DNA of 64,000 bases, taken from the NCBI RefSeq assembly GCF_011386835.1, contig NC_088792.1:59524081-59588080 (forward strand), given 5' to 3'. Below are positions 1 to 64,000 of the stretch, piece by piece. Position 1 is the first letter of the stretch. Every line of letters starts with the position of its first letter. The position numbers and the translations under genes are program-made. The notes beneath the pieces were generated by a model, which did no database searches, was not told the DNA's origin, and saw only the letters and a list, made by a program, of their open reading frames with translations. This DNA is from Chrysemys picta bellii. Lineage: Eukaryota > Chordata > Testudines > Emydidae.

Positions 1-3000
1 TTCAGAGTTAAGCATATACTCAAGAGCTGTGCTGATTCAGGGCCATTATGGGTTTTATCATGCAGACATTACTCAAGCAAAGCTCGCATTTATTTAAGTA
101 GTAGGGTTGTCTGAATAAGGACTAAATTATGCAGTAGGAGTGGGTACTATTGGTTTGGTCCTGCATATGTTCAATGGCCTTGGCAGAGAATGACCTCCTC
201 TCCTGCCAGAAATTAGACAGCACACAGACTGCTACTTAGACTAGGTGCTAAATTCCAGGAATTGGCCCTTACCAGTCTATCACTGGGGGGTTGGTGGCTG
301 AGGCTATTGGGAAGACATGGAATGGGAGATGGGCTTTGAATAAACAGCTCTGAATTCTAAGGGCCTGTTTCTCAGTTTGGAAGGCTGAAGGGGCTTTAAA
401 CTTACACACACTTTCAAGCCACTTACCATTGCCAGAATGGTGTTGAGGGGCCTTAGTGTCAAATAAAATCAGGCCTGAAACCTTCAGTAGTACACTCGTC
501 ACTATTTGTATTATCAGACTATTTTTGCCTTCAGGTTAGTAGTCTATTAACACCTCAGCTTCGTCAGGGCATTTCAGCTAGTTGACTAATTTTTTTTAAA
601 GAGCTATTGATTGAAATCAGATGGACAAGATAATTCAGGACAGTTTCAACTAATGCCTTTATATTCAAAAGCTAGAATATTGCAGAAATGTCAAGTATAA
701 CTAGGAATAATTTTTTTCAAGTGAGATGATTTATATAATATTATGCTACTTTGTTTCTCTGTATTTACATACCATTGACAGCTGTGTGGGACATCCTTTT
801 ACCTTGTCATCTGGCTGACATCAGCTCAGCTGATCTACTTTGATAAATACAAACTCATTGGGCCTTTTTCTCCTGGACTTGCTCCCTTTACTGCAGTCAA
901 ATGCATTGTCATCAACAAAGAAGATGTACGCTATATGAACAATTAGCAAAGCGGATTGTTTCTAAAGGGTGAAGTGTCAGTTTCCTGTTCATAATGAATT
1001 CATCCCAAGGTGCACTTGCTACTGGAAGACTTACAGCTATATATATAAGAAACATCCTCATTCAGATCAAAATAGAGTTGCACTTGTTTACATTAGGAGT
1101 GAATTTGGCTCCATATTTTGAAGAGAATCTGTAAGGGAAGATAAGTATGGGAAAGTATTCTTATGGGGTTAAGATTGTGTCCCAAACCTATAGTAAGGAG
1201 GTTTGTGTTGCTGCAACACACCAGGAGTAGTGCAGAGAAGGAAATATGGCTCTCTGAGAATCGTAATTTCCACTCTGCTCCTACCTTGATTGATGGGGCA
1301 GTAGTATACCATTCGTCCCTGGTGCATTGTGGGGAACAGGCCTGAGCCAAGGCTACAATCACTCCCTGTGCATCTACTCAGTGGCAGAGGGAAGTAAAAG
1401 AATGCAGAGCCCTTGAATCTTGTGCACCGTGGCTCAAAGTCCAGGTAGCTTAGGCAGTGGAACAAGGTGGATTATTTCCCCTGTCGCTCCTGTGATGGTG
1501 CATGGTCTGGATCAGAATCATGAGGAATTCTTTCTGCTGAGTCTGATTAACTGTGTTAAGCACAGCTCAGCCAGACTGGGACTTTGGGCCCTTAACATGC
1601 TAAAACCCAAAGGATAAATTTAACTGTTGATCAGGTGGGAAGATTTTAAACAGGGTGTCGATTTGTGGTATTATAATTGTGCACAATTATAAAGCAGGAA
1701 GGATGTGATTGTGTGACCAAAGCAGGGTACAGCAAGCAGCCATGCAAAAAAGGGAGTGGTGTGCGGGGAGGACAAATGGAAAGAAAAAAGGACCAAACTC
1801 CTATTTTTCCCCAGCCTTAACTTGGGGCAAGAGAAGAGAATTAATGGCTAATAAAAACCTTCAACTATATGTGCCTGTCAATCTTCTGTTCTGCCAAACT
1901 GAAAGTGATCATTTTTATGGAAGCCACACGGTACAGAGAATATTGGAAGAAGTGGAAAAAGGAGACTGAAATGGTGAGCTCACAGGGCATAGAGCTGGAA
2001 GAGTGATTTGTGAACATGCCTTGAAAATCTTGGACAAATGCAGCAAAATGTCAGCCTTTATAGCATATGGTTTCATTAAAAATCTAGAGACCTGGTCCAA
2101 TTCTCATTGTAATCAATGGGAATCTTTCCACTGACTTTAATGTGAGCTGTACTAAGCCCTGCAGGCATTCAGTGTCTGCCATAAAAACTCAGTATTTGCT
2201 AACCACTTCCACAAGGTGGTGGCTGAGCTACCACAGAATATTCTGCTAGACTAGTAAATACTGCAGTAACCCAGCTACTAATCTAAAGCCACCTTTTCGT
2301 CAGTGTCGACTCTTTAATGGTGGGCACTGTGTATGAATATATGTAATGGTCAGTATATTAACGTTAGTGTTTTTTCTACTCCCCAGCCCTTTAAAAGGAA
2401 AGGGTAGTTCACTGCCCATAAAACTGAAACATTCACCGGTAGAATTGCCCTGTTGAATATTATTTGCTTGGGGTTCTGGATCATTGTCTGTAGTTAGTGA
2501 AAAATTCTGACCCAATGCCTCTGACTCCCACTGATTACAACAGCAACTCTCACACCTCTGAAGGAAGAGCTGGACCATGTAACCTTGTTCAGGTGCTACT
2601 CTCATTGACCTCAGTGGCTTTCCCTTGTATAAGTGAGAGTAGAATAGGGGCCCTAATATACTGAAGCAAGACACAACTTCCATTTGTGCTACAGAAAGAT
2701 GGTGTTAATGAGCTGAATTTTCATGATCCCTTCTTACCAAATTTTAAACATTAAAAATGCCTAGGCACTGTGGAAGTAAGAGCTACACTCCTTAGGTGAA
2801 TAGTACAGCAATTGGATTTATCAGCTCCAGTGTTTTTAGCCATAGGTGTGCAAGGAAAAGCACAACTTTGGAAAAATAACCGAGCAAGCATTTTAGCTTC
2901 AATTGTTTCAGGATTCAATACTGAGGACACGAGAAGCATTGCAAACAATGGATTCTAAATTGCATCTATCTGGCAGCAATTACCATAGATGAAAAAACCA

Positions 3001-4113
3001 TGAAAAATAACATACCTAGTTCCACTGGTAAAACAGTGAGTACTAACTAGCTGGAAGCAACGATTTGCATGTGTGTGTGTTAGTGAGTGAGAGAAGTCTC
3101 CAGCAATCAAGTGACAGTAATCTTCTCTCCTTCACTTAGTCTCCATTTATACCATTACCATGGGTCCATCTAAACAGGACAGTCATAAAACTGAGCTCTG
3201 GCCTTGGATTGTGAAACCCACTCCCCAAAGCTTGGGACTTTTGATACAGGCCAGCTCTAAACTAGATATTACACAGAACTTCTCAAAAGCTGTGTATTAT
3301 AGCACAGTGGCTGCTTCCTACATGGAGATGGGTAATCAAGTTACCTAAAAGTAAACAGATTGGCTCCTAAGAGACAAGTTTCTTAACCTCAAAAGAACCC
3401 CTATTGCCTTTCCTACAAATGATCTGAACAATTAGTTGTGCATCTAGCGCTCTTCTTTTAAAATAGCAAATGAACAGTGCCTGCAGCAAGAGAATATGTA
3501 TCAGAGGTTTGGTATGGAAGGAACTGCATGTAGGAATGAATTCCATTGCCATGAGCCAGGTGCTTTCAATCATTTCTGGGAGACCTCTTTCCCATATTAG
3601 TTTTACATTTCTTATTTCATGGACTGTTTCCCATAACAGCAGCATAAGTGCCTGTACTATGGCTTCCAGGTTCTCAATATCTTAACAGCACAGTAAGAAG
3701 TGGCTGTGAATTGCACCCTGATTGCTATCTTGTACCTACTATAGTGAGAGCTGGCTGAAAAATCGAGGTTATGAAAAATCGGTCAAGTTTCCTCTTCCTC
3801 TTGGTTTGAAAGAGACCCACTTTTTGCAACTTTATTGCTGATACGTTTAATTGAGCTTTTTATCAACATTTTTATCAGAATATTGGGATCATTACTGAAA
3901 TTTTTCATTTACAAAAAAAGGAGGTTAAACATAAAATGTCAATTTCAAAAATGAGTTACATATGTGTTAAGAATTTCAGAAAAACTGACATTTGTATTGA
4001 ACACTTTTTTGTGTGGAAACTTTTTTGCAGGGGGAGGGCAAGGCCTGTTTTTTGAGAAAGTCACATATCAACCAGCCTTAGGAATGGTGCCCAGAAGCCC
4101 TTTCACAGTACTA
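1..4113. other. No gene recognised
   Basis: No frame here shows a recognisable domain, and the short open frames look random. The DNA is mostly AT-rich with simple tracts, for example a short GT run near 3070. Around 2105-2160 there is a short stretch with the symmetric cattgactt/aatggg pattern that recurs near 7611 and 37903, probably a fragment of a small palindromic repeat. Conserved noncoding elements cannot be excluded without alignment. Confidence 0.6.
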
Positions 4114-4121
4114 CTCTAGAG

Positions 4122-4454
4122 CAGTGTTTCCCAAACTTGGGACACTGCTTGTGTAGGGACAGCCCCTGGTGGGCTGGGCCGGTTTGTTTACCTGCCGCAT
4201 CCGCAGGTCCGGCCGAGCGCGGCTCCCACTGGCTGCAGTTCACTGCTCCAAGCCAATGGGCGCTGCTGGAAGTGGTATGAGCTGAGGGACATACTGGCCG
4301 CCACTTCCAGCAACTCCCATTGGCCTGGAGCGGCGAACCGCGGCCAGTGGGAGCCGCGATCGGCTGGACCTGTGGACGCGGCAGGTTCACAAACTGGCCC
4401 GGCCCGCCAGGGGCTTTCTCTACACAAGCGGCCTCCCAAGTTTGGGAGAAACTG
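4122..4454. mobile_element. hAT-type non-autonomous foldback transposon
   Basis: The ends are terminal inverted repeats: cagtgtttcccaaac on the left, and the reverse complement of the right end reads cagtttctcccaaac. They are flanked by 8-bp direct repeats, ctctagag (4114-4121) and ctccagag (4455-4462), one mismatch apart; 8-bp duplications are the hAT hallmark. The interior is GC-rich and close to self-complementary over its length (the left-half segment with cccctggtgggc pairs with gcccgccagggg on the right), so a single strand would fold into a long hairpin. No transposase is encoded; the open frames on the minus strand are by-products of GC richness. Confidence 0.82.
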
Positions 4455-4462
4455 CTCCAGAG

Positions 4463-7400
4463 GAAGAGCACAGATTGCTTTTGACTAGCCACATTTACCT
4501 CCTGCTGCCTTCCTTGGGGATAAGGCTTTGTTTAGTTCAAGAACATTAGCAAGTTGATATTATTTATATCAAAGTAGTAGCTTGATGCCTCAGTCAGGGA
4601 TCAGGGCCTCATTGTACTAGACGCTGTTGTGACAGTATGTAAACTTATAAATTCCATTTAGTTTTATGAACTGTAATTATGACTAACATTCAGCATGGCA
4701 CTAAACATCCATTTTTATGGCAGAAGACAGACCATGTCTGAACTGGAAACAGGGCTACCAACAATTGAATAATCTTACTTGGATGATTCCATGGAGGTGA
4801 CAGGCTGAGCGTAAATGATCCCCTGCTACCCACTCCATTCAGTGGCAGGAAGGATGGAAGCAGCAGCAAGAAGAGGTGTCAAACCCTGTGTATAAAATGG
4901 TCAGGTTCTCTAGCAAGAGTGGATCACTCTCTCTTCAGAAGACTGAGCAGGAGAAGTGGAAGGTTGGAGGGATCTAGCCTCATGAAAGGATGCTGACTCA
5001 ACCTCCAAGGAGTGCGGAGGATTCAGAGGGAGGGAATTGTATTTAGGTGTGTTATTTCTCTCTCTCTCTCTCCCACCCCCCATATTACACACATCTGTAA
5101 ATCTCTTTTGCTGTCTGAGTAAAGTGTGTCTAAGAAGTTCCTCTGCAAAACCTGTGCTCTCCTTACCTTAACAGTCACATGTCTCTGGATCTCTGAGGAC
5201 ATGAGCGCATAAGCTACTGGGGAAACTTGAGGGTTCCATACCAGCCTTGGGGCCAAGGTCATCTGGACTTTGGGGCTGGGGTCCTCACCATCCCAAAGAG
5301 TCCACATCTTGGGAACGTGACTAAGAGTCCAAACTAGGGAGAGTATGTGGACACTGCCCAGACCAGTGGGTTTGAAAGCACGTGGGAATCCAAAATTTGG
5401 GTCAGGTTATAACAGCCTGGGGTGGGTGCAGGGAGAGACACAGCCTGCTCTATAATAGCTGTATAGACCAGAAGCATAGTTCCTGCCCTGAAGAGTTAAT
5501 CTTGTTCATGACAAGATGCAACAGATGCACAAAACAGATGAGGTGTAGATAAGAGCAAGTCTTGGGTGGTCAGATGTCTAAGCACCTAAAGTCCTTAGAC
5601 AAACCTATTTCAGTATAAAGTAAACAAAATCAGCATTTACTCTAATTTCTCAGAATCCAGAAGAGCCTTAGGTTAAACGCTGAACATATAGATACCTTCA
5701 ATGTATTGAGCTACACCAATTTAAACCAGCTGAGGATCTGGGTCATGAGAACAGACCCTGAAAAAATGTTCTCAGCTGAACCTAGGTTTTAGCTACAGTA
5801 TAACTGTAGCTTTTATCTGGCTCACCACAGCCTATAAATCCTTCATTCCCAACAGCCTGTCAGAGCATCAGTCCCCCTGGGGATGGCACTGCATCTCAGA
5901 GGATGTGTATTCTGTTCATTTATAGTTCCCTCTCATTTTTGATATAAAGGTGTCACAGCTCAATGGGGGATTCATGGGATGTCACCATTGCTGGCTGTTG
6001 TTTAAGCCAGCCTATCTTTTGTTTTCAATCTGTTTTTAACTTTGTTTCAAATTGTCCCCCCCCCCTTCTGGGTAGGGGTTTAGAATGAACACCTGTCCAA
6101 TTCCAAAAGGATCTCTTAATGTCCCAGCTACGTGAACAGGCCACTTACATGCAATTCAATTAACAAGCCTTTTGAATTGTTTTAATACCTACACAAATTG
6201 TTAGTACTAAAATGAGCATAGTTTGTCTCATGTAGGTAGGTGAAAACCTCCAAAAGATTAAACACTGGATAGCTTGGTGACACTGCTAACAAAAAACAGG
6301 CAAATTCAGAGGTGATACAAGACCTCTTATGCAGACAGTTATACTTATACTTAAATATGTTGACATCTGATGTCTAAGGGTGTCTCCTCCTCTCCAACAA
6401 CTGGTAGCTTGCTACCTTATCTGGAGTTGACAATCACTTCAATTCAAATACAGCACTGGGTTGTTTTTTGATTAAAATAAAACAAAGTTCCATGTTGGTT
6501 TCTTCCCCGAATGGGGTGCATTTTGCTAAAATGCAAAATGATTTGTGGCTGCCCTGTTTGAAGCAAATGAATGGCCTCTTGACATGTGATTGCTCTGACA
6601 CCTGGCTGGAGGCATCAGCTTGTCCTTTGTCTGGGGGAAACATGTTTACCCACTCCCCAGGCTTGTCTAGTAAACACATTTTATTCCCACATTTTCTCCA
6701 CATTTGTGTGCTCTCTTGGGCATTTACTGAACATACACAACATAAGAATATTAGTGATCCATTTTCCAGTGATACCTTACATGATGTATGCCAAATACAG
6801 TTTATGGCATTACTGAATTGGGGTACATTGAACTGGTCAGGCCAGCTGAAACTCCCTACCAGAGACCAGTGAGCCCCTTGCCCTCTTGCACTGGGATGCT
6901 GTTAGGTCACAATATTATAACACCTTGACACTTCCATTCTGTGGTAAATGTCAACATTTTGATTTTGTTCCGAAGTGGAACGAAAAAAAAATTGATGTCA
7001 GAAATTTCCCCTGGAATGCAAATGCCATTTTCCAGCTGGATCTATCCAGGACAAAAGTGATGCTCTGGGGCATCAGTGGGCTGAAAATTAACTATTTTTA
7101 TCTACTTTGCCCTACTTACATACAACCAGTGTCAGGTAATAAGACCATAGTAAATGTCCTATGTGACTTCTTTAGGATACGCTTCAATTTGTGATCTCCA
7201 AAGAAATCCTGGGACCTGAACCTTCAACAGTGTAAATGAACCTAGCTCTACTGACATTTACAGAACTATCTGAAAAAGATGAAAGGTTCTTCCTGCTCTC
7301 CAAACCACGGAACATGGCAGGATTCAAGCCATCTGGTCTTTCTTCTGGCTTTCATATTTTTGACTCATTCACCATGATGTTGCTCATCTGCCATCTCTGA

Positions 7401-9095
7401 TCCTCCATCTCTGTTTGATAAACAATACAAAGGTCCCTCAGAGACTCCTGTGGTATCCGGTGAACGCTTAGATCTACAAATATATGGATGTATTATTTTA
7501 GTCCCTCTAAAGTATGATTCTGTTCAGAAAAAGTCAGCTGTATACTTAACATAACTGCTATCTCTATGCATCTGGTCTTCAGATTCTCTTGGTATCAGGG
7601 ATTATGGATTTGATCCAAAGCTCACTGAATGCCGTGGAAAGACTCCCACTGGGCAGATTGTAAATTGGAATAGCTAATGCAGTAAGGCAAAATGCAGACT
7701 TACAAAAATCAAGTGTCAACAGTGTGAGACAGTCACACCAACTTAAACTGTTGGAAGTCTGGCTTGTTTGACTTCAAGGGGTTTTGGATCAGTCTCTGTA
7801 TTTTTTTTAAGTCGCATCTACTTACTTTTACTGACAAACATGCTATGTTGGCAATATAGTGCCAAAACAGCTTTGGAAGAACAAGCTGGACTTTTATCTG
7901 CCTCAAGTATCAGCAAAATTCCCAGATGAATTCTAATTTCAGATTATTTGACAGGTAATGATGTAAGAAGCAAAGAAGAGCACAGCTTGTATTTCAGATA
8001 TGGTTGAGTTGACTGAGCTGACAGTTAGAAAAATCATGTTTTGATTTGTAAGATGAGCACATCGTCTCTGGATGTCACTGACAATAAATATGGAACCTTG
8101 CGAGGGATGAAATCCTGGCCCCAAGCTAGACCCCTGATGGTTTTGCCACTGACTTCAATAGAGCCAGGATTTTTCAATGTCTGTTACACATAAATCATTT
8201 TAATGATTCTAAATGTCCGGAGTTTATAATAAGAAGTGAATAATCTTTGTATGACATTTATAGAAGGATTTCTTTGCAGACAGGGCTTTGCTTCTTCCCT
8301 TGTCAAAGCTGGCCACAGAATGCAGGCAAGCTGATCACACTGACTTCAGCAGGGGCTGAGTATTTTAGGATAGAATTTGGTCCTTGAACTTTGTGCATAC
8401 CTGAGGTGGCATGCAACCAACAAATACCATGTATTGTAATGTAGTTCCTTATTGTTGGTTCAGCTGTTGACTGGAATTCAGTGGTTCATCCACAGTTAGA
8501 TTCAGGCTTTGAAAGGTCTCAAAGCAAAACTCAACTTCAGAACATAAAGTGTCTAACGCTCTCAAATGCATGTGCACATCTCAAAGTCATGCCAATGCAC
8601 AGGGTTTCTGAGCTAACTCTGCTACAGTTTCAGATAGCATATTCTGTGTTCACAATATAAAATAGCTTACAGCGTAGCCATTTAGCTCTGAGCAATAACT
8701 AACTCAGGAAATCGCTCTAGTTGAGAAACCTATAGAAGTTTAATGATCTTGGAAATACAATAGATTTTTTTTAAAATGAACCTTGGGTAGTTTCTTGTAA
8801 ACCCACACAGATAAGTTGTTTAAATAGTCTAGTTGGAAGCCTTTGCCTCTTCAGTCCTGTAGTTTTCTGTTCTTTAAAGATGCATCTGATTTTTTACAAG
8901 CCTTGCATCTCATGTAAAAGCTGCTTAAGCATTTTAGGATTAACACAGTGGAATGCTAAATATTTATATTTTGGGGAATGAGATTACAGCCCAGATCCCC
9001 TCAGTGTGCAACATTTATGTACAGCAAGCTGCATTTTGGCCTTCAAATGCTCAAGCAGAAACACAAGGGAGATGCCTGGCAGCACAGGATATGTT
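4463..9095. other. No gene; scattered repeat scraps
   Basis: No coding signal seen. Pieces that can be named: SINE/LINE 3'-tail scraps on the minus strand near 4590-4680 (gggcctcattgtactagac) and 5460-5540 (ttcctgccctgaagag); a TC run at 5060-5081; a C homopolymer near 6056-6066; and a short symmetric repeat near 7611-7665 (gatccaaagctcactgaa, then gaaagactcccactg). The remainder shows nothing recognisable. Confidence 0.55.
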
Positions 9096-9252
9096 CAGGG
9101 CCTGATTCTGCATTGTCTTGAACATCATCTGTGCAAAGTGGGCATGAAATGGGTGTAAAATGTTACCAAATAACCAGAACAAGAGCATTTTGTCCCCACT
9201 TCACACAGGTGCACAGGGTGACAAAGTATGGGGCAGGAGAAAATCTGGCCCA
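9096..9252. repeat. Short TIR repeat (gggcctgattctg family)
   Basis: The left end cagggcctgattctg and the right end gagaaaatctggcccaatg are imperfect inverted copies of each other about 155 bp apart. Similar ends occur near 26862-27022 and 59320-59415, so this looks like a small non-autonomous DNA transposon or SINE-like family. The family name is not known to me and no clear target duplication was found. Confidence 0.4.
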
Positions 9253-9467
9253 ATGGTTGCTTTCTGATGCATGCTACCATACTTTTTCATTTATATCTGT
9301 TCTTATCCACGGAAAAGTGAACTTGTGTATGAAAGTCTACCTATCCATAGATATGTGCCTGACATCCATGCTCACTGAATTGAAAGCCACTGCCACATGT
9401 ATACCAGATGGCTTGATGCTACAGGTGAGCAAATAATTGAGTGAATAAATTATTCATGGAATTTAAA

Positions 9468-9468
<1 letters not shown>

Positions 9469-9498
<30 letters not shown>

Positions 9499-9501
9499 AA
9501 C

Positions 9502-9539
<38 letters not shown>

Positions 9540-9542
9540 GTT
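9469..9542. repeat. TC/TA microsatellite with 44-bp perfect palindrome
   Basis: A (TC)n run passes into a (TA)n run. From 9499 to 9542 the sequence reads aacacttt, then alternating AT, then aaagtgtt, and is exactly its own reverse complement. The non-AT arms (aacactt/aagtgtt) make this a true inverted repeat, not only a dinucleotide run, so it could extrude as a cruciform. Confidence 0.9.
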
Positions 9543-12500
9543 CACAAAATGCTTCATTTTTTCAAACTTCTCACTATTGAAATTTATGTGCTGGATAGCT
9601 CCTGCAACTAATTCTTCATCTCTATATAACTTGCAAGTAGTTCATCGTAAGTATTTAATGCTCACAATTCTAGTCAAATAACTCCTGTGGTCTGTTCACC
9701 TTCCCTGAGTGTCTCTCTTAAAGTCACATTTCTAGTGCAGTACTCCTGGTGCAGTTCAAAATGGCACAGTTCAAAATTTGCTAACATGTGTCTAGAAATG
9801 GCACACAAGGGAGAAGGAAAGGCAAAAAAAGTGAAGAAAATTCAGCCACTTATTGCGGTGAAATTTTATAGCCATTTTCTTTAGGGAATTCACCAAACTT
9901 TACTGAAAACAGATGCAGTAGAGGCGTGCAAAAGTGGGTTTAAATAACATTTTATGCCCACTTGTTCCTGATGAGCCACTCTGCACAAGCAAGACCCTAA
10001 AAAGCTGCTCTAATTTGCCTTTCCTGCCAAAGGGTCATCCCAGTACCCCAGGATTACTTGAATACAATTCTCTACTCCTATAGGTCATGCATCTGCACCA
10101 GGAACAAAAGCATGGCATAGGAGTTGCTGTTGTGACTTTATGCCACCTAAGCAATCTCCTGCCCAGGAGGAATACTTCTATAACTGGACCCATAGAGCAG
10201 TCAGTCTTGACTCCTTGCTGGGGATGGTTTGGCCCAATTATTTCAAATTTAAATTCTTCACTGGGCCTCTAGCTTAGTATTTTGCTAATATTTGAAAAAT
10301 AACTGGGAAAAGCTTAGGTACAGGTCAGTGCAAAGTTGACCCATACCAGATTTATTTATAAGCCATCTTGATTTAGTAGATACAGTAGGCAAACTACAAA
10401 GGGATTATTACACTTTAAATGAAGATGCCTTTGACTTAAAACTGCAGGGGGAAGTAATAAAATTTTGTTTAGAAGCTGTTGCTTCTATATGGTAACAGGT
10501 ATTAAAAGGACACTGTCAGCATCTTTCATAATTGTTTTTTCCCTTTGTTTTTAATTAACCTGTGGCAACTCAAAACTAAAACATGTTTTCTTCCCAAAAT
10601 GCTATTTCCTTTATCTCACACACATTGTTCTGTCACTGTAGGGCTGCCTCTCTTCTTTCTCAGCAAATAGAGAATGTTTTTTTTTGGGGGGGGGGAAATC
10701 CCCGGATATACAGCCAAATTCTACTCTTTGCTATACTGAGGCAACATCATGGAAATTAATAATTCTGTTCTCAGTTGTACTGGTGTAACTGGTCGTCGTC
10801 CCCACCCCCTCTGCCCCGTACCAGTGGAATTTTGCCACTGTGGTAAACACTCAACCCTTCTTGCAAATTTAATTACAGGAAGTGGTGAAAGAGAAGAGAG
10901 TAAAAAATCATCGACCAAGATGTCATCTCAGTTTTCTAGTGAAACTAGTGAGTTTTCTAGTGTCCTGTCATAATCTGAACTTTCCTAAATTCTACAGGTC
11001 TGAAGCTAATTTTCCGTGGAACTCTTTCAGGGTCCTGCCCTGTGGAGTTTAGCATCTCTGCAGGACTGAAACTTCTGATTATTTCAGCCCTTGGTTTTAT
11101 AAAAATCTTGGGTGTCCTTAGAGTGCCCTGTAAAATCAGAATTTATTGTACTTTGGCTAAAGCTAAGCTTACTAAGCAATGGCACGTTGCATATTTTCTG
11201 CACATTTGTTTTGTGCCCTGTTCAATCTGCCAATTACAGGGCTCAAATCTCCGGAGAGGTTATTCTTTAGCTTCCATGAGCACAATTTTGGCAGCACAAG
11301 TAGAGTATATTTTGATTATTGATCTTTGTGACCGAACCTGGGACCTGTGGATAAGTAACAAACTCTAGAACTCTAGGCACTAGTAGGGGACAAAGAGTAC
11401 CCTGTATGAAGATGAGTTTTACTGCCACAGAGGCAATTCACAGGATTTTGTCCTAAGTGCACTAAGGTGGGGAGGGACTATATTCACAGTAAACTCCTTG
11501 GCTTGTTTCTACATGGTTAGTGTACTTTACAGGATATGTGTAATTTGGTGTAAGTACAGTACAGTATCTGTTTTGTTTGCTCCCTTTTAACTATGTACAT
11601 GAATTCTAAATGGAATGTGTTACTAGCAAGTTTAGTGTTTGATGAACAGGTGCATTTCCATCTCTAATTGCACCCTGTCCTTCCTCTCCACCATAAACCA
11701 CAAATCACTGCTGAATTCTTACCAAAAGAGCCAGATTGAGATCTTTACTCTGTTTTTACTCAGGCCTGTGTTTGTTTATAAGGGACCTCTTCCCCTCTTC
11801 AACAGAAACAATTCTCACTGATGCTAATAAAGTTAGACAAGAGCATGTCATCAGCTCCCATCACTGGAACAGACTTTCTGTATTTCTCCACCTGAAATTT
11901 TTAATCTTATAAAAAATAAACTGAATGTATTTCTCCTCTGTCTAGTCCTCTCTCCACATACCTTGTTTTTAACTCTGTATATTTTGAGATACATTTTAGA
12001 AATTAAAGTGCAAATAAAAATGGCATTGTGTTTATCAAATGGAGGACTGGTCATTTTACTAAACACCCACATAATTGGTTACTGACTTTTACATGAAAAA
12101 ATTGGGCTAGAACAGTCCTGTGGTTAGTGAATGGGATTAAGAACCAGAAGATCAGAGTCTTATTTATTGCCCAGGTTGTATCTTGAGGGAGAAGGCACTC
12201 TGGTCCACATTTTCAAGGGTGGCTTTTAATATGTAATACCTCCGTTTGTGGATGTGCAATGTGAGATGCCTCTGGTCTGATATTTCAGAAGTGCACAGAA
12301 CTGCAGAAGGAAGCCGTTAAGAGCTGCAGATCCTCTGTACCTCAGAATATTAAGTCCTACATGTCTCAAGGTGTATTTCCACTAATGTTAATAATGGTGG
12401 TGCTGAACTAAGGGCAGGGAAAGCTGATGGGGGTGGGTGGGAGGTCTAGTGTAGACAAGGCCAGTATGTCTAAACTAGCTCATTAAAGTCATCCATAAGG

Positions 12501-12968
12501 ACACAAAATAATGCATTTTTAGAAACAGAGAAGGGCTTACAGGTGGTGGATGGAAGAAGGGAGTTGGAGACACAAGACTTCTCTGGTTAATAGATTTGGC
12601 TCATCTCAACTGAGAATGGGGAGGGTTTGAAGAGAGGGGATTAGGCTATTTTGTTGCTGTTGGCAATTTCTCCTTTTCCTCTCTTCCACAATGATGTATG
12701 CACCAACTTCAAATGACTTTCTCTAATTTCTGTACAATACTAGAATGGTACCAGTTGTTGATTGCTACCTAGTACATAAAGCATATTCTTCTGCCTCCAT
12801 GTGCTGTTTCTTTCCTTTCAGTAATGAGTCACATTTCCTTGTTGCCTTCCTGGTTCCATTTGTTGAGATGCCATTTCTCAGAGATACAAGCAAATAGCCT
12901 ATGTGACACTGATAGTTAGGTATCACTCATCATTTTGTGTGTCAAGTCTTGGATATGCCTTAAGTCAC
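9543..12968. other. No gene; one SINE fragment
   Basis: Nothing recognisable as coding. Around 12117-12200 a tRNA-like head of a MIR/CORE-type SINE can be suspected (ctgtggttagtgaatggg followed by agaaccagaagatcagag), plus strand and strongly decayed. A run of T then G lies near 10678-10697. The 10715-10800 stretch carries another degraded piece of the short gggcctgattct-like repeats. The remainder is unassigned. Confidence 0.5.
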
Positions 12969-14189
12969 TTTTAGTCCAGGATCTGGTCCAAGAGGTGAAT
13001 CTTGCTGAACTGCTTGGTAATAGCGACCATAATATAATAAAATTTAACATCGGGGGAGGGGAGAAGCCCACTAGAGTAGCATTTAACTTCAAAAAGGGGA
13101 ACTACACATAAGTGAAGAAACTAGTTAAATGGAAATTAAAAGTAACAGTCACAAGTGAAATGCCTGTAAACTGCATGGAGACTTTAAAAAAAACCACCAT
13201 AATATAGGCTCAAATTATACGTGTCCCAAATAAAAAAGAGAACCAAAAAGATGCCACCATTGCTAAATGACAGAGTAAAATAGGCAGTTAAAGGCAAAAA
13301 GGTATCCTTTAAAAATTGGATGTAAAATCCTAGTGAGGAAAATAGAAAGGAGTATAAACTGACAAGTCAAGTGTAAAAGTATAATTAGGCCAAAAAAGAA
13401 TTTGAAGAGCAGCTAGCAAAAGACACAAAAACTAATAGCAATTTTTTTATAAGTATATCAGAAGCGAAGTGGATTCTTTGCATTAATCTTCACTGCAGAG
13501 GATGTGAGGAAGATTCCCACACTTAAGCCATTCTTTTTACATGACAAATCTGAGCAACTGTCCCAGATTGTGATGTTAAGAGGTGGTTTTAGAACAAATC
13601 AATAAATTAAACAGTAATAAGTCACCAGGATCAAATGGTATTCACCTAAGAGTTCTCAAAATTGAAAAATAAAATTGGAGAACTACTAATTTTGGCATGT
13701 AACCTGTTGCTTAAGTCAGCCCTCTGCACTAGATGACTGGAGGATAGCTAATGTAACATTGATTTTTTTAAAAAACTCCAGAGCTGATCCTGGCAATTAC
13801 CAGCCAGTAAGTCTAACTTTATATAGTTTCAACCAATTTGCCTGGTATTAAAAAACAGAATTATCAGACACAGAGATGAACATGATATGTTGGGGAAAAT
13901 GTAACATGGCTTTTGTAAAGGAAATTCATGCTTCACCAATCTATTAGAATTCTTTTCTTTTTTGGGGGGGGAGGGAGGAAGAGGAGGCTCAATAATCACA
14001 TGAACAAGAGTGATCCAGTCAATATAGTGTACCTGAACTTTCAGAAAGCCTTTGAAAAGGTGCCACACCAACACATCTTAAGCAAAGTAAGGAATCGTGG
14101 AATACAATAGAAGGTCCTCTCATGGATCAGTAACTAATTTAAAAAACAGGAAACAAAGGGTAGGAACAAATGGAAAAAGGTAAATTAGG

Positions 14190-14423
14190 GTGGGGGGTTC
14201 ACCAAGGGACTGTACTGGGACCAGTGCTTTCAACATATTGATAAATGATCTTGAAAAGGAGGTAAACAGTGAGGTAGCAAAGTTTGTAGATGATACTAAG
14301 TTATTCAAGATAGTTAAATCTACAGCAGGCTGCAAAGAGTTACAAAAGGATCTCACAAAACTGGGTGAGTGGGCAACAAAATGGCAGATGAAATTCAATG
14401 TTGATAAATGCAAAGTAAATTAG
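14190..14423 (+). pseudogene. CR1 reverse transcriptase fragment
   Basis: A 77-codon open segment of the LINE ORF2 carries the reverse transcriptase core that copies element RNA at a nicked target. FVDDTKLF holds the two metal-binding aspartates of the catalytic box, preceded by INDLEKEV and followed by LTKLGEWATKWQMKFNVDKCKV, the block that usually follows the catalytic box in CR1. Upstream and downstream parts of the same protein lie in other frames, so no functional protein can be made. It belongs to the CR1 copy at 12969-15775. Confidence 0.88.
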
Positions 14424-15068
14424 CTGTTACCACTCAAGAATGAAATTGCAAAGTTATTGTGGATAGCTCTCTGAAAACATCCACTCAACGGGGAGCAGCA
14501 GTCAAAAAAAGCTAACTATGTTAGGAACCATTAGAAAAAGGTTAGATAATAAGACAGTAAATATAATACTGCCACTATATAAATCCATGGTATGCTCACA
14601 CCTTGAATAGTGCATGCAGTTCTGGTTAGCCCATCTCAACAAAGATATATTAGAAATGGAAAAGGTTCAGAGAAGGGTAACACAAATAATTAGGAATATA
14701 GAAGCTGTTCCATATGAGGAGAGATTAAAAAGACAGACTGTTCAGCTTGGAAAAGAGGTGACTCGGGGGGGGGGGGGGGAGAGATATGATAGAGGTCTAT
14801 AAAATCATGAATGGTGTGGAGAAAGTGAATAAGGAAGTGTTCACTTCACATAGCACAAGGACCAAGGATCACCCAATGAAATTAATAGGAAGCAGGATTA
14901 AAAACAAACAAAAGGAAGTACTTCTTCACACAACACACGGTCAACTTGTGAAACTTGTTGCCAGAGGATGTTGTGAAGGCTAAAAGTTTAACTGGGTTCA
15001 AAAGAAAATTTAGATAAGTACATGGAGGTTCGCCAGTAGCTATTGGCCAAGATAGCTAAGCCTCTGAC

Positions 15069-15614
15069 CAGGGCGGGCTTTAAGCCGATTTGGCCGATTC
15101 CCCGGAATGGGGCTCCGCGCCTCAGAGGGCCCCGCAATGTCCGGGGCTGCCGGTGGAGTGGGAGAAAAAAAAAAAAAAATGCCGCGTCCTGCTCCTCCCC
15201 CCTCCCTCCAGTGCTTGCACTGCCATACAAGAAGTGGGCTGTAGTCCACGAAAGCTTATGCTCTAATAAATTTGTTAGTCTCTAAGGTGCCACAAGTCCT
15301 CCTGTTCTTCTTTTTGCGGATACAGACTAACACGGCTGCTACTCTGAAACACTGCCATACAGTTGATCAGCTCAAGCCTGGGAGGGAGGGGTGAGGAGGA
15401 GGAATGAGGAGTGCTTGGGGAAGAGGCAGGGCCAGGGTGGGGATTTGGGGAGGGATCCCATGGGGCAGTGAGGGTGCGGGGATGGGGCGGGGCCAGGGTG
15501 GGGATTTGGGGAGGGAGCCAATGGGCCAGGGAGGGGGCGGAGTTGGGGAGGAGGGGGGGGCGCGAGACAATTTGCGTCCCGGCGTGGGGCCCCGCACCTG
15601 CTAAAGCCGCCTTG
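15069..15614. mobile_element. hAT-type non-autonomous element inserted in CR1
   Basis: The terminal inverted repeats are cagggcgggctttaag on the left and, as reverse complement of the right end, caaggcggctttagc. The flanking target duplication is exact: cctctgac at 15061-15068 and 15615-15622, 8 bp as expected for hAT. Removing 15069-15622 restores CR1 3'-end sequence. The interior is G-rich, with two tandem 61-bp units starting at about 15431 and 15492 (gccagggtggggatttgg) and several runs of four or more G. A Penelope-like 3' end is nested inside at 15229-15349. No transposase is present. Confidence 0.88.
15229..15349 (+). mobile_element. Penelope-like element 3' end, nested
   Basis: A 121-bp 5'-truncated insert begins with aagaagtgggctgtag and ends in the complete family terminus acacggctgctactctgaaa. 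It is flanked by an exact 11-bp duplication, cactgccatac, at 15218-15228 and 15350-15360. It retains the hammerhead-like stem, the GAAA box and the agcttatgc segment, but the truncation removes the upstream catalytic box. Assignment to Penelope-like elements rests on similarity to the longer copy at 61158-61510, which includes an ORF end resembling the GIY-YIG protein C-terminus. Confidence 0.82.
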
Positions 15615-15775
15615 CCTCTGACTACCAGATGCTGGGACTGGATGACAGAGAGTGGATCACTAAATAATTGCCATGTTCTCTTCATTTCTTCTGAAGCATC
15701 TGGCATTGGCTACTGGCAGAAGACAAGATACTAGACTAGATGATCTGACCTAGTATGGCCATTCTTACGTTCATA

Positions 15776-16851
15776 TTGTCTCCTGTCAATTCAATATATG
15801 GGTGAAATATTGCCCAATGCCAGCCACTAATTGCATAGCTTCTCTCTGGAAATTCTTGATGAGGGAACTGTATCCACAGCACAACTTATTTTCCTACCAG
15901 CTGGCAAAAATGGGAGGGAACTACTTTTGCTCACATACAAATTTATTAATATAAATATAGGCTTGCTTAAATTGCATGTTAAAAGCTAACGGAAGCAGCA
16001 TCAGCTATCACAGTAAACCATTTCTTCATGCTTCTGGCCAGAAGTTTTATAAATATTTTCTTTGTGTTTACATTCATGCAGAAAAAAATTCACAATATTA
16101 TTTCTTGGGAGTTGAAGTGCTAGATTTTTTTTGAACATCCTAATGACAACATTTCATTGCCAAACCTCTAACTGCATTCATTACAGATTGTAAACAACAT
16201 AGAGCTTAACAGCATTCTCAGATTGTAAATGCCATAAAGAGAAAATGAACAATAGATATTCATAATGAGGCCATTTAGAATCAAGACAAATGGTTGTTAT
16301 ACTGTATTCCAAATGCTAACAAGCATACCTATTGACCTCCATGGAGCAGAGTTACTCCAACGCTGAATGCTTCTGAAAATCCCACCCTATGAAGCCTGAA
16401 GAATTTTAGGTGGAGATGAAGAGTGCTTACATAAAAGTTCAACCCTCGCAAGAGTGGAGGCTGTTTGGGGAAGAGGCTATTCTCCTGTAAAGCCAGGTGA
16501 AAGAAGTTGTAATTGGGACAGCCAGCTGCGGTTGTAAATCTCTGTGAGAATTCTTCTTGCCTAAGGAGATCACCTAGCATTAGCTAGGTGCAACCCCAAG
16601 GGACTGACTAGCACATGGTGGCCTGGGAGTTGATTATTTTTGAGTTGGGTTGGAGCAAGCCTCTTGGTTATGTATTCTGTTCATCTGCACTCACTCAAAA
16701 CCAGCTAACGTTTCCTCCCAGTGACAGTACTGATGCGGTAAGCAACGTAGGCAGAGCTGGGTAGGGGCGGGGGACGCATGGGAGGGCATTGCCCCTCGCC
16801 CCCAACTGCAAGCCTCAGGCTGGCAGCCTGAGTGTGCAGTGTAATGAGTTT
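15776..16851. other. No gene recognised
   Basis: AT-rich DNA without a recognisable coding or repeat signature. The part near 16740-16850 becomes GC-rich just before the TIR element that follows. Confidence 0.55.
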
Positions 16852-17130
16852 GGGCTGGTCTTCATTACAGGGAGATCGATGCTGCTGTAATCGATGCAGC
16901 AGGGATTGATTTAGTGGAGTGAAGAACCCCTAAATCAATGACAGAGCGCTCTCCAGTTGACCCCAGTACTCCATCTCTCTGAGAAGAGTAAGGGAAGTTG
17001 ACCAGAGGGCGTCTCCCATCGATGCAGCACAGTGAAGACACCGGGGTAAGCTGACCTAAGCTATGTCTTACTCACATAGCTGGAGTAGCGTAACTTTGGT
17101 TGATTTACCCCCATAGTGAAAACAAACCCT
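16852..17130. mobile_element. Short TIR DNA element (MITE-like)
   Basis: The left end gggctggtcttcattacagg and the reverse complement of the right end, agggtttgttttcactatgg, form imperfect terminal inverted repeats 279 bp apart. Internally atcgatgcagcagggattgatt is mirrored by further atcgatgcagc and gattgatt-like segments, the usual foldback pattern of such elements. No transposase and no unambiguous target duplication are seen, so superfamily (Harbinger-like or hAT) is open. Confidence 0.5.
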
Positions 17131-17409
17131 TCTGCATAGGAGACAGGAGACTTCTCCCTGCTTGCACCCCTGAGGCAGAGAGTCAGATTTTCGTTTGTAA
17201 ACAGAGTGATTAACAGGTAATTAAGATAAGAAAGGGCTTATCTGTTACCATGTTTTCTAAAGTTAAATGAACTGTTCCAAACTTGGTGAACTGCAAAAAG
17301 AAAGTAGCCTAAATGATAGAAAGTAACTGTACACATTTTCTACAGTTGTTTCAATTGTTGTATTCAAGAAGTGGTAACAAAGTTACTAATATATTTTATT
17401 TGAGAAGAT

Positions 17410-18965
17410 AACTGATTTTTTTAGACAAAGAAAATGCAGTGGATCTAATCTACCTGGCGTCAGTAAGGCATTTGATACAGTTCCACATGATAAATTATTA
17501 GTTAAATTGGAGAAGATGGGGATTAATATGAGAACTGAAAGGTAGATAAGGAACTGGTTAAAGGGAAGACTACAACAGGTCATACTGAAGGTGAACTGTA
17601 AGGCTGGAGGGAGGTTACTAGTGGAGTTCTTCAGGGATCAGTCGTGGGACTTATTGAACATTTTTATTACTGACCTTGGCACAAAAAGTGGGAGTGTGCT
17701 AATAAAATTTGCAGATGACACAAAGTTGGGAGGCATTGCCAATACCGAGGAGGATTGGAATACCATACAAGAAGATCTGGATGACCTTGTAAACTGGTGT
17801 AATAGAAATTGGATGATATTTAATAGTGCAATGTGTAAGGTAGGTCGTGCATTTAGGTACTAACAACAAGAATTTTTGTTATAAGCTGGGGACTTATCAG
17901 TTGGAAGTGACAGTGTAGGAGAAAGAGCTGGGTGTATTGGTTGATCACAGGATGACTATGAGCTGTCAATGTGATGCGGCTGTGAAGAAGGCTAATGCAG
18001 TCCTAGGATGTATCAGGTGCGGTATTCCCAGTAGAGACTGGGAAGTGCTAGTACTACTATACAAGGCACTGAGGAGACCTCATCTGGAGTATTGTTTGCA
18101 ATTCTGGTCTCCCATGTTTAAGAAAGATGCATTCAAACTGGAACAGGTGCAGAGAAGGGCTACAAGGATGATCTGAGGAATGGAAAACCTATCTTATCAG
18201 AGGAGACTCAAAGAGCTTGGCTTGTTTAGTCTAACCAATAGAAGGCTCAGGGGAGATATGATTACTCTGTATAATTACATAAGAGGGATAAATAGCAGAG
18301 AGGGAGAGGAGTTATTTAAGGTAAGCATCCATGTGGATCCCAAAACAAATACATATAAACTGTCCATCAACAAATTTAGGCTTGACATTAGGCAGAGGTT
18401 TGTAATCATCAGAAGAGTGAAGTTCTGGAGCAGCCTCCTGAGGGGAACAGTGGGGGCAAAAAGCCTAACTGGCTTCAAGACTAAGCTTGATAAGTTTATG
18501 GAGGGGATGGTATGATAGGACTGCCTACAATGGGCCATCAGCGAATGCCTATAGCAAAAGTCCCCAGTGGGTGGAGGCGGAACACTAGATGGAGAGGGCT
18601 CTGAGTTACTACAGAGAATTATTTCCCAGGTATCTGCCTGGTGGGTCTTGCCCCCATGCTCAGGGTCTAACCGATCCATCATATTTGGGATCAGGAATTT
18701 TTTCCCCCCAGGGTCAGATTGATAGAGATCATGGGGGGTGGGGTTCACCTTCTTATGCAGCATGGGGTAACTTTCAGGTTTAAACTAGTGTAAATGGTGA
18801 ATTCTCTGTAACTTGAAGTCTTTAAATCATGATTTCAGGACTTCAGTAACTCAGTCAGAGGTTAGGGGTCTATTACAGGAGTGGGTGGGTGAGGTTCTGT
18901 GACCTGCAATGTGCAGGAGGTCAAACTAGATGATCACAGTTGTCCCTTCTGATTTTAGCAAGAGT
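17410..18965 (+). mobile_element. CR1-type LINE, second copy, 5'-truncated
   Basis: The CR1 remnant starts within the reverse transcriptase (KENAVDLIYLASVRHLIQF-like reading near 17428-17480). It contains the catalytic FADDTKL at about 17708-17728, the post-catalytic block ending NRNWMIFNSAMCKV, and the C-terminal conserved section RPHLEYCLQFWSPMFKKDAF (18078-18137) followed by LEQVQRRATRMI. The 3' tail carries the aaactagatgatcacagttg motif typical of CR1 ends near 18925-18945. Frame changes at about 17865, 17935 and 18177 show it is dead. It is less decayed than the copy at 12969. Confidence 0.92.
17937..18515 (+). pseudogene. CR1 ORF2 C-terminal region
   Basis: Two adjacent open segments, 17937-18176 and 18180-18515, separated by one stop (tga at 18174-18176), encode the C-terminal third of CR1 ORF2. 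The first has the block RRPHLEYCLQFWSP. The second has SYQRRLKELGLFSLTNRRLRGDMI and ends with a LTGFKTKLDKFMEGMV-type terminus just before the 3' UTR. The same C-terminal block can be read on the minus strand at 44601-45066, which supports the family call. It acts with reverse transcriptase in target-primed insertion in live elements. Confidence 0.88.
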
Positions 18966-19570
18966 ATCAGCGTAAAAATATAGATAACAATTTTAAACCT
19001 AACCAGTGTCCGATAAATGACTTGCCACAAGATATCAGAACATATTAGTATTAGAGTTGAGGGGGGTCTAATATATATTTATTTTTCTTTCTTGATATAA
19101 GAATTAGAAATATCCGACAGGAGCATTGTATCTAAGTTATCTGCAAAACCACTAGTTTTCAGTTGCCTACTTAGCCCCTGCAGTCACAGTTAAAGTTGCA
19201 CCCCTCCCCAGCATCTGAAATGGCACCCCTGTGGGCAGGCATTGAATTTGCCTTCTCCCCCAGTTGCCCCATTGGCCTGACTGGAGCCACTCCCCACCCC
19301 CAAATATAGAAGTCAAACTACATCTATGGTAAGCAACCAGCTAGTTAGAACTTCCACATGGGGTCTGCTTTCCTAATTAAATACAGAGCCTTCACTGGCC
19401 TAAGCAGAGCACGGTAAAGATCTACCTAACTCCAGTAATCCCTGGCTGTCAGCATGCCTCACAGAGCTCTGGCACAAAAACACAAATAGCACTTGCCCAT
19501 TGTTAAATCCTCTACGAGACTGTAATAGGGGCTAGCCCTCTGAGGGGATTAGGTAGGCAAGCAGCCTCTG
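18966..19570. other. No gene recognised
   Basis: No clear signature. Includes a C-rich patch at about 19200-19310. Sequence from about 19517 onward may already belong to the LTR-like segment described next. Confidence 0.45.
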
Positions 19571-20066
19571 TGTAACAAGTTCTGCTAAGAAGAATAAATC
19601 AACCCAGGTCCAGCTGTGGATGGCTACTTTCTTAAGTAGCTAGGGGTAGTTAATTAGTTAAGAAACACCTGGGCCTTATAAGGGTTATAACGGCTTAGGC
19701 AAGAACAAAATAGAGGGAGCATAAGCTTCTCAGGGGAGTTGGCTTGGATCTCATCCAGAATACAAAGAGAAAGAGAATGACAGTGTGCTTGCTTGCTTGC
19801 TTGCTTGCTTCAGAGGGAGAGATAATATAAAGCTCTCCAACTAGGAAGTCCTGAGGGGTCCTCTGTTGATCCTGGGTAGAGATTGTAGAGCTCCAGGCAG
19901 TGGAGAAACCTGGGGACTTACAGCTGAAGGAGAAGGCTTCTTTATCTAACATGTTTGGTGGTTGATTGAACAATGCCCCTTCAGGGGTCTAGTTTGTTTA
20001 TAGTATACAAGCCTTACTGAAGTTATTGAAAGCCCATTAGGGTAAACTGAGGCAGAGATGTAACTG
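19571..20066 (+). mobile_element. Candidate LTR and primer site of a Gypsy element
   Basis: The segment starts with tgtaacaagttctg and has a TATA-like cttataaggg near 19676-19685. It is followed at 20071 by tggttccacagtgggtcccc, which begins with the TGG expected of a tRNA primer-binding site. A (GCTT)n microsatellite lies inside at about 19787-19811. No second copy of the LTR was found in the window and the right edge does not end in a clean CA, so this is a tentative call. It sits directly upstream of the Gypsy pol and gag fragments at 20638-23330. Confidence 0.35.
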
Positions 20067-20637
20067 TGGTTCCACAGTGGGTCCCCTTGGGGTGTTCCAG
20101 GGGTGAGTGCCTGTTAGAGGGTGCAACAAAGATTTCAATTTTTATAAATATAAAAAGCACTTGTGGGCCCTACTAATTAGCAAATCTTAAGCAATTAATA
20201 TAAGAGAACTAACAGCTGTAGCAGAAGCCTCTGGGTACAGCCAATAGGGGCAGAAATAGCCAAAGCAGTGACTGTCTGTTCCCGGGGGGGGGGTAAACTG
20301 AGCCCCAGCTGAGCTACCCCTCTTCCTGCCACCCCTAGATCCAGAATTATGCTGGAGAGCCCCCATCAGTACTCTAGGGGCATTAGGACTCAAATGTTGT
20401 TTTATTCTGGCTTGCCTCACCCTGTCTAACCTCACCATGTGGGTTTGGGAGGAAGCTGCAAAGATCAGACAGACAGACTCTAGCCAATAGGGCCAGAAGC
20501 AGCCAAAGCAGGGACCTTGGGAAAACTTTCTAGAAGTTGTGACTTTCTCTGCCCTGTTCTGATTGGCTGTTTTTTGTTCTGTTTTGTACAGTGTCTCACA
20601 CAGTGGGGTCCTGGTCTCTGCCTAGGGCTCTTAGGAG
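20067..20637. repeat. Leader-like region with direct repeat and a SINE tail
   Basis: Two copies of agccaatagggg-cagaa-agccaaagcag occur near 20236 and 20483, about 247 bp apart, suggesting a local duplication. From about 20572 to 20672 a plus-strand 3' tail of the kind shared by CR1-related SINEs is visible (ttgtacagtgtctcacacag, then aataattaataataaatg). No coding signal. The first part may be the untranslated leader of the Gypsy element. Confidence 0.45.
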
Positions 20638-22310
20638 CTAATGGTAATATGAATAATTAATAATAAATGATTCCTTCCAATACTTGGAGGGGAAAAAATT
20701 CCAACTCCCCATTCCATTGGGCAACTCAGCCCTCTCCAATAGATTGGCTCTGAATGTGCCCTCCTTTCTAGACAAGGCATTGGCCACAATATTTTCTTTC
20801 CCCTTAATATGTGCAATCTTCATGTCATATTCTTGAAGCAGGATGCTCCAGCGAAGTAGTTTAAAATGAATGCCCTTAGTTCTGTGTAACCTGACTAATG
20901 GAGAATGGTCAGTTAGTACTTTCTGAACTTCCTTTTAAAAGATAGGCCTCAGTTGTTTGACTGCCCACGCTATGGCATAATACTTTTTCTATGACAATTT
21001 TGTTCAGTTTGTGTCAGTATTTTGCTTAAGAAAGCAATGGGGTGCTTCTTGTTGCTTTCCCCTGCTTGCATCAATAGTGCTTCTAGACCAATGAATGTAT
21101 CAGTACAAAGTTCAAACATTTGTCAAAATCTGGGCGGGACAGAACAGGCTTTTTAGACAAGGTTTTCTTTACCTTATCAAAACCTTCTTGACAGACTTGT
21201 GACTTGGGTTTTTTTTTTTACACAGATTTCTGATTTGCAATACACTGTAATTGAAACCATACATGAATGAAAGACAGGAGCTGTTTTTTAATCTGGGGCA
21301 CAGGCTGGTTTACAATGGCTTCTCCCTTTAAGGGATCAGGAGAGATCTTATGGCTCTCTACCAAATGATCCAAAAAAGGATACTTTGCTGCTCCTATTTT
21401 ACACTCAGAGGATTTACCATCATGTCTGTGTCTTTGAGCTTTGACAATACAATCCCCAAGTGTTTCTTGTGATCAGACCAAGAGTTGCTAGAGATTGCAA
21501 TGTCATCAACCTAGGCTCTTGTGAAGTCCTGTAATCTGTGTAATACTCAATTGAGCAGCCTCTGAAAATTGGCTCCTGAATTAATTAATCCCAAAGGTAA
21601 CATTTTGCATTCATACAGTTCCATATCAGTAATAAAAGCGGAATTTTTTCTGTGCATCTTTGTCTAAAGGGATTGTACAATAATGTTTTACAAAGTCAAA
21701 TGTGCTAAGATATCTAGCTTTGCTCAAAATATGCAGCATCTGATCAATTCTGGGCATTGGATAAGCATCTGGAACAGTGGCAGCATTGAGTTTCTTTTAA
21801 TCAAAACAAAACCATAGTGTTGTCTTTCTTGGGGACCAAGACCACCAGAGACTCCCAAGAACTGTCAGATTTTAAATCACCCCTCTGTCCAGCATTCTTT
21901 GTATTTCTGTGTGAATCTGGCACCTTGCCAGTGGTATGGTAGGCCTGGCCAGGTGCAGGCTGTGAGCCTTCATTGATGCAGTTATGGGTCAACATGTGAG
22001 TCCTCCCTGGCTATCCGGAAAACACCAGTTTATGCATTTGTAGCACAACTAATACCTCTGACTTTTAAATTGGCATAAACTCACTGCATATTTCAGTACT
22101 GTCAAGTGAGGAGTCATTTTTACATTCAGACATTAAATCAATGAGGTGTGATGCCTCCATTTCCCCTTCAAATACTATTTACCATTGCTCCCCTACTGTG
22201 ATAAGCTTTAAGCCTATTCATGTGCACCAGCTGTGGGGCAGCATTATTGTAAGGTCTTTTAACATGGTATTTACACTCATTCACCTCTTCTACACTTGAG
22301 AAGGTCTCTT
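20638..22310 (-). pseudogene. Ty3/Gypsy (Gmr1-like) integrase tail, RT and RNase H
   Basis: Read on the minus strand, this is the pol region of a long-dead Ty3/Gypsy element. First comes a C-terminal integrase-like tail, QLVHMNRLKAYHSR, at about 22191-22233. Some 350 bp later the reverse transcriptase begins with VVLVPKKDN (21819-21848), then DAYPMPRIDQMLH (21731-21770) and a catalytic VDDIAI near 21492-21510, with a stop replacing the tyrosine before VDD. RNase H ends with KGKENIVANALSR near 20770-20810. Integrase before RT is the Gmr1-like order, opposite to most Gypsy elements. Many stops and shifts rule out function. The matching gag lies next to it on the opposite strand. Confidence 0.78.
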
Positions 22311-22314
22311 CCAT

Positions 22315-23106
22315 GTGATTCCTGATGATCAAAAGATGACCACTTTGGCTGCAAAATTGACTGGGAGAGCTCTGGACATATTCAATAAAATGCTAATGGG
22401 AGATGCTCCCAATTATGGTAAATTTAAGGACTTGGTTTTGAAACAGTTTCAGATTACATCTGAAATTTATAGAGTAAAATTTAGGAGCCTTAAGAGAGGG
22501 GCTGGATTAATTAATGTGGCTTATGTGAACCAAATGAGAGATCTACTGGATAAGGGGTGAAGGGAAAGGTATTACAAGCTTTGAAGGAATTTGTGATTTG
22601 ATTGCTCAGGGACAGTTCCTGAATATGTCTAGTGATGTAAAACAGTGTTTATGGGATAAAAAGTTAGAAACAGTCAATGAATTTGCAGTTTTTGCAGATA
22701 AATTTGAGCAATCCCAAGCATCTAGTAGGAATAAATCACAGGCAGAGGGGTTTATGTTTGGTGGGAAGCAAGGTCTCCATTTTACCCCTGGGAAGAAGGA
22801 GGGTGGGTGGGAGGCTGGACACTCAGCTCCCCAAGTTCACTCCTCCAGTCCTCATTCCAAATCTCCCATAAAAGCAGAAGAGCCCAGAAGGTGCTATTAT
22901 TGTAATTCCACTGAGCACCTGAGGAGTAAATGCCCTGTGATGAGTGGGAACAGGCAGCAGGTAACTCATGGAAATGCTGCTACCCAGAGTACAGATGCAC
23001 CTCAGGCAGTTGCCACTTATCACACAGGATTTGTAAAGGTTGCTACTGCACAGCCAGTCAGTAAGCACCTAAAGGCTGTCAAAGTAAATGACAGAGAACT
23101 CCTTGC
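22315..23106 (+). pseudogene. Gmr1-like Gypsy gag with SCAN-like capsid part
   Basis: Capsid/nucleocapsid remnant. The first open segment (22315-22557) contains DIFNKM, YRVKFRSLKRG and YVNQMRDLLDKG; after a frame change the second (from 22598) has DVKQCLWDKK, FAVFADKFEQ and a zinc knuckle CYYCNSTEHLRSKC (CX2CX4HX4C) at 22892-22933 that would bind packaged RNA. The helix-pattern segment resembles the vertebrate SCAN domain, which is thought to descend from Gmr1-like gag. The 5' half of gag is missing: the sequence starts abruptly at the junction with the inverted pol fragment at about 22310. A host SCAN zinc-finger gene is unlikely because protease follows directly. Confidence 0.78.
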
Positions 23107-23630
23107 ATAGAGAGATACTGGTGCAGAAAACTCTGTGGTCAGGAGAAACCTGGTTCAGGAGAAAGACATACTGCTAGGACAGATGTCAGAGCTTTTGTTA
23201 GTAGGGGGTCACAAAATCCTTGTGCCTTTGGCTAAAGTGCACATGAAAACTGAGGATTTGCAATCCAAATTAACTCACTGTGGTCTCTCAGAATCCTACA
23301 CACATTCTTCTGGAAAATGACTTTTTAAATGTGGCTAGGGCTGTCCAGGGGTCTGTCAGCAGCAAAGAGGAATTTTGTGCTGAAGCCCCAGTGGGAAGGA
23401 GCAAAGCTACAGAAACTGCTGAGGAAATGAGGAGTGTCTCTTTAATTTCTCTACTGCCCTGCAAAGCAATTTTCTACCAAAGGTGGGGGTGGGTAAAACC
23501 AGCTCCAGTCCTGTGGCTATCCCCTCAGGGGATGGGAGGGTTTTGCCTGATGGTAGGGAGTCTGTGCTGTGTTGACTGAGCGCGTAGGTCACATGGCATC
23601 ATTCTTCTCCAGCATTGGTTGAATATAATA
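23107..23630 (+). pseudogene. Gypsy aspartic protease remnant
   Basis: Directly downstream of gag and in the same frame after one TAG stop (23108-23110), the sequence reads RDTGAENSVVRRNLV. DTGA at 23114-23125 is the active-site loop of retroviral-type aspartic proteases that cut the polyprotein; in live enzymes two subunits pair to form the site. VGGHKILVPLAKVHM follows as an expected beta-strand region. The frame stops at 23318-23320 and sequence related to the protease-to-integrase spacer may continue to about 23630. Nothing of integrase follows here, since pol lies inverted upstream of gag. Confidence 0.68.
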
Positions 23631-24690
23631 CTTAATCAGAAGAATATTAGTAATAATAAATTATAAGGTTTTTTTAAAAAGTCTTCTGTCATGCTTCCTT
23701 AAAATACAGTGTTCTGGCAAACATTCCTAAAAGGAACTTCATTTACTAAAATACTTGCAGAAAAATATAAGAGGAGAAGACACTGTGGAAGAAAATTTGT
23801 TTTAAAGGTATCACAAAATAGTTACAGACAATAGGCCTGATTCTCCCGTGACTTAAACGACTTTCCCTTGTGGCCGCTTCTTTAGCTCTAAATCCTGTCT
23901 TACACCTATGTAAGAGCATTTGTTTCTCCTGTCATTTGTTTTTGCAGTATTCACCCAGCTCTAACAGAGGCACGCTATAGACCAGGGAGAAAACTATGAA
24001 GATAAAATACAGCACTATTTTGCTTTTAAGCTTCTTATTATCACTTAGATATATGTCACTGTAGGGAAAGTAAATGCAGATGAATGGTTTAGTTTCATCA
24101 TAACAATGAAACCAAAATTGTCAAGGAGTTTTTTGGGTACCATTAAAATAATTGGAACTAAAAACTCTTTTCATCAATATTGGACACTCTTTACAGATTT
24201 ACTATTAGCCTTTCTTTCCATTCTAATCATCACAATCATTTTAAGACCTCTTGGGTATGTGCTTATGTAACTTCCCTATAATTATTTCCTCTTAAGGTTA
24301 TTGAATAGCTGAAAATTGATACCATGGGGAAATAAGTGTTACTGAATTAAAAGTGATATAATTTAGCTGCAATTTAAAATGTGAAGGACTACTTGAGAGA
24401 ATTTAATTTGGAGGAGAGTAATCCATTGCAGGAATATTTAATTTCCAAAGTAAAAATGAAAGCCTGCATTCTTAAAAAAATTATATACTATTTATGTGGT
24501 ATATTCGTAAGGCTTTAGTTAGCCCAAACAAAAAGCATAGAAAACATTATTTTCCAAGTACAAGGCACAGCTGTCCAATTTCCAGCTCCTCTTTTCTATA
24601 CCAGTAATCTGTTCTCCATTATAATCCAATCACAAGAGACATACGATCCAAAAAGGCAAGAAACATGAAAACAGATGTTAGAACAGGGGA
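23631..24690. other. No gene recognised
   Basis: AT-rich, no repeat or coding signature seen apart from a scrap of the short gcctgattctc repeat near 23832. Confidence 0.55.
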
Positions 24691-24900
24691 CAGGGAGATG
24701 GCACTCCAGGTTTTAGTCTTGGCTATTTTGCTGATCTGCAGAGTGACCTTTGGCAAGTCACTGTACATATCTTTACAACTGTCAATTGAAGCAAAGACCG
24801 CTTGAGATGACTTGGTTCAGTTTGCAAGACTACTTAAAGTTTATAAAACATTTTGAGATCTTCGTGTGACAGGTGTATTATAAGAGTCCTATTCTGTTCC
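24691..24900 (+). repeat. MIR/CORE-type SINE
   Basis: The segment contains the conserved core gtgacctttggcaagtcact (24752-24771), diagnostic of MIR/CORE SINEs, followed by a tail with tttataaaacattttgagatc. The tRNA-like head is poorly preserved. These tRNA-derived elements are moved by a partner LINE. Confidence 0.72.
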
Positions 24901-26616
24901 TTAAAGTCATGGGAATCTTACCAGGTTTATGACAGCAATTCCATGCTGAAAAGTGACTCTCTAAAAATATCACTCTAGGACTCCATGTTCTTGTAGCTCA
25001 CTGATTCAATACTAAATATCCACAGTTTCTAAGTAAAGAGATGGGTTTCTGTAACCGTGAGCCCTAAAAACTCAAGCTGGGCTCTGAGAGTCAAGCTGGG
25101 TTCCTTCCTTCTTTCTCTCATCACCATCAGTAATAAAGATCCTGCAAGCCAAATGATGTTCTCTCTTCAGTTGAGAGGTGCATGATGAGTTGCACCCAGG
25201 AAGTCACTTGTAGTGCATAACAATCTTCCCCTTTGGAACCCGATTGTCTTCCTATTATGGACTCACATATATACAGTCCCACCAAAGGCTAATATTTTAC
25301 ATATTTTTACCTGTATACTGATTAGATTTGTAATAGGCTCAGTGAGACAATAACTATTAGAACTTGACTGTGCTATTTTAACAGTCAGTTTTCGAAGTGG
25401 AACCACACTCTAAGCAATGTAAAATTATTGTCAAGTTGTAAGAGTAGATCTAAGTCCATTTTCCTTTCCTGAGAGTTCCATATCTTTCTCCCCTGTTTAG
25501 AAATGAATAAATAAGGTGTTTGGGGGGAGGGAGAGGGTAGAATTTCTGCCGATAGTCATTCAAATTCTGAAGCAACTCTTGATTTATCCATATTCTGGAT
25601 CAATTCTCTCCTGTGCCAAGGATCCACTTGGTGCATGAGAGGAGTAGGACCATTAGAGAGCCAATTATGGCCACTCTATTCTCAGGCTTCCCCAGATCCA
25701 GAAGAGCTCTCAGATTGCTCTAATTTAAAACAGCTGGCTATCATCCAGTGGCTGTGAACTGGCATAGCTGCCTCCAACACTCCCTTTGTCTTGCGGTGAG
25801 GCAGCTAACTCAGCTAGTTTTACCACAATTGAGAATTCATCTACACTTGGGGAATTTAACTTGGCAGGTCCATGGCCCTACTGCATTTCTCAGGTGGTGG
25901 GGAAAAAAGGACCAGAACTGCTAGGTCAGATAGTCTACCCCCCAAAATGGAGACGGGGCAATGCAGAACATCCTGAGTTCAAACGAAGCCTAAATAACTG
26001 GCAAGAAGTCTAGATTGGCTCTGCAAAGCGAAATGTGAGCTGAACCATTTGGTGAGCTATCGATGTACATATGGGATAAGAAAGTACGTAAGATCCTTGG
26101 CCCTAGTTAAATTCCCCTTACTGGAGTGGTACAAAGGCAACTTAAAGAAGCTTTAATCAGGCAGCCACAGCTACAGACAGTGTTTGGGAATCCTCAGCTG
26201 GCATCAAGAGGAGAAGGCAGAGCTGTAGCATGATGCTTTCCAGTAATTCTGAGCTGGAACATTCCTGACAGAGAAAGTTAGAATAACTATATGGCTGCTC
26301 AAGCTTTTCTTGGGACTGGTTCAACCCCCAACACTCCCACAGTATGGGTTGGTGGAAATGCATTGCTCTGCTTCCGCCATTTCAGCTGTGTGGATTAATC
26401 AGAACAGCCCAGGTTCCAGCCCATAAAGTGATAGATGGTGTCACTATGAAAATCCACAGTTCCAAAATACAGAATTTGATGAAACTGAGCCTCTGGGCCA
26501 TATAATCAGCATGAATCAAGCTCAAGCCTTTGTTGACTTGCCCACCCTTAATGCACAGTGATAATCCAACTGAGGCCTTTAAAAGGTGGGTTTTGGAATG
26601 TAAGCCTGAGAGATGC
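24901..26616. other. No gene recognised
   Basis: No recognisable coding or mobile sequence. The short open frame at 25786-26013 has no domain features. A CT/TC-rich patch lies at 25095-25120. Confidence 0.55.
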
Positions 26617-26628
26617 ATGAATAAGCAC

Positions 26629-26809
26629 TGGAGTACTTGTGGCACCTTAGAGACTAACAAATTTATTAGAGCATAAGCTTTCGTGGGCTACAGCCCACTT
26701 CTGTAGTCCACGAAAGCTTATGCTCTAATAAATTTGTTAGTCTCTAAGGTGCCACAAGTACTCCTGTTCTTTTTGCGGATACAGACTAACACGGCTGCTA
26801 CTCTGAAAC
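26629..26809 (+). mobile_element. Foldback Penelope-like 3' end
   Basis: A hairpin insertion with an exact 12-bp target duplication, atgaataagcac (26617-26628 and 26810-26821). The left arm (to about 26702) is antisense and lacks the last ~45 bp of the family 3' end; the right arm (from about 26703) is sense and ends with the complete terminus ctgctactctgaaa. Both arms share the stretch from the hammerhead-like stem (gtccacgaaagcttatgc on the right) to cacaagtactcc. Because one duplication brackets both arms, the hairpin was inserted as a unit. No coding capacity. Confidence 0.85.
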
Positions 26810-26861
26810 ATGAATAAGCACTATGGCTCACTCTTTGGCACGGACACCACAAGGAAAACAA

Positions 26862-27022
26862 CCTGTATCTTGTGTAGTCATGATGCAAAGTGAGTATAAA
26901 ACACCACCAAATCAAACCATTGCTCTTATACCAGTGGTAGCATTTTACACCCACACGGCCCTCCCATTGCATTGGTCCAAATGACTACACAAAGGGCAAT
27001 GCAATGGTGAATCAGGCCCTGA
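26862..27022. repeat. Short TIR repeat, gaatcaggccctga end
   Basis: The right end ggtgaatcaggccctga matches, inverted, the gggcctgattct ends of the elements at 9096 and 59320. The left boundary is uncertain. No coding signal. Confidence 0.35.
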
Positions 27023-27155
27023 AGGTTTGATTTTAATGGAGCCTTGTCAATGAGAATCTGGTCATGATAGAAAATAAATATCTTGCATTCTCCGTACTCT
27101 GTGATGTTTTGTTCATCATGTCCTCTAATCTAGGATCACTCTTTGGATTTAAGAG

Positions 27156-27339
27156 TATCAGAGGGGTAGCCGTGTTAGTCTGAATCTGTAAAAAGCAACA
27201 GAGGGTCCTGTGGCACCTTTAAGACTAACAGAAGTATTGAGATTTCCATTACTTGCATCTAAAGAAGTGAGGTTCTTACCCACGAAAGCTTATGCTCCCA
27301 ATACTTCTGTTAGTCTTAAAGGTGCTACAGGACCCTCTG
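27156..27339 (-). mobile_element. Foldback Penelope-like 3' end, second subfamily
   Basis: The left arm (27156 to about 27249) is antisense and contains the complete 3' terminus, seen as tatcagaggggtagccgtg. The right arm is sense from acttgcatctaaagaagtg and stops at gaccctctg, missing about 40 bp of the end. The target duplication ttggatttaagag is exact over 13 bp (27143-27155 and 27340-27352). The hammerhead-like box is decayed (ctaaaga) but the stem, gaaa and agcttatgc remain at 27270-27297. The family terminus is ccctctga, differing from the ctactctga subfamily at 26629 and 55449. Confidence 0.84.
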
Positions 27340-27352
27340 TTGGATTTAAGAG

Positions 27353-28639
27353 ACGTCTTCAATTGCGGAGTTCCACTGGAGAGCTTGCTTTCTTTGTACT
27401 ATGGAGAACTAAAGGAAAGTTCTCTTCACTTCTGGCCAGACTTCACTCTCCCTTACACCAGAGACACTTCACTGAATTAAATGGACTTATTTTAGTATTT
27501 ACACAGAGTGCAGAATCTGCCCCCTAGCGGGGAAGGTGACTGGAGATTACTTAACCTCTGCAGTAAATTAGAGACTATAGTTAACATCTCTTGACTGTTG
27601 TGCTTTGGAGCCAAACTTGTGCTTCAGTAAGATAATTGCCAAAAACTTCTGGCTTCTGCCACACAAAGCCCTGTGGATGTGCACATTTTTCTTCTGTTTG
27701 TCTAATACATTTGTCCTGAGTTATCTGCTTGCTTCTGCTTATTTAATACAAACGTAGATGGCTTTAGCTGAGACTAATGGCTTTTTGGAGGCAGCCAGCT
27801 TTCTTCCTGTAGCCAGCAGATACAGGCCTCTAGGAAAGGGCCTTCTCTAAAGCAAGGGTTTGTGAGTAGTTCAGGCATTCAGTGCAGTATAGCAAGATTG
27901 GCTTTATGTCATTACTTTCTGCATGAACAAGAAGTACCAGGGCAGGAAATAACTGCATGCATGCCCTTTCTGGCTGGGACTCTGTTGGCTTTTCCTATGC
28001 AGTTTGGAGGCAGACCCTGCTCATCCATGTGAGTAATTCAATTAAAATTAACAGGTCTACTCACATAAACCAAACAAGATTTTGTCTTTGGTTGACATAA
28101 TAAGATAGTAGAAAACAGAAACCTGGTGTTCATATCTTGCTAAAATGCTACACCTTGTGTTAGTGCCAATGACAACTATGCAGGCTGTGGTCTGGTCCTG
28201 TTTTGAAGTTGACATTTAAAGATTACTAAGTATATAGACCTCTGGGTGTGACGGAAAAAGGCAAGAGAACTAGGTTTCAGGAGATTCCATCAGTTTATTA
28301 GATAACTATCACTGTATGAAAGTAGCAAATGGAGAAACAAAGGAAATATAGAACAGAAAATTGCATTTTCTTACACCAGAATTCATCCTTGGTGTTTTCA
28401 GAATTCCCACAAGCCATTCTGAATAGACATTTCTAAGAAGACAGAATGCAAAATAGATTCCCTCTTCAAGGACCTGTCCCTGAATGTCCTGAAGGCCATT
28501 TCTCTTTTATATCGTGTTCTCTTCTTATCATGCTTGATTCAACCAAGAAAACAAAAAAAAACCTCCAAGCAAACAGAAATGTCTAGTCTTGACAGGACTC
28601 TATGACAGGACACAATCTATTTAGAAGAAATTGGTATCT
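27353..28639. other. No gene recognised
   Basis: No coding or repeat signature recognised. Mostly AT-rich single-copy-looking DNA. Confidence 0.55.
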
Positions 28640-28902
28640 TTTTTTTTTTTTAGTGAGATATTTGTGAACTGGCTACTGACTCCTGCTCTGACCACAAGGT
28701 GTTGCTGTCCACATGCTGTCATTGACAGGTTGAGCAGCCCCATAAGAGAACTAGAGCTGATAGGGCGAGCCTGGATTCCACAAAGACCACTCTCTTCCTA
28801 ATGGCGAAAATAGGAGCCCTACAGAGTTTGCAGGCCTAGATTGCTACCCTGCAGGTACAGAATGTGGAGGTACCTTGCAAGCTCAAGCTGTGCTGTCTTC
28901 AG

Positions 28903-29480
28903 CTCCAACCCCTGCTCCATGCAAACTCAAGCTCCCCCTGCCTGACAAATTTAATGGCAACCACAACAAATTTCATGGGGTCCTAAGTCAATGTTAGCTC
29001 CAGTTTCTGCTATGTCTGCAGTAGGACACCACTGACAAAGACTGAATGGGACTAACTATCAGCCTGCATACCTGGGATGCCCTAGCTTGGGCATCCCTAC
29101 TCTTGGAAAATTCAGGCTTGCTTCTGGGACAATTTGAGGACTTTGTTAGAGCTATGGCAGTGACTTTCAATGATCCAAGTTACAAGTGTATGGCCAAAGC
29201 TACACTTCAGGTGTTGTAGGAGGGATGCTGTCCAGTTGCCAAATATTCAGCAAAGTTTCGATGCTTGGGAAGTAGATACTGAGCGGAAGGAGGCTGTCTA
29301 GTGTGATCATTTCTGGCTTGGCCTCAACAACTATATTAAAGATGAATGACATGGGTGGAATTCCCATCTGGCCTGGATGCTTTAGGTGACCCTCTATGTC
29401 AAGATCAATGATGGTGTGACTGAACGCTGCCAAGAAAAAAGATGGTCCTCCCAAGCTCCCACCACCTTGCTGACTCAGAT
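28903..29480 (+). pseudogene. Ty3/Gypsy (chromovirus-like) gag remnant
   Basis: The plus-strand reading LPDKFNGNHNKFHGVLSQC near 28941-28997 resembles the start of the retrotransposon gag/UBN2-like capsid region. HTWDALAWASLLLENSG (about 29069-29119) and a following segment near 29135-29170 continue the capsid pattern, after which the sequence decays through stops. Gag would assemble the cytoplasmic particle. Protease, reverse transcriptase and RNase H are absent: integrase follows at about 29515, so roughly 2 kb of a normal element has been deleted. The upstream boundary is unclear (from about 28640). Confidence 0.6.
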
Positions 29481-29514
29481 TCCCCCGTCCTTCCATCACC
29501 AGTCTCTCACAGCC

Positions 29515-30340
29515 TCTGCCCATACCACTGCCTTCATCTACTATTTCAGTGGACTTCATTATAGAACTGCCATGCTCCCAAGGATACTCGGTAATCCTAG
29601 TCGTGTTGATCTCCTAACAAAGATGGTACATTTCATACCATGGCATCACCTCTTTCTGGAAAATGTCTTCAGCTACCATGGGTTACCAACAGGAACTGTA
29701 TCAGATTGGGGTCATCTCTGAATTCTGGCAGGAATTTCTTACACTCCTTGACACCGAGTCCCTCACATAATCCACCTATCACCCACAGACTAATGGGTAA
29801 ACAGGGAGGCTCAGTCAGATCTTTGGAGCAATATCTTTGCTGCTTTTTGAGTTAACTCCAGGATGACCAGTATCCCCTGCTGGGCTATGCTGAATTTGCA
29901 CAGAACAAAGCAATCCACGCTTCATCCCAACAGAGACCATTCTTTGGAAACTATGGCTTCCACCCCTGCTTCCACCCAGACTTGCCTGTGAGTTCCTCAG
30001 TACTGTCCACCACAGATTTAGCCTCCCATCTATTCTGGGTGCATCAGGAAGCTGAAGGAACACTTGCAGTCCACAAAAGAAGGCAATAAACACCATGTCT
30101 CCAACATAAGCAGGGTGACCCCAATCTGACCATAAAGGACAAGGTGTGGCTCTCTGCCCAGAACCTTACATCGAGCCACCCATCTGCCAAACTAGACTAC
30201 CAATACCTGGGCCCCTTCAAGATTATAGAATGGGTAAACCCAGTGACCTTCAGGTTAGAGCTGCCCACGTCCTTGAAGATCCACCCTGTCTTTTACATCT
30301 GACTTTTAAAGCCCAACATTGAGAACCACTCCAACCACTG
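29515..30340 (+). pseudogene. Ty3/Gypsy integrase remnant
   Basis: The decayed integrase core is recognisable from ISVDFIIELPCSQGYSV (near 29540-29590), which holds the first catalytic aspartate. GTVSDWG (29695-29715) carries the second aspartate. The segment near 29785-29815 corresponds to the third acidic position, but glycine appears where glutamate is expected (TGRL). The C-terminal GPF/Y module is clear: DYQYLGPFKIIEWVNPVTF (30196-30252), then LKIHPVFYI. Integrase would insert the element cDNA. Several stops (tga/tag) break it. The GPF/Y module and the adjacent gag type suggest a chromovirus-like (sushi-type) element. Confidence 0.78.
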
Positions 30341-30780
30341 GGCCCCGAGGCATCTTTGAGAGGGACTACCATGAGGAATCAGGGCCTGTAGCAGTGCCAG
30401 CTTCGGCCAACCTAATGAGTGCAGCTGGCCTGTAGTAGGCTGCTTTATTGGCTATACCACCTGATTGGCTTATTCAGTGGACTGGATCTTAAGCCCAGCA
30501 GCAGTTCAGTGGCTTCTTAAAATATTCTCTCATTGCTGTGATAGCTCCTGCCCCTGTTTTGTTTCCAGACCTGCTTCTGCCTTGCCTCACTCCAGGTAAT
30601 CAGGTTCTGACCCTTGCCTCTGGTTCCTGACTTCTGACCTTGGCTGTGACCCTTGGCTCTGGCATCTGGCCTCTAACTCTGGCTCTGATTCCTGGCTGTA
30701 GACTCCTGCCCTGACCACTAGGCTGGGCTCCTGACCTGATCACTAGTCACAACCACCCCATCCTGGTCCTGACATGGAGT
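30341..30780 (+). mobile_element. Probable LTR-derived region of the Gypsy element
   Basis: The region following integrase has no coding signal but is dominated by imperfect repeats of a ctgaccctt/ctctggct-type unit (30590-30780). A segment with ttgctgtgatagctcctgcc (30534-30553) is related to gtagctgttatgacagttcctg at 31459-31480, so the two regions may be LTR copies from related elements. Exact ends and target duplications were not found. Confidence 0.4.
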
Positions 30781-31379
30781 AAGGACCAGATCATTTCTGT
30801 ACAAGTGAATCATCACAAAGTCCAGTGGATCACAATGTCTTAAGTGGGCAAAAGATGTCAATACTCCACCCCATCAGCAATCCTGATGTCATGGCATGCT
30901 CCTTGCTCTCCTACAAACTTCTGCCACTTTGTGATCCAGGAGTCATCCAGAATCCACATGTTAGGACCACATATTCTTCCCTCAATGGTCAATGTACCTA
31001 CTCTATCAGTTCCAAACCTCTGCACTAAATGTCTTTGGAAATACCACATTAATCTGCTCCAAGATCAGGAAATAGCCACATGCTCCCCCTATTCCCACTC
31101 CAGACCTAGTAAAACACAGATTTTTTCTGAAAAAAACAAAACCAGGCTCATTAATTACCCAGTCTTATTTTCCCCACCCCAGCTACAAGCCCTCTCCTAA
31201 TACCCACCGTAAGGCCTTATAGGTCTAGAACCTAGGCCTGCAGAGCTACGAGGGAGTGAACGTATCCTGGCTACCACCCAGTCGTAACTATATCCAGTGT
31301 GTGCTCCACTTCCCATGACCTGCTGTGGACACAAACCATGGGAAATTCCACCTCAAAGGATTGACAGACAGGAGCCCCA
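30781..31379. other. No gene recognised
   Basis: Non-coding spacer between the two LTR-like segments. The 118-codon open frame at 30844-31200 has low-complexity composition and no domain. Part of it could be a further Gypsy fragment too decayed to read. Confidence 0.45.
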
Positions 31380-31660
31380 TAACTCCTGATTGGCTCCCTG
31401 CTCTATATAAACACAAGGGTCATTCCAGGAAGCAATTGGGCAACAGTGTGGATCTTTTGTAGCTGTTATGACAGTTCCTGCTCCTTGCTCTTGCCTTCCT
31501 GGTTTGATTTGGACTTTGCCTCCTGACTTGGATCCTGACCCTTGGTATCAAACCTGGCCTGGATCTGACTATGAACTCTTCTACTCCCAGCCTCATGTTT
31601 GTCCGTGCTCTGACCCTTGACCCTGACTGCTATTGTTGGGATCCTGATGCCCCCACCGCT
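31380..31660 (+). mobile_element. Second LTR-like segment
   Basis: Contains a promoter-like ctatataaac at 31403-31412, then a stretch similar to that at 30534 and a series of gacccttg/cctgac repeats (to about 31640). The layout (TATA, transcription-start region, repeats) fits a Gypsy LTR. No exact boundary or duplication was identified. Confidence 0.4.
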
Positions 31661-34600
31661 ACACAAAGTTCTCTTTCTCCACCCAATATAACAAAACTTC
31701 TGGTTAGGCCACCTGCTGGCTATTCTGTTCTGTTCACAGTAAGCTGCTCCTTAAAATAGAAACACTTTATAACAGAGTCAACTTGTAGCAAGTGATGAGT
31801 TATTAAATCTCTATTGCATGGATGCACAAATGTTCAGACTAGAAATGTCAGGGGCAGGGTGTCCACCAGGGGCAATGGTGTCAGCACATTCTCTTGAATT
31901 ACCCAGGCAAGCATAAATTAATTGAATAGAAACCTTATGATGAGTTTTTCTCTTAATTGGTGTATGCACATTGTTAATTCCCCCAGACTGCATTTCTATG
32001 CAGGTGGTGCATGTGCTTTTTAAATACTGTTCTCAGTTTGGGTCCCACAAAGATTCAGTGGGTGCTAGGCACTATCTTGTGTAAAACTGGACAGAGCTGA
32101 GACCATTTTGACCCACATAATGTCAATAGTTTGATCTCTAGCTCTGCACAAAAACCAACCACCTAGAAACTTTTTGAAAAAGGGCTATTTTTTCCTGGCT
32201 TCTATTTCCACAACCCCTATGTTACATGACCCCAAATTTGAGTTGTTAATCCTACCCTACACCCTCCTGAGGCAAACCAAATTTCAAAGGTATGTAAGCA
32301 TGTATATTTTTTGAGGAATTACAAAGGTCAACCAGAAGTAGTGACTCAAACTTAAGAACAGTGGCACTGCTGTGCCACTATTATATCACATCTAAATCTG
32401 TTATGCCAGGTCTGAGTTTGGCTGATGGAGTTTATTAAATAAATACTAAGTTGTTCTTCCCCCCTCTCTTTATATCCCATTCTTTGTAGTAGAAAATTGT
32501 ATATGAATCTATTGCTGACTACTGTATTAACGTCATTGGAGTAAGGCAGCTAAAAATCTCTGTGCACGCACACACCCATGCCAGCGTGGTTTCAATGTGC
32601 TGTTCTTGTGCTTAACTCACTTGGCTTGGTTTTGTCATTTTTAGAATACTGTTTCCCGTTGAGCAAATGGTGGCACTTTTCAATATGTTAAATGAAAGTT
32701 AGCCATAAAAAGTTTGTTTATGTTGCTTTTGCTATTGCATGTCCTCAGTTAGAAGCTAATTTTCAGACAATGCAGGACTCTGCCATTTAAAATGAGCTGA
32801 AACTTTGTAAAATGTGGTTTTTGTCTGTTTGAGAATGTCAGAGGTGTTCAGCAGAGAAATTTGTGGTTGCTGATGAAATTGTTGAGACACTAACGCTAGA
32901 TGTCGAGTGAGTGACGTATCTCTAGCAAGGAGGAGACTATAGTATTTCATTAAATGATGTTAGTATATCCATAAATGTGTCCAAAACGATCAAGCTCAGA
33001 CAGCACTACCACTCTTGTATCTATAAGAAACTAACGATGAGACTGAGCTACAAAATTCCAAGTAGGATTTTGAACACCCCCAAAGTAAGGCGCATTCAGA
33101 TCTTGGGTTTTGGTTTGTCCCATTAGAATTATTTTAGGTGACATTTGCAAAATTTGGCTTCTGGTCTGGATTTGAGTATGGAAGCACCCTTCCTCACATT
33201 TCAGCAGTGTTTGGATCTGGGGTGTTGGTCTGTGCTCATCTCTAACATGAGTAGAAGCATCAGTGCTCTTCTGAGCCACCAACTAGCTGGGAAAAGTACC
33301 AAAAAATGAACAGAACTGAACTAAGAGGCGGGAGAGAAATTCTACAAATATTCTTTTAAAAGAAAGTTACATTTCTTAGACACAGACCATGTGCTAGCCT
33401 TTGGCTCAGGGGTGAATTTCACCCAAAGAGGAGAAGATCAATGGTGGCAGTGAAACAGCATGAAGAGACCCCCGCTTCTAATGTCAAAAAAACTATCTCC
33501 TGTCAAATCTCTGCTGACATTCTGTCAGAGCAATTGCAGAGGCTATATTTTTAGTTTAATTCATGAAGACCATTAATCTGCCTTAGAGAAGAACAGTTCC
33601 TAGATAACAGGAAGCTAGATAAATCTGTTGAAGGCAGCTGAAATATTATAGCTCTGTGAAAGCAGCGATGGCAAATGGAACTGGTTTTGCTTCCAAAAAA
33701 GTGCATGTGCCTTAGTGCGATTTCCCATGAAAACTGGCCCATTTTTGAGTTCATAACAATATGTGAAAAACCCAAAGTTGCAACAGCTTTGTACTTTTGT
33801 CATGAATGATCTGCATACTTCTATCTTTTGTGCATGAGCTTTTCTTCTCTGGAGACCCAAGTTCAAATTTTAAGCTCATAAATAAAAACCGAGGGCACGT
33901 CCTGTCCATTTGTGCACCTTGCCGAACATCACACAGTTGGCCAGCTGGTAGCTTCTGTTTTGAGAGAGGCTCAGGACTGAAGGATCAGAGTGACCGCTCA
34001 GGATGAGTAGAGCTGTGGAATCTCGCCTAGCACCTCCTCCACGGCATTGGGCTCCAAGTTGGTGCTATTTACCAGTCCTTTCATGCGGACTTAATATTCA
34101 CTCAAAATATTTTAAAGGCTTCATTTATCAAGTTGTCCTGCTCCTAAAGGTTTTTTGTGCACATTTGTAAAGGGAAAATGCAGTACACAGTATTTTTCCT
34201 GGTTTTATTAATGCACATTCTAAATCTGCTTTGAAGCATTCTACAAGCAGATATTGGGGAGGTGGGGGGTGGGGGGGGGGAGAGGAGCCTCTCTGCAGGT
34301 TGCCAGCAAAGCGGTGTGTTAATTTTCTTCCTAATCTTCATTTCATCATTGAAATGAAGATACAAATTCACATCTACTAACAGAGGTGAACTATTCAGTG
34401 CAGGGATCTTTTTGTATGTTTCTGCAACACTTCCTAGTTTTATGGGTCTTATCTCCAAATGTTGGAAGTGGAAAATAGACTCCCTTCCTTGTGGCCATAC
34501 CCTACAAGTTGCTAAGCACGATTAGCTGCCACTGAAATCAATAGAAGTAGGGGGCATTGCAGGATCAGGCCCTTAGAATGGTCTGCTGCTATTAGACCAG

Positions 34601-36552
34601 GAAAGGTGCAGTGATGAGCACTGGGAGGACAGATTCTGACCATGGGAACTCTTAGCCCACAGGGACCTAATGCTATCTTTGGCCTAAATCTCATGATCAG
34701 AAGGTGTTTGTGATCTCTTCCCCTTACCAGTTGTTTAGTTAGCTTCTTCTGTACAAACTATCCCAGACTTAGGAAGGGGTGGGAGGAAGCAGGACCATGT
34801 CTGCAACACTAGCATACTAGCCAGCAGTGCAGGTCATGCACAGACGGAGATGCATGCTGTATCATCCTCAGGGTCATTAAGCAAGAGTACACCTCTTAGG
34901 CTCCCATGAACACAGGGCTTTCCCAAGGTTCTACTGGGGCAGGGCAGCATGGCACCACCTCCAGCTCTGTCTTAATGGTACAATGACATCACTGACAATG
35001 TACTTCTTAAATGTTTTTATATATATACACACTTCCGGTTCCCTCTGACCACTGGTGCTGCTCTGTCTCTATCATGACATTCTATCTCTGACAACTTACG
35101 CTTTTGTCCTGAAAAACAGGAATGTAAGGGAGTAGTTGAATATTAGGATTAATAAATTAGTGCTCTTAAAAATGAGAAAGCTTTTGCATGCTTTAGCAAT
35201 GCAACTAGATTATCTGGAGCTGATATCTCTTGGTACCACTGCCTTTCTTCTGAGATGTACGTAATTGTGAGGTGGGCTATTTTTTTAAATTTTATAGCAC
35301 ACACTACCATTTTGAAAGGCAAGCACCTCTCTGCAGTGTGTGAACACAATATTGCTAAAGATACAATTTCATAAGGTTTATTGGAAGATTAAGATAAGTA
35401 AGGCAACTCTCTTAGAAAATTAAAGAAATAGTCTACAATTGTTCACTATCTAATGAACAAGAAAATTAAGATGCGGCCATTTTCTGTGCTAATAAAACTC
35501 ACTTGTGGGAGTTTCTTATTGAATTCATTAAGGTTGCTATGACAACTATATATATTCTTTTGGAGATGTGATGTGGCCAAATACCACATGTACCAGAAAA
35601 ATAATGATGATTTTATGAATGTTCAGACTGAAAACAAGAGGGTTTTTACTTTTTAAACTTACCACTACCTTGTGTTTGCCTATCCAGTCTCTCTGTATGC
35701 ATGATCATGAGGTACTGGTGAAACATTTGAATAGTGGAGAAAAGCATATGTAGCAATTTTTTTTTCAAGTGTAGGGGAGGGAAGGGAGAGAGAGAAAAGG
35801 AATCACTGCAATTATCATAGAGCAACTATCTCCTCTAAGATAATGAAATAAATATTAAGGGGGAAAAGTGACTAAACATCTGTGGCCCAATCCTTGCCGC
35901 TGGCCTAGCTGTGCTCAGTAGAGGTCCTGAAAGGACATATGATATACAATATAGAATAAAATCTAGCTCAGTGTCTTAGCTGTGTTCTGCATTTTTAATA
36001 GGAGTGCTCAGCAATAAAAACCCTAATGCTGTCTCTAAAATAAGCAGAAGTGACTGAATACACATAAGGAGCAGATCCATTGAGTAAGAACAACATTTTT
36101 ATATAGTCACACTTCATGATAGAACGTCATTTGTCAATGAGCTTATTCCTGTGTTCCAAGTAGCTAGGATCTCTTTGAAGGTTTTTAAAATGATCTTCAG
36201 CAAAAATATTCATACTAGGAGACAAGTTCTATAAGAGACAGCTAACTTACCTGCAGATTTATTAAGAGACTGATGAATGTTAGGCAACACATAGTCTAGG
36301 TCTGATGGGATAATCTTTACAACAATATGATAGGAGGAACTATTATTTACTCAGCTGACTTCGATATCTGTCTCCCTCTACCATATCTATTGCTTTCCCC
36401 TATTTAAGAATCACACTTTGAGCTAGTAATTCATTACTTTGGAGGAACTTAATTTATCTGCTGACAACACTACTAGAATCCCGTATTCAAGCGCATAGTG
36501 GGGAATGCTATCTTTTTATGTTTTCGGCATAGTTCTGGCTGCTATTTGATAT
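31661..36552. other. No gene recognised over about 4.9 kb
   Basis: Long AT-rich tract without identifiable genes or complete mobile elements. A SINE/LINE 3'-tail scrap may be present near 32040-32110 (gggtgctaggcactatcttg). A G homopolymer and G-rich run is at about 34258-34282. Some stretches, such as 35500-35600, look like candidate conserved noncoding DNA, but this is only an impression. Confidence 0.5.
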
Positions 36553-36702
36553 GTACAGTAACTCCTGTAGTTATGTTCTTGAAAAATGCGACTTTAAGTG
36601 AAACGATGTTCAGCTAATCCAATTTCCCTGTAAGAATTAATGTAAATAGAGGGGTTAGATTCCAGGGAATTTTTTTTCACCACACAAGACACATACATAT
36701 AC

Positions 36703-36798
36703 ACTTGCATCTGAAGAAGTGAGGTTCTTACCCACGAAAGCTTATGCTCCCAATACTTCTGTTACTCTTAAAGGTGCCACAGGACCCTCTGTTGCTTT
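36703..36798 (+). mobile_element. Penelope-like 3' fragment with hammerhead-like core
   Basis: A 96-bp insert flanked by an exact 10-bp duplication, atacatatac (36693-36702 and 36799-36808). It starts acttgcatctgaagaag and stops at gttgcttt, lacking the last ~33 bp of the family 3' end. It is the same subfamily as 27156. It holds the most complete ribozyme-like core of the window: gcat, ctgaaga (36711-36717), a short stem, gaaa (36736-36739), agctt, atgc (36744-36747). Confidence 0.82.
36707..36747 (+). ncRNA. Minimal hammerhead ribozyme-like motif
   Basis: In RNA sense: helix I gcat/atgc flanks the motif. CUGAAGA fits the CUGANGA core box, with position 7 free. The imperfect stem II starts with GUG pairing CAC. 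GAAA follows, then AGCU, which is its own reverse complement, so helix III could form only between two molecules. Hammerheads of this reduced, possibly dimeric form have been reported in Penelope-like elements. One extra A between the first box and stem II departs from the textbook core, so self-cleavage may be weak or absent. Confidence 0.6.
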
Positions 36799-37325
36799 AT
36801 ACATATACAGTATATGTTTTGAACAATTTTAAACAATGTAATACTGTATTCATGACTGAAGTTTGGTGGAGTTGGTGGAGTCAGAGGGTGGATTGTCGGG
36901 CTGCTCCTCTTGCTGTTCTTGCTCCTCCCCCCTCCCTCCCTGCACCTCCCACCTGCAGCAATCAGCTGTTTCATGGCATTCAGGAGTCTCCGGAGGGGAG
37001 GGGAGAGGCTGTGTGTCACTCCTCCCCCCTACCCCCCAGAGCCTCCTAAATGCCACGAAACAGCTGATTGCTGCAGGCGGGAGGCGCCAGGAGGGAGGGG
37101 AGAGTTGCTGGTCCGCAGGGCTCGCCGGTGGGTGAGAGGCACTGGGGGTGTGTGTGGAGGGGAGCTGATGGGGGGGGCTGCCGGCCCACCCTGGTTCCAA
37201 GCTCCTACTCACTAGCAGGCAGCTGCCAAACAATGTTCTAAGCAAACATTGCACAACTTTAAATGAGTATGTTTTCTAATAGATCAGAGACGTAACAACG
37301 TTAACCAAGACGATGTAACTCCTCA

Positions 37326-38039
37326 CTTAACTCTACTGAGAAGGAGAGGGGGGAAAAGGCACAGGGAGACTGTCTATACAAATAGAAACATTTTGAAGCC
37401 AGGAATAGTACAGAACGAGTCCTCCCTGGTGCTTTAGGTGTGTGGCTGACTTGCGTGCCTGGAAACTTCGTAGTCCCTGGAGCATATGTTGCCCCACTGC
37501 TATAGGCTTGCTAATATCTGGTAGCAGATGCTGTGGTACATGCTTCTCCACCCCTATCAAATGAAAGTGTGAGGAAACAGCTATATATAGTGCATCTGGA
37601 ATGCCTCACAGCACCTCTTACCTGCTACAGCTCCACTGTCGACCCTGCCATTGGCCAGGTTACCATTTGGCCCTCTCTGTTTAAATGACATGGTTGAGGA
37701 CTGCACAGATGACTTGGAGCCCTGGGTAAATAGATTGTATCATCTAAATGCTTCCCCTGAGCCTCCCTTTCTGAGGCACAATCCTTCTCCAAACTCTATG
37801 TCCGAATGGCCCAGTTTAACACTCTGATTTTTTCCCCATTACTTATGGGAAAATGTTGCTAAGATTCCTTCATGTTATCCTGACCTTGAGCAGAACCTAA
37901 TGACTTGATCCAAATCCTTTTGATGTCAGTGGGAGTCTTTCCATTGACTTCACTGGGTGCAGCATTGAGCTCCAAATTCAAGTATTCTAAGGGCACAGCA
38001 TTTGCCTCTATACTAATTATTGTTTTGAACATGGACCGT
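37326..38039. other. No gene; short symmetric repeat
   Basis: No coding signal. At 37900-37960 there is a symmetric segment (gatccaaatccttttgatg, then gtcagtgggagtctttccattgacttc) of the same kind as near 2105 and 7611. Confidence 0.5.
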
Positions 38040-38330
38040 GCATCAAGCCCCCTGTCCCTTCTGCCTGAGTCCCTACCCCTTCTGCCCCCTCACTCGCCAG
38101 AACCCCAAAGGCGCACCCCTCCTGCGGCCAGAGGAAACCTGGTTAAACCTACCTGGGCCATCCCTGGCTGCGCCACCTGAGCTCCAGGCCGCTGGCTGGA
38201 GCTGAGCTCCGGTTGGCTTCGGGGAGCGGGGAGGAGGAAGGTGCTTGGGAAAGAGCGTGAGCAGGGCCATGGCCTGGGTTATGGGAGGCTTAACCTCTCT
38301 TGGCCTTTGATACCTGCCACCCATGGTTTT
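38040..38330 (-). repeat. GC-rich interspersed repeat (gaggttaagcctccc family)
   Basis: On the minus strand the segment begins ggcaggtatcaaaggccaag and gaggttaagcctccc, closely matching the start of the GC-rich repeat at 53338 (ggcagcaggtataataggcc, gaggttaagcctcccc). The two are therefore copies of one family in opposite orientation. Class unknown; the palindromic gaggttaagcctc may mark a terminus. Confidence 0.5.
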
Positions 38331-39310
38331 GAAGCATGTTGTTCCATACAGATGTGAACATTATCTGTGCTCCTGCTAATAAACGATTTGTAAATGGAAA
38401 TTGCAGTAAACAAGGCAGAAGTGCCTCATTCTCACAGAATAGATTTGGTTAAAAGATAAGAATGAAATTCCTTTTTAAACTGAAATCTAAAAGGGAAGAT
38501 GATGTGAGGCCCTTTTAAAATTCAGATCCCCCAGTACACACCCGTGTGAGTGGGGAACCATCATCTGGTATTATGAAAAAATACATATAATCCTGCTTTA
38601 AAAAGGCTTAGATGACAGTGGAAAAAATCCCATTAAAATAGCCATAATAGCAGCAGTACACCATATACTCAAAGAAAGGAGGAAAAATAAAAAATGGAAA
38701 TACTTATATTTTCAGCCATGAAGTTAAAATTCACACTTTTGGCCAAAAAATTAGCCTCTGACAGATTTCAGAATATAGCCAGTTACTAAGTTAAACCTCA
38801 TAGCCCACTAAGAATCCAGCTGTGCAGGCACAGCAGCCAAGTAAAAAGGAGGGCTAAGCATGTGACCTCCGCCTACTACACAATGGAAATCCACAGGGAA
38901 CGTGCTGAGGGAGATGTTTATTAAGAAAGAAGGCACGAGATAACGATGCTTTAACTGAGAATATTGCAGGCATTTTTAGCACTGTGTGCATTAGAAAAAA
39001 TCAATATACAATTACTAAATTTACTGGGAGCCAGCACAAATCTCAAGTCTTTAACGGCTGCATTTTTAACCACTTATTAATGCACTGTTTGCGTGGTTCT
39101 TAAATATGCAAGTATCATTCTTATGGATTGTACTCTAGTGTATTGAAATTTGAAAAGTACAGTTAACAGGAATCATTTCCCCCAAATGCTCTGGAGACCT
39201 AGTTTGTTTAATATTAAATGATTATGCTGTTAGTTTCGGTGGTCAAATTTTGCAGGGAGGAGCTAATTGTCCATCAGTTTCAGGTATGTTTCTCTCCTTG
39301 ATGCAGTATT
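38331..39310. other. No gene recognised
   Basis: AT-rich DNA with no recognisable features. Confidence 0.55.
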
Positions 39311-39318
39311 ATTGTTAC

Positions 39319-39763
39319 CCGGGCCAGCTCTGGCTTTTTTGCCGCCCCAGGCAAAAAAGCCTCCGGCCACCCTCCCCTGCCACTCCCCCCCGCGCGGCAG
39401 GGGAGGGCGCGGGGTGGGGAGGGCGGCCGGAGCCCTGGCGGGAGGGCGGTGAGCCCCGGCCGGGGCTCCGCTCTCCCCGGAGGCCGGGGGGAGGGCTCTG
39501 CGGGGGAGGGCGGCTGGAGCTCTGGGAGGAGGGCGGAGTGCCCGGCTGGGGCTCAGCTCTCCCCGGTGGCCAGAGTGCCAGGGGGAGGGCGGCGAGCCCC
39601 GGCCGGAGCTCCGCTCTCCCCGGCGGCCAGAGCGCCAGGGGGAGGGTGGCGAGCCCGGCCATGGCCCCGCTCTCCCCGGAGCCGGAGCGCCGCACCGCGC
39701 CGCCCCCCTCCAGGTGTCGCCCCAAGCACAAGCTTGGTGGGCTGGTGCCTGGAGCCGGCCCTG
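39319..39763. mobile_element. hAT-type GC-rich non-autonomous element
   Basis: The ends ccgggccagctctgg and (right, reverse complement) cagggccggctccagg are inverted repeats. The target duplication is an exact 8 bp: attgttac at 39311-39318 and 39764-39771. The interior is very GC-rich and contains four spaced copies of ctctccccgg (39471, 39557, 39614, 39670), a decayed minisatellite. It shares the ends and the ccaagcac..ggtgcctggagccggccctg right side with the copy at 56093. Long open frames on both strands across it (up to 196 codons) result from CpG-rich repeats, not genes. Confidence 0.85.
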
Positions 39764-39771
39764 ATTGTTAC

Positions 39772-41669
39772 TGGTGGATGCTGGGCCTGGCACGAGGCAG
39801 GTGTCAAGTCTGGAGTCACACAGAACCCCATGCTTTTTAAGTTACTTCTGCCAGATATTCTTCAGGACATCATAAATGCATGATGCTTCCCATCCTCCTC
39901 CTCAGATGCTGTAGGTGCTTCCCTCCCACCCACGCTCTTCATGATGTCACGACCATAATTCGACCCACTGAATTTAGGAAACCTAATAAACCCCCTACCC
40001 GGTTGTTTAGAACCTAGACTGCCAGTTTCTATGGCTCATGTGCTGTTTGCAAACACATTTACAGGAGATATGATGGGGATAGAGTAGCTTCTGGGGCATC
40101 TGAAATACCAGTACTAGGACTGCCATCACAGGAAAGCTATAACACATTTCTCTGCTTCCTAAACCGATCCTGTTCCTGGGCTTTGTGTGCTTCTAGACTG
40201 TTTCCATTTCATACAGGGGGGATATGGGCCAGAACAGAGAATTGGGAGTCCAGATTCCTGGCTTTCAACTGAATTTGGAGAAGGATATGAAGCAAGTAAA
40301 GGAAAAGGAGGACAGGGATGATATGCCTCCACTTCCTTGTGTGAGAGGTGTCTGGTTGTAGCATTGTGAATCACTTGAAGCTTAGGGAGTGAGCATTTAG
40401 GATGAACATAAAAAAGGAAACAGCCATAACACTAAAGAAGGGTGCGTATTTCCAAATGCAGCTTGTCTTTTAATAGGAAAATAACATTAAAATGGTGTCT
40501 GAAATATACATCTTTAAAGCCTGATCAGTGTTGTATCATCCCTGACCGAGGGGGAAATGGGCATGTTGAATTATATTTGCTACCCATTTATTTTCAGAGG
40601 CCCTCAATATTTCTGGAGTCAATTTTCTAAAGCCCTCTCCTTAAGGAAAGGTTCCTTCTTATATCCAGCAGAGTTCGAAGCCTCCTACAAAACACTCATT
40701 TGAAAAATAATCATTTAAAAGAACATTTGAGAGTTACCATCTATTGACACTTCAAATCCCATCCCACTGCTAGCCGTTGTTATACTATGGGCCACATCAT
40801 TGGGCCATCTCACCTACTTTCAGCTGACCTAGCAGAGCAAGATTCAGAATCTATGCCACTTGAGCATTCCTGTCATGTTAGGCAGAGTGAGCACAGCTGG
40901 TTCTGCCCCACTCCCCACAGAACGCAGTGTACATGATATTTCTGTGGTTCCTTGAGGCGGTAAGCTTAAATTAGAACCTCCTGAGCCCAAGCAGTCCCTT
41001 GCAGGACCCAGGATTGGAATTCATTAAAGGATTTGCCTATCTTCTCTGTACTGAGCATTTCAGCTGCAGCTGAGATGCTAGCCTTGGACGTTTCAATTCC
41101 TCTCATTTATAGTAATGGGGGAGTGTCTCAGTTTTAATGTAGAATTATCACACACAGTGGCATTGGTAATGTTTCTTCTAAACCACTACCTTGGAGGAAT
41201 AATAGGAGTAGTGTTTTAATGACTAGCTCTCTGAACAACAGGACTTCACACTTGGCAGTGAGAACTAGTTTAGCTCTCTAAAAATCAGCAAGCGTGTGTG
41301 GTTTCTTTTGTTAATTGAAAAGGTCTATATTGATGTAAACATGGTCTTATAGCAAATGGCTCCTCTGTTAGAGGAGCCATTTACTCAGGTATGAGAAAAG
41401 TGTTGTTCCACTGAACACCGCAAATGACAACAATTGACTTGCAGGTATGTCTTGCTTTCATCCAGAAAGATACTGTGATACAAGCATAGGCACAGCTAAC
41501 AATTTGCCACAGTACAGCAACACTTTTTAAGTTATTTTTTGTAAAGCTCTTTAAAGTGCTATAGAACTTATCATATTACGGGGCCTGAGCCTGCACTTTT
41601 TACTCAGGTAAAATTCCCACTGACTTAAGAAAAACTAGGTAAAGGAGTAACGAAATGGCCCAGAGGTTA
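39772..41669. other. No gene recognised
   Basis: No coding or repeat signal recognised. A CATT-rich palindromic patch at 41345-41390 (tggctcctctgttagaggagcca) forms a short perfect hairpin of about 10 bp arms. Confidence 0.5.
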
Positions 41670-41775
41670 TTTATAGATTCATAGGCTCCAAGGCCAGAAG
41701 GGGTCACTGTGATAATCTAGTCTGTCCTCCTGTATAACACAGGACTTTCCTGAGTTCATTCCTGTTTGGACAAGA
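41670..41775 (-). mobile_element. CR1 3'-end fragment
   Basis: Contains tagattcataggctccaag and ccagaaggggtcactgtgat, the reverse complement of the usual CR1 3' untranslated end. About 100 bp survive, severely 5'-truncated and inserted in minus orientation. Confidence 0.75.
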
Positions 41776-41829
41776 GTCATCATATGTGCACATTGCATAG
41801 GGCCAAAATAAAATGTAGACAAACATCTC

Positions 41830-41970
41830 CTAATCTTATTTGTTTGATTGTTTTGTAGGCTCTTCAGGGCAGGGGTCTTTTCCCCTCTGTTTTGTACAGT
41901 GCCAAGCACAATGGAGTCCTGGTCCATGACTGGTGGTCCGAGGTGCTATCACAATATAAATACTTTTCTA
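41830..41970 (+). repeat. SINE/LINE 3'-tail fragment
   Basis: The reading gtaggctcttcagggcaggg, then ttttgtacagtgccaagcac and caatggagtcctggtcc is the common 3' tail of CR1-related SINEs in sauropsids. A similar sequence is at 20572 (plus) and, inverted, at 59975. Confidence 0.62.
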
Positions 41971-42005
41971 TTGTGGTAAAGCCCACAGTATGCTAAGCTG
42001 TGTGT

Positions 42006-42042
42006 GAGTGTGTGTATATATATATATATATATATAATATAT
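42006..42042. repeat. GT/TA microsatellite
   Basis: Alternating gtgt then tatata (about 37 bp), followed by atgtacacacac, so the tract is nearly palindromic. A SINE-tail scrap on the minus strand follows (agtccccaccccaaagatct). Confidence 0.8.
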
Positions 42043-42551
42043 ATGTACACACACAGTCCCCACCCCAAAGATCTTACAAGCTAAGAAAGAGGTTTGAATA
42101 GGTAGTCAGAGCTGTAGAATACAGTGGAAATAGTATTGACAAAAACTACTTGTGAATAAAATCTGGCAATTCACTTTGCTTGCATTTGCAGGCCCTCTTG
42201 TTTGCTAACATTTGGTTATGCACAATGGATATTCATGGAGTGCACAGGTTTCACAAAATATTAGTGTGAAAAAAATGAGGATTCTCCTTGGAAGTGGCCA
42301 TTTTGGCTACATGGCTTATTTTATTACTGACAAAAGAAAGTTGAACAGTTTTGACCATTTTCAGATAATACATTTACAAAGCTTAAGTCATGCTAAGCTT
42401 TTATATTATCAGGAAACAAACAATAGCATGTCACTTAGGTGACCAATCACGTGGTGTGAATAGTGAATACTCATTGCAACCATTTAATGTATAGTATATA
42501 GAAACTGGTTCACACAAACTATTATTCAAATTCTGATAATGCCTGTAACAT

Positions 42552-42656
42552 GCTAAGCACTGTGTGTGTACGCGCACACACTCCCAATCTTGAAGACCTT
42601 CCAGTCTAACAAATAGGTTTAAACATGCTGTGAATAAAGGACAAATGGAAAAAAGT
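42552..42656 (-). repeat. SINE/LINE 3'-tail fragment
   Basis: The reverse complement of the usual tail: atgctaagcactgtgtgtgt, then cccaatcttgaagaccttcc and agtctaac. Strongly decayed; the surrounding 42043-42551 shows no gene. Confidence 0.45.
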
Positions 42657-42670
42657 TACAATATATTTGC

Positions 42671-42888
42671 AGAGAGAAGGTGGGTGAGGTAATATATTTT
42701 ATGGAACCAACTTCTATTGGCGGGAGAGACACGCCTTTGACTTACATAGAGCTCTTCAAGTCAGCAAAAAAGCTCAATGTAGCTCAAAAGCTTGTCTCTC
42801 ACCAACAGAAGTTGGTCCAATAAGATATTACTTCACCTACCTTCTCTCTCTAATATCCTGGATTGACGTGGCTACAACAACATTACAT
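42671..42888 (+). mobile_element. Old foldback Penelope-like element, third family
   Basis: The left arm (agagagaaggtgggtgagg.. to about 42760) and the right arm (about 42768 to 42855, ..cttcacctaccttctctctc) are inverted copies with roughly a dozen differences. Only the right arm continues into taatatcctggattgacgtg and gctacaacaacatt, a complete-looking 3' end. Degraded hammerhead-like pieces (aagctcaatgtagctcaaaagcttgtc) lie in the centre. The flanks acaatatatttg (42658) and acaacatattca (42889) may be an aged target duplication (9 of 12). Assignment to Penelope-like rests on shared layout with the 26629 and 55449 copies. Confidence 0.6.
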
Positions 42889-42900
42889 ACAACATATTCA

Positions 42901-44511
42901 AGGTAATTTGCAAACCACAAAAAGGGCTAAACTTGTTAACTAAGATCTTTGCTGTAAATAGTTCACCCTGCTCTAGTTCTAAGGTAGTTCAGTATCTCAA
43001 GAGAAAAGCTCAGCAACTCCTAATCAGCTTTTCCAAAATCTTGCCCAATTTCAGCAGAAATATGGTTCAAATCTTAATTAAAAGTGCCATAAGAATCACA
43101 GAACTATGGTGGCGCAGCAGAAAATCTTTTCCCTTCTAGATACTCACCTTGAGACATTCATTGTGAATTATCATGTTCTTGCTGCATTTTAAATCACATT
43201 CATCTGAGGAAGAAACACATTTATAACATGGCTATTTTCCTTTAGCAGCAATGATGCTGAAGTGCTATAACTGTGCTCTCTGAATGTATTTCTAACTTGC
43301 CAAAAATATTGTGGTGTTGTAAGAGAATGAGGTTTGACAATGAGCTGACTAAAAATAGAACTGCTGATCCCACAATGGTCATTAGTTTACACTCTGGCTT
43401 TGTCTAACTGCTGAAGTACTTGCTGAGGTGCTGATGTAATAACCTTGCTGAATATACTGAAATGCTTAAGTGATAGTGCTTCTGCATCAGAAATATAGAT
43501 TCTGGCTTTGAACACTGCATTTCTTGACCAAAAAAATCATTACACTGAAGGGCTTTATCCAATGTAGACCCTTTTCTTACATGATTTAATTTCAAAATAT
43601 AACGACAGCTATGTAGATAAAATACATACCGTACTACATATATTGTAGAAGAAGTACTTGTGATTGAGCTTGCTAACAAGATGGAATGTAATGCTGTTCA
43701 ACCCCATCCAAACTGTGCTGTTTGTTTTTTCTTTGGTTGTGCAGGGTTTTTTAATATACTCAGTGCTACATTCTGGTATCTTGCAGTGGCTGGATTTAAG
43801 AGTCCACAATCATAAATCATATGCTGCTAGATACCTTAGGGCACAATCTATTACAATTCAGTTGGTAAGCATTGCTAAATGCTGTGGGGGTCCCGGCTAC
43901 CCAGCTGAGGTGAGATTTCACCATCTGCTTCAGAACAGTAAGAGCAGAAAAAACCTAATGTAGCTGACTTACATAATTCTCTCAAGGAGAAGAGAAGCCT
44001 TGGGCTGCTAAATGTCAAAACTGCTTACTTCTCATCCTCTCCAAGTGCAGAGTCAGCTGTGTAGTTTGAAGATGAATGAGCCAACGAGTCTAGATCCAAC
44101 AGCCCTGGCAAATCACAACACTTGAAAGAAGGGTATTCTAATTTATCATACTGCTTCCTTTATCAAATTCATAACACTGTCTACAGAATAATAGATTTGT
44201 TTCTAATGTATCTACACATTTACAGCACAAAGGACAGTTGCAAAGTGTCAACAAGCTCTGAACTGCCCTTCATTTTCCAGCAAATATATTACTGATCAGA
44301 TGTGAAAAGAATCAAAATGGCTGCTGCTCTCCTTTGTAAAATTACTGTCACCATGCTAGGCAAATAGAAAGCATAATTTCTCTTAATGTCTTTTATTTTT
44401 CCGATATTCACTCAGTACAGACATTCAATGCAGATTGGCTATTAAAGGGTGCTTGGAATGCTTTTGTGAATCACTATTAAATATGGGCCATGGAATATAG
44501 CTTCACCCACA
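42901..44511. other. No gene recognised
   Basis: No coding signal or repeat recognised. Confidence 0.55.
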
Positions 44512-45000
44512 TGAATATAGAATCATAGAGGATTAGGGCTGGAAGAGACCTCAGGAGGCCATGTAGTCCAACTCCCTGGTCAAAGCAGGACCAACCCCAA
44601 CTAAACCATCCCAGTCAGGGCTTTGTCAAGCTGGGCCTTAAAAACCTCTAAGGATGAAGATTCCACTACCTCCTTAGGTAACCCATTCCAGTGCTTCACC
44701 ACACTCCTAGTGAAATAGTTTTTCCTAATATCCAACCTAGACCTCTCCCACTGCAACTTGAGACCATTGCTTCTTGTTCTGTCATCTGCCACAAGTGATA
44801 ACAGCCTAGCTCCATCCTCTTTAGAACCCCCTCTTCAGGTAGTTGAAGGCTGCTATCAAATCCCCCCTCACTCTTCTCTTCTGCAGACTAAATAAGCCCA
44901 ATTCCCTCAGCCTCTCCTCGTAAGTCATGTGCCCCAGCCCCCTAATCGTTTTCGTTAACTTCCACTGGACTCTCTCCAATTTGTCCGCATTCTGTCTGTA
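44512..45000 (-). mobile_element. CR1-type LINE 3' portion
   Basis: On the minus strand the C-terminal CR1 block is readable: [19 protein letters not shown], then [20 protein letters not shown] (within 44821-45000). It continues in a second frame as RSRLDIRKNYFTRSVVKHWN and ends VFKAQLDKALTGMV (44601-44792). The 3' UTR follows and ends near 44518 with the motif seen as atagaatcatagaggattag on the plus strand. A (ggtg)n/G run at about 44999-45021 borders the 5' truncation. It is relatively young by its low number of stops. Confidence 0.92.
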
Positions 45001-45021
45001 GTGGGTGGGTGGGTGGGGGGG

Positions 45022-47369
45022 AATTTGACACATAATAAAGACGTTTCCCACAGTAATAGATTGCACTTATGTAATGTCTTGCATCCAAGACTCCCCCAAA
45101 ACTTTTTACAAATGTTACTTAAACAAGTTTCACAGCACACCTAATGAGGTTGGTGAGGGATATCTTGGGATCTCAGTAGCTGCCATTGAAATGGTGCCTT
45201 GAGATGAAACATGAGAATAGGACACTCAGGAAGTTGTCTCATATAGGGATGCATTTTATAGACCTTCCTGTTCAATGTGTATATGCGTCCATGAGGGGAT
45301 TAGGGAGCAATATGGTTTGCAGTGTTTTATGAATCTCTTACCTGGGCAATGGTGGTTACTTAAACAGTGTCTGAAAGAAACTGGAGCATGAATAAGTGTT
45401 AAATGGCTGAGACTCAATTTAGATATTATATTCGTTTATTAGCTGCTTCTGGATGCCAAGGTAGCAGCAGTACCAATTTCTTGTTCTGGGCCTTGTTTTT
45501 CTTGAAATACATAAGCATAAGAAAACTTTATGTTTCTAGTGTCTCTAGGAATCCAGGGATGGTGTTAGAGATACTTTTTTTTTTTTTTTTGTCAAGGACA
45601 GTCCACCCATAATGAAAGAACCATAGGCAGTCAACAGGCTTCAGTTAAGAGTGGATGGGAATATCTTCTTTAGTGAATAAACATTTACTTAACTCAGATT
45701 TAAGTATTCCTAAAGCACCTCTTCTCTCCAGCACTGAGTGCAAGGCGGACTCATTACACGGGTGAGTGAGAACCCTGTTCTATCAATTAAATACAATCTT
45801 CCATAAAGGGATTCAGAGTTCAAGTTAAGATCCACAACAAACCACTGACCTTTTGTCTAACACAGAAAATGAGCCCGTTATAAACTTACTTCCTCAGACA
45901 AAAACAAATAGCTAGAATCAATATATTTGGTTTCTAAAGGGGAGATTTGATATATTGAAAAATCAGATATCTAAATTTACATCTTGTTCATTTTCCTTTT
46001 ATTAAATCAGGAGAATGTAAGAATTCTGCTCTGGACAATTGAAGACTATATTTAATAGACATGTTTAATCTCTACAGACCACAGTTTTATACCTATCTTG
46101 GAGGCTCTTTACCCAGAGAAGATCCTTTGCAAGAAGCATGTTGAGAAGAATTCTCTGCTCTTATGTCTCTGATAAAGTTCTAAATTTTGAATGATATTCT
46201 TACTTTAGCTCCATGAAGTATATTAAAACCATCCTACTCTTTTCTCTTGTCTCAAGATTGATGACCATCTTGATGAAACACAAGACAAGTGTTTTCCTGT
46301 TAGAAGTTCACAAGCTCTCTTTCCTCTTAATCTGGTAGACTATAGATATGAGATGTAGGTGGTGGTGTTCTATCCATTTACAAAGCAAGGTGAAATGGCA
46401 AATTTATACCATACCAGTGAGCACCATTCTTTCTTCACTGCAACTTTTTCAGGAATCCACTTATAAAACATAGGGACAATGTTTGCTTTCCTGTATGAAA
46501 TTTGCCTACTGAAGTTTTTTGAAGCTAATTTCTTGAGGGGATTTCCACTTATGGGAGCCTACCATAGAGGAACAGGAACTCCTCCAGAGATATTTTTAAA
46601 ATATCAAATATAAATCCCCACTATCTGCTGAGTAAGGCAAGAATCTAATGGCAAGTCTTAAACTCTGTTACTGACACAGACCCTCTGAATAAAATAATAG
46701 CAGAATTTTGTCTCCTGTTTTTTGGCAATAGTAGACATTCTGCTCTTGTTGTTTTTCAGCAAAAATTAAGGATTTCCCAAGAAAATCAGGGGATTTGAGG
46801 AGTTCTGCAATAACCAGAAATCCACTGTATAATGTATCCAAATTATTATATTCTAGCATTGTTCAGTTCATCTTCAGCCTGGCAAGACCAAGCTTATTTT
46901 CAGATCTCTTTGAGGTAGTTTACGCTCAAGCTCCTGACTTCTCTCCACAGGAGAACAGTTTGTGTTCCATTTGGAGCTGTTAGCTTTAGCAGAAACCTCA
47001 GTTCCTGATTGATAACAGACTTCACATTCTATATGTACACCCAGATGGAGAGCACAACTTGAGCACATGGACTGGAGCCTCTCTCCTTCCTTTCTCACTA
47101 CTTTGGGAAGGAAGAGCTATTAACAGTTCAGGTATGCCTACATGCAGATGCCACATGTCAAAATGAAATCCTTGCTTTCAACTGGCTATGCAATAAGTAA
47201 CAGGCTAAGGGGCAGTTGAGAATAATATATTTCTCTTCTCTTATTTAAAAAAAAAATCTAAAATTTGTATTATCAAGACCTACTAATCATCAATTTGACA
47301 ATTTTACATGTAAACCTTTCCCTCAACTCATTGTCTGCTTCTCTTTCGTTTAAAAACTCTCCTCTACTT
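45022..47369. other. No gene; simple runs
   Basis: No coding sequence recognised. The part at 45060-45200 resembles a decayed LINE2/SINE-like tail (tgcatccaagactcccccaaaac). A T run of about 18 lies at 45573. The remainder is AT-rich and unassigned. Confidence 0.5.
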
Positions 47370-47850
47370 ACATTACCGTAGCATCTGAGCATCTCAAAAT
47401 CGTGAATTTATTTATCCTCCTGACACACCTGTGAGGTAGGGAAGTGCTATTATCCCTATTTTACTGAAGGGGAATGGAGGCACAGAGATTGAGTATATCT
47501 ACACTTCACAATCCTGCAGCCATGGGTCTCAGCACCCAGGTCAACTTGGGCTTACAAGGCATAGACTATGGGACTAAAAAATAGTAGGGTGGACATTCTC
47601 ACTCAGGCTGGAGCCTGGGTTCTGAAATCTGGAGAAGGGGATAGGTCTTAAAGCCTGACTGGGGACATCTACATAAGTGTTTTTTAGCCCTGTAGCATAA
47701 GTCCGAGTCAGCTGCCCTGGGGTCTAAGACTTGCTGTTGCAGGGTTTCTTTTGCAGTGTAGCTGAACCCTAAGGTCGGTCACACAGGAAGTCTGCTGTGG
47801 ATCTGGAGTTAAACCCAGGTCTCCCAACTCCCATGTTAGTTCTAACCTTA
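47370..47850 (-). repeat. MIR/CORE-type tRNA-SINE split by an insertion
   Basis: The first part (47375-47494) reads, on plus, gcatctgagcatctcaaaat, gctattatccctattttact and ggaggcacagagatt. The second (47773-47850) resumes with cggtcacacaggaagtctgc and taaacccaggtctcccaac, the tRNA-proximal head. Together they are a minus-oriented SINE with its middle interrupted by about 280 bp of another element (47495-47772). The missing short stretch between the halves is the expected core. Confidence 0.7.
47495..47772. mobile_element. Short TIR element inside the SINE
   Basis: The left end tatatctacacttcacaatc and the reverse complement of the right end, ttagggttcagctacactgc, are weak inverted repeats around a shared tctacac/ctacac. 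Internal segments such as gagcctgggttctg are typical of small DNA transposons. No exact target duplication was found, so the class is unsure. It interrupts the SINE cleanly. Confidence 0.42.
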
Positions 47851-47939
47851 GAAAAAACAATCACTTCCTTTCAGTAGACCTGCCTTTCTTTGTTTGTACA
47901 GCACCCAGCACATGGTGGATACTAACGTAAATAGGTAAC

Positions 47940-48255
47940 TGTGATCGGTGTCGGTCCACCTGCCCGCTAGGGGGCGGTGGGGAGCTATGACGTCACTGGC
48001 CGGCCTGGGTCACGCCTCTGCCATGGGGGAATTAGCGGCGGGAAGGACGCCAGCCAGTGTCTGTAGCGCGCCCCTCAGGCAGGGGAGCGCCGGCAAAGGT
48101 CAACAGCGCGCCCCTCAGGCAGGAGAGCGCCGGCAAAGGTCAACAGCGCGCCCCTTCCAGGGGGTGGAGCGAGCTTGGCCTGGCCCCGCCCCCTCAGGCT
48201 GAGAGAGCGGCCCTTTACCCTCAGGTTCGGGAGGCAGCCACCCTGGCTCCCTACA
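47940..48255. mobile_element. Solo LTR A with CTCF- and CRE-like sites
   Basis: The segment begins tgtgatcggtg and ends ctccctaca, so it has TG..CA ends. It is bracketed by an exact 5-bp duplication, gtaac (47935-47939, 48256-48260), as expected for a retrotransposon LTR. It is CpG-rich, with a 40-bp tandem unit (agcgcgcccctcaggcagg) starting at 48065, 48105 and, partly, 48145. A 14-bp match to the CTCF core (ccgctagggggcgg, 47964-47977) and a perfect CRE (tgacgtca, 47988-47995) are present. The insertion falls in a SINE tail. Orientation cannot be decided. Confidence 0.72.
47964..47995. promoter_or_regulatory. Potential CTCF core and CRE in solo LTR A
   Basis: The CTCF-type core ccgctagggggcgg is followed 10 bp later by a perfect CREB/ATF palindrome tgacgtca. 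A GC-box-like ggggcgg overlaps the first. Such promoter elements are common in LTR U3 regions; whether bound in this genome is unknown. Confidence 0.5.
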
Positions 48256-48260
48256 GTAAC

Positions 48261-49009
48261 AATGAAACTTATTTCAGGATAGTCAGAAAACTCTGAGCTT
48301 AGCAGTATAAAGAATACATGAATTTCATAAGTTTCAGTTAGTGTCTACACTAACAAGATACTGTTAGTTGATATTGACAAGACATTAGAAATAATACCAT
48401 ACAAAACTAGCAAATAGACTCCAGTTAGGAGCCGTGGAAGCTCTCTAAAAGTGGGGAGCTACTGGTGCCCAAACTGGCCCCGCCCCCAGCATTGCCCACT
48501 CTCCCCTAACTTCCGTCCCTGCACCGTCTCTTCCCCTCAAGACCCTGCCCACCATTCACTCCTCTGCACCCCCCTCCATCTCTTAGGCTTATGGCCGGTA
48601 AAAAGTGATGGGGCCATGGCCCCCTGCCCTCCCATAGTCCAACACTCCCGACTCCAGTCAGTGTCTGATTTAACTCCCCACCCCCTTTGCTAGAAGACTG
48701 CAGTACTTCATCTTGGCATTTACCTTCAAGAAAAATTCTTCTCCATGCCAAATGAACACCAGTTAATTTAGAAAATAGTCCCAGCTGGGCTGTGTCTGCT
48801 TCCTCCCCTCCCATCAGCAGATGTTACATTTTTTTTGGTTCCTTGACCACATTATCTTTATGTTCCTGTAAGGATTCTTGAAATCATTTTTCCTCCTCTA
48901 TTTTTTGTGCTTTAATTAGACTTACAGTGCAGAGTTAGGGAAGAGATAGCACAGACCTCAGAGGGTACGTGGCAGGAGGCCCTCATTACTGTAAGTTTGG
49001 GCCCAGACT
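48261..49009. other. No gene recognised
   Basis: No coding signal. A C-rich stretch lies at 48478-48690; the opposing open frames there (80 and 102 codons) lack domains. Confidence 0.5.
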
Positions 49010-49165
49010 GTGCAAGAGAGACAAAGGACAAGATAAGATACACAGGTCTGCCATAGACTTCTTGTATTGCCTTGGGCAAGTTAGCACCTGTACCTCAGCT
49101 CCCCTTCTATATAATAGGGTTAAGAACACTTACCTCCTACCTCCAGGGACATTATGAGGAATAAT
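49010..49165 (+). repeat. MIR/CORE-type SINE
   Basis: Contains attgccttgggcaagttagc (49065-49084), then acctcagctccccttctata and gacattatgaggaataattc, the usual order of core and tail in MIR/CORE SINEs. The head is decayed. Confidence 0.68.
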
Positions 49166-49765
49166 TCAGATACTACGGTGATGGGGGCCAGATATGCACA
49201 TATAGATGGATAGTTCATTACTGCTCCACACAGCATGGGGTTGCATGGATCCATCAGGGACAGTGCCTCCCTTTTGCGCATGTGGTGAGTGTGTCTATTG
49301 AGCCACCTCTTTGATGGGTGCCATATGTACTTCTGATCCATTTGGGGGTAACCTTGTTCCCCCAGGGATGCTCATAAGGAACAATCCAAGTGCACATGAG
49401 AGCACAGGGGCCACAATGGTCCCTGACCTCTGCAGAGCACACACAAGAACCTGCCACGCACATGCCAGCTATCATCTGACCCTCTTAGCTTTAGAAATTG
49501 TTCCATAGGGCTAAAAATGTATTTTTACATGAACAGTCATTTGTACGAGGGATGGAAGAATGTGCTCTGATAAACCTAAAACCCAGTTTGGAAATATCCC
49601 ACCAGAATGGAACCTTATGAAGTTTACCTTCTGTCCAATGCCTTTTTTCTAGGGTGAGTTGAGGAGGCAGTCCAAGTGACAGTCACTCTCCAGCCAGCCA
49701 GTCAAAAAGCAGCATGCTAGCAGTAATGGCCTTAAGGAAGGAATGGAAGAGAGGAAAGTGATTGT
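49166..49765. other. No gene recognised
   Basis: No recognisable feature; mixed composition. Confidence 0.5.
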
Positions 49766-49770
49766 GCATT

Positions 49771-50870
49771 TGTAGTAGGTTTGGGCCAAGGTTCGGCCCT
49801 CTGGTCCGGCGGCAGTCTGGGACAACAGGCACATGGTTAGGGGCTCAGGCCCATAAGCAGGGGCTGAGTCAAGTGGTCCGAAACCCAGGCCCTTAAGCAA
49901 GGGCTGAGGCAAAGTCTATAGCGGCCCAGGCCCTAAGTCAGGGCGGGCAGCAAGCAAACAGTCTGTCAAAGGCCCAGGCCCTTAAGCAGGGGCTGGGTCC
50001 GTTTGTGATAACCCAGGCCCTAGGTCAGGGCGGGGCAGCAAACAAATAGTCAAGCAGTGGCCCAGGCCTTGTAGCAGGGGCTGGGTCAGTTTGGGGCAGC
50101 CCAGGCCCTAGGTCAGGGCGGGGCAGCAAACAAATAGTCAAGCAGTGGCCCAGGCTTTGTAGCAGGGGCTGGGTCAGTTTGGGGCAGCCAGGCCCTAGGT
50201 CAGGGCAGGGCAGCAAACAAATAGACAATCAGGTACCCAGCCTCTCTAGGCCAGGGGAAACAGGGGGAGTCTGCCACCCAAGGAGTGGGTGACAGGGAGG
50301 ACGCAGGCCCTCCCACTCCACTGCGTCCCAGCCCAGGGCCCTAGCAGTGACAGAAACTCGCTGCTGTCATTGGGGATCCTGGCCGCAACACACTGACATC
50401 GGCTCTGGCAGTGCTGCAGCCAGACTGGGGTCGGCTGTCCCCGGGCTACTTCCGCACTCCCCCTCGTATGGTACCTGGGCTGTCTTGCTGTCGTCGGTGC
50501 TCTCCACCAGCATTGGCACCTCTGGGTAGGTGGCAAAGGGCAGGCTCGGCTCATCCTCGGGGTAGCTGGCACGGGGCAGGCTTGACCAGTCCGCCTCGGG
50601 GTACCTGACGAGGGGTAGGCTCGACTGGCCCGGTGACTCAGCAGGCCAGTCGTGGCCTGCGGCTGTTTCCCAAGCGGGAACTCAGCCACAGACGTCTGCT
50701 CTCTCCGCCGGCCTGGGCTCCACTGAGCTCTGCAGGTGAGCTTTTATATTTCCGGGTCGGGGCCGTGACCTCGGAGGGGCGGGTGCCGGACCTGGTGGCT
50801 CCGCCCATGTTGGGATTAGGGGAGGTTCGGCCCTCAGCGGGGCTGTGGGATGTCCCACCGCCTTGCTACA
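49771..50870 (-). mobile_element. Solo LTR B, 1.1 kb, with 87-88 bp tandem repeats
   Basis: On the minus strand it starts tgtagcaaggcgg and ends acctactaca, with an exact 5-bp duplication gcatt (49766-49770, 50871-50875). A TATA-like aatataaaag (50741-50750, minus) near the 5' side sets the orientation and implies a short U3 and a very long R-U5. Within that long part, units of 87-88 bp start at 49926, 50013, 50101 and 50188, and half-length relatives extend upstream to about 49830. A 147-codon minus-strand frame at 50246-50689 has no recognisable domain and is probably chance in GC-rich DNA. Class is Ty3/Gypsy or retroviral; 5-bp duplications fit several. Confidence 0.75.
49926..50240. repeat. 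Tandem repeat, 87-88 bp period
   Basis: Four starts of ccaggccctaggtcagggcg-type units at 49926, 50013, 50101 and 50188; the two middle units are nearly identical, with the outer ones more diverged. Each unit contains two related half-units based on aggccct and caggggctg. Confidence 0.88.
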
Positions 50871-50875
50871 GCATT

Positions 50876-51266
50876 GGACAGAGACCAGAAGCTAGAGGGG
50901 TCAAGAAGATGCAGCCTTGGAAATAGCCTGTAGCACAGTTATTGCAACTCTTTGTCCTGAACTGTTAGGAAGTAGTAAGTGTACCAGCTAAAAACAGCTA
51001 CCGATGCAGAGAGACCTTGGAGAAGAGAAATGGCCTGACACTTGAGTGGAAGGAGGAGATCCAGCAGCAGAGAAGAGTTGGCATCTGAGAAAGAACATAC
51101 CGGAAACATGAATCTGCTCCATCCACAAGGAAGGAGGACTCTCCAGCAGCTTAGCAAAGGCTCCAACCAAAAGATTTCTTCAGTGAAGGGGAGCAGACGA
51201 ATTCTACCTAAATCCAATCAACAGCTGTGAAACTAACTGATCCAAACCAGGAAAAAATCTCTAAAG
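50876..51266. other. Spacer between solo LTRs
   Basis: No clear feature. AG-rich, with no gene seen in either strand. Confidence 0.5.
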
Positions 51267-51271
51267 ATGGG

Positions 51272-52428
51272 TGTGATGGGTTGAATCACAGAACCCCCCT
51301 TGGGAGCTGCCACCTAATGTACCAAGACTACTTCTATTCCTGTTTTCCCTGCCAGCTCAGGACCCCAGCACCCTGTCTTGCTGAGCCAGACACTTCCGTG
51401 TGCTCCAACACAGACCCAGGGTCTGAATTACTTGTCCCAAAGCTGCAAGTTTACCTGAAAACAGCTCACAGAAGTGTGCTTGTCTTTAGCACTCAGATGC
51501 CCAACTCCCAATGGGGTCTAAACCCAAATAAATCCATTTTACCCTGTATAAAGCTTATACAGGGTAAACTCATAGATTGTTCGCCCTCTATAACGCTGAT
51601 AGAGAGTATTGCACAGTTGTTTGCTCCCCCAGGTATTAATACATACTCTGAGTTAATTACTAAGCAGAAAGTGATTTTATTAAATACAGAAAGTAGGATT
51701 TAGGTGGTTCCAAGTAGTAACAGACAGAACAAAGTAAGTCACCAAGCAAAATAAAATAAAATGCACAAATCTATGTCTAATCAAACTGAATACAGATAAT
51801 CTCACCCTCAGAGATGCTTCAGTAAGTTTTTTCTCAGACTGGACATCTTCCAGGCCTGGTCATGATTCTTTCCCCTGGTACTGCTCTTGTTCCAGCTCAG
51901 GTGATAGCTAGGGGATTCTTCATAATGGCTCCTCCTTCCTTGTTCTCTTCCACCCCTTTATAAATCTTTTGCATAAGGCGGGAACCCTTTGTCCCTCTGG
52001 GTTCCCACCCCCCCTCACTGGAAAGGCACCAGGTTAAAGATGGATTCCAGGTCAGGTGACATGATCCCACATGTCACTGCAAGACTTCATTACCCACTTC
52101 CCAACACACACATATACAGGAAGACTCACAGGTAAACAAAGCCATCTGCAGACAATGGTCCTGGTTAATGGGAGTCATCAAGATTCCAAACCACCATTAA
52201 TGGCCCATACTTTGCATAATTACAATAGGCCCTCAGAGTTATATTTCATATTTCTAGTTTTAGATACAAGAGTGGCACATTTATGCAAATAGGATGATCG
52301 CACTCAGTAGCTTATAAGCTTTGTAATGATACCTTACAAGAGACCTTTTGCATGAAGCATATTCTAGTTACATTATATTCACTTATTATCATGTTTTTAT
52401 AAAACCATATAGACTGCACAACATCACA
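51272..52428 (-). mobile_element. Solo LTR C, 1.16 kb
   Basis: The outer ends tgtgatggg and ..catcaca are inverted repeats with TG..CA termini, flanked by an exact 5-bp duplication atggg (51267-51271, 52429-52433). On the minus strand a TATA-like tttataaa (51957-51964) precedes an aataaa signal (51676-51681) by about 280 bp, fitting U3-R-U5 order in that orientation. The plus strand has the reverse order of signals. The 158-codon plus-strand frame (51227-51703) shows no domain. Internally it has small inverted repeats such as accctgtataaagcttataca. No internal coding region remains beside it. Confidence 0.72.
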
Positions 52429-52433
52429 ATGGG

Positions 52434-53337
52434 TGCCTCCATTTCACCTACAAAATAGGATGTACACCCACTGCAATGTACAAACTCTGCATTTGTACAG
52501 GCAGACAGCTATGCACATATTAAATGTCTAACTGCACACATAGACCATTTACCATAAGTACATTTACCCATTGTTATTCTGCAATGCCTAGGCCCTAGAT
52601 CTTCAAAAGATATGTAGGCATCTAACTGCCAGACTTCAAATTTTAAAATTTGTACATGCGCACACACATGAACATAGACACACACCTGGGGCAAGTTTGG
52701 TGGCCATGTTTGAAAACATGGTCCTCTGGATCTACAAAAGCACATGGAAGATCACAGGAGTTCATCATTTGTGTGTTATACTGATGATTTTTCCTTAAAA
52801 TCCACAATCTCTTCTATGGAAATCAGGTTCTTTTTCAGGTTAATAAAATACATACTTTAATTAAAGTATGTAACTTCACATGGAAATGTTTTTTTTCTAA
52901 AATGCATTGAGAATTAGAAATTTATTTGCTTGGCAGAGGTTGGGCCGTTCTCAGGCCCTGATATGTTTCAGTTTGCTTACAATAGTTTCCTTTTCATAAT
53001 AGTAGACCAAGGACAAACAAATTAATGACCACAATTGAACTCAGTGCTGAATCTGTGACATCACAACTATTCCCCTGGCGATTGGATTTTATAAACAGCT
53101 ATGTTACAAACTGCAGGACTAAATAGAATGAAGATATGAGCTGGTGGTGGTGTAAAATAGTTTTGTTCGGACACAGTCTGACTTTAATCTCACTTGTGCA
53201 GTTTCATTTTCTCTTTAATTCAGTAGGGTTTCTCCTGAATTACACTGGCACAACTGAGATCGTAATCAGGCCTGTTCTTCACCAACAGGAAAAAGGAACA
53301 CTGAAAATTGCTGGCAGGATACATTGCTTTGTGTCAT
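52434..53337. other. No gene recognised
   Basis: No feature seen apart from a short inverted repeat aatacatactttaattaaag at 52846-52873 (tacatactttaattaaagtatgta, a 24-bp palindrome) and a scrap of the gtaatcaggcctg repeat near 53260. Confidence 0.5.
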
Positions 53338-53890
53338 AGGCAGCAGGTATAATAGGCCAGGGGAGGTTAAGCCTCCCCTGCGGCGCAGCTGCCAACCCAC
53401 CACCTTTAAAAGCACAGATGTCTGAGCTGTGGTAGCCCTGCCTGTGTTCCACCCTGAGGCCTCCTCCCACTTTTCCCCCATGGCCCTGCCTGCGCTCCAC
53501 CTCTTCCCATCCCTGCTGCGCCTCTCCCACAAGGCACCCACTGCTCGTTGAGTCTCTCTTCTCCATCCTTCTACCCCAAGGCATTCCCCGCTCACTGAAT
53601 CCCTCCCCTCCTCCATAGAGTGGAGGAGAGGAGGGACGCAGCAGGTGGTGGGCGTTTTGGGGGAGGGGGACAGAGCAACTCAGTGAGCAGCGGGTGGGGG
53701 AGGAGGAGGAGAGGGACTTGGCGAGTGGTGGGAGTCTTGGGGGCGGGGGGTGGAATGATTCAGCAAGCTGTGGGAGAGGGGTCTGAATCTGAGCGGGGGT
53801 GGAGTATGGGCAAGGCCTCGCGGGAGGAGGTCGAGCTGGGGCAGAGCTGGGGCCATGGTCCGGATGCCTGGGGAGCTTCCAGCACTTGGG
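53338..53890 (+). repeat. GC-rich interspersed repeat
   Basis: Begins with aggcagcaggtataataggc and the symmetric aggggaggttaagcctcccct, shared with 38040-38330 in inverse orientation. The remainder is GC-rich with ggtgggagtcttggggg-type motifs recurring at about 53645, 53718 and 53766. The overlapping frames of 215 and 141 codons have the composition of such repeats and carry no domain. Class not known. Confidence 0.5.
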
Positions 53891-54815
53891 CCAGCTCCCC
53901 AAATGCCAGAGCCACACGCAGTCCATACTTTGTGTGCAAATGTTCTTCTTGTTTCACATCTCAGAGGTTGTGCTCTCTCTGGGATCTGAACGCTCAAGAC
54001 ACTGCAGTCCTTCATTACCAAGTGTGCCTCTCAGCAAGACTATGAGGCAGGCCCCTGTACCATCTGGTACGTGAGGGGTTGTGGGGATGTGGGTGTAGGC
54101 ACGAGACGGCCGCATTCTGAATGTGCTCAGATATTTATAAAAGCTTTCGGAAAGGTTTTCCAAAATGTTCATTTTTGAAACACTTTTAAATGTGCTTTGG
54201 AAAGGTGCACGTGGGAGACAGGCTCTTGAAAAAAATGAAAAGAAAAAAATAACAAGGGAAACATTTGAAATTGAAATTCCTCCATTTTCATTTATCCTTA
54301 AGACTGTTTTTGGCTTCCTGGGCTTTTCTAGCTGTGTGAGCTGAATATAGTGTGTCTCTGTATGAAATCCAGAGCCAACAACCCAGCATGCTCTCTATTC
54401 ACCAGAAAGGCCAGGGAGTTTTCCATTTTTGCACATGATTCAGTTTGCTGCCAGGATGCCACAAAGCCAGCAATGTTCATAGCTTCAAGGCAAATTAGCA
54501 AAGGCTATTGTTCAGCTCTTAGTCCTGGACAGTGAGCGCATAGTTCAGCTTGTGATGTGGTGAAATGAAATGAAAGAAACACCCACCATATCTCATCCTG
54601 CAGTCAGCAACAAATGCCTGCTTACACGCTCCTAGGATAAAAACTAAAATTCCTGAGGGCATGGCATTTAGCTACTGTGGTGCCAAAGTGGGGAATAGGA
54701 AAGACCCTCCGAGGGTTGAAATCCTGGCCCCATTGAAGCCAACAGTTGACCTCAACAGGGGCAGGATGTCATCCAGATATCTCAGCACTAACAGACCCAC
54801 TGAAAATATAATTAT
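53891..54815. other. No gene recognised
   Basis: AT-rich from 54120. The piece at 54130-54200 (gaaaggttttccaaaatgtt) resembles the aaattttc-type repeat at 62097. Otherwise empty. Confidence 0.5.
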
Positions 54816-54823
54816 AGACATGC

Positions 54824-55044
54824 ATTCGCTTGTCTACATAGTGCGTTTGTCCACACTAGAGAGGTGTGAATTCTAGTGTATGCTCGCGTGTTAATGTAGC
54901 CCTGTTTGAAACAGAACAACATTAATGCGTACTAAGGAACTTTTAGTGCATACCGGGAGGGTCCGTATGGGCCTGTTAGTGCACAACACGCTAGTTAACT
55001 CTAGAGGGTTGTATATTCTAGTGTTCCTGTGTAGACAAGCCTTT
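54824..55044. mobile_element. Short hAT-like TIR element
   Basis: The left end cgcttgtctacata and the reverse complement of the right end, aaaggcttgtctacaca, are inverted repeats. An exact 8-bp duplication, agacatgc, flanks them (54816-54823, 55045-55052). The interior repeats ctagtgt and gtgcat motifs. About 221 bp, no coding. Confidence 0.68.
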
Positions 55045-55052
55045 AGACATGC

Positions 55053-55436
55053 CAGATTATTTTGTCATTGATAGTTAGTTATTGGGTTTTTTTTTCTTTA
55101 ATGGTGAATTTTCAATGCTTGTAAAAGATGCCAGGTTAGCAGCACTACATAGGACATTGAAATTCCCATCAGGATTAATAGGAATTGTGGAGTATGGGTA
55201 GGGACAGTGCAAGTTCCCCATGCTGCCCTGGCAGTGTTCTTCTGCCTTGTTCAAAAGGATAAAAGGGGCGCTCCCACTTCACTGCCACTCAGTCCACCTT
55301 GGCCTTTGCTGTGACAGCCAAGAAAAGTGCTAATGTCTGAGGGGACCTCAGATCCATGGAACTCCTTTAGTCAGAATCTCCTCTCCTCTTCCTGGGTAAG
55401 TTTCTGGCTAGTTGCTGTGTCATGGAAGAAGAATTC
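55053..55436. other. No gene recognised
   Basis: No recognisable feature. Confidence 0.45.
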
Positions 55437-55448
55437 AAGCCTCAGAAG

Positions 55449-55809
55449 AAAGAACAGGAGTACTTGTGGCACCTTAGAGACTAACAGATTTATTAGAGCA
55501 TAAGCTTTCGTGGACTACAGCCCACTTCTTCGGATGCATATAGAGTAGAATAAATATTGAGGAGATATATATACACACATACAGAGAGCATAAACAGGTG
55601 GGAGTTGCCTGGTAAGACAACTCCCACCTGTTTATGCTCTCTGTATGTGTGTATATATATCTCCTCAATATTTATTCCACTCTATATGCATCCGAAGAAG
55701 TGGGCTGTAGTCCACGAAAACTTATGCTCTAATAAATCTGTTAGTCTCTAAGGTGCCACAAGTACTCCTGTTCTTTTTGCGGATACAGACTAACACGGCT
55801 GCTACTCTG
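55449..55809 (+). mobile_element. Large foldback Penelope-like element
   Basis: The best hairpin of the window. Left arm 55449-55607 (antisense) and right arm 55618-55776 (sense) are 159 bp each, nearly identical, and separated by a 10-bp loop, cctggtaaga. Only the right arm continues through gcggatacagactaacacgg to the family terminus ctgctactctga. The left arm ends inside ttcttt, about 34 bp short. A 12-bp duplication aagcctcagaag flanks the whole (55437-55448, 55810-55821). Hammerhead-like parts in both arms are slightly decayed (ccgaaga in place of ctgaaga). Open frames of 64 codons on both strands reflect the symmetry. Confidence 0.88.
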
Positions 55810-55821
55810 AAGCCTCAGAAG

Positions 55822-56084
55822 GATTGCCCTAGTGGCTTTGTCAAGAGCCAGATTACTGGGGTGTGGAGGAGCAAATTCCCTGATTCCTTGTCATTATAGG
55901 GGGAAATTGGTGATTGCAGAAAGTCACAAACAACCTAACACCGCTGCAACTCAGAGTAAAACAATCCCTTGGAACAGGGAGAAACTTCAGAGTGAGAATT
56001 CCAGGAGTTTCATGGAACTTCTGTAGGCACCAATAGGCTCAATAGGGTGCAAAAAGCCAGAGGCCTATTTGCCACTAGTTTAGT
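55822..56084. other. No gene recognised
   Basis: Short spacer before the next hAT element; nothing recognised. Confidence 0.45.
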
Positions 56085-56092
56085 CTCAGCCC

Positions 56093-56127
56093 CTGGGCCG
56101 GCTCCAGCTTTTCTGCCACCCCAAGCG

Positions 56128-56158
<31 letters not shown>

Positions 56159-56410
56159 GCCGATCAGTGGCACTTTGGCGGCAGCTCAATCATGCTGCTT
56201 CATTCTTCAGCAGCAATTCGGCGGTGGGTCCTTCACTCTCTCTCTTCCTCTTCGGCGGCAGCTCAAAGGGGAGAGAGTGATTGAGGGACCTGCTGCCAAA
56301 TTCCCACCGAAGACCCGGAGGTGCCGCCCCGATACCGGATGGAGTGCCGCCCCTTTGTATTGGCCGCCCCAAGCACCTGCTTCCTTCGCTGGTGCCTGGA
56401 GCCGGCCCTG
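56093..56410. mobile_element. hAT-type non-autonomous element
   Basis: The ends ctgggccggctccag and (right) ctggagccggccctg are nearly perfect inverted repeats. The target duplication ctcagccc is exact over 8 bp (56085-56092, 56411-56418). A run of about 29 A lies inside at 56130-56158, and motifs such as ggcggcagctca recur. The same family as 39319. Confidence 0.86.
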
Positions 56411-56418
56411 CTCAGCCC

Positions 56419-56721
56419 TATTCTAACATGGTTTCTTTGTAGCACTTTAAAGGGCCATTATTTTACAATCATTTCCCATTTTATATTTTAAACTGTTACA
56501 TTAGTTTAATGTCCAACCTTTGTTAAGCTCTAGACAGGGAGCCAAAATCAGCATTAGCAAGAAAAATAGATGATGCATTATAACACTGTGCTGTGTCTGT
56601 GTCAGTGATTTTGTGCTAGAGTGGTGGCTGGGACAACCCTGGTCAGAATTCACTTTGGGCAAAACCTGGGGACCTAATTCTCTTTAATTCTTGAATATGG
56701 GTGATGTTTTGGGGAGCTTCA
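56419..56721. other. No gene recognised
   Basis: No recognisable feature. Confidence 0.45.
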
Positions 56722-56998
56722 CAGGGCATGTCTACACTGTAGTGAAGATGTTTTTGCAGCACAGGAAGGCATACCCATACTAGGTTTAATCTAGCTACCA
56801 TGGGTAGCAATATCAGTGAAGACACTGGTATGGGCTAGCAACCACTGTACAAGCCTTCTGGGGATCTTGGGTGTGTACTCTGGTTGCTAGCCGACGCTAA
56901 AGCTTGTGCCACCACATCTTCTTTGATGTTATTACCCAGGCTAGCTAGTGCAGGTGTGCCTACCTGTACTACCTTCACTTGCAGTGCAGATACACCTG
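56722..56998. mobile_element. Short TIR element
   Basis: The left end cagggcatgtctacactg and the reverse complement of the right end, caggtgtatctgcactg, are inverted repeats. The interior has agctaccatgggtagc and gctagccgacgctaaagc foldback segments. No exact flanking duplication was seen, so the superfamily is uncertain. Confidence 0.52.
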
Positions 56999-58590
56999 AT
57001 GAGCTCAGAACTGAGAAATTGAACCCATATTGCTTCTCCAAAGAAGTTTCTAAAGTTATGATCAGCCTCGAGGAATACTGACACTTGTTAATCAAATGCT
57101 TGTGAAATAGCTTAAGCTGATCCTTGCTAAAATTTGAGTGGCTCAAATATCTGAAATAGAAAGCGGCTACAACTATGGTATAGACAAAAATGTCCTTTTA
57201 TAATCAATGAAAACCTACCCATTGCAAATGGTATGTCAGAGAAAAAACAAGATGAGATAGAATGAAAGTTTTTTCAACCACACTGAAACCACCTTTCATT
57301 TATGGGAAAAGTTTGAGGCAAGAATGAAAAATACTTTTTCCCAACCTGGGAATTTTTTTTTTTAACTGGAAATGAGATCTGTTGGACTAGTCTGCTGAAT
57401 GAAACTGGGAATTTACATTTTCTTTTTATGGCTGCAAAAGGATTAGCAAAGCAAGGCACAGGGTGACCGCAAGCTAGCATCATTAGCACAGCAAAAATTA
57501 CGATCAAAGCTAATGGAAGTTTAGAGTGTGCAAAGATCTCGGATTTAGCCCAAGTCTGTGTAACTATGAAAGGTTAACTCTACCAGGAAAGAGTAATGCT
57601 TTTCTTTCACCAACTCCCACACCAACAAAACCTGCAAATAAAAAAGATTTCTGAGAATCCAGGGCCTTAATAAGCTGAAATGAAGTCAATGTTGAAACAA
57701 GGGTCAGAAGAACATCTGTTCTAGGATTACCTAATCTTTAATAAGTAAAACTATTCCTTGACTTCTGAGCTGAAGGGCTGTTGTGTACACATGTTGTTTA
57801 GTTCATCCCACACTTTCTTTCCCGCACACTGTTTCAGTTGCTTTTCAAAGTTAAAAGGAGAAAAATCCCCCTGAAGTCATGGGGGGCAAGGCCATTTATA
57901 TACAGAATTTGGTCCAAGAACTTGAAAGCTGTTTCCCCTGAGGTTTTACAGTACCCAAAGGGGGCAGGAAGGGAGATGGGAGCCAGGACCCAACCCATAT
58001 GTCACACCAGACCAAGACCAGATACCATGGTGATGGGCATGATATCAAACCCTAGAAAACACTAAAATAGACTTGCCCTTGGTGGAGTGTGATGCACCTC
58101 ATAAAAGGAAGAAGCCTAGACACTCTTCCACTCTACACCAGGTGACTCCCTGGGCTGAATGCTGCCCTGTGCTCTCCCCGGGGTAGTTAAGCTCTGGGAT
58201 TTAAAAGCAGAATCAGTGAACGTATTATATCTCCTTTTTCTGAGAGGTGGAAGGAATTTCAGGTTATGCAGTTTCTTCTCAGCCTGCGTCCAGGATTTCT
58301 CCCACACAACTGCTCATTCTCATCCTCATAAGTTCAGTAGCTCCAGCTGCACATGCAACATCATTCATGTAATCACTGCCTTTCTGGTTCCAAAACCCAG
58401 CAGAGCAGACTAGGAATATGTAGTGTCAAGTAATATATCCTGTCACACTCCTTCTCCCACTCTTGACTGTGCTTTCTTTCATGCCAACCTATCTATGGAA
58501 TAACTTCCCTCTTCCCATATCCAAATGTTCCCTCTCTTTCTTTGCCTAAATCCTTCAATCACTGATCTCATATGACTTTTGGTGCTTTAC
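56999..58590. other. No gene recognised
   Basis: No gene or named repeat. A T run at 57352-57363. Confidence 0.5.
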
Positions 58591-58598
58591 CTCATACT

Positions 58599-59247
58599 TA
58601 GTGCCCTACCAAATTCACGGCCATGAAAAACGCGTCACAGACCATGATGGTCTCCTCCTGTGAAATCTGATTTTCTTTTGTGTGCTTTTACCATATACTA
58701 TACAATTTCATGGTGAGAGACCAGTGTTTCTCAACCTGGGGGTCCTGACCCAAAAGGAGATTGTGTGTGGGGGGTGTCACAAGGTTATTTTAGGGGAGTC
58801 ACGATATTGCCATCCTTACTTCGGCTCTGCCTTCAGAGCTGGGTGGCTGGAGAGTGGTGGCTGTTGGCTGGGTGTCTAGCTCTGAAGGCAGCAGTGCAGA
58901 AGTAAAAGTGGCCATACCATGCCATCCTTACTTGTGTGCTACTACTGGTGGTGGTTCTGCTTTCAGAGCTGGCCTCCCAGCCAGCAGCCGCTGCTTTCCA
59001 GCCACCCAGCTCTGAAGGCAGCACTGCCACCAGCAGCAGTGCAGAAGTAAGGGTAGCAGTACCGCAACCTCCCCTACAATAACCTTGCGAACCCCCCGCC
59101 CCCCAATTCCTTTTTGGGTCAGGACCCCTACAATTACAACACTGTGAAATTTCAGATTTAAATAGTTGAACTCATGAAATTTACAATTTTAAAAATCCTA
59201 TGACTGTGAAATTGACCAAAATGGACCCTAAATTTGGTAGGGCCCCA
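58599..59247. mobile_element. hAT-type foldback transposon, 649 bp
   Basis: The ends tagtgccctaccaaattc and (right, reverse complement) tggggccctaccaaattt are inverted repeats, with an exact 8-bp duplication ctcatact (58591-58598, 59248-59255). The interior is a very long imperfect hairpin: ctgggggtcctgacccaaaa (58736) is mirrored by ttttgggtcaggacccct (59112), and cttcagagctgggtggctgg (58831) by ccagccacccagctctgaag (58997). No transposase. Confidence 0.85.
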
Positions 59248-59319
59248 CTCATACTTCATTAAATATCAGTGTTTGTGTCCATCCAGTTTAGACTATGGTC
59301 TCCTCACAGAAGAGATAAT

Positions 59320-59415
59320 TGGGCCTGATTCTCTTTATACCAGTGCTACTACCAGTTTAATTCCATTGACTTCAGTGGAGTTACACCTGCTTAAGTGAGA
59401 GGAGAATCTGACCCA
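59320..59415. repeat. Short TIR repeat (gggcctgattctc)
   Basis: The left gggcctgattctctttatac and the right gaggagaatctgaccca are inverted copies about 95 bp apart; the centre has ccattgacttcagtggagtt. The same family as 9096. Confidence 0.5.
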
Positions 59416-59974
59416 ATGTCTTGGGCCCACCTGTGGCATCATGTGCACAGTTCTGCAAACCGTACTCACACAAGTTGTCCCCCTGAAGACAGTGGCATTA
59501 CTTGCATGAGTGCAAGTCCTACTCAATGTATGTGTTGCAGAACTGAACCTTATATAAGGAATAAACAAAATGATGATGTTTAACAATGATCTATTCTATC
59601 TCATGCCAGAGATTGACTATTTAAAAACAACTGAATGATGGATAACCAGATACAGTTTTAGGAGAAATGTTGGTAATAAAAAATAAAAAAAAAATCTAAT
59701 CTCCACCATAGTTTAGGAATGTCGTAGATTTCATCCATCTGATACTTTAATTTACTCTTTTTTTATTATTCTGTTTTTCTTTAGATGCAAGCCTTCCAGT
59801 TCCCAAGATGTGTTTCTTTTTCACTTTTTGTCATAATTTTGCTTTTATATTACTGTCCCAGTATGGTGATATGTAAATAATAAAAGTTTAAAAGGAACAG
59901 ATATAGATTATGTGATGAAAGATATTATGCTGTACAAAGTATTTTTTTCCTAGAGTGCTTAGTCCCTAACTGCT
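59416..59974. other. No gene recognised
   Basis: AT-rich, no signature. Confidence 0.5.
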
Positions 59975-60060
59975 GTTTTTATATTACAGTAGCACCCAGA
60001 GACCCCAGCTGAGACCAGGGCCTCTGTGAGCAAGGTGCACATACAAAGGCAGGCTGTAAT
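59975..60060 (-). repeat. SINE/LINE 3'-tail fragment
   Basis: Reads on plus tattacagtagcacccagag, accccagctgagaccagggc, aggtgcacatacaaag: the inverted 3' tail shared with 20572 and 41830. Confidence 0.62.
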
Positions 60061-60674
60061 AGAGGTGGGTTAGGTGGCCTAGTGGTTACCGCACCTAGTG
60101 CCACCTCCTAGTGGGAAGGTGTTGCAGTCTAGGTCTTCTTTTATTCAGAGGTGTGGTGAGGTGGGCAGTGGCAAGGGAGCCCGGGCCCACCCACCCCACT
60201 GGGCTCTGACCCAGGACCCTAGGAGAGTCAACACTGTCTTTTCCCCACTTCCAGTCCAATGTAAAGTGAAAAGAAAAAGGCAATCAAGTCATCATCCCCA
60301 ACAGGTCAGTATATAATCTTATTTCCATCAGGGAGGCAGTCTCCAGTATCCTTGGCAGAGTCCTTCAGGGTAGATCCATCCTCTTCCCCTTTCTGAGAAG
60401 GGTTGCTCCCTTTCAACCCTTTCTCCAGTTGGAGATGCTCTGCAGGGCTGGAGGGGTGGGGCTACCTGGGCCCAGTATTGTCCTTGTAACCCCTTCCAGT
60501 CCAGTGTGTATAGTCCTCGCCACAAAAGTTTACAATCGTAGGGCTCAGTACTGAAAAGACCAGTAAGCTGGCAAACCCCAGACAGGTATACTGGCAAACC
60601 ACAGAGACAATATCCATGCCCATAATTCTAAGGGTCTGCTTGAGTGCATTTGGTTCAGGGCCTAGCTAGACAAG
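60061..60674. other. No gene; possible tRNA-like SINE head
   Basis: Around 60073-60100, ggtggcctagtggttaccgc resembles the A-box of a tRNA-derived SINE, but no B-box could be placed, so this is not called. The rest is GC-rich and unassigned. Confidence 0.4.
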
Positions 60675-60840
60675 ACAGCTTAAGGGTGAGAGAAAGGAAG
60701 CATTTTTATTCTAATTTTACAGCTGGGGAACTGAGGAATAGAGATGAAGTGGCTTACTGAAAGTCACATAGGACCTCTAAGGTAGAGTTGGGAATTGAAC
60801 CCTAACCCATTTTTTAACCACAAGAACCCCCTTCCTCTCT
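60675..60840 (-). repeat. MIR/CORE-type SINE
   Basis: On plus: ttattctaattttacagctg, gaactgaggaatagagatga, agtggcttactgaaagtcac, ggaattgaaccctaaccc. This is the reverse of the MIR/CORE order. The last segment keeps a tRNA B-box-like gaattgaacc, seen inverted. Confidence 0.72.
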
Positions 60841-61157
60841 AATAGTTAAGGTATTGATGATTCCTTTTCAGCTAGCATTCTCTAACTCATGAGTTTCAAA
60901 AGCAAACAATGTTCTGGCACAGCTCTCTAATTACAAACGACTTCACGATGTTACTGGTCACGTACAGTATTTTCTTCTTTATATTGGTTTAAAACAATTG
61001 CATTTTCCTTCTGAGATGAATTATTAATGTCAATGGGGTAATTTATGGAATCCTGCCAATTAAATTCTGACCTTTATTTGCAACCACATTAATTTTTACA
61101 TATGGGCTTCCAATAAGCTGAACTAAAAGTTTAATAATGTAGCTGTCAGAGTAGCTA
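60841..61157. other. No gene recognised
   Basis: No feature seen. Confidence 0.45.
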
Positions 61158-61510
61158 ATTTCAGAGTGGAAGCCGTGTTAGTCTGTATCAGCAAAAACAA
61201 TAAGAAGTCCCTGTGGCACTTTAGAGACTAACAAATTTATTTGGGCATAAGCTTTCCTGGGCTAAAACCCACTTCATCAGATACATGGATTGAAAAATAC
61301 TGTAAGCACTATAAATATCTCAGAACATGAAAAGATGGGAGTTACCTTACCAAGTGGGGGGTCAGTGCTAATGAGGCCAATTCAATTAAGGTGGACATCG
61401 CCCATTTCCAACAGTTGACAAGGTGTGAGTATCAGCAGAGGGGAAATTACTTTTTTTAGTGAACCATCCACTCCCAGTCTTTGTTCAGGCCTAGTAACTA
61501 ATGTTAAACT
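61158..61510 (-). mobile_element. Penelope-like element 3' region, longest copy
   Basis: Minus orientation: the terminus appears as tttcagagtggaagccgtg at the left. Moving inward it passes the hammerhead-like region (61245-61284) and a longer unique 3' UTR, then an ORF end. On the minus strand, 61494 to 61456 reads LGLNKDWEWMVH followed by a stop, which matches my knowledge of the C-terminus of GIY-YIG-bearing Penelope-like proteins. This copy links the short repeats at 15229, 26629 and 55449 to that class. The 5' side is truncated near 61510. Confidence 0.7.
61245..61284 (-). ncRNA. Hammerhead-like motif with intact CTGATGA
   Basis: On the minus strand: guau, CUGAUGA (61274-61280), stem II with loop uuuua, GAAA, AGCU, augc. 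One substitution (cag in place of cac before GAAA) breaks the pair next to the core, and helix I has one G-U. It is older than the copy at 36707 but keeps the canonical first box. Confidence 0.55.
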
Positions 61511-62314
61511 TCAGAGTCTTCCTTCTAATAAAACAGTGTCCTATATCTTATGAAGAATGGAATAAAAAATGATTGACCACTCAATGCATCCATATCTGGC
61601 ACATTTTGCTTCTAAATTGCCTCTAATGTGAAAAGGGAGCTATAAAGAAATTAGAAATGTAGTGTTCAAAACGGAGTTCTGTGACTATTATACTTGCTTT
61701 AGCAAAGTTCTTAAAGGAACTCCCATTAAAATCCAATTTCTGATGGAGTACCCTTTAACTAGTATGTCATGAATTTATATTTATTTTATAATTTATTGCA
61801 TATTTTTCTGCCCCCCGTTGATGTTTACGAATGTCTTTTCACCAAGGGAAAAACTGACTAAGGCCCCAATCCTGCAAACACACACATGATTAACTTTATT
61901 CACATTAGTATCATCGATGAAGCACTTGTATCACTGTTTGTAGGATTAGTGTTGATCTAATTAATCAGGGGAAACTGTGAAAGAAACTATATACAAAGTG
62001 CTGTCAAATACAGAATAAACCAACTGAATCAGTACTGAAAGTTCTCAAACTTTCTCTTATAGTAATCTTGGGTGTTCCTTGTAATTGGATTGGAGGTGAT
62101 CGTGAATTTTTCATCAAAATGATTTTTTGACATAAAATGCAGTTTCCACAAAGTCAAAATTTTCTATGGGAGACATTTGATTTTTCCCAAATCTTTTGGT
62201 TTTCCTGATGGAGAATCTAAACAAAATATTTAGTTTCAGTGGGTTTGACTTGAATTGAAACATTTCAGTTTCTTGAACTGAACTGAAGCATTTTGGCAAC
62301 AAAAGTTCCTTTTT
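61511..62314. other. No gene; one T/A-rich repeat
   Basis: The 62097-62310 part (tttttcatcaaaatgatttt, gtttccacaaagtcaaaatt, gaaacatttcagtttcttga) shows alternating inverse motifs like those near 3930 and 54140 and may be an old DNA element. The rest is unassigned. Confidence 0.4.
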
Positions 62315-63456
62315 TTGACAGGGTTACTGGCCCAGTGGATAGGAGGGAAGTAGTAGACATAGTCTTTCTTGATTTTTACTAAGGCATTTGAAACAGTCCC
62401 ATATGAAATTCTCATAAGCAAGGGAAATATGAAATTGCTACACAATTGGCTGAAAAACCATATTCAAAGAGTTGTTATCAAAGGTTCACTGTCAAATTGG
62501 GAGGACGTATCTAGTGGTGTCCCATAAGGGTCATTTTTGAGTCTGGTACTTGTCAATATTGTCATTAGTAACTTGGATAATGGAGAGGAGAGCGTGCTTA
62601 TAAAATATGTCGATGACAGTAAGCTGGGAGGGGTTGCAAGCACTTTGGAGGACAGGATTAGATCAAAACAACCTTGACAACTTGGAGAATTGGCTTGAAA
62701 TTAACAAGATGAAATTCGGTCAACACAAGTGCTAAGTATTACATTTACGGAGGAAAAATCAAATGTACCTCTACAAAACTGGAAATAACTAATTAGGTGG
62801 TTGTACTTATGTAAAGGATGTGGGGGTTATAGTGGATCAAAAATTGAATGAGTCGAAAATAGGATACAGTTGCAAAAAAGGCCAATTTGAATCTGGGGTG
62901 TATTAACAAGAGTGTCATATGTAAGAGACTGGGGGTAACTGTCCCATGCTACTCAGCATTGGCCAGGCCTCAGCTGGAGTACTGTGTCCAATTCTGGGTG
63001 CCACACTTTAAGAAAAATGTGGACAAATAGAAGAGAACAACAAAAATGATAAGAGGTTTTGAAAACCTGGCCTATGAGTAAAGGTTAAAAAGAAGACTGA
63101 GAGGAGACTGGATCACATTTTTCAACTAGGCTAAGGGCTGTTATAAACAAGACTGAGATCAGTTGTTCTCCATATCCACTGAAGGTAGAATATGAAGTAA
63201 TGGGCTTAATCTGTAGCAAGGGAGATTTAGGTTAGATATCAGGAAAAAACTTTCTAACTATAACGTAGTTAAGTTCTGGAATAGTCTTCAAAGGGAGGGT
63301 GTGGAATTCCCATCATTGGAGGTTTTTAAAAACAGGTTGGACAAACACCTGTCAGGGATGCTCTAGACAAGGTTTACTCAGTCCTGTCTCAATGCAGGGG
63401 GCTGGTTGACTTGATGACTTCTGGAGGTCACTTTCAGCCCTACATTTCTATGTTTC
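62315..63456 (+). mobile_element. CR1-type LINE, third long copy
   Basis: A 5'-truncated CR1 starting within reverse transcriptase (LLAQWIGGK-like start, DIVFLDFY*GI near 62360). It contains the catalytic KYVDDSKL (62603-62626) and RPQLEYCVQFWVPHF (near 62967-63011), then the C-terminal SRDLGLDIRKKL-type block (63228-63250) and the 3' UTR, ending tacatttctatgtttctc. Stops and shifts throughout. The end of the ORF reads SLEVFKNRLDKHLSGML (63318-63366). Confidence 0.9.
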
Positions 63457-63924
63457 TCTTATTTTGTTTCAGGTCAGTTCAACATTAAACTGCACCCACC
63501 TGTGGTTCTGCAGTAACTTATGGGAGTTGAGCTAACAGATACCTCATGCCCCCATTTTCTCCTGTGGGCCAGGGTACTTGGCTATACTATATCTTCCATG
63601 ATACACCATGGTCTCCCTTCTGATCAAGCCATGCATTGGAGTCAGGGAGTTGCCTGGAGCAAAAAGAGGAGAAGGGGGTGGGGGCCACAGAGGAACTATG
63701 ACTCTGCCTCCAGTGCTAATCCTAGGACAATGTGCTGTTTGCATTTAGCTCATCTAGCCCTTTATTTCTACAAAATTGAAATTCATAAGAAATTGAGTTA
63801 TTTAATGTGTAAATCAGCATGTGTACTGGAAGGTGCATATTTGCACACATAATTCAGCTGTATTGTTCTCAAATACCCATGAGTTTAATTAACACACTGC
63901 TTCACGCATTAGGCGAGGTATATC
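63457..63924. other. No gene recognised
   Basis: Spacer between two CR1 copies; the open frame at 63520-63852 has no domain. Confidence 0.5.
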
Positions 63925-64000
63925 TAGTAGGGATAAGGAGGTCCTGCTTCCGTTGTACAAGGCGCTGGTGAGACCTCATTTGGAGTACTGTGTGCAGTTC
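63925..64000 (+). mobile_element. CR1-type LINE fragment, runs off the window
   Basis: The last 76 bp read [22 protein letters not shown], the block just before the LEQVQRR segment of CR1 ORF2 seen at 18050-18150. The 5' boundary is at about 63928; the rest lies beyond the window. Confidence 0.85.

What the first reader, a model, noticed from the sequence alone, without database searches (positions are those of the whole stretch)
36703..36798. Hammerhead-like ribozyme core in a Penelope-like 3' end, with a self-complementary helix III
Positions 36707-36747 carry, in order, gcat, ctgaaga (fits CUGANGA), a short hairpin, gaaa, agct and atgc. gcat and atgc can form helix I. AGCU after GAA is its own reverse complement, so helix III could only form between two RNA copies, which matches the dimeric minimal hammerheads described for Penelope-like elements. 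An extra A after the first box is a departure that may weaken cleavage. The same parts recur, more or less decayed, at 15229, 26704, 27270, 55500, 55673 and 61245.
Basis: partly seen in the sequence, partly recalled or inferred. Interest (0 to 1): 0.85.

Follow-up and report, generated by a model that had tools for sequence, protein, structure and literature searches.

The report
Hammerhead motif in Penelope retrotransposon fragments
A 95-base scrap of what looks like a Penelope-like jumping gene carries the small self-cutting RNA motif (hammerhead) that such elements are already known to carry, so the kind is known, but the scraps in this stretch of genome record how such elements insert themselves.

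Summary
In detail: 36707-36747 holds helix I, CTGAAGA, a 6-bp hairpin, GAA, self-complementary AGCT and a CUU cut triplet. It lies in a 95-bp insertion (36704-36798) flanked by an 11-bp target duplication. The family has nine arms in six insertions; eight arms carry all or part of the motif.

Best reading: a minimal type I hammerhead in a Penelope-like (PLE) pseudo-LTR, a known kind. No Rfam hammerhead model matched at E<=10. The extra A is in 7 of 7 arms covering it; the published lizard ribozyme PAc, which cleaves with protein help, also has one extra base there and a self-complementary helix III.

Inserted 3' ends fall at +45..+56 or +86..+93 from the cut. PAc reverse transcription starts at +82..+89, although the sequences do not align. 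All 3 inverted insertions pair one end of each class. In two, each arm holds sequence the other lacks, favouring priming from both target strands. No determined 5' end lies at the cut and 8 of 9 arms span it. Covariation is weak, activity untested, and the genome search did not complete.

The parts
36693..36703 (.). left target-site duplication ATACATATACA of insertion I4
   Evidence: 11-nt exact repeat; 0 of 3000 random placements as long
36704..36798 (+). insertion I4: 95-bp single-arm Penelope-like pLTR fragment without tail, holding the finding
36707..36747 (+). hammerhead-like motif: helix I 36707-36710/36744-36747, core CTGAAGA 36711-36717, extra A 36718, helix II 36719-36735, GAA 36736-36738, self-complementary AGCT 36739-36742, H17 = T 36743 (predicted cut after it)
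36799..36809 (.). right target-site duplication of I4
15230..15349 (+). insertion I1: single arm with tail, 5' end inside the hammerhead core (cut minus 28); target duplication CACTGCCATACA on both sides
26630..26808 (.). insertion I2: head-to-head inverted pair, minus arm 26630-26702 without tail, plus arm 26701-26808 with tail; target duplication CATGAATAAGCACT
27156..27339 (.). insertion I3: head-to-head inverted pair, minus arm 27156-27242 with tail and no hammerhead, plus arm 27243-27339 with hammerhead (27255-27295) and no tail; target duplication TTGGATTTAAGAG
55449..55809. insertion I5: head-to-head inverted pair, hammerheads at 55498-55537 (-) and 55688-55727 (+), minus arm without tail, plus arm with tail; target duplication AAGCCTCAGAAG (10 nt by script, 12 nt read by eye)
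61159..61520 (-). insertion I6: longer minus-strand copy with tail, hammerhead 61245-61284; 5' boundary and target duplication not found. The end near 61520 is an estimate; a LLGLNKDWEWMVH frame at 61459-61497 (-) resembles a Penelope ORF end as recalled
   Evidence: the ORF resemblance is recalled

Best explanation
The finding is the pseudo-LTR (terminal) segment of an endonuclease-bearing Penelope-like retrotransposon. It was inserted by target-primed reverse transcription as a 95-bp fragment carrying the family's minimal type I hammerhead. In the family RNA the hammerhead cut lies about 45-56 and 86-93 nt upstream of two alternative reverse-transcription start sites; the stretch between them is the optional 'tail'. 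The enzyme cuts both target strands and can prime on either or both, so single-arm and head-to-head inverted insertions arise. Helix III (AGCU) can form only between two RNAs or two tandem units, so cleavage would need a dimer and, by analogy with the lizard element, protein help. Shown here: anatomy, target duplications, two end classes, arms that cannot copy each other, and copies that cross the cut site. Inferred: PLE identity (no coding region tested positive), priming on both strands, cleavage ability. This copy is a dead fragment with no known local role.
For: Motif layout. Same layout in PAc: core CTGAGGA, one unpaired base, helix II, GAA, self-complementary ACGT, H17, helix I (sequence from PMC11167929 Methods; parsed). 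Target duplications of 10-14 bp in 5 of 6 insertions; 0 to 3 of 3000 random placements as long. Inserted 3' ends at +45..46, +48..51, +53..56 and +55, and at +86..89, +89..90, +90, +91 and +92..93 from the cut. PAc start site at +82..+89 and another ACAAC at +46, with no sequence similarity above shuffles: 117 to 157 of 200 shuffles reach the score. Head-to-head inverted pseudo-LTRs with an optional tail on one, and short target duplications, are described for Penelope elements (PMC3846280, passages). In the lizard element both target strands are cut and extended, the tail is the stretch between two start sites, and ribozyme mutants do not affect insertion (PMC11167929 main text). The cut site is spanned by 8 of 9 arms, and 0 of 8 determined 5' ends lie at +1 (and coordinates read).
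Against: No Penelope coding domain was found: of 36 ORFs of 110 aa or more, 10 were scanned, none with RT or GIY-YIG. No Rfam hammerhead model matched at E<=10. Covariation is weak. Helix III adds only -0.5 kcal/mol to the computed dimer, and +0.3 in PAc. Two of four insertions covering the first box depart from CUGANGA. I6 has no target duplication found. The position of PAc's second start site was inferred from a repeated motif, not read from its figure. Two-strand priming rests on three insertions and one comparator; I5 alone could be a snap-back.
Confidence: 0.85

Rival explanations
1. The hammerhead is a catalytic relic in this family: the fold is kept as a landmark for the element's protein or reverse transcriptase, and cleavage is lost or unused. 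(This shares the identity part of the best explanation and differs on the ribozyme's use.)
For: CCGAAGA (position 4 changed) in both arms of I5, so its template probably already had it, and that element still moved; CTAAAGA at 27255. The cut is spanned by 8 of 9 arms. PAc ribozyme mutants do not affect insertion (PMC11167929). That position-4 changes cripple hammerheads is recalled, not from a call.
Against: GAAA (8 of 8), the AGCU block (7 of 8) and helix I are well kept, and CTGANGA is intact in two insertions. The arms may simply be young, so conservation says little.
Confidence: 0.4
2. Retrozyme: a small non-autonomous element with flanking direct hammerheads that spreads through circular RNA.
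For: Short non-coding insertions with hammerheads and target duplications. PMC7761336 (passages) names PLEs as likely candidates to mobilise retrozymes.
Against: None of 6 insertions shows two hammerheads in direct orientation (I6 not fully bounded). Insertion ends follow PLE start-site classes, and 0 of 8 determined 5' ends lie at the cut.
Confidence: 0.04
3. Inverted insertions come from snap-back self-priming (self-priming is proposed for rotifer Penelope, PMC3846280) rather than from priming on both target strands.
For: Head-to-head palindromes with short loops, best seen in I5 (4-nt loop, 169-nt arms 96% complementary). The I2 junction lies in the stem II hairpin.
Against: In I2 and I3 each arm has sequence the other lacks (5' part in one, tail in the other), and the tail-less arm ends in the proximal class in 3 of 3.
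Confidence: 0.2
4. Chance assembly of hammerhead-like parts in an unrelated repeat.
For: The parts are short, no Rfam hammerhead model hits, and covariation is weak.
Against: 0.03 expected hits per simulated window (descriptor written after the fact). Layout and spacing match PAc. A review states that all available PLE sequences show hammerhead motifs (PMC6155905 passage).
Confidence: 0.04

Closest known systems
PAc / Poseidon_Ac hammerhead, Anolis carolinensis PLE (Frangieh et al. 2024, PMC11167929)
   Same: Helix I, CUGANGA, one extra unpaired base, helix II, GAA, self-complementary 4-nt helix III, cut, then a reverse-transcription start at +82..+89
   Different: No sequence similarity above shuffles. 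Helix I is 4 bp not 3, cut triplet CUU not GUC, and the window copies are short fragments without a tested ORF.
Minimal type I hammerheads of Penelope-like elements (Cervera and De la Pena 2014; Lunse et al. 2017; neither text held, known here through citing papers)
   Same: No intramolecular helix III, located in pseudo-LTRs, dimers proposed
   Different: Position-4 C in one insertion. Whether the extra base is general in that set could not be read.
Rotifer Penelope (Pen_Av) inverted pseudo-LTR insertions (Arkhipova et al. 2013, PMC3846280)
   Same: Head-to-head pseudo-LTRs, optional 31-bp tail on one, target duplications of 8-10 bp in the flanked examples seen
   Different: There self-priming is proposed. 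Here two of three inverted insertions do not fit simple snap-back.

Membership tests
Minimal type I hammerhead of Penelope-like elements | CUGANGA and GAAA boxes in order | tested here: met
   36707-36747 has both. Across arms GAAA 8 of 8, strict CUGANGA 2 of 5
Minimal type I hammerhead of Penelope-like elements | Helices I and II | tested here: met
   62 of 63 cells paired (98.4%); covariation weak. In the monomer minimum fold of 4 of 5 arms folded
Minimal type I hammerhead of Penelope-like elements | No intramolecular helix III; pairing between two units | tested here: met
   AGCT is its own reverse complement in this copy; one of eight arms has AACT, which is not. The dimer fold is allowed but is not the minimum
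Minimal type I hammerhead of Penelope-like elements | Self-cleavage at the predicted site | not testable with these tools
   needs bench work
Rfam hammerhead families (types I, II, III, HH9, HH10; names recalled) | Match at the curated score | tested here: not met
   0 matches at gathering; no hammerhead family among the matches at E<=10 (2 rows: 51 rows)
Endonuclease-bearing Penelope-like element insertion | Short target-site duplications | tested here: met
   5 of 6 insertions, 10-14 bp; none found for I6
Endonuclease-bearing Penelope-like element insertion | Direct or inverted pseudo-LTRs with optional tail | tested here: met
   3 of 6 insertions inverted; two 3'-end classes
Endonuclease-bearing Penelope-like element insertion | ORF with reverse transcriptase and GIY-YIG | tested here: inconclusive
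   none found in 10 of 36 ORFs scanned; insertions too short to hold it; own-genome search did not complete
Retrozyme | Two hammerheads in direct orientation bounding the unit | tested here: not met
   0 of 6 insertions, I6 not fully bounded

The most novel reading that the evidence does not exclude
In vertebrate Penelope elements the hammerhead and the two reverse-transcription start sites form one RNA module of fixed length: hammerhead cut to starts about 45-56 and 82-93 nt, kept while sequence diverges beyond recognition, with one conserved unpaired base after A9. The fold serves mainly as a ruler and docking site that lets the enzyme prime both target strands at different starts, which produces tail/no-tail inverted insertions. 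Cleavage would disconnect start site from element, so it acts as an off-switch or is unused.
Probability: 0.3. Interest if true: 0.6.

Novelty: new member of a known kind. Interest (0 to 1): 0.36.

Why it matters
The role of hammerheads in Penelope elements is described as unknown (PMC7761336, passages). This family adds a test set of short insertions whose ends record where reverse transcription began and show that most templates were uncut at the ribozyme. The matching spacing in a lizard element with no alignable sequence makes a measurable prediction about how the fold is used.

Tried and rejected
Own-genome search with the family segment was tried nine times and never answered, so no genome-wide consensus or copy count exists here. 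Scans of viral contigs and genome contigs for a hammerhead pattern and a tail pattern found 0 matches; the tool warns that records of the window's own genome may be left out. A text search for six sequence pieces of the family found 3 papers, judged unrelated from the listing. Papers by Lunse 2017, Cervera 2014 and Craig 2021 are not held. The Rfam list at E<=10 has 51 rows, all below gathering. Those with E under 0.01 are microRNA models. Those at 55565-55660 and 27204-27334 sit on the inverted arms of I5 and I3, and one at 58816-59038 on another inverted repeat; the rest were not examined. I took them as hairpin noise. The covariance model built from eight arms recovered those eight (one, at 26697-26723, only at E 0.074) and two weak extra matches (39878-39909 and 15998-16031, E 0.22 and 0.36), treated as noise. 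A target duplication for I6 was looked for and not found. Retrozyme and chance readings were rejected as given among the rivals.

Full report
Observation. The window at 36707-36747 reads, in order, GCAT, CTGAAGA, A, a 17-nt hairpin, GAA, AGCT, T, ATGC. The monomer minimum-energy fold of this copy contains helices I and II; of five arms folded, four do. A hammerhead descriptor, written after seeing the motif and so biased towards it, finds only this site in the window with core CTGANGA and three sites with C[CT]GANGA, all in this family. Second-order Markov windows give 0.03 hits each (100 simulations). No Rfam hammerhead model matches at the curated score or at E<=10, so it is not a member of those models as curated.

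Family. BLAST and a profile search agree on nine arms, and a covariance model built from the eight motif-bearing arms recovers those eight. I group them into six insertions: I1 15230-15349, I2 26630-26808, I3 27156-27339, I4 36704-36798 (the finding), I5 55449-55809 and I6 from 61159 on the minus strand. Five of six have exact target duplications of 10-14 bp; random placements with equal spacing reach those lengths in 0 to 3 of 3000 trials each. For I6 none was found. I2, I3 and I5 are head-to-head inverted pairs.

Core. Column by column: GAAA is in 8 of 8 arms and AGCT in 7 of 8. The box is CTGANGA in 2 of 5 arms, CCGAAGA in 2 (both arms of I5) and CTAAAGA in 1; by insertion, 2 of 4 keep it. 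The extra A before helix II is in 7 of 7 arms that cover it. Helix I and II cells pair in 98.4% (62 of 63), but covariation is weak: one stem II pair shows C-G, U-A and U-G. 50 of 500 shuffles reach the covariation score and 322 of 500 the number of pairs changed on both sides.

Comparison with a studied element. The Methods of Frangieh et al. 2024 (PMC11167929; abstract, main text, methods and references read) print the template RNA of PAc, a Penelope element of the green anole. Parsed with the same kind of rules it reads CCT, CTGAGGA, one unpaired T, helix II, GAA, ACGT, C, AGG. It therefore has one extra base at the same place and a self-complementary 4-nt helix III. That ribozyme cleaves only with protein present, and its catalytic mutants do not affect insertion. 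The extra A in the window family is therefore better read as shared layout than as decay; the comparison rests on one element.

Insertion ends. Counted from the predicted cut, inserted 3' ends are at +45..46, +48..51, +53..56 and +55 in four arms, and at +86..89, +89..90, +90, +91 and +92..93 in five. PAc reverse transcription begins most often at ORF bases 111-118, which is +82..+89 from its cut, and the same ACAAC motif also occurs at +46. The paper says the 30-40-bp tail is the sequence between two start sites; its figure with the second site was not seen. The two elements show no sequence similarity above shuffles here (117 to 157 of 200 shuffles reach the score).

Inverted insertions. In 3 of 3, one arm ends in the proximal class and the other in the distal class. 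In I2 the minus arm alone has the 5' bases AGAAGTGG and the plus arm alone has the tail. In I3 the plus arm alone has the hammerhead and the minus arm alone has the tail. Neither arm could be templated from the other, so simple snap-back self-priming does not explain these two. Self-priming is proposed for rotifer Penelope (PMC3846280, passages and Discussion read). Priming from both cut strands, both of which the anole enzyme extends, does explain them. I5 could be either. A search for papers with both 'Penelope' and 'twin priming' listed three; judged from the listing, none is about Penelope insertions. This is no proof that the idea is unpublished.

What the ribozyme does. None of eight determined 5' ends lies at +1, the end that cleavage would make: offsets are -28, -28, -19, -49, +5, -40 and about -110 twice, with I6 undetermined (I1 and I4, the others counted by hand from coordinates). 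Eight of nine arms span the cut, so their templates were uncut there; the anole authors suggest likewise that unprocessed RNA is the main substrate in vitro. Because the start sites lie downstream of the ribozyme, cleavage would separate them from the element body. The dimer fold needed for helix III is computed at -15.9 kcal/mol against a dimer minimum of -22.0, and helix III itself adds only -0.5. PAc behaves alike (-15.5 against -31.6, helix III +0.3). So energy neither supports nor excludes dimer cleavage.

Limits. The host genome could not be searched (nine attempts), the window holds no tested Penelope ORF (10 of 36 ORFs scanned), and Penelope identity rests on layout, spacing and insertion anatomy. 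That the host is a reptile, probably a turtle, and that such repeats abound there, is recalled and comes from no call.

Noticed in passing
15230 and 26702 (-): Two independent insertions (I1 and the minus arm of I2) start at the same base, AGAAGTGGG, 28 nt before the predicted cut; perhaps a recurrent RT stop or RNA 5' end.
   Followed up: partly
22538-23110 (+): 190-aa open frame with weak SCAN-like and zinc-knuckle (CCHC) matches, below the Pfam cut-offs; looks like a retroelement gag remnant.
   Followed up: partly
18177-18515 (+): Open frame GMENLSYQRRLKELGLFSL... resembles the end of CR1 LINE polyproteins as recalled; Pfam gave nothing above cut-off.
   Followed up: no
4114-4275 / 4301-4462, 36925-37008 / 37021-37104, 58827-58891 / 58957-59021: Other near-palindromic inverted repeats of 65-162 nt arms with short loops, not of this family; origin unknown.
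   Followed up: no
49925-50249: Tandem array of an 88-bp unit, about four copies.
   Followed up: no
61459-61497 (-): Frame LLGLNKDWEWMVH just before a stop, upstream of the I6 hammerhead, resembling the C-terminal end of Penelope/Poseidon proteins as recalled.
   Followed up: partly
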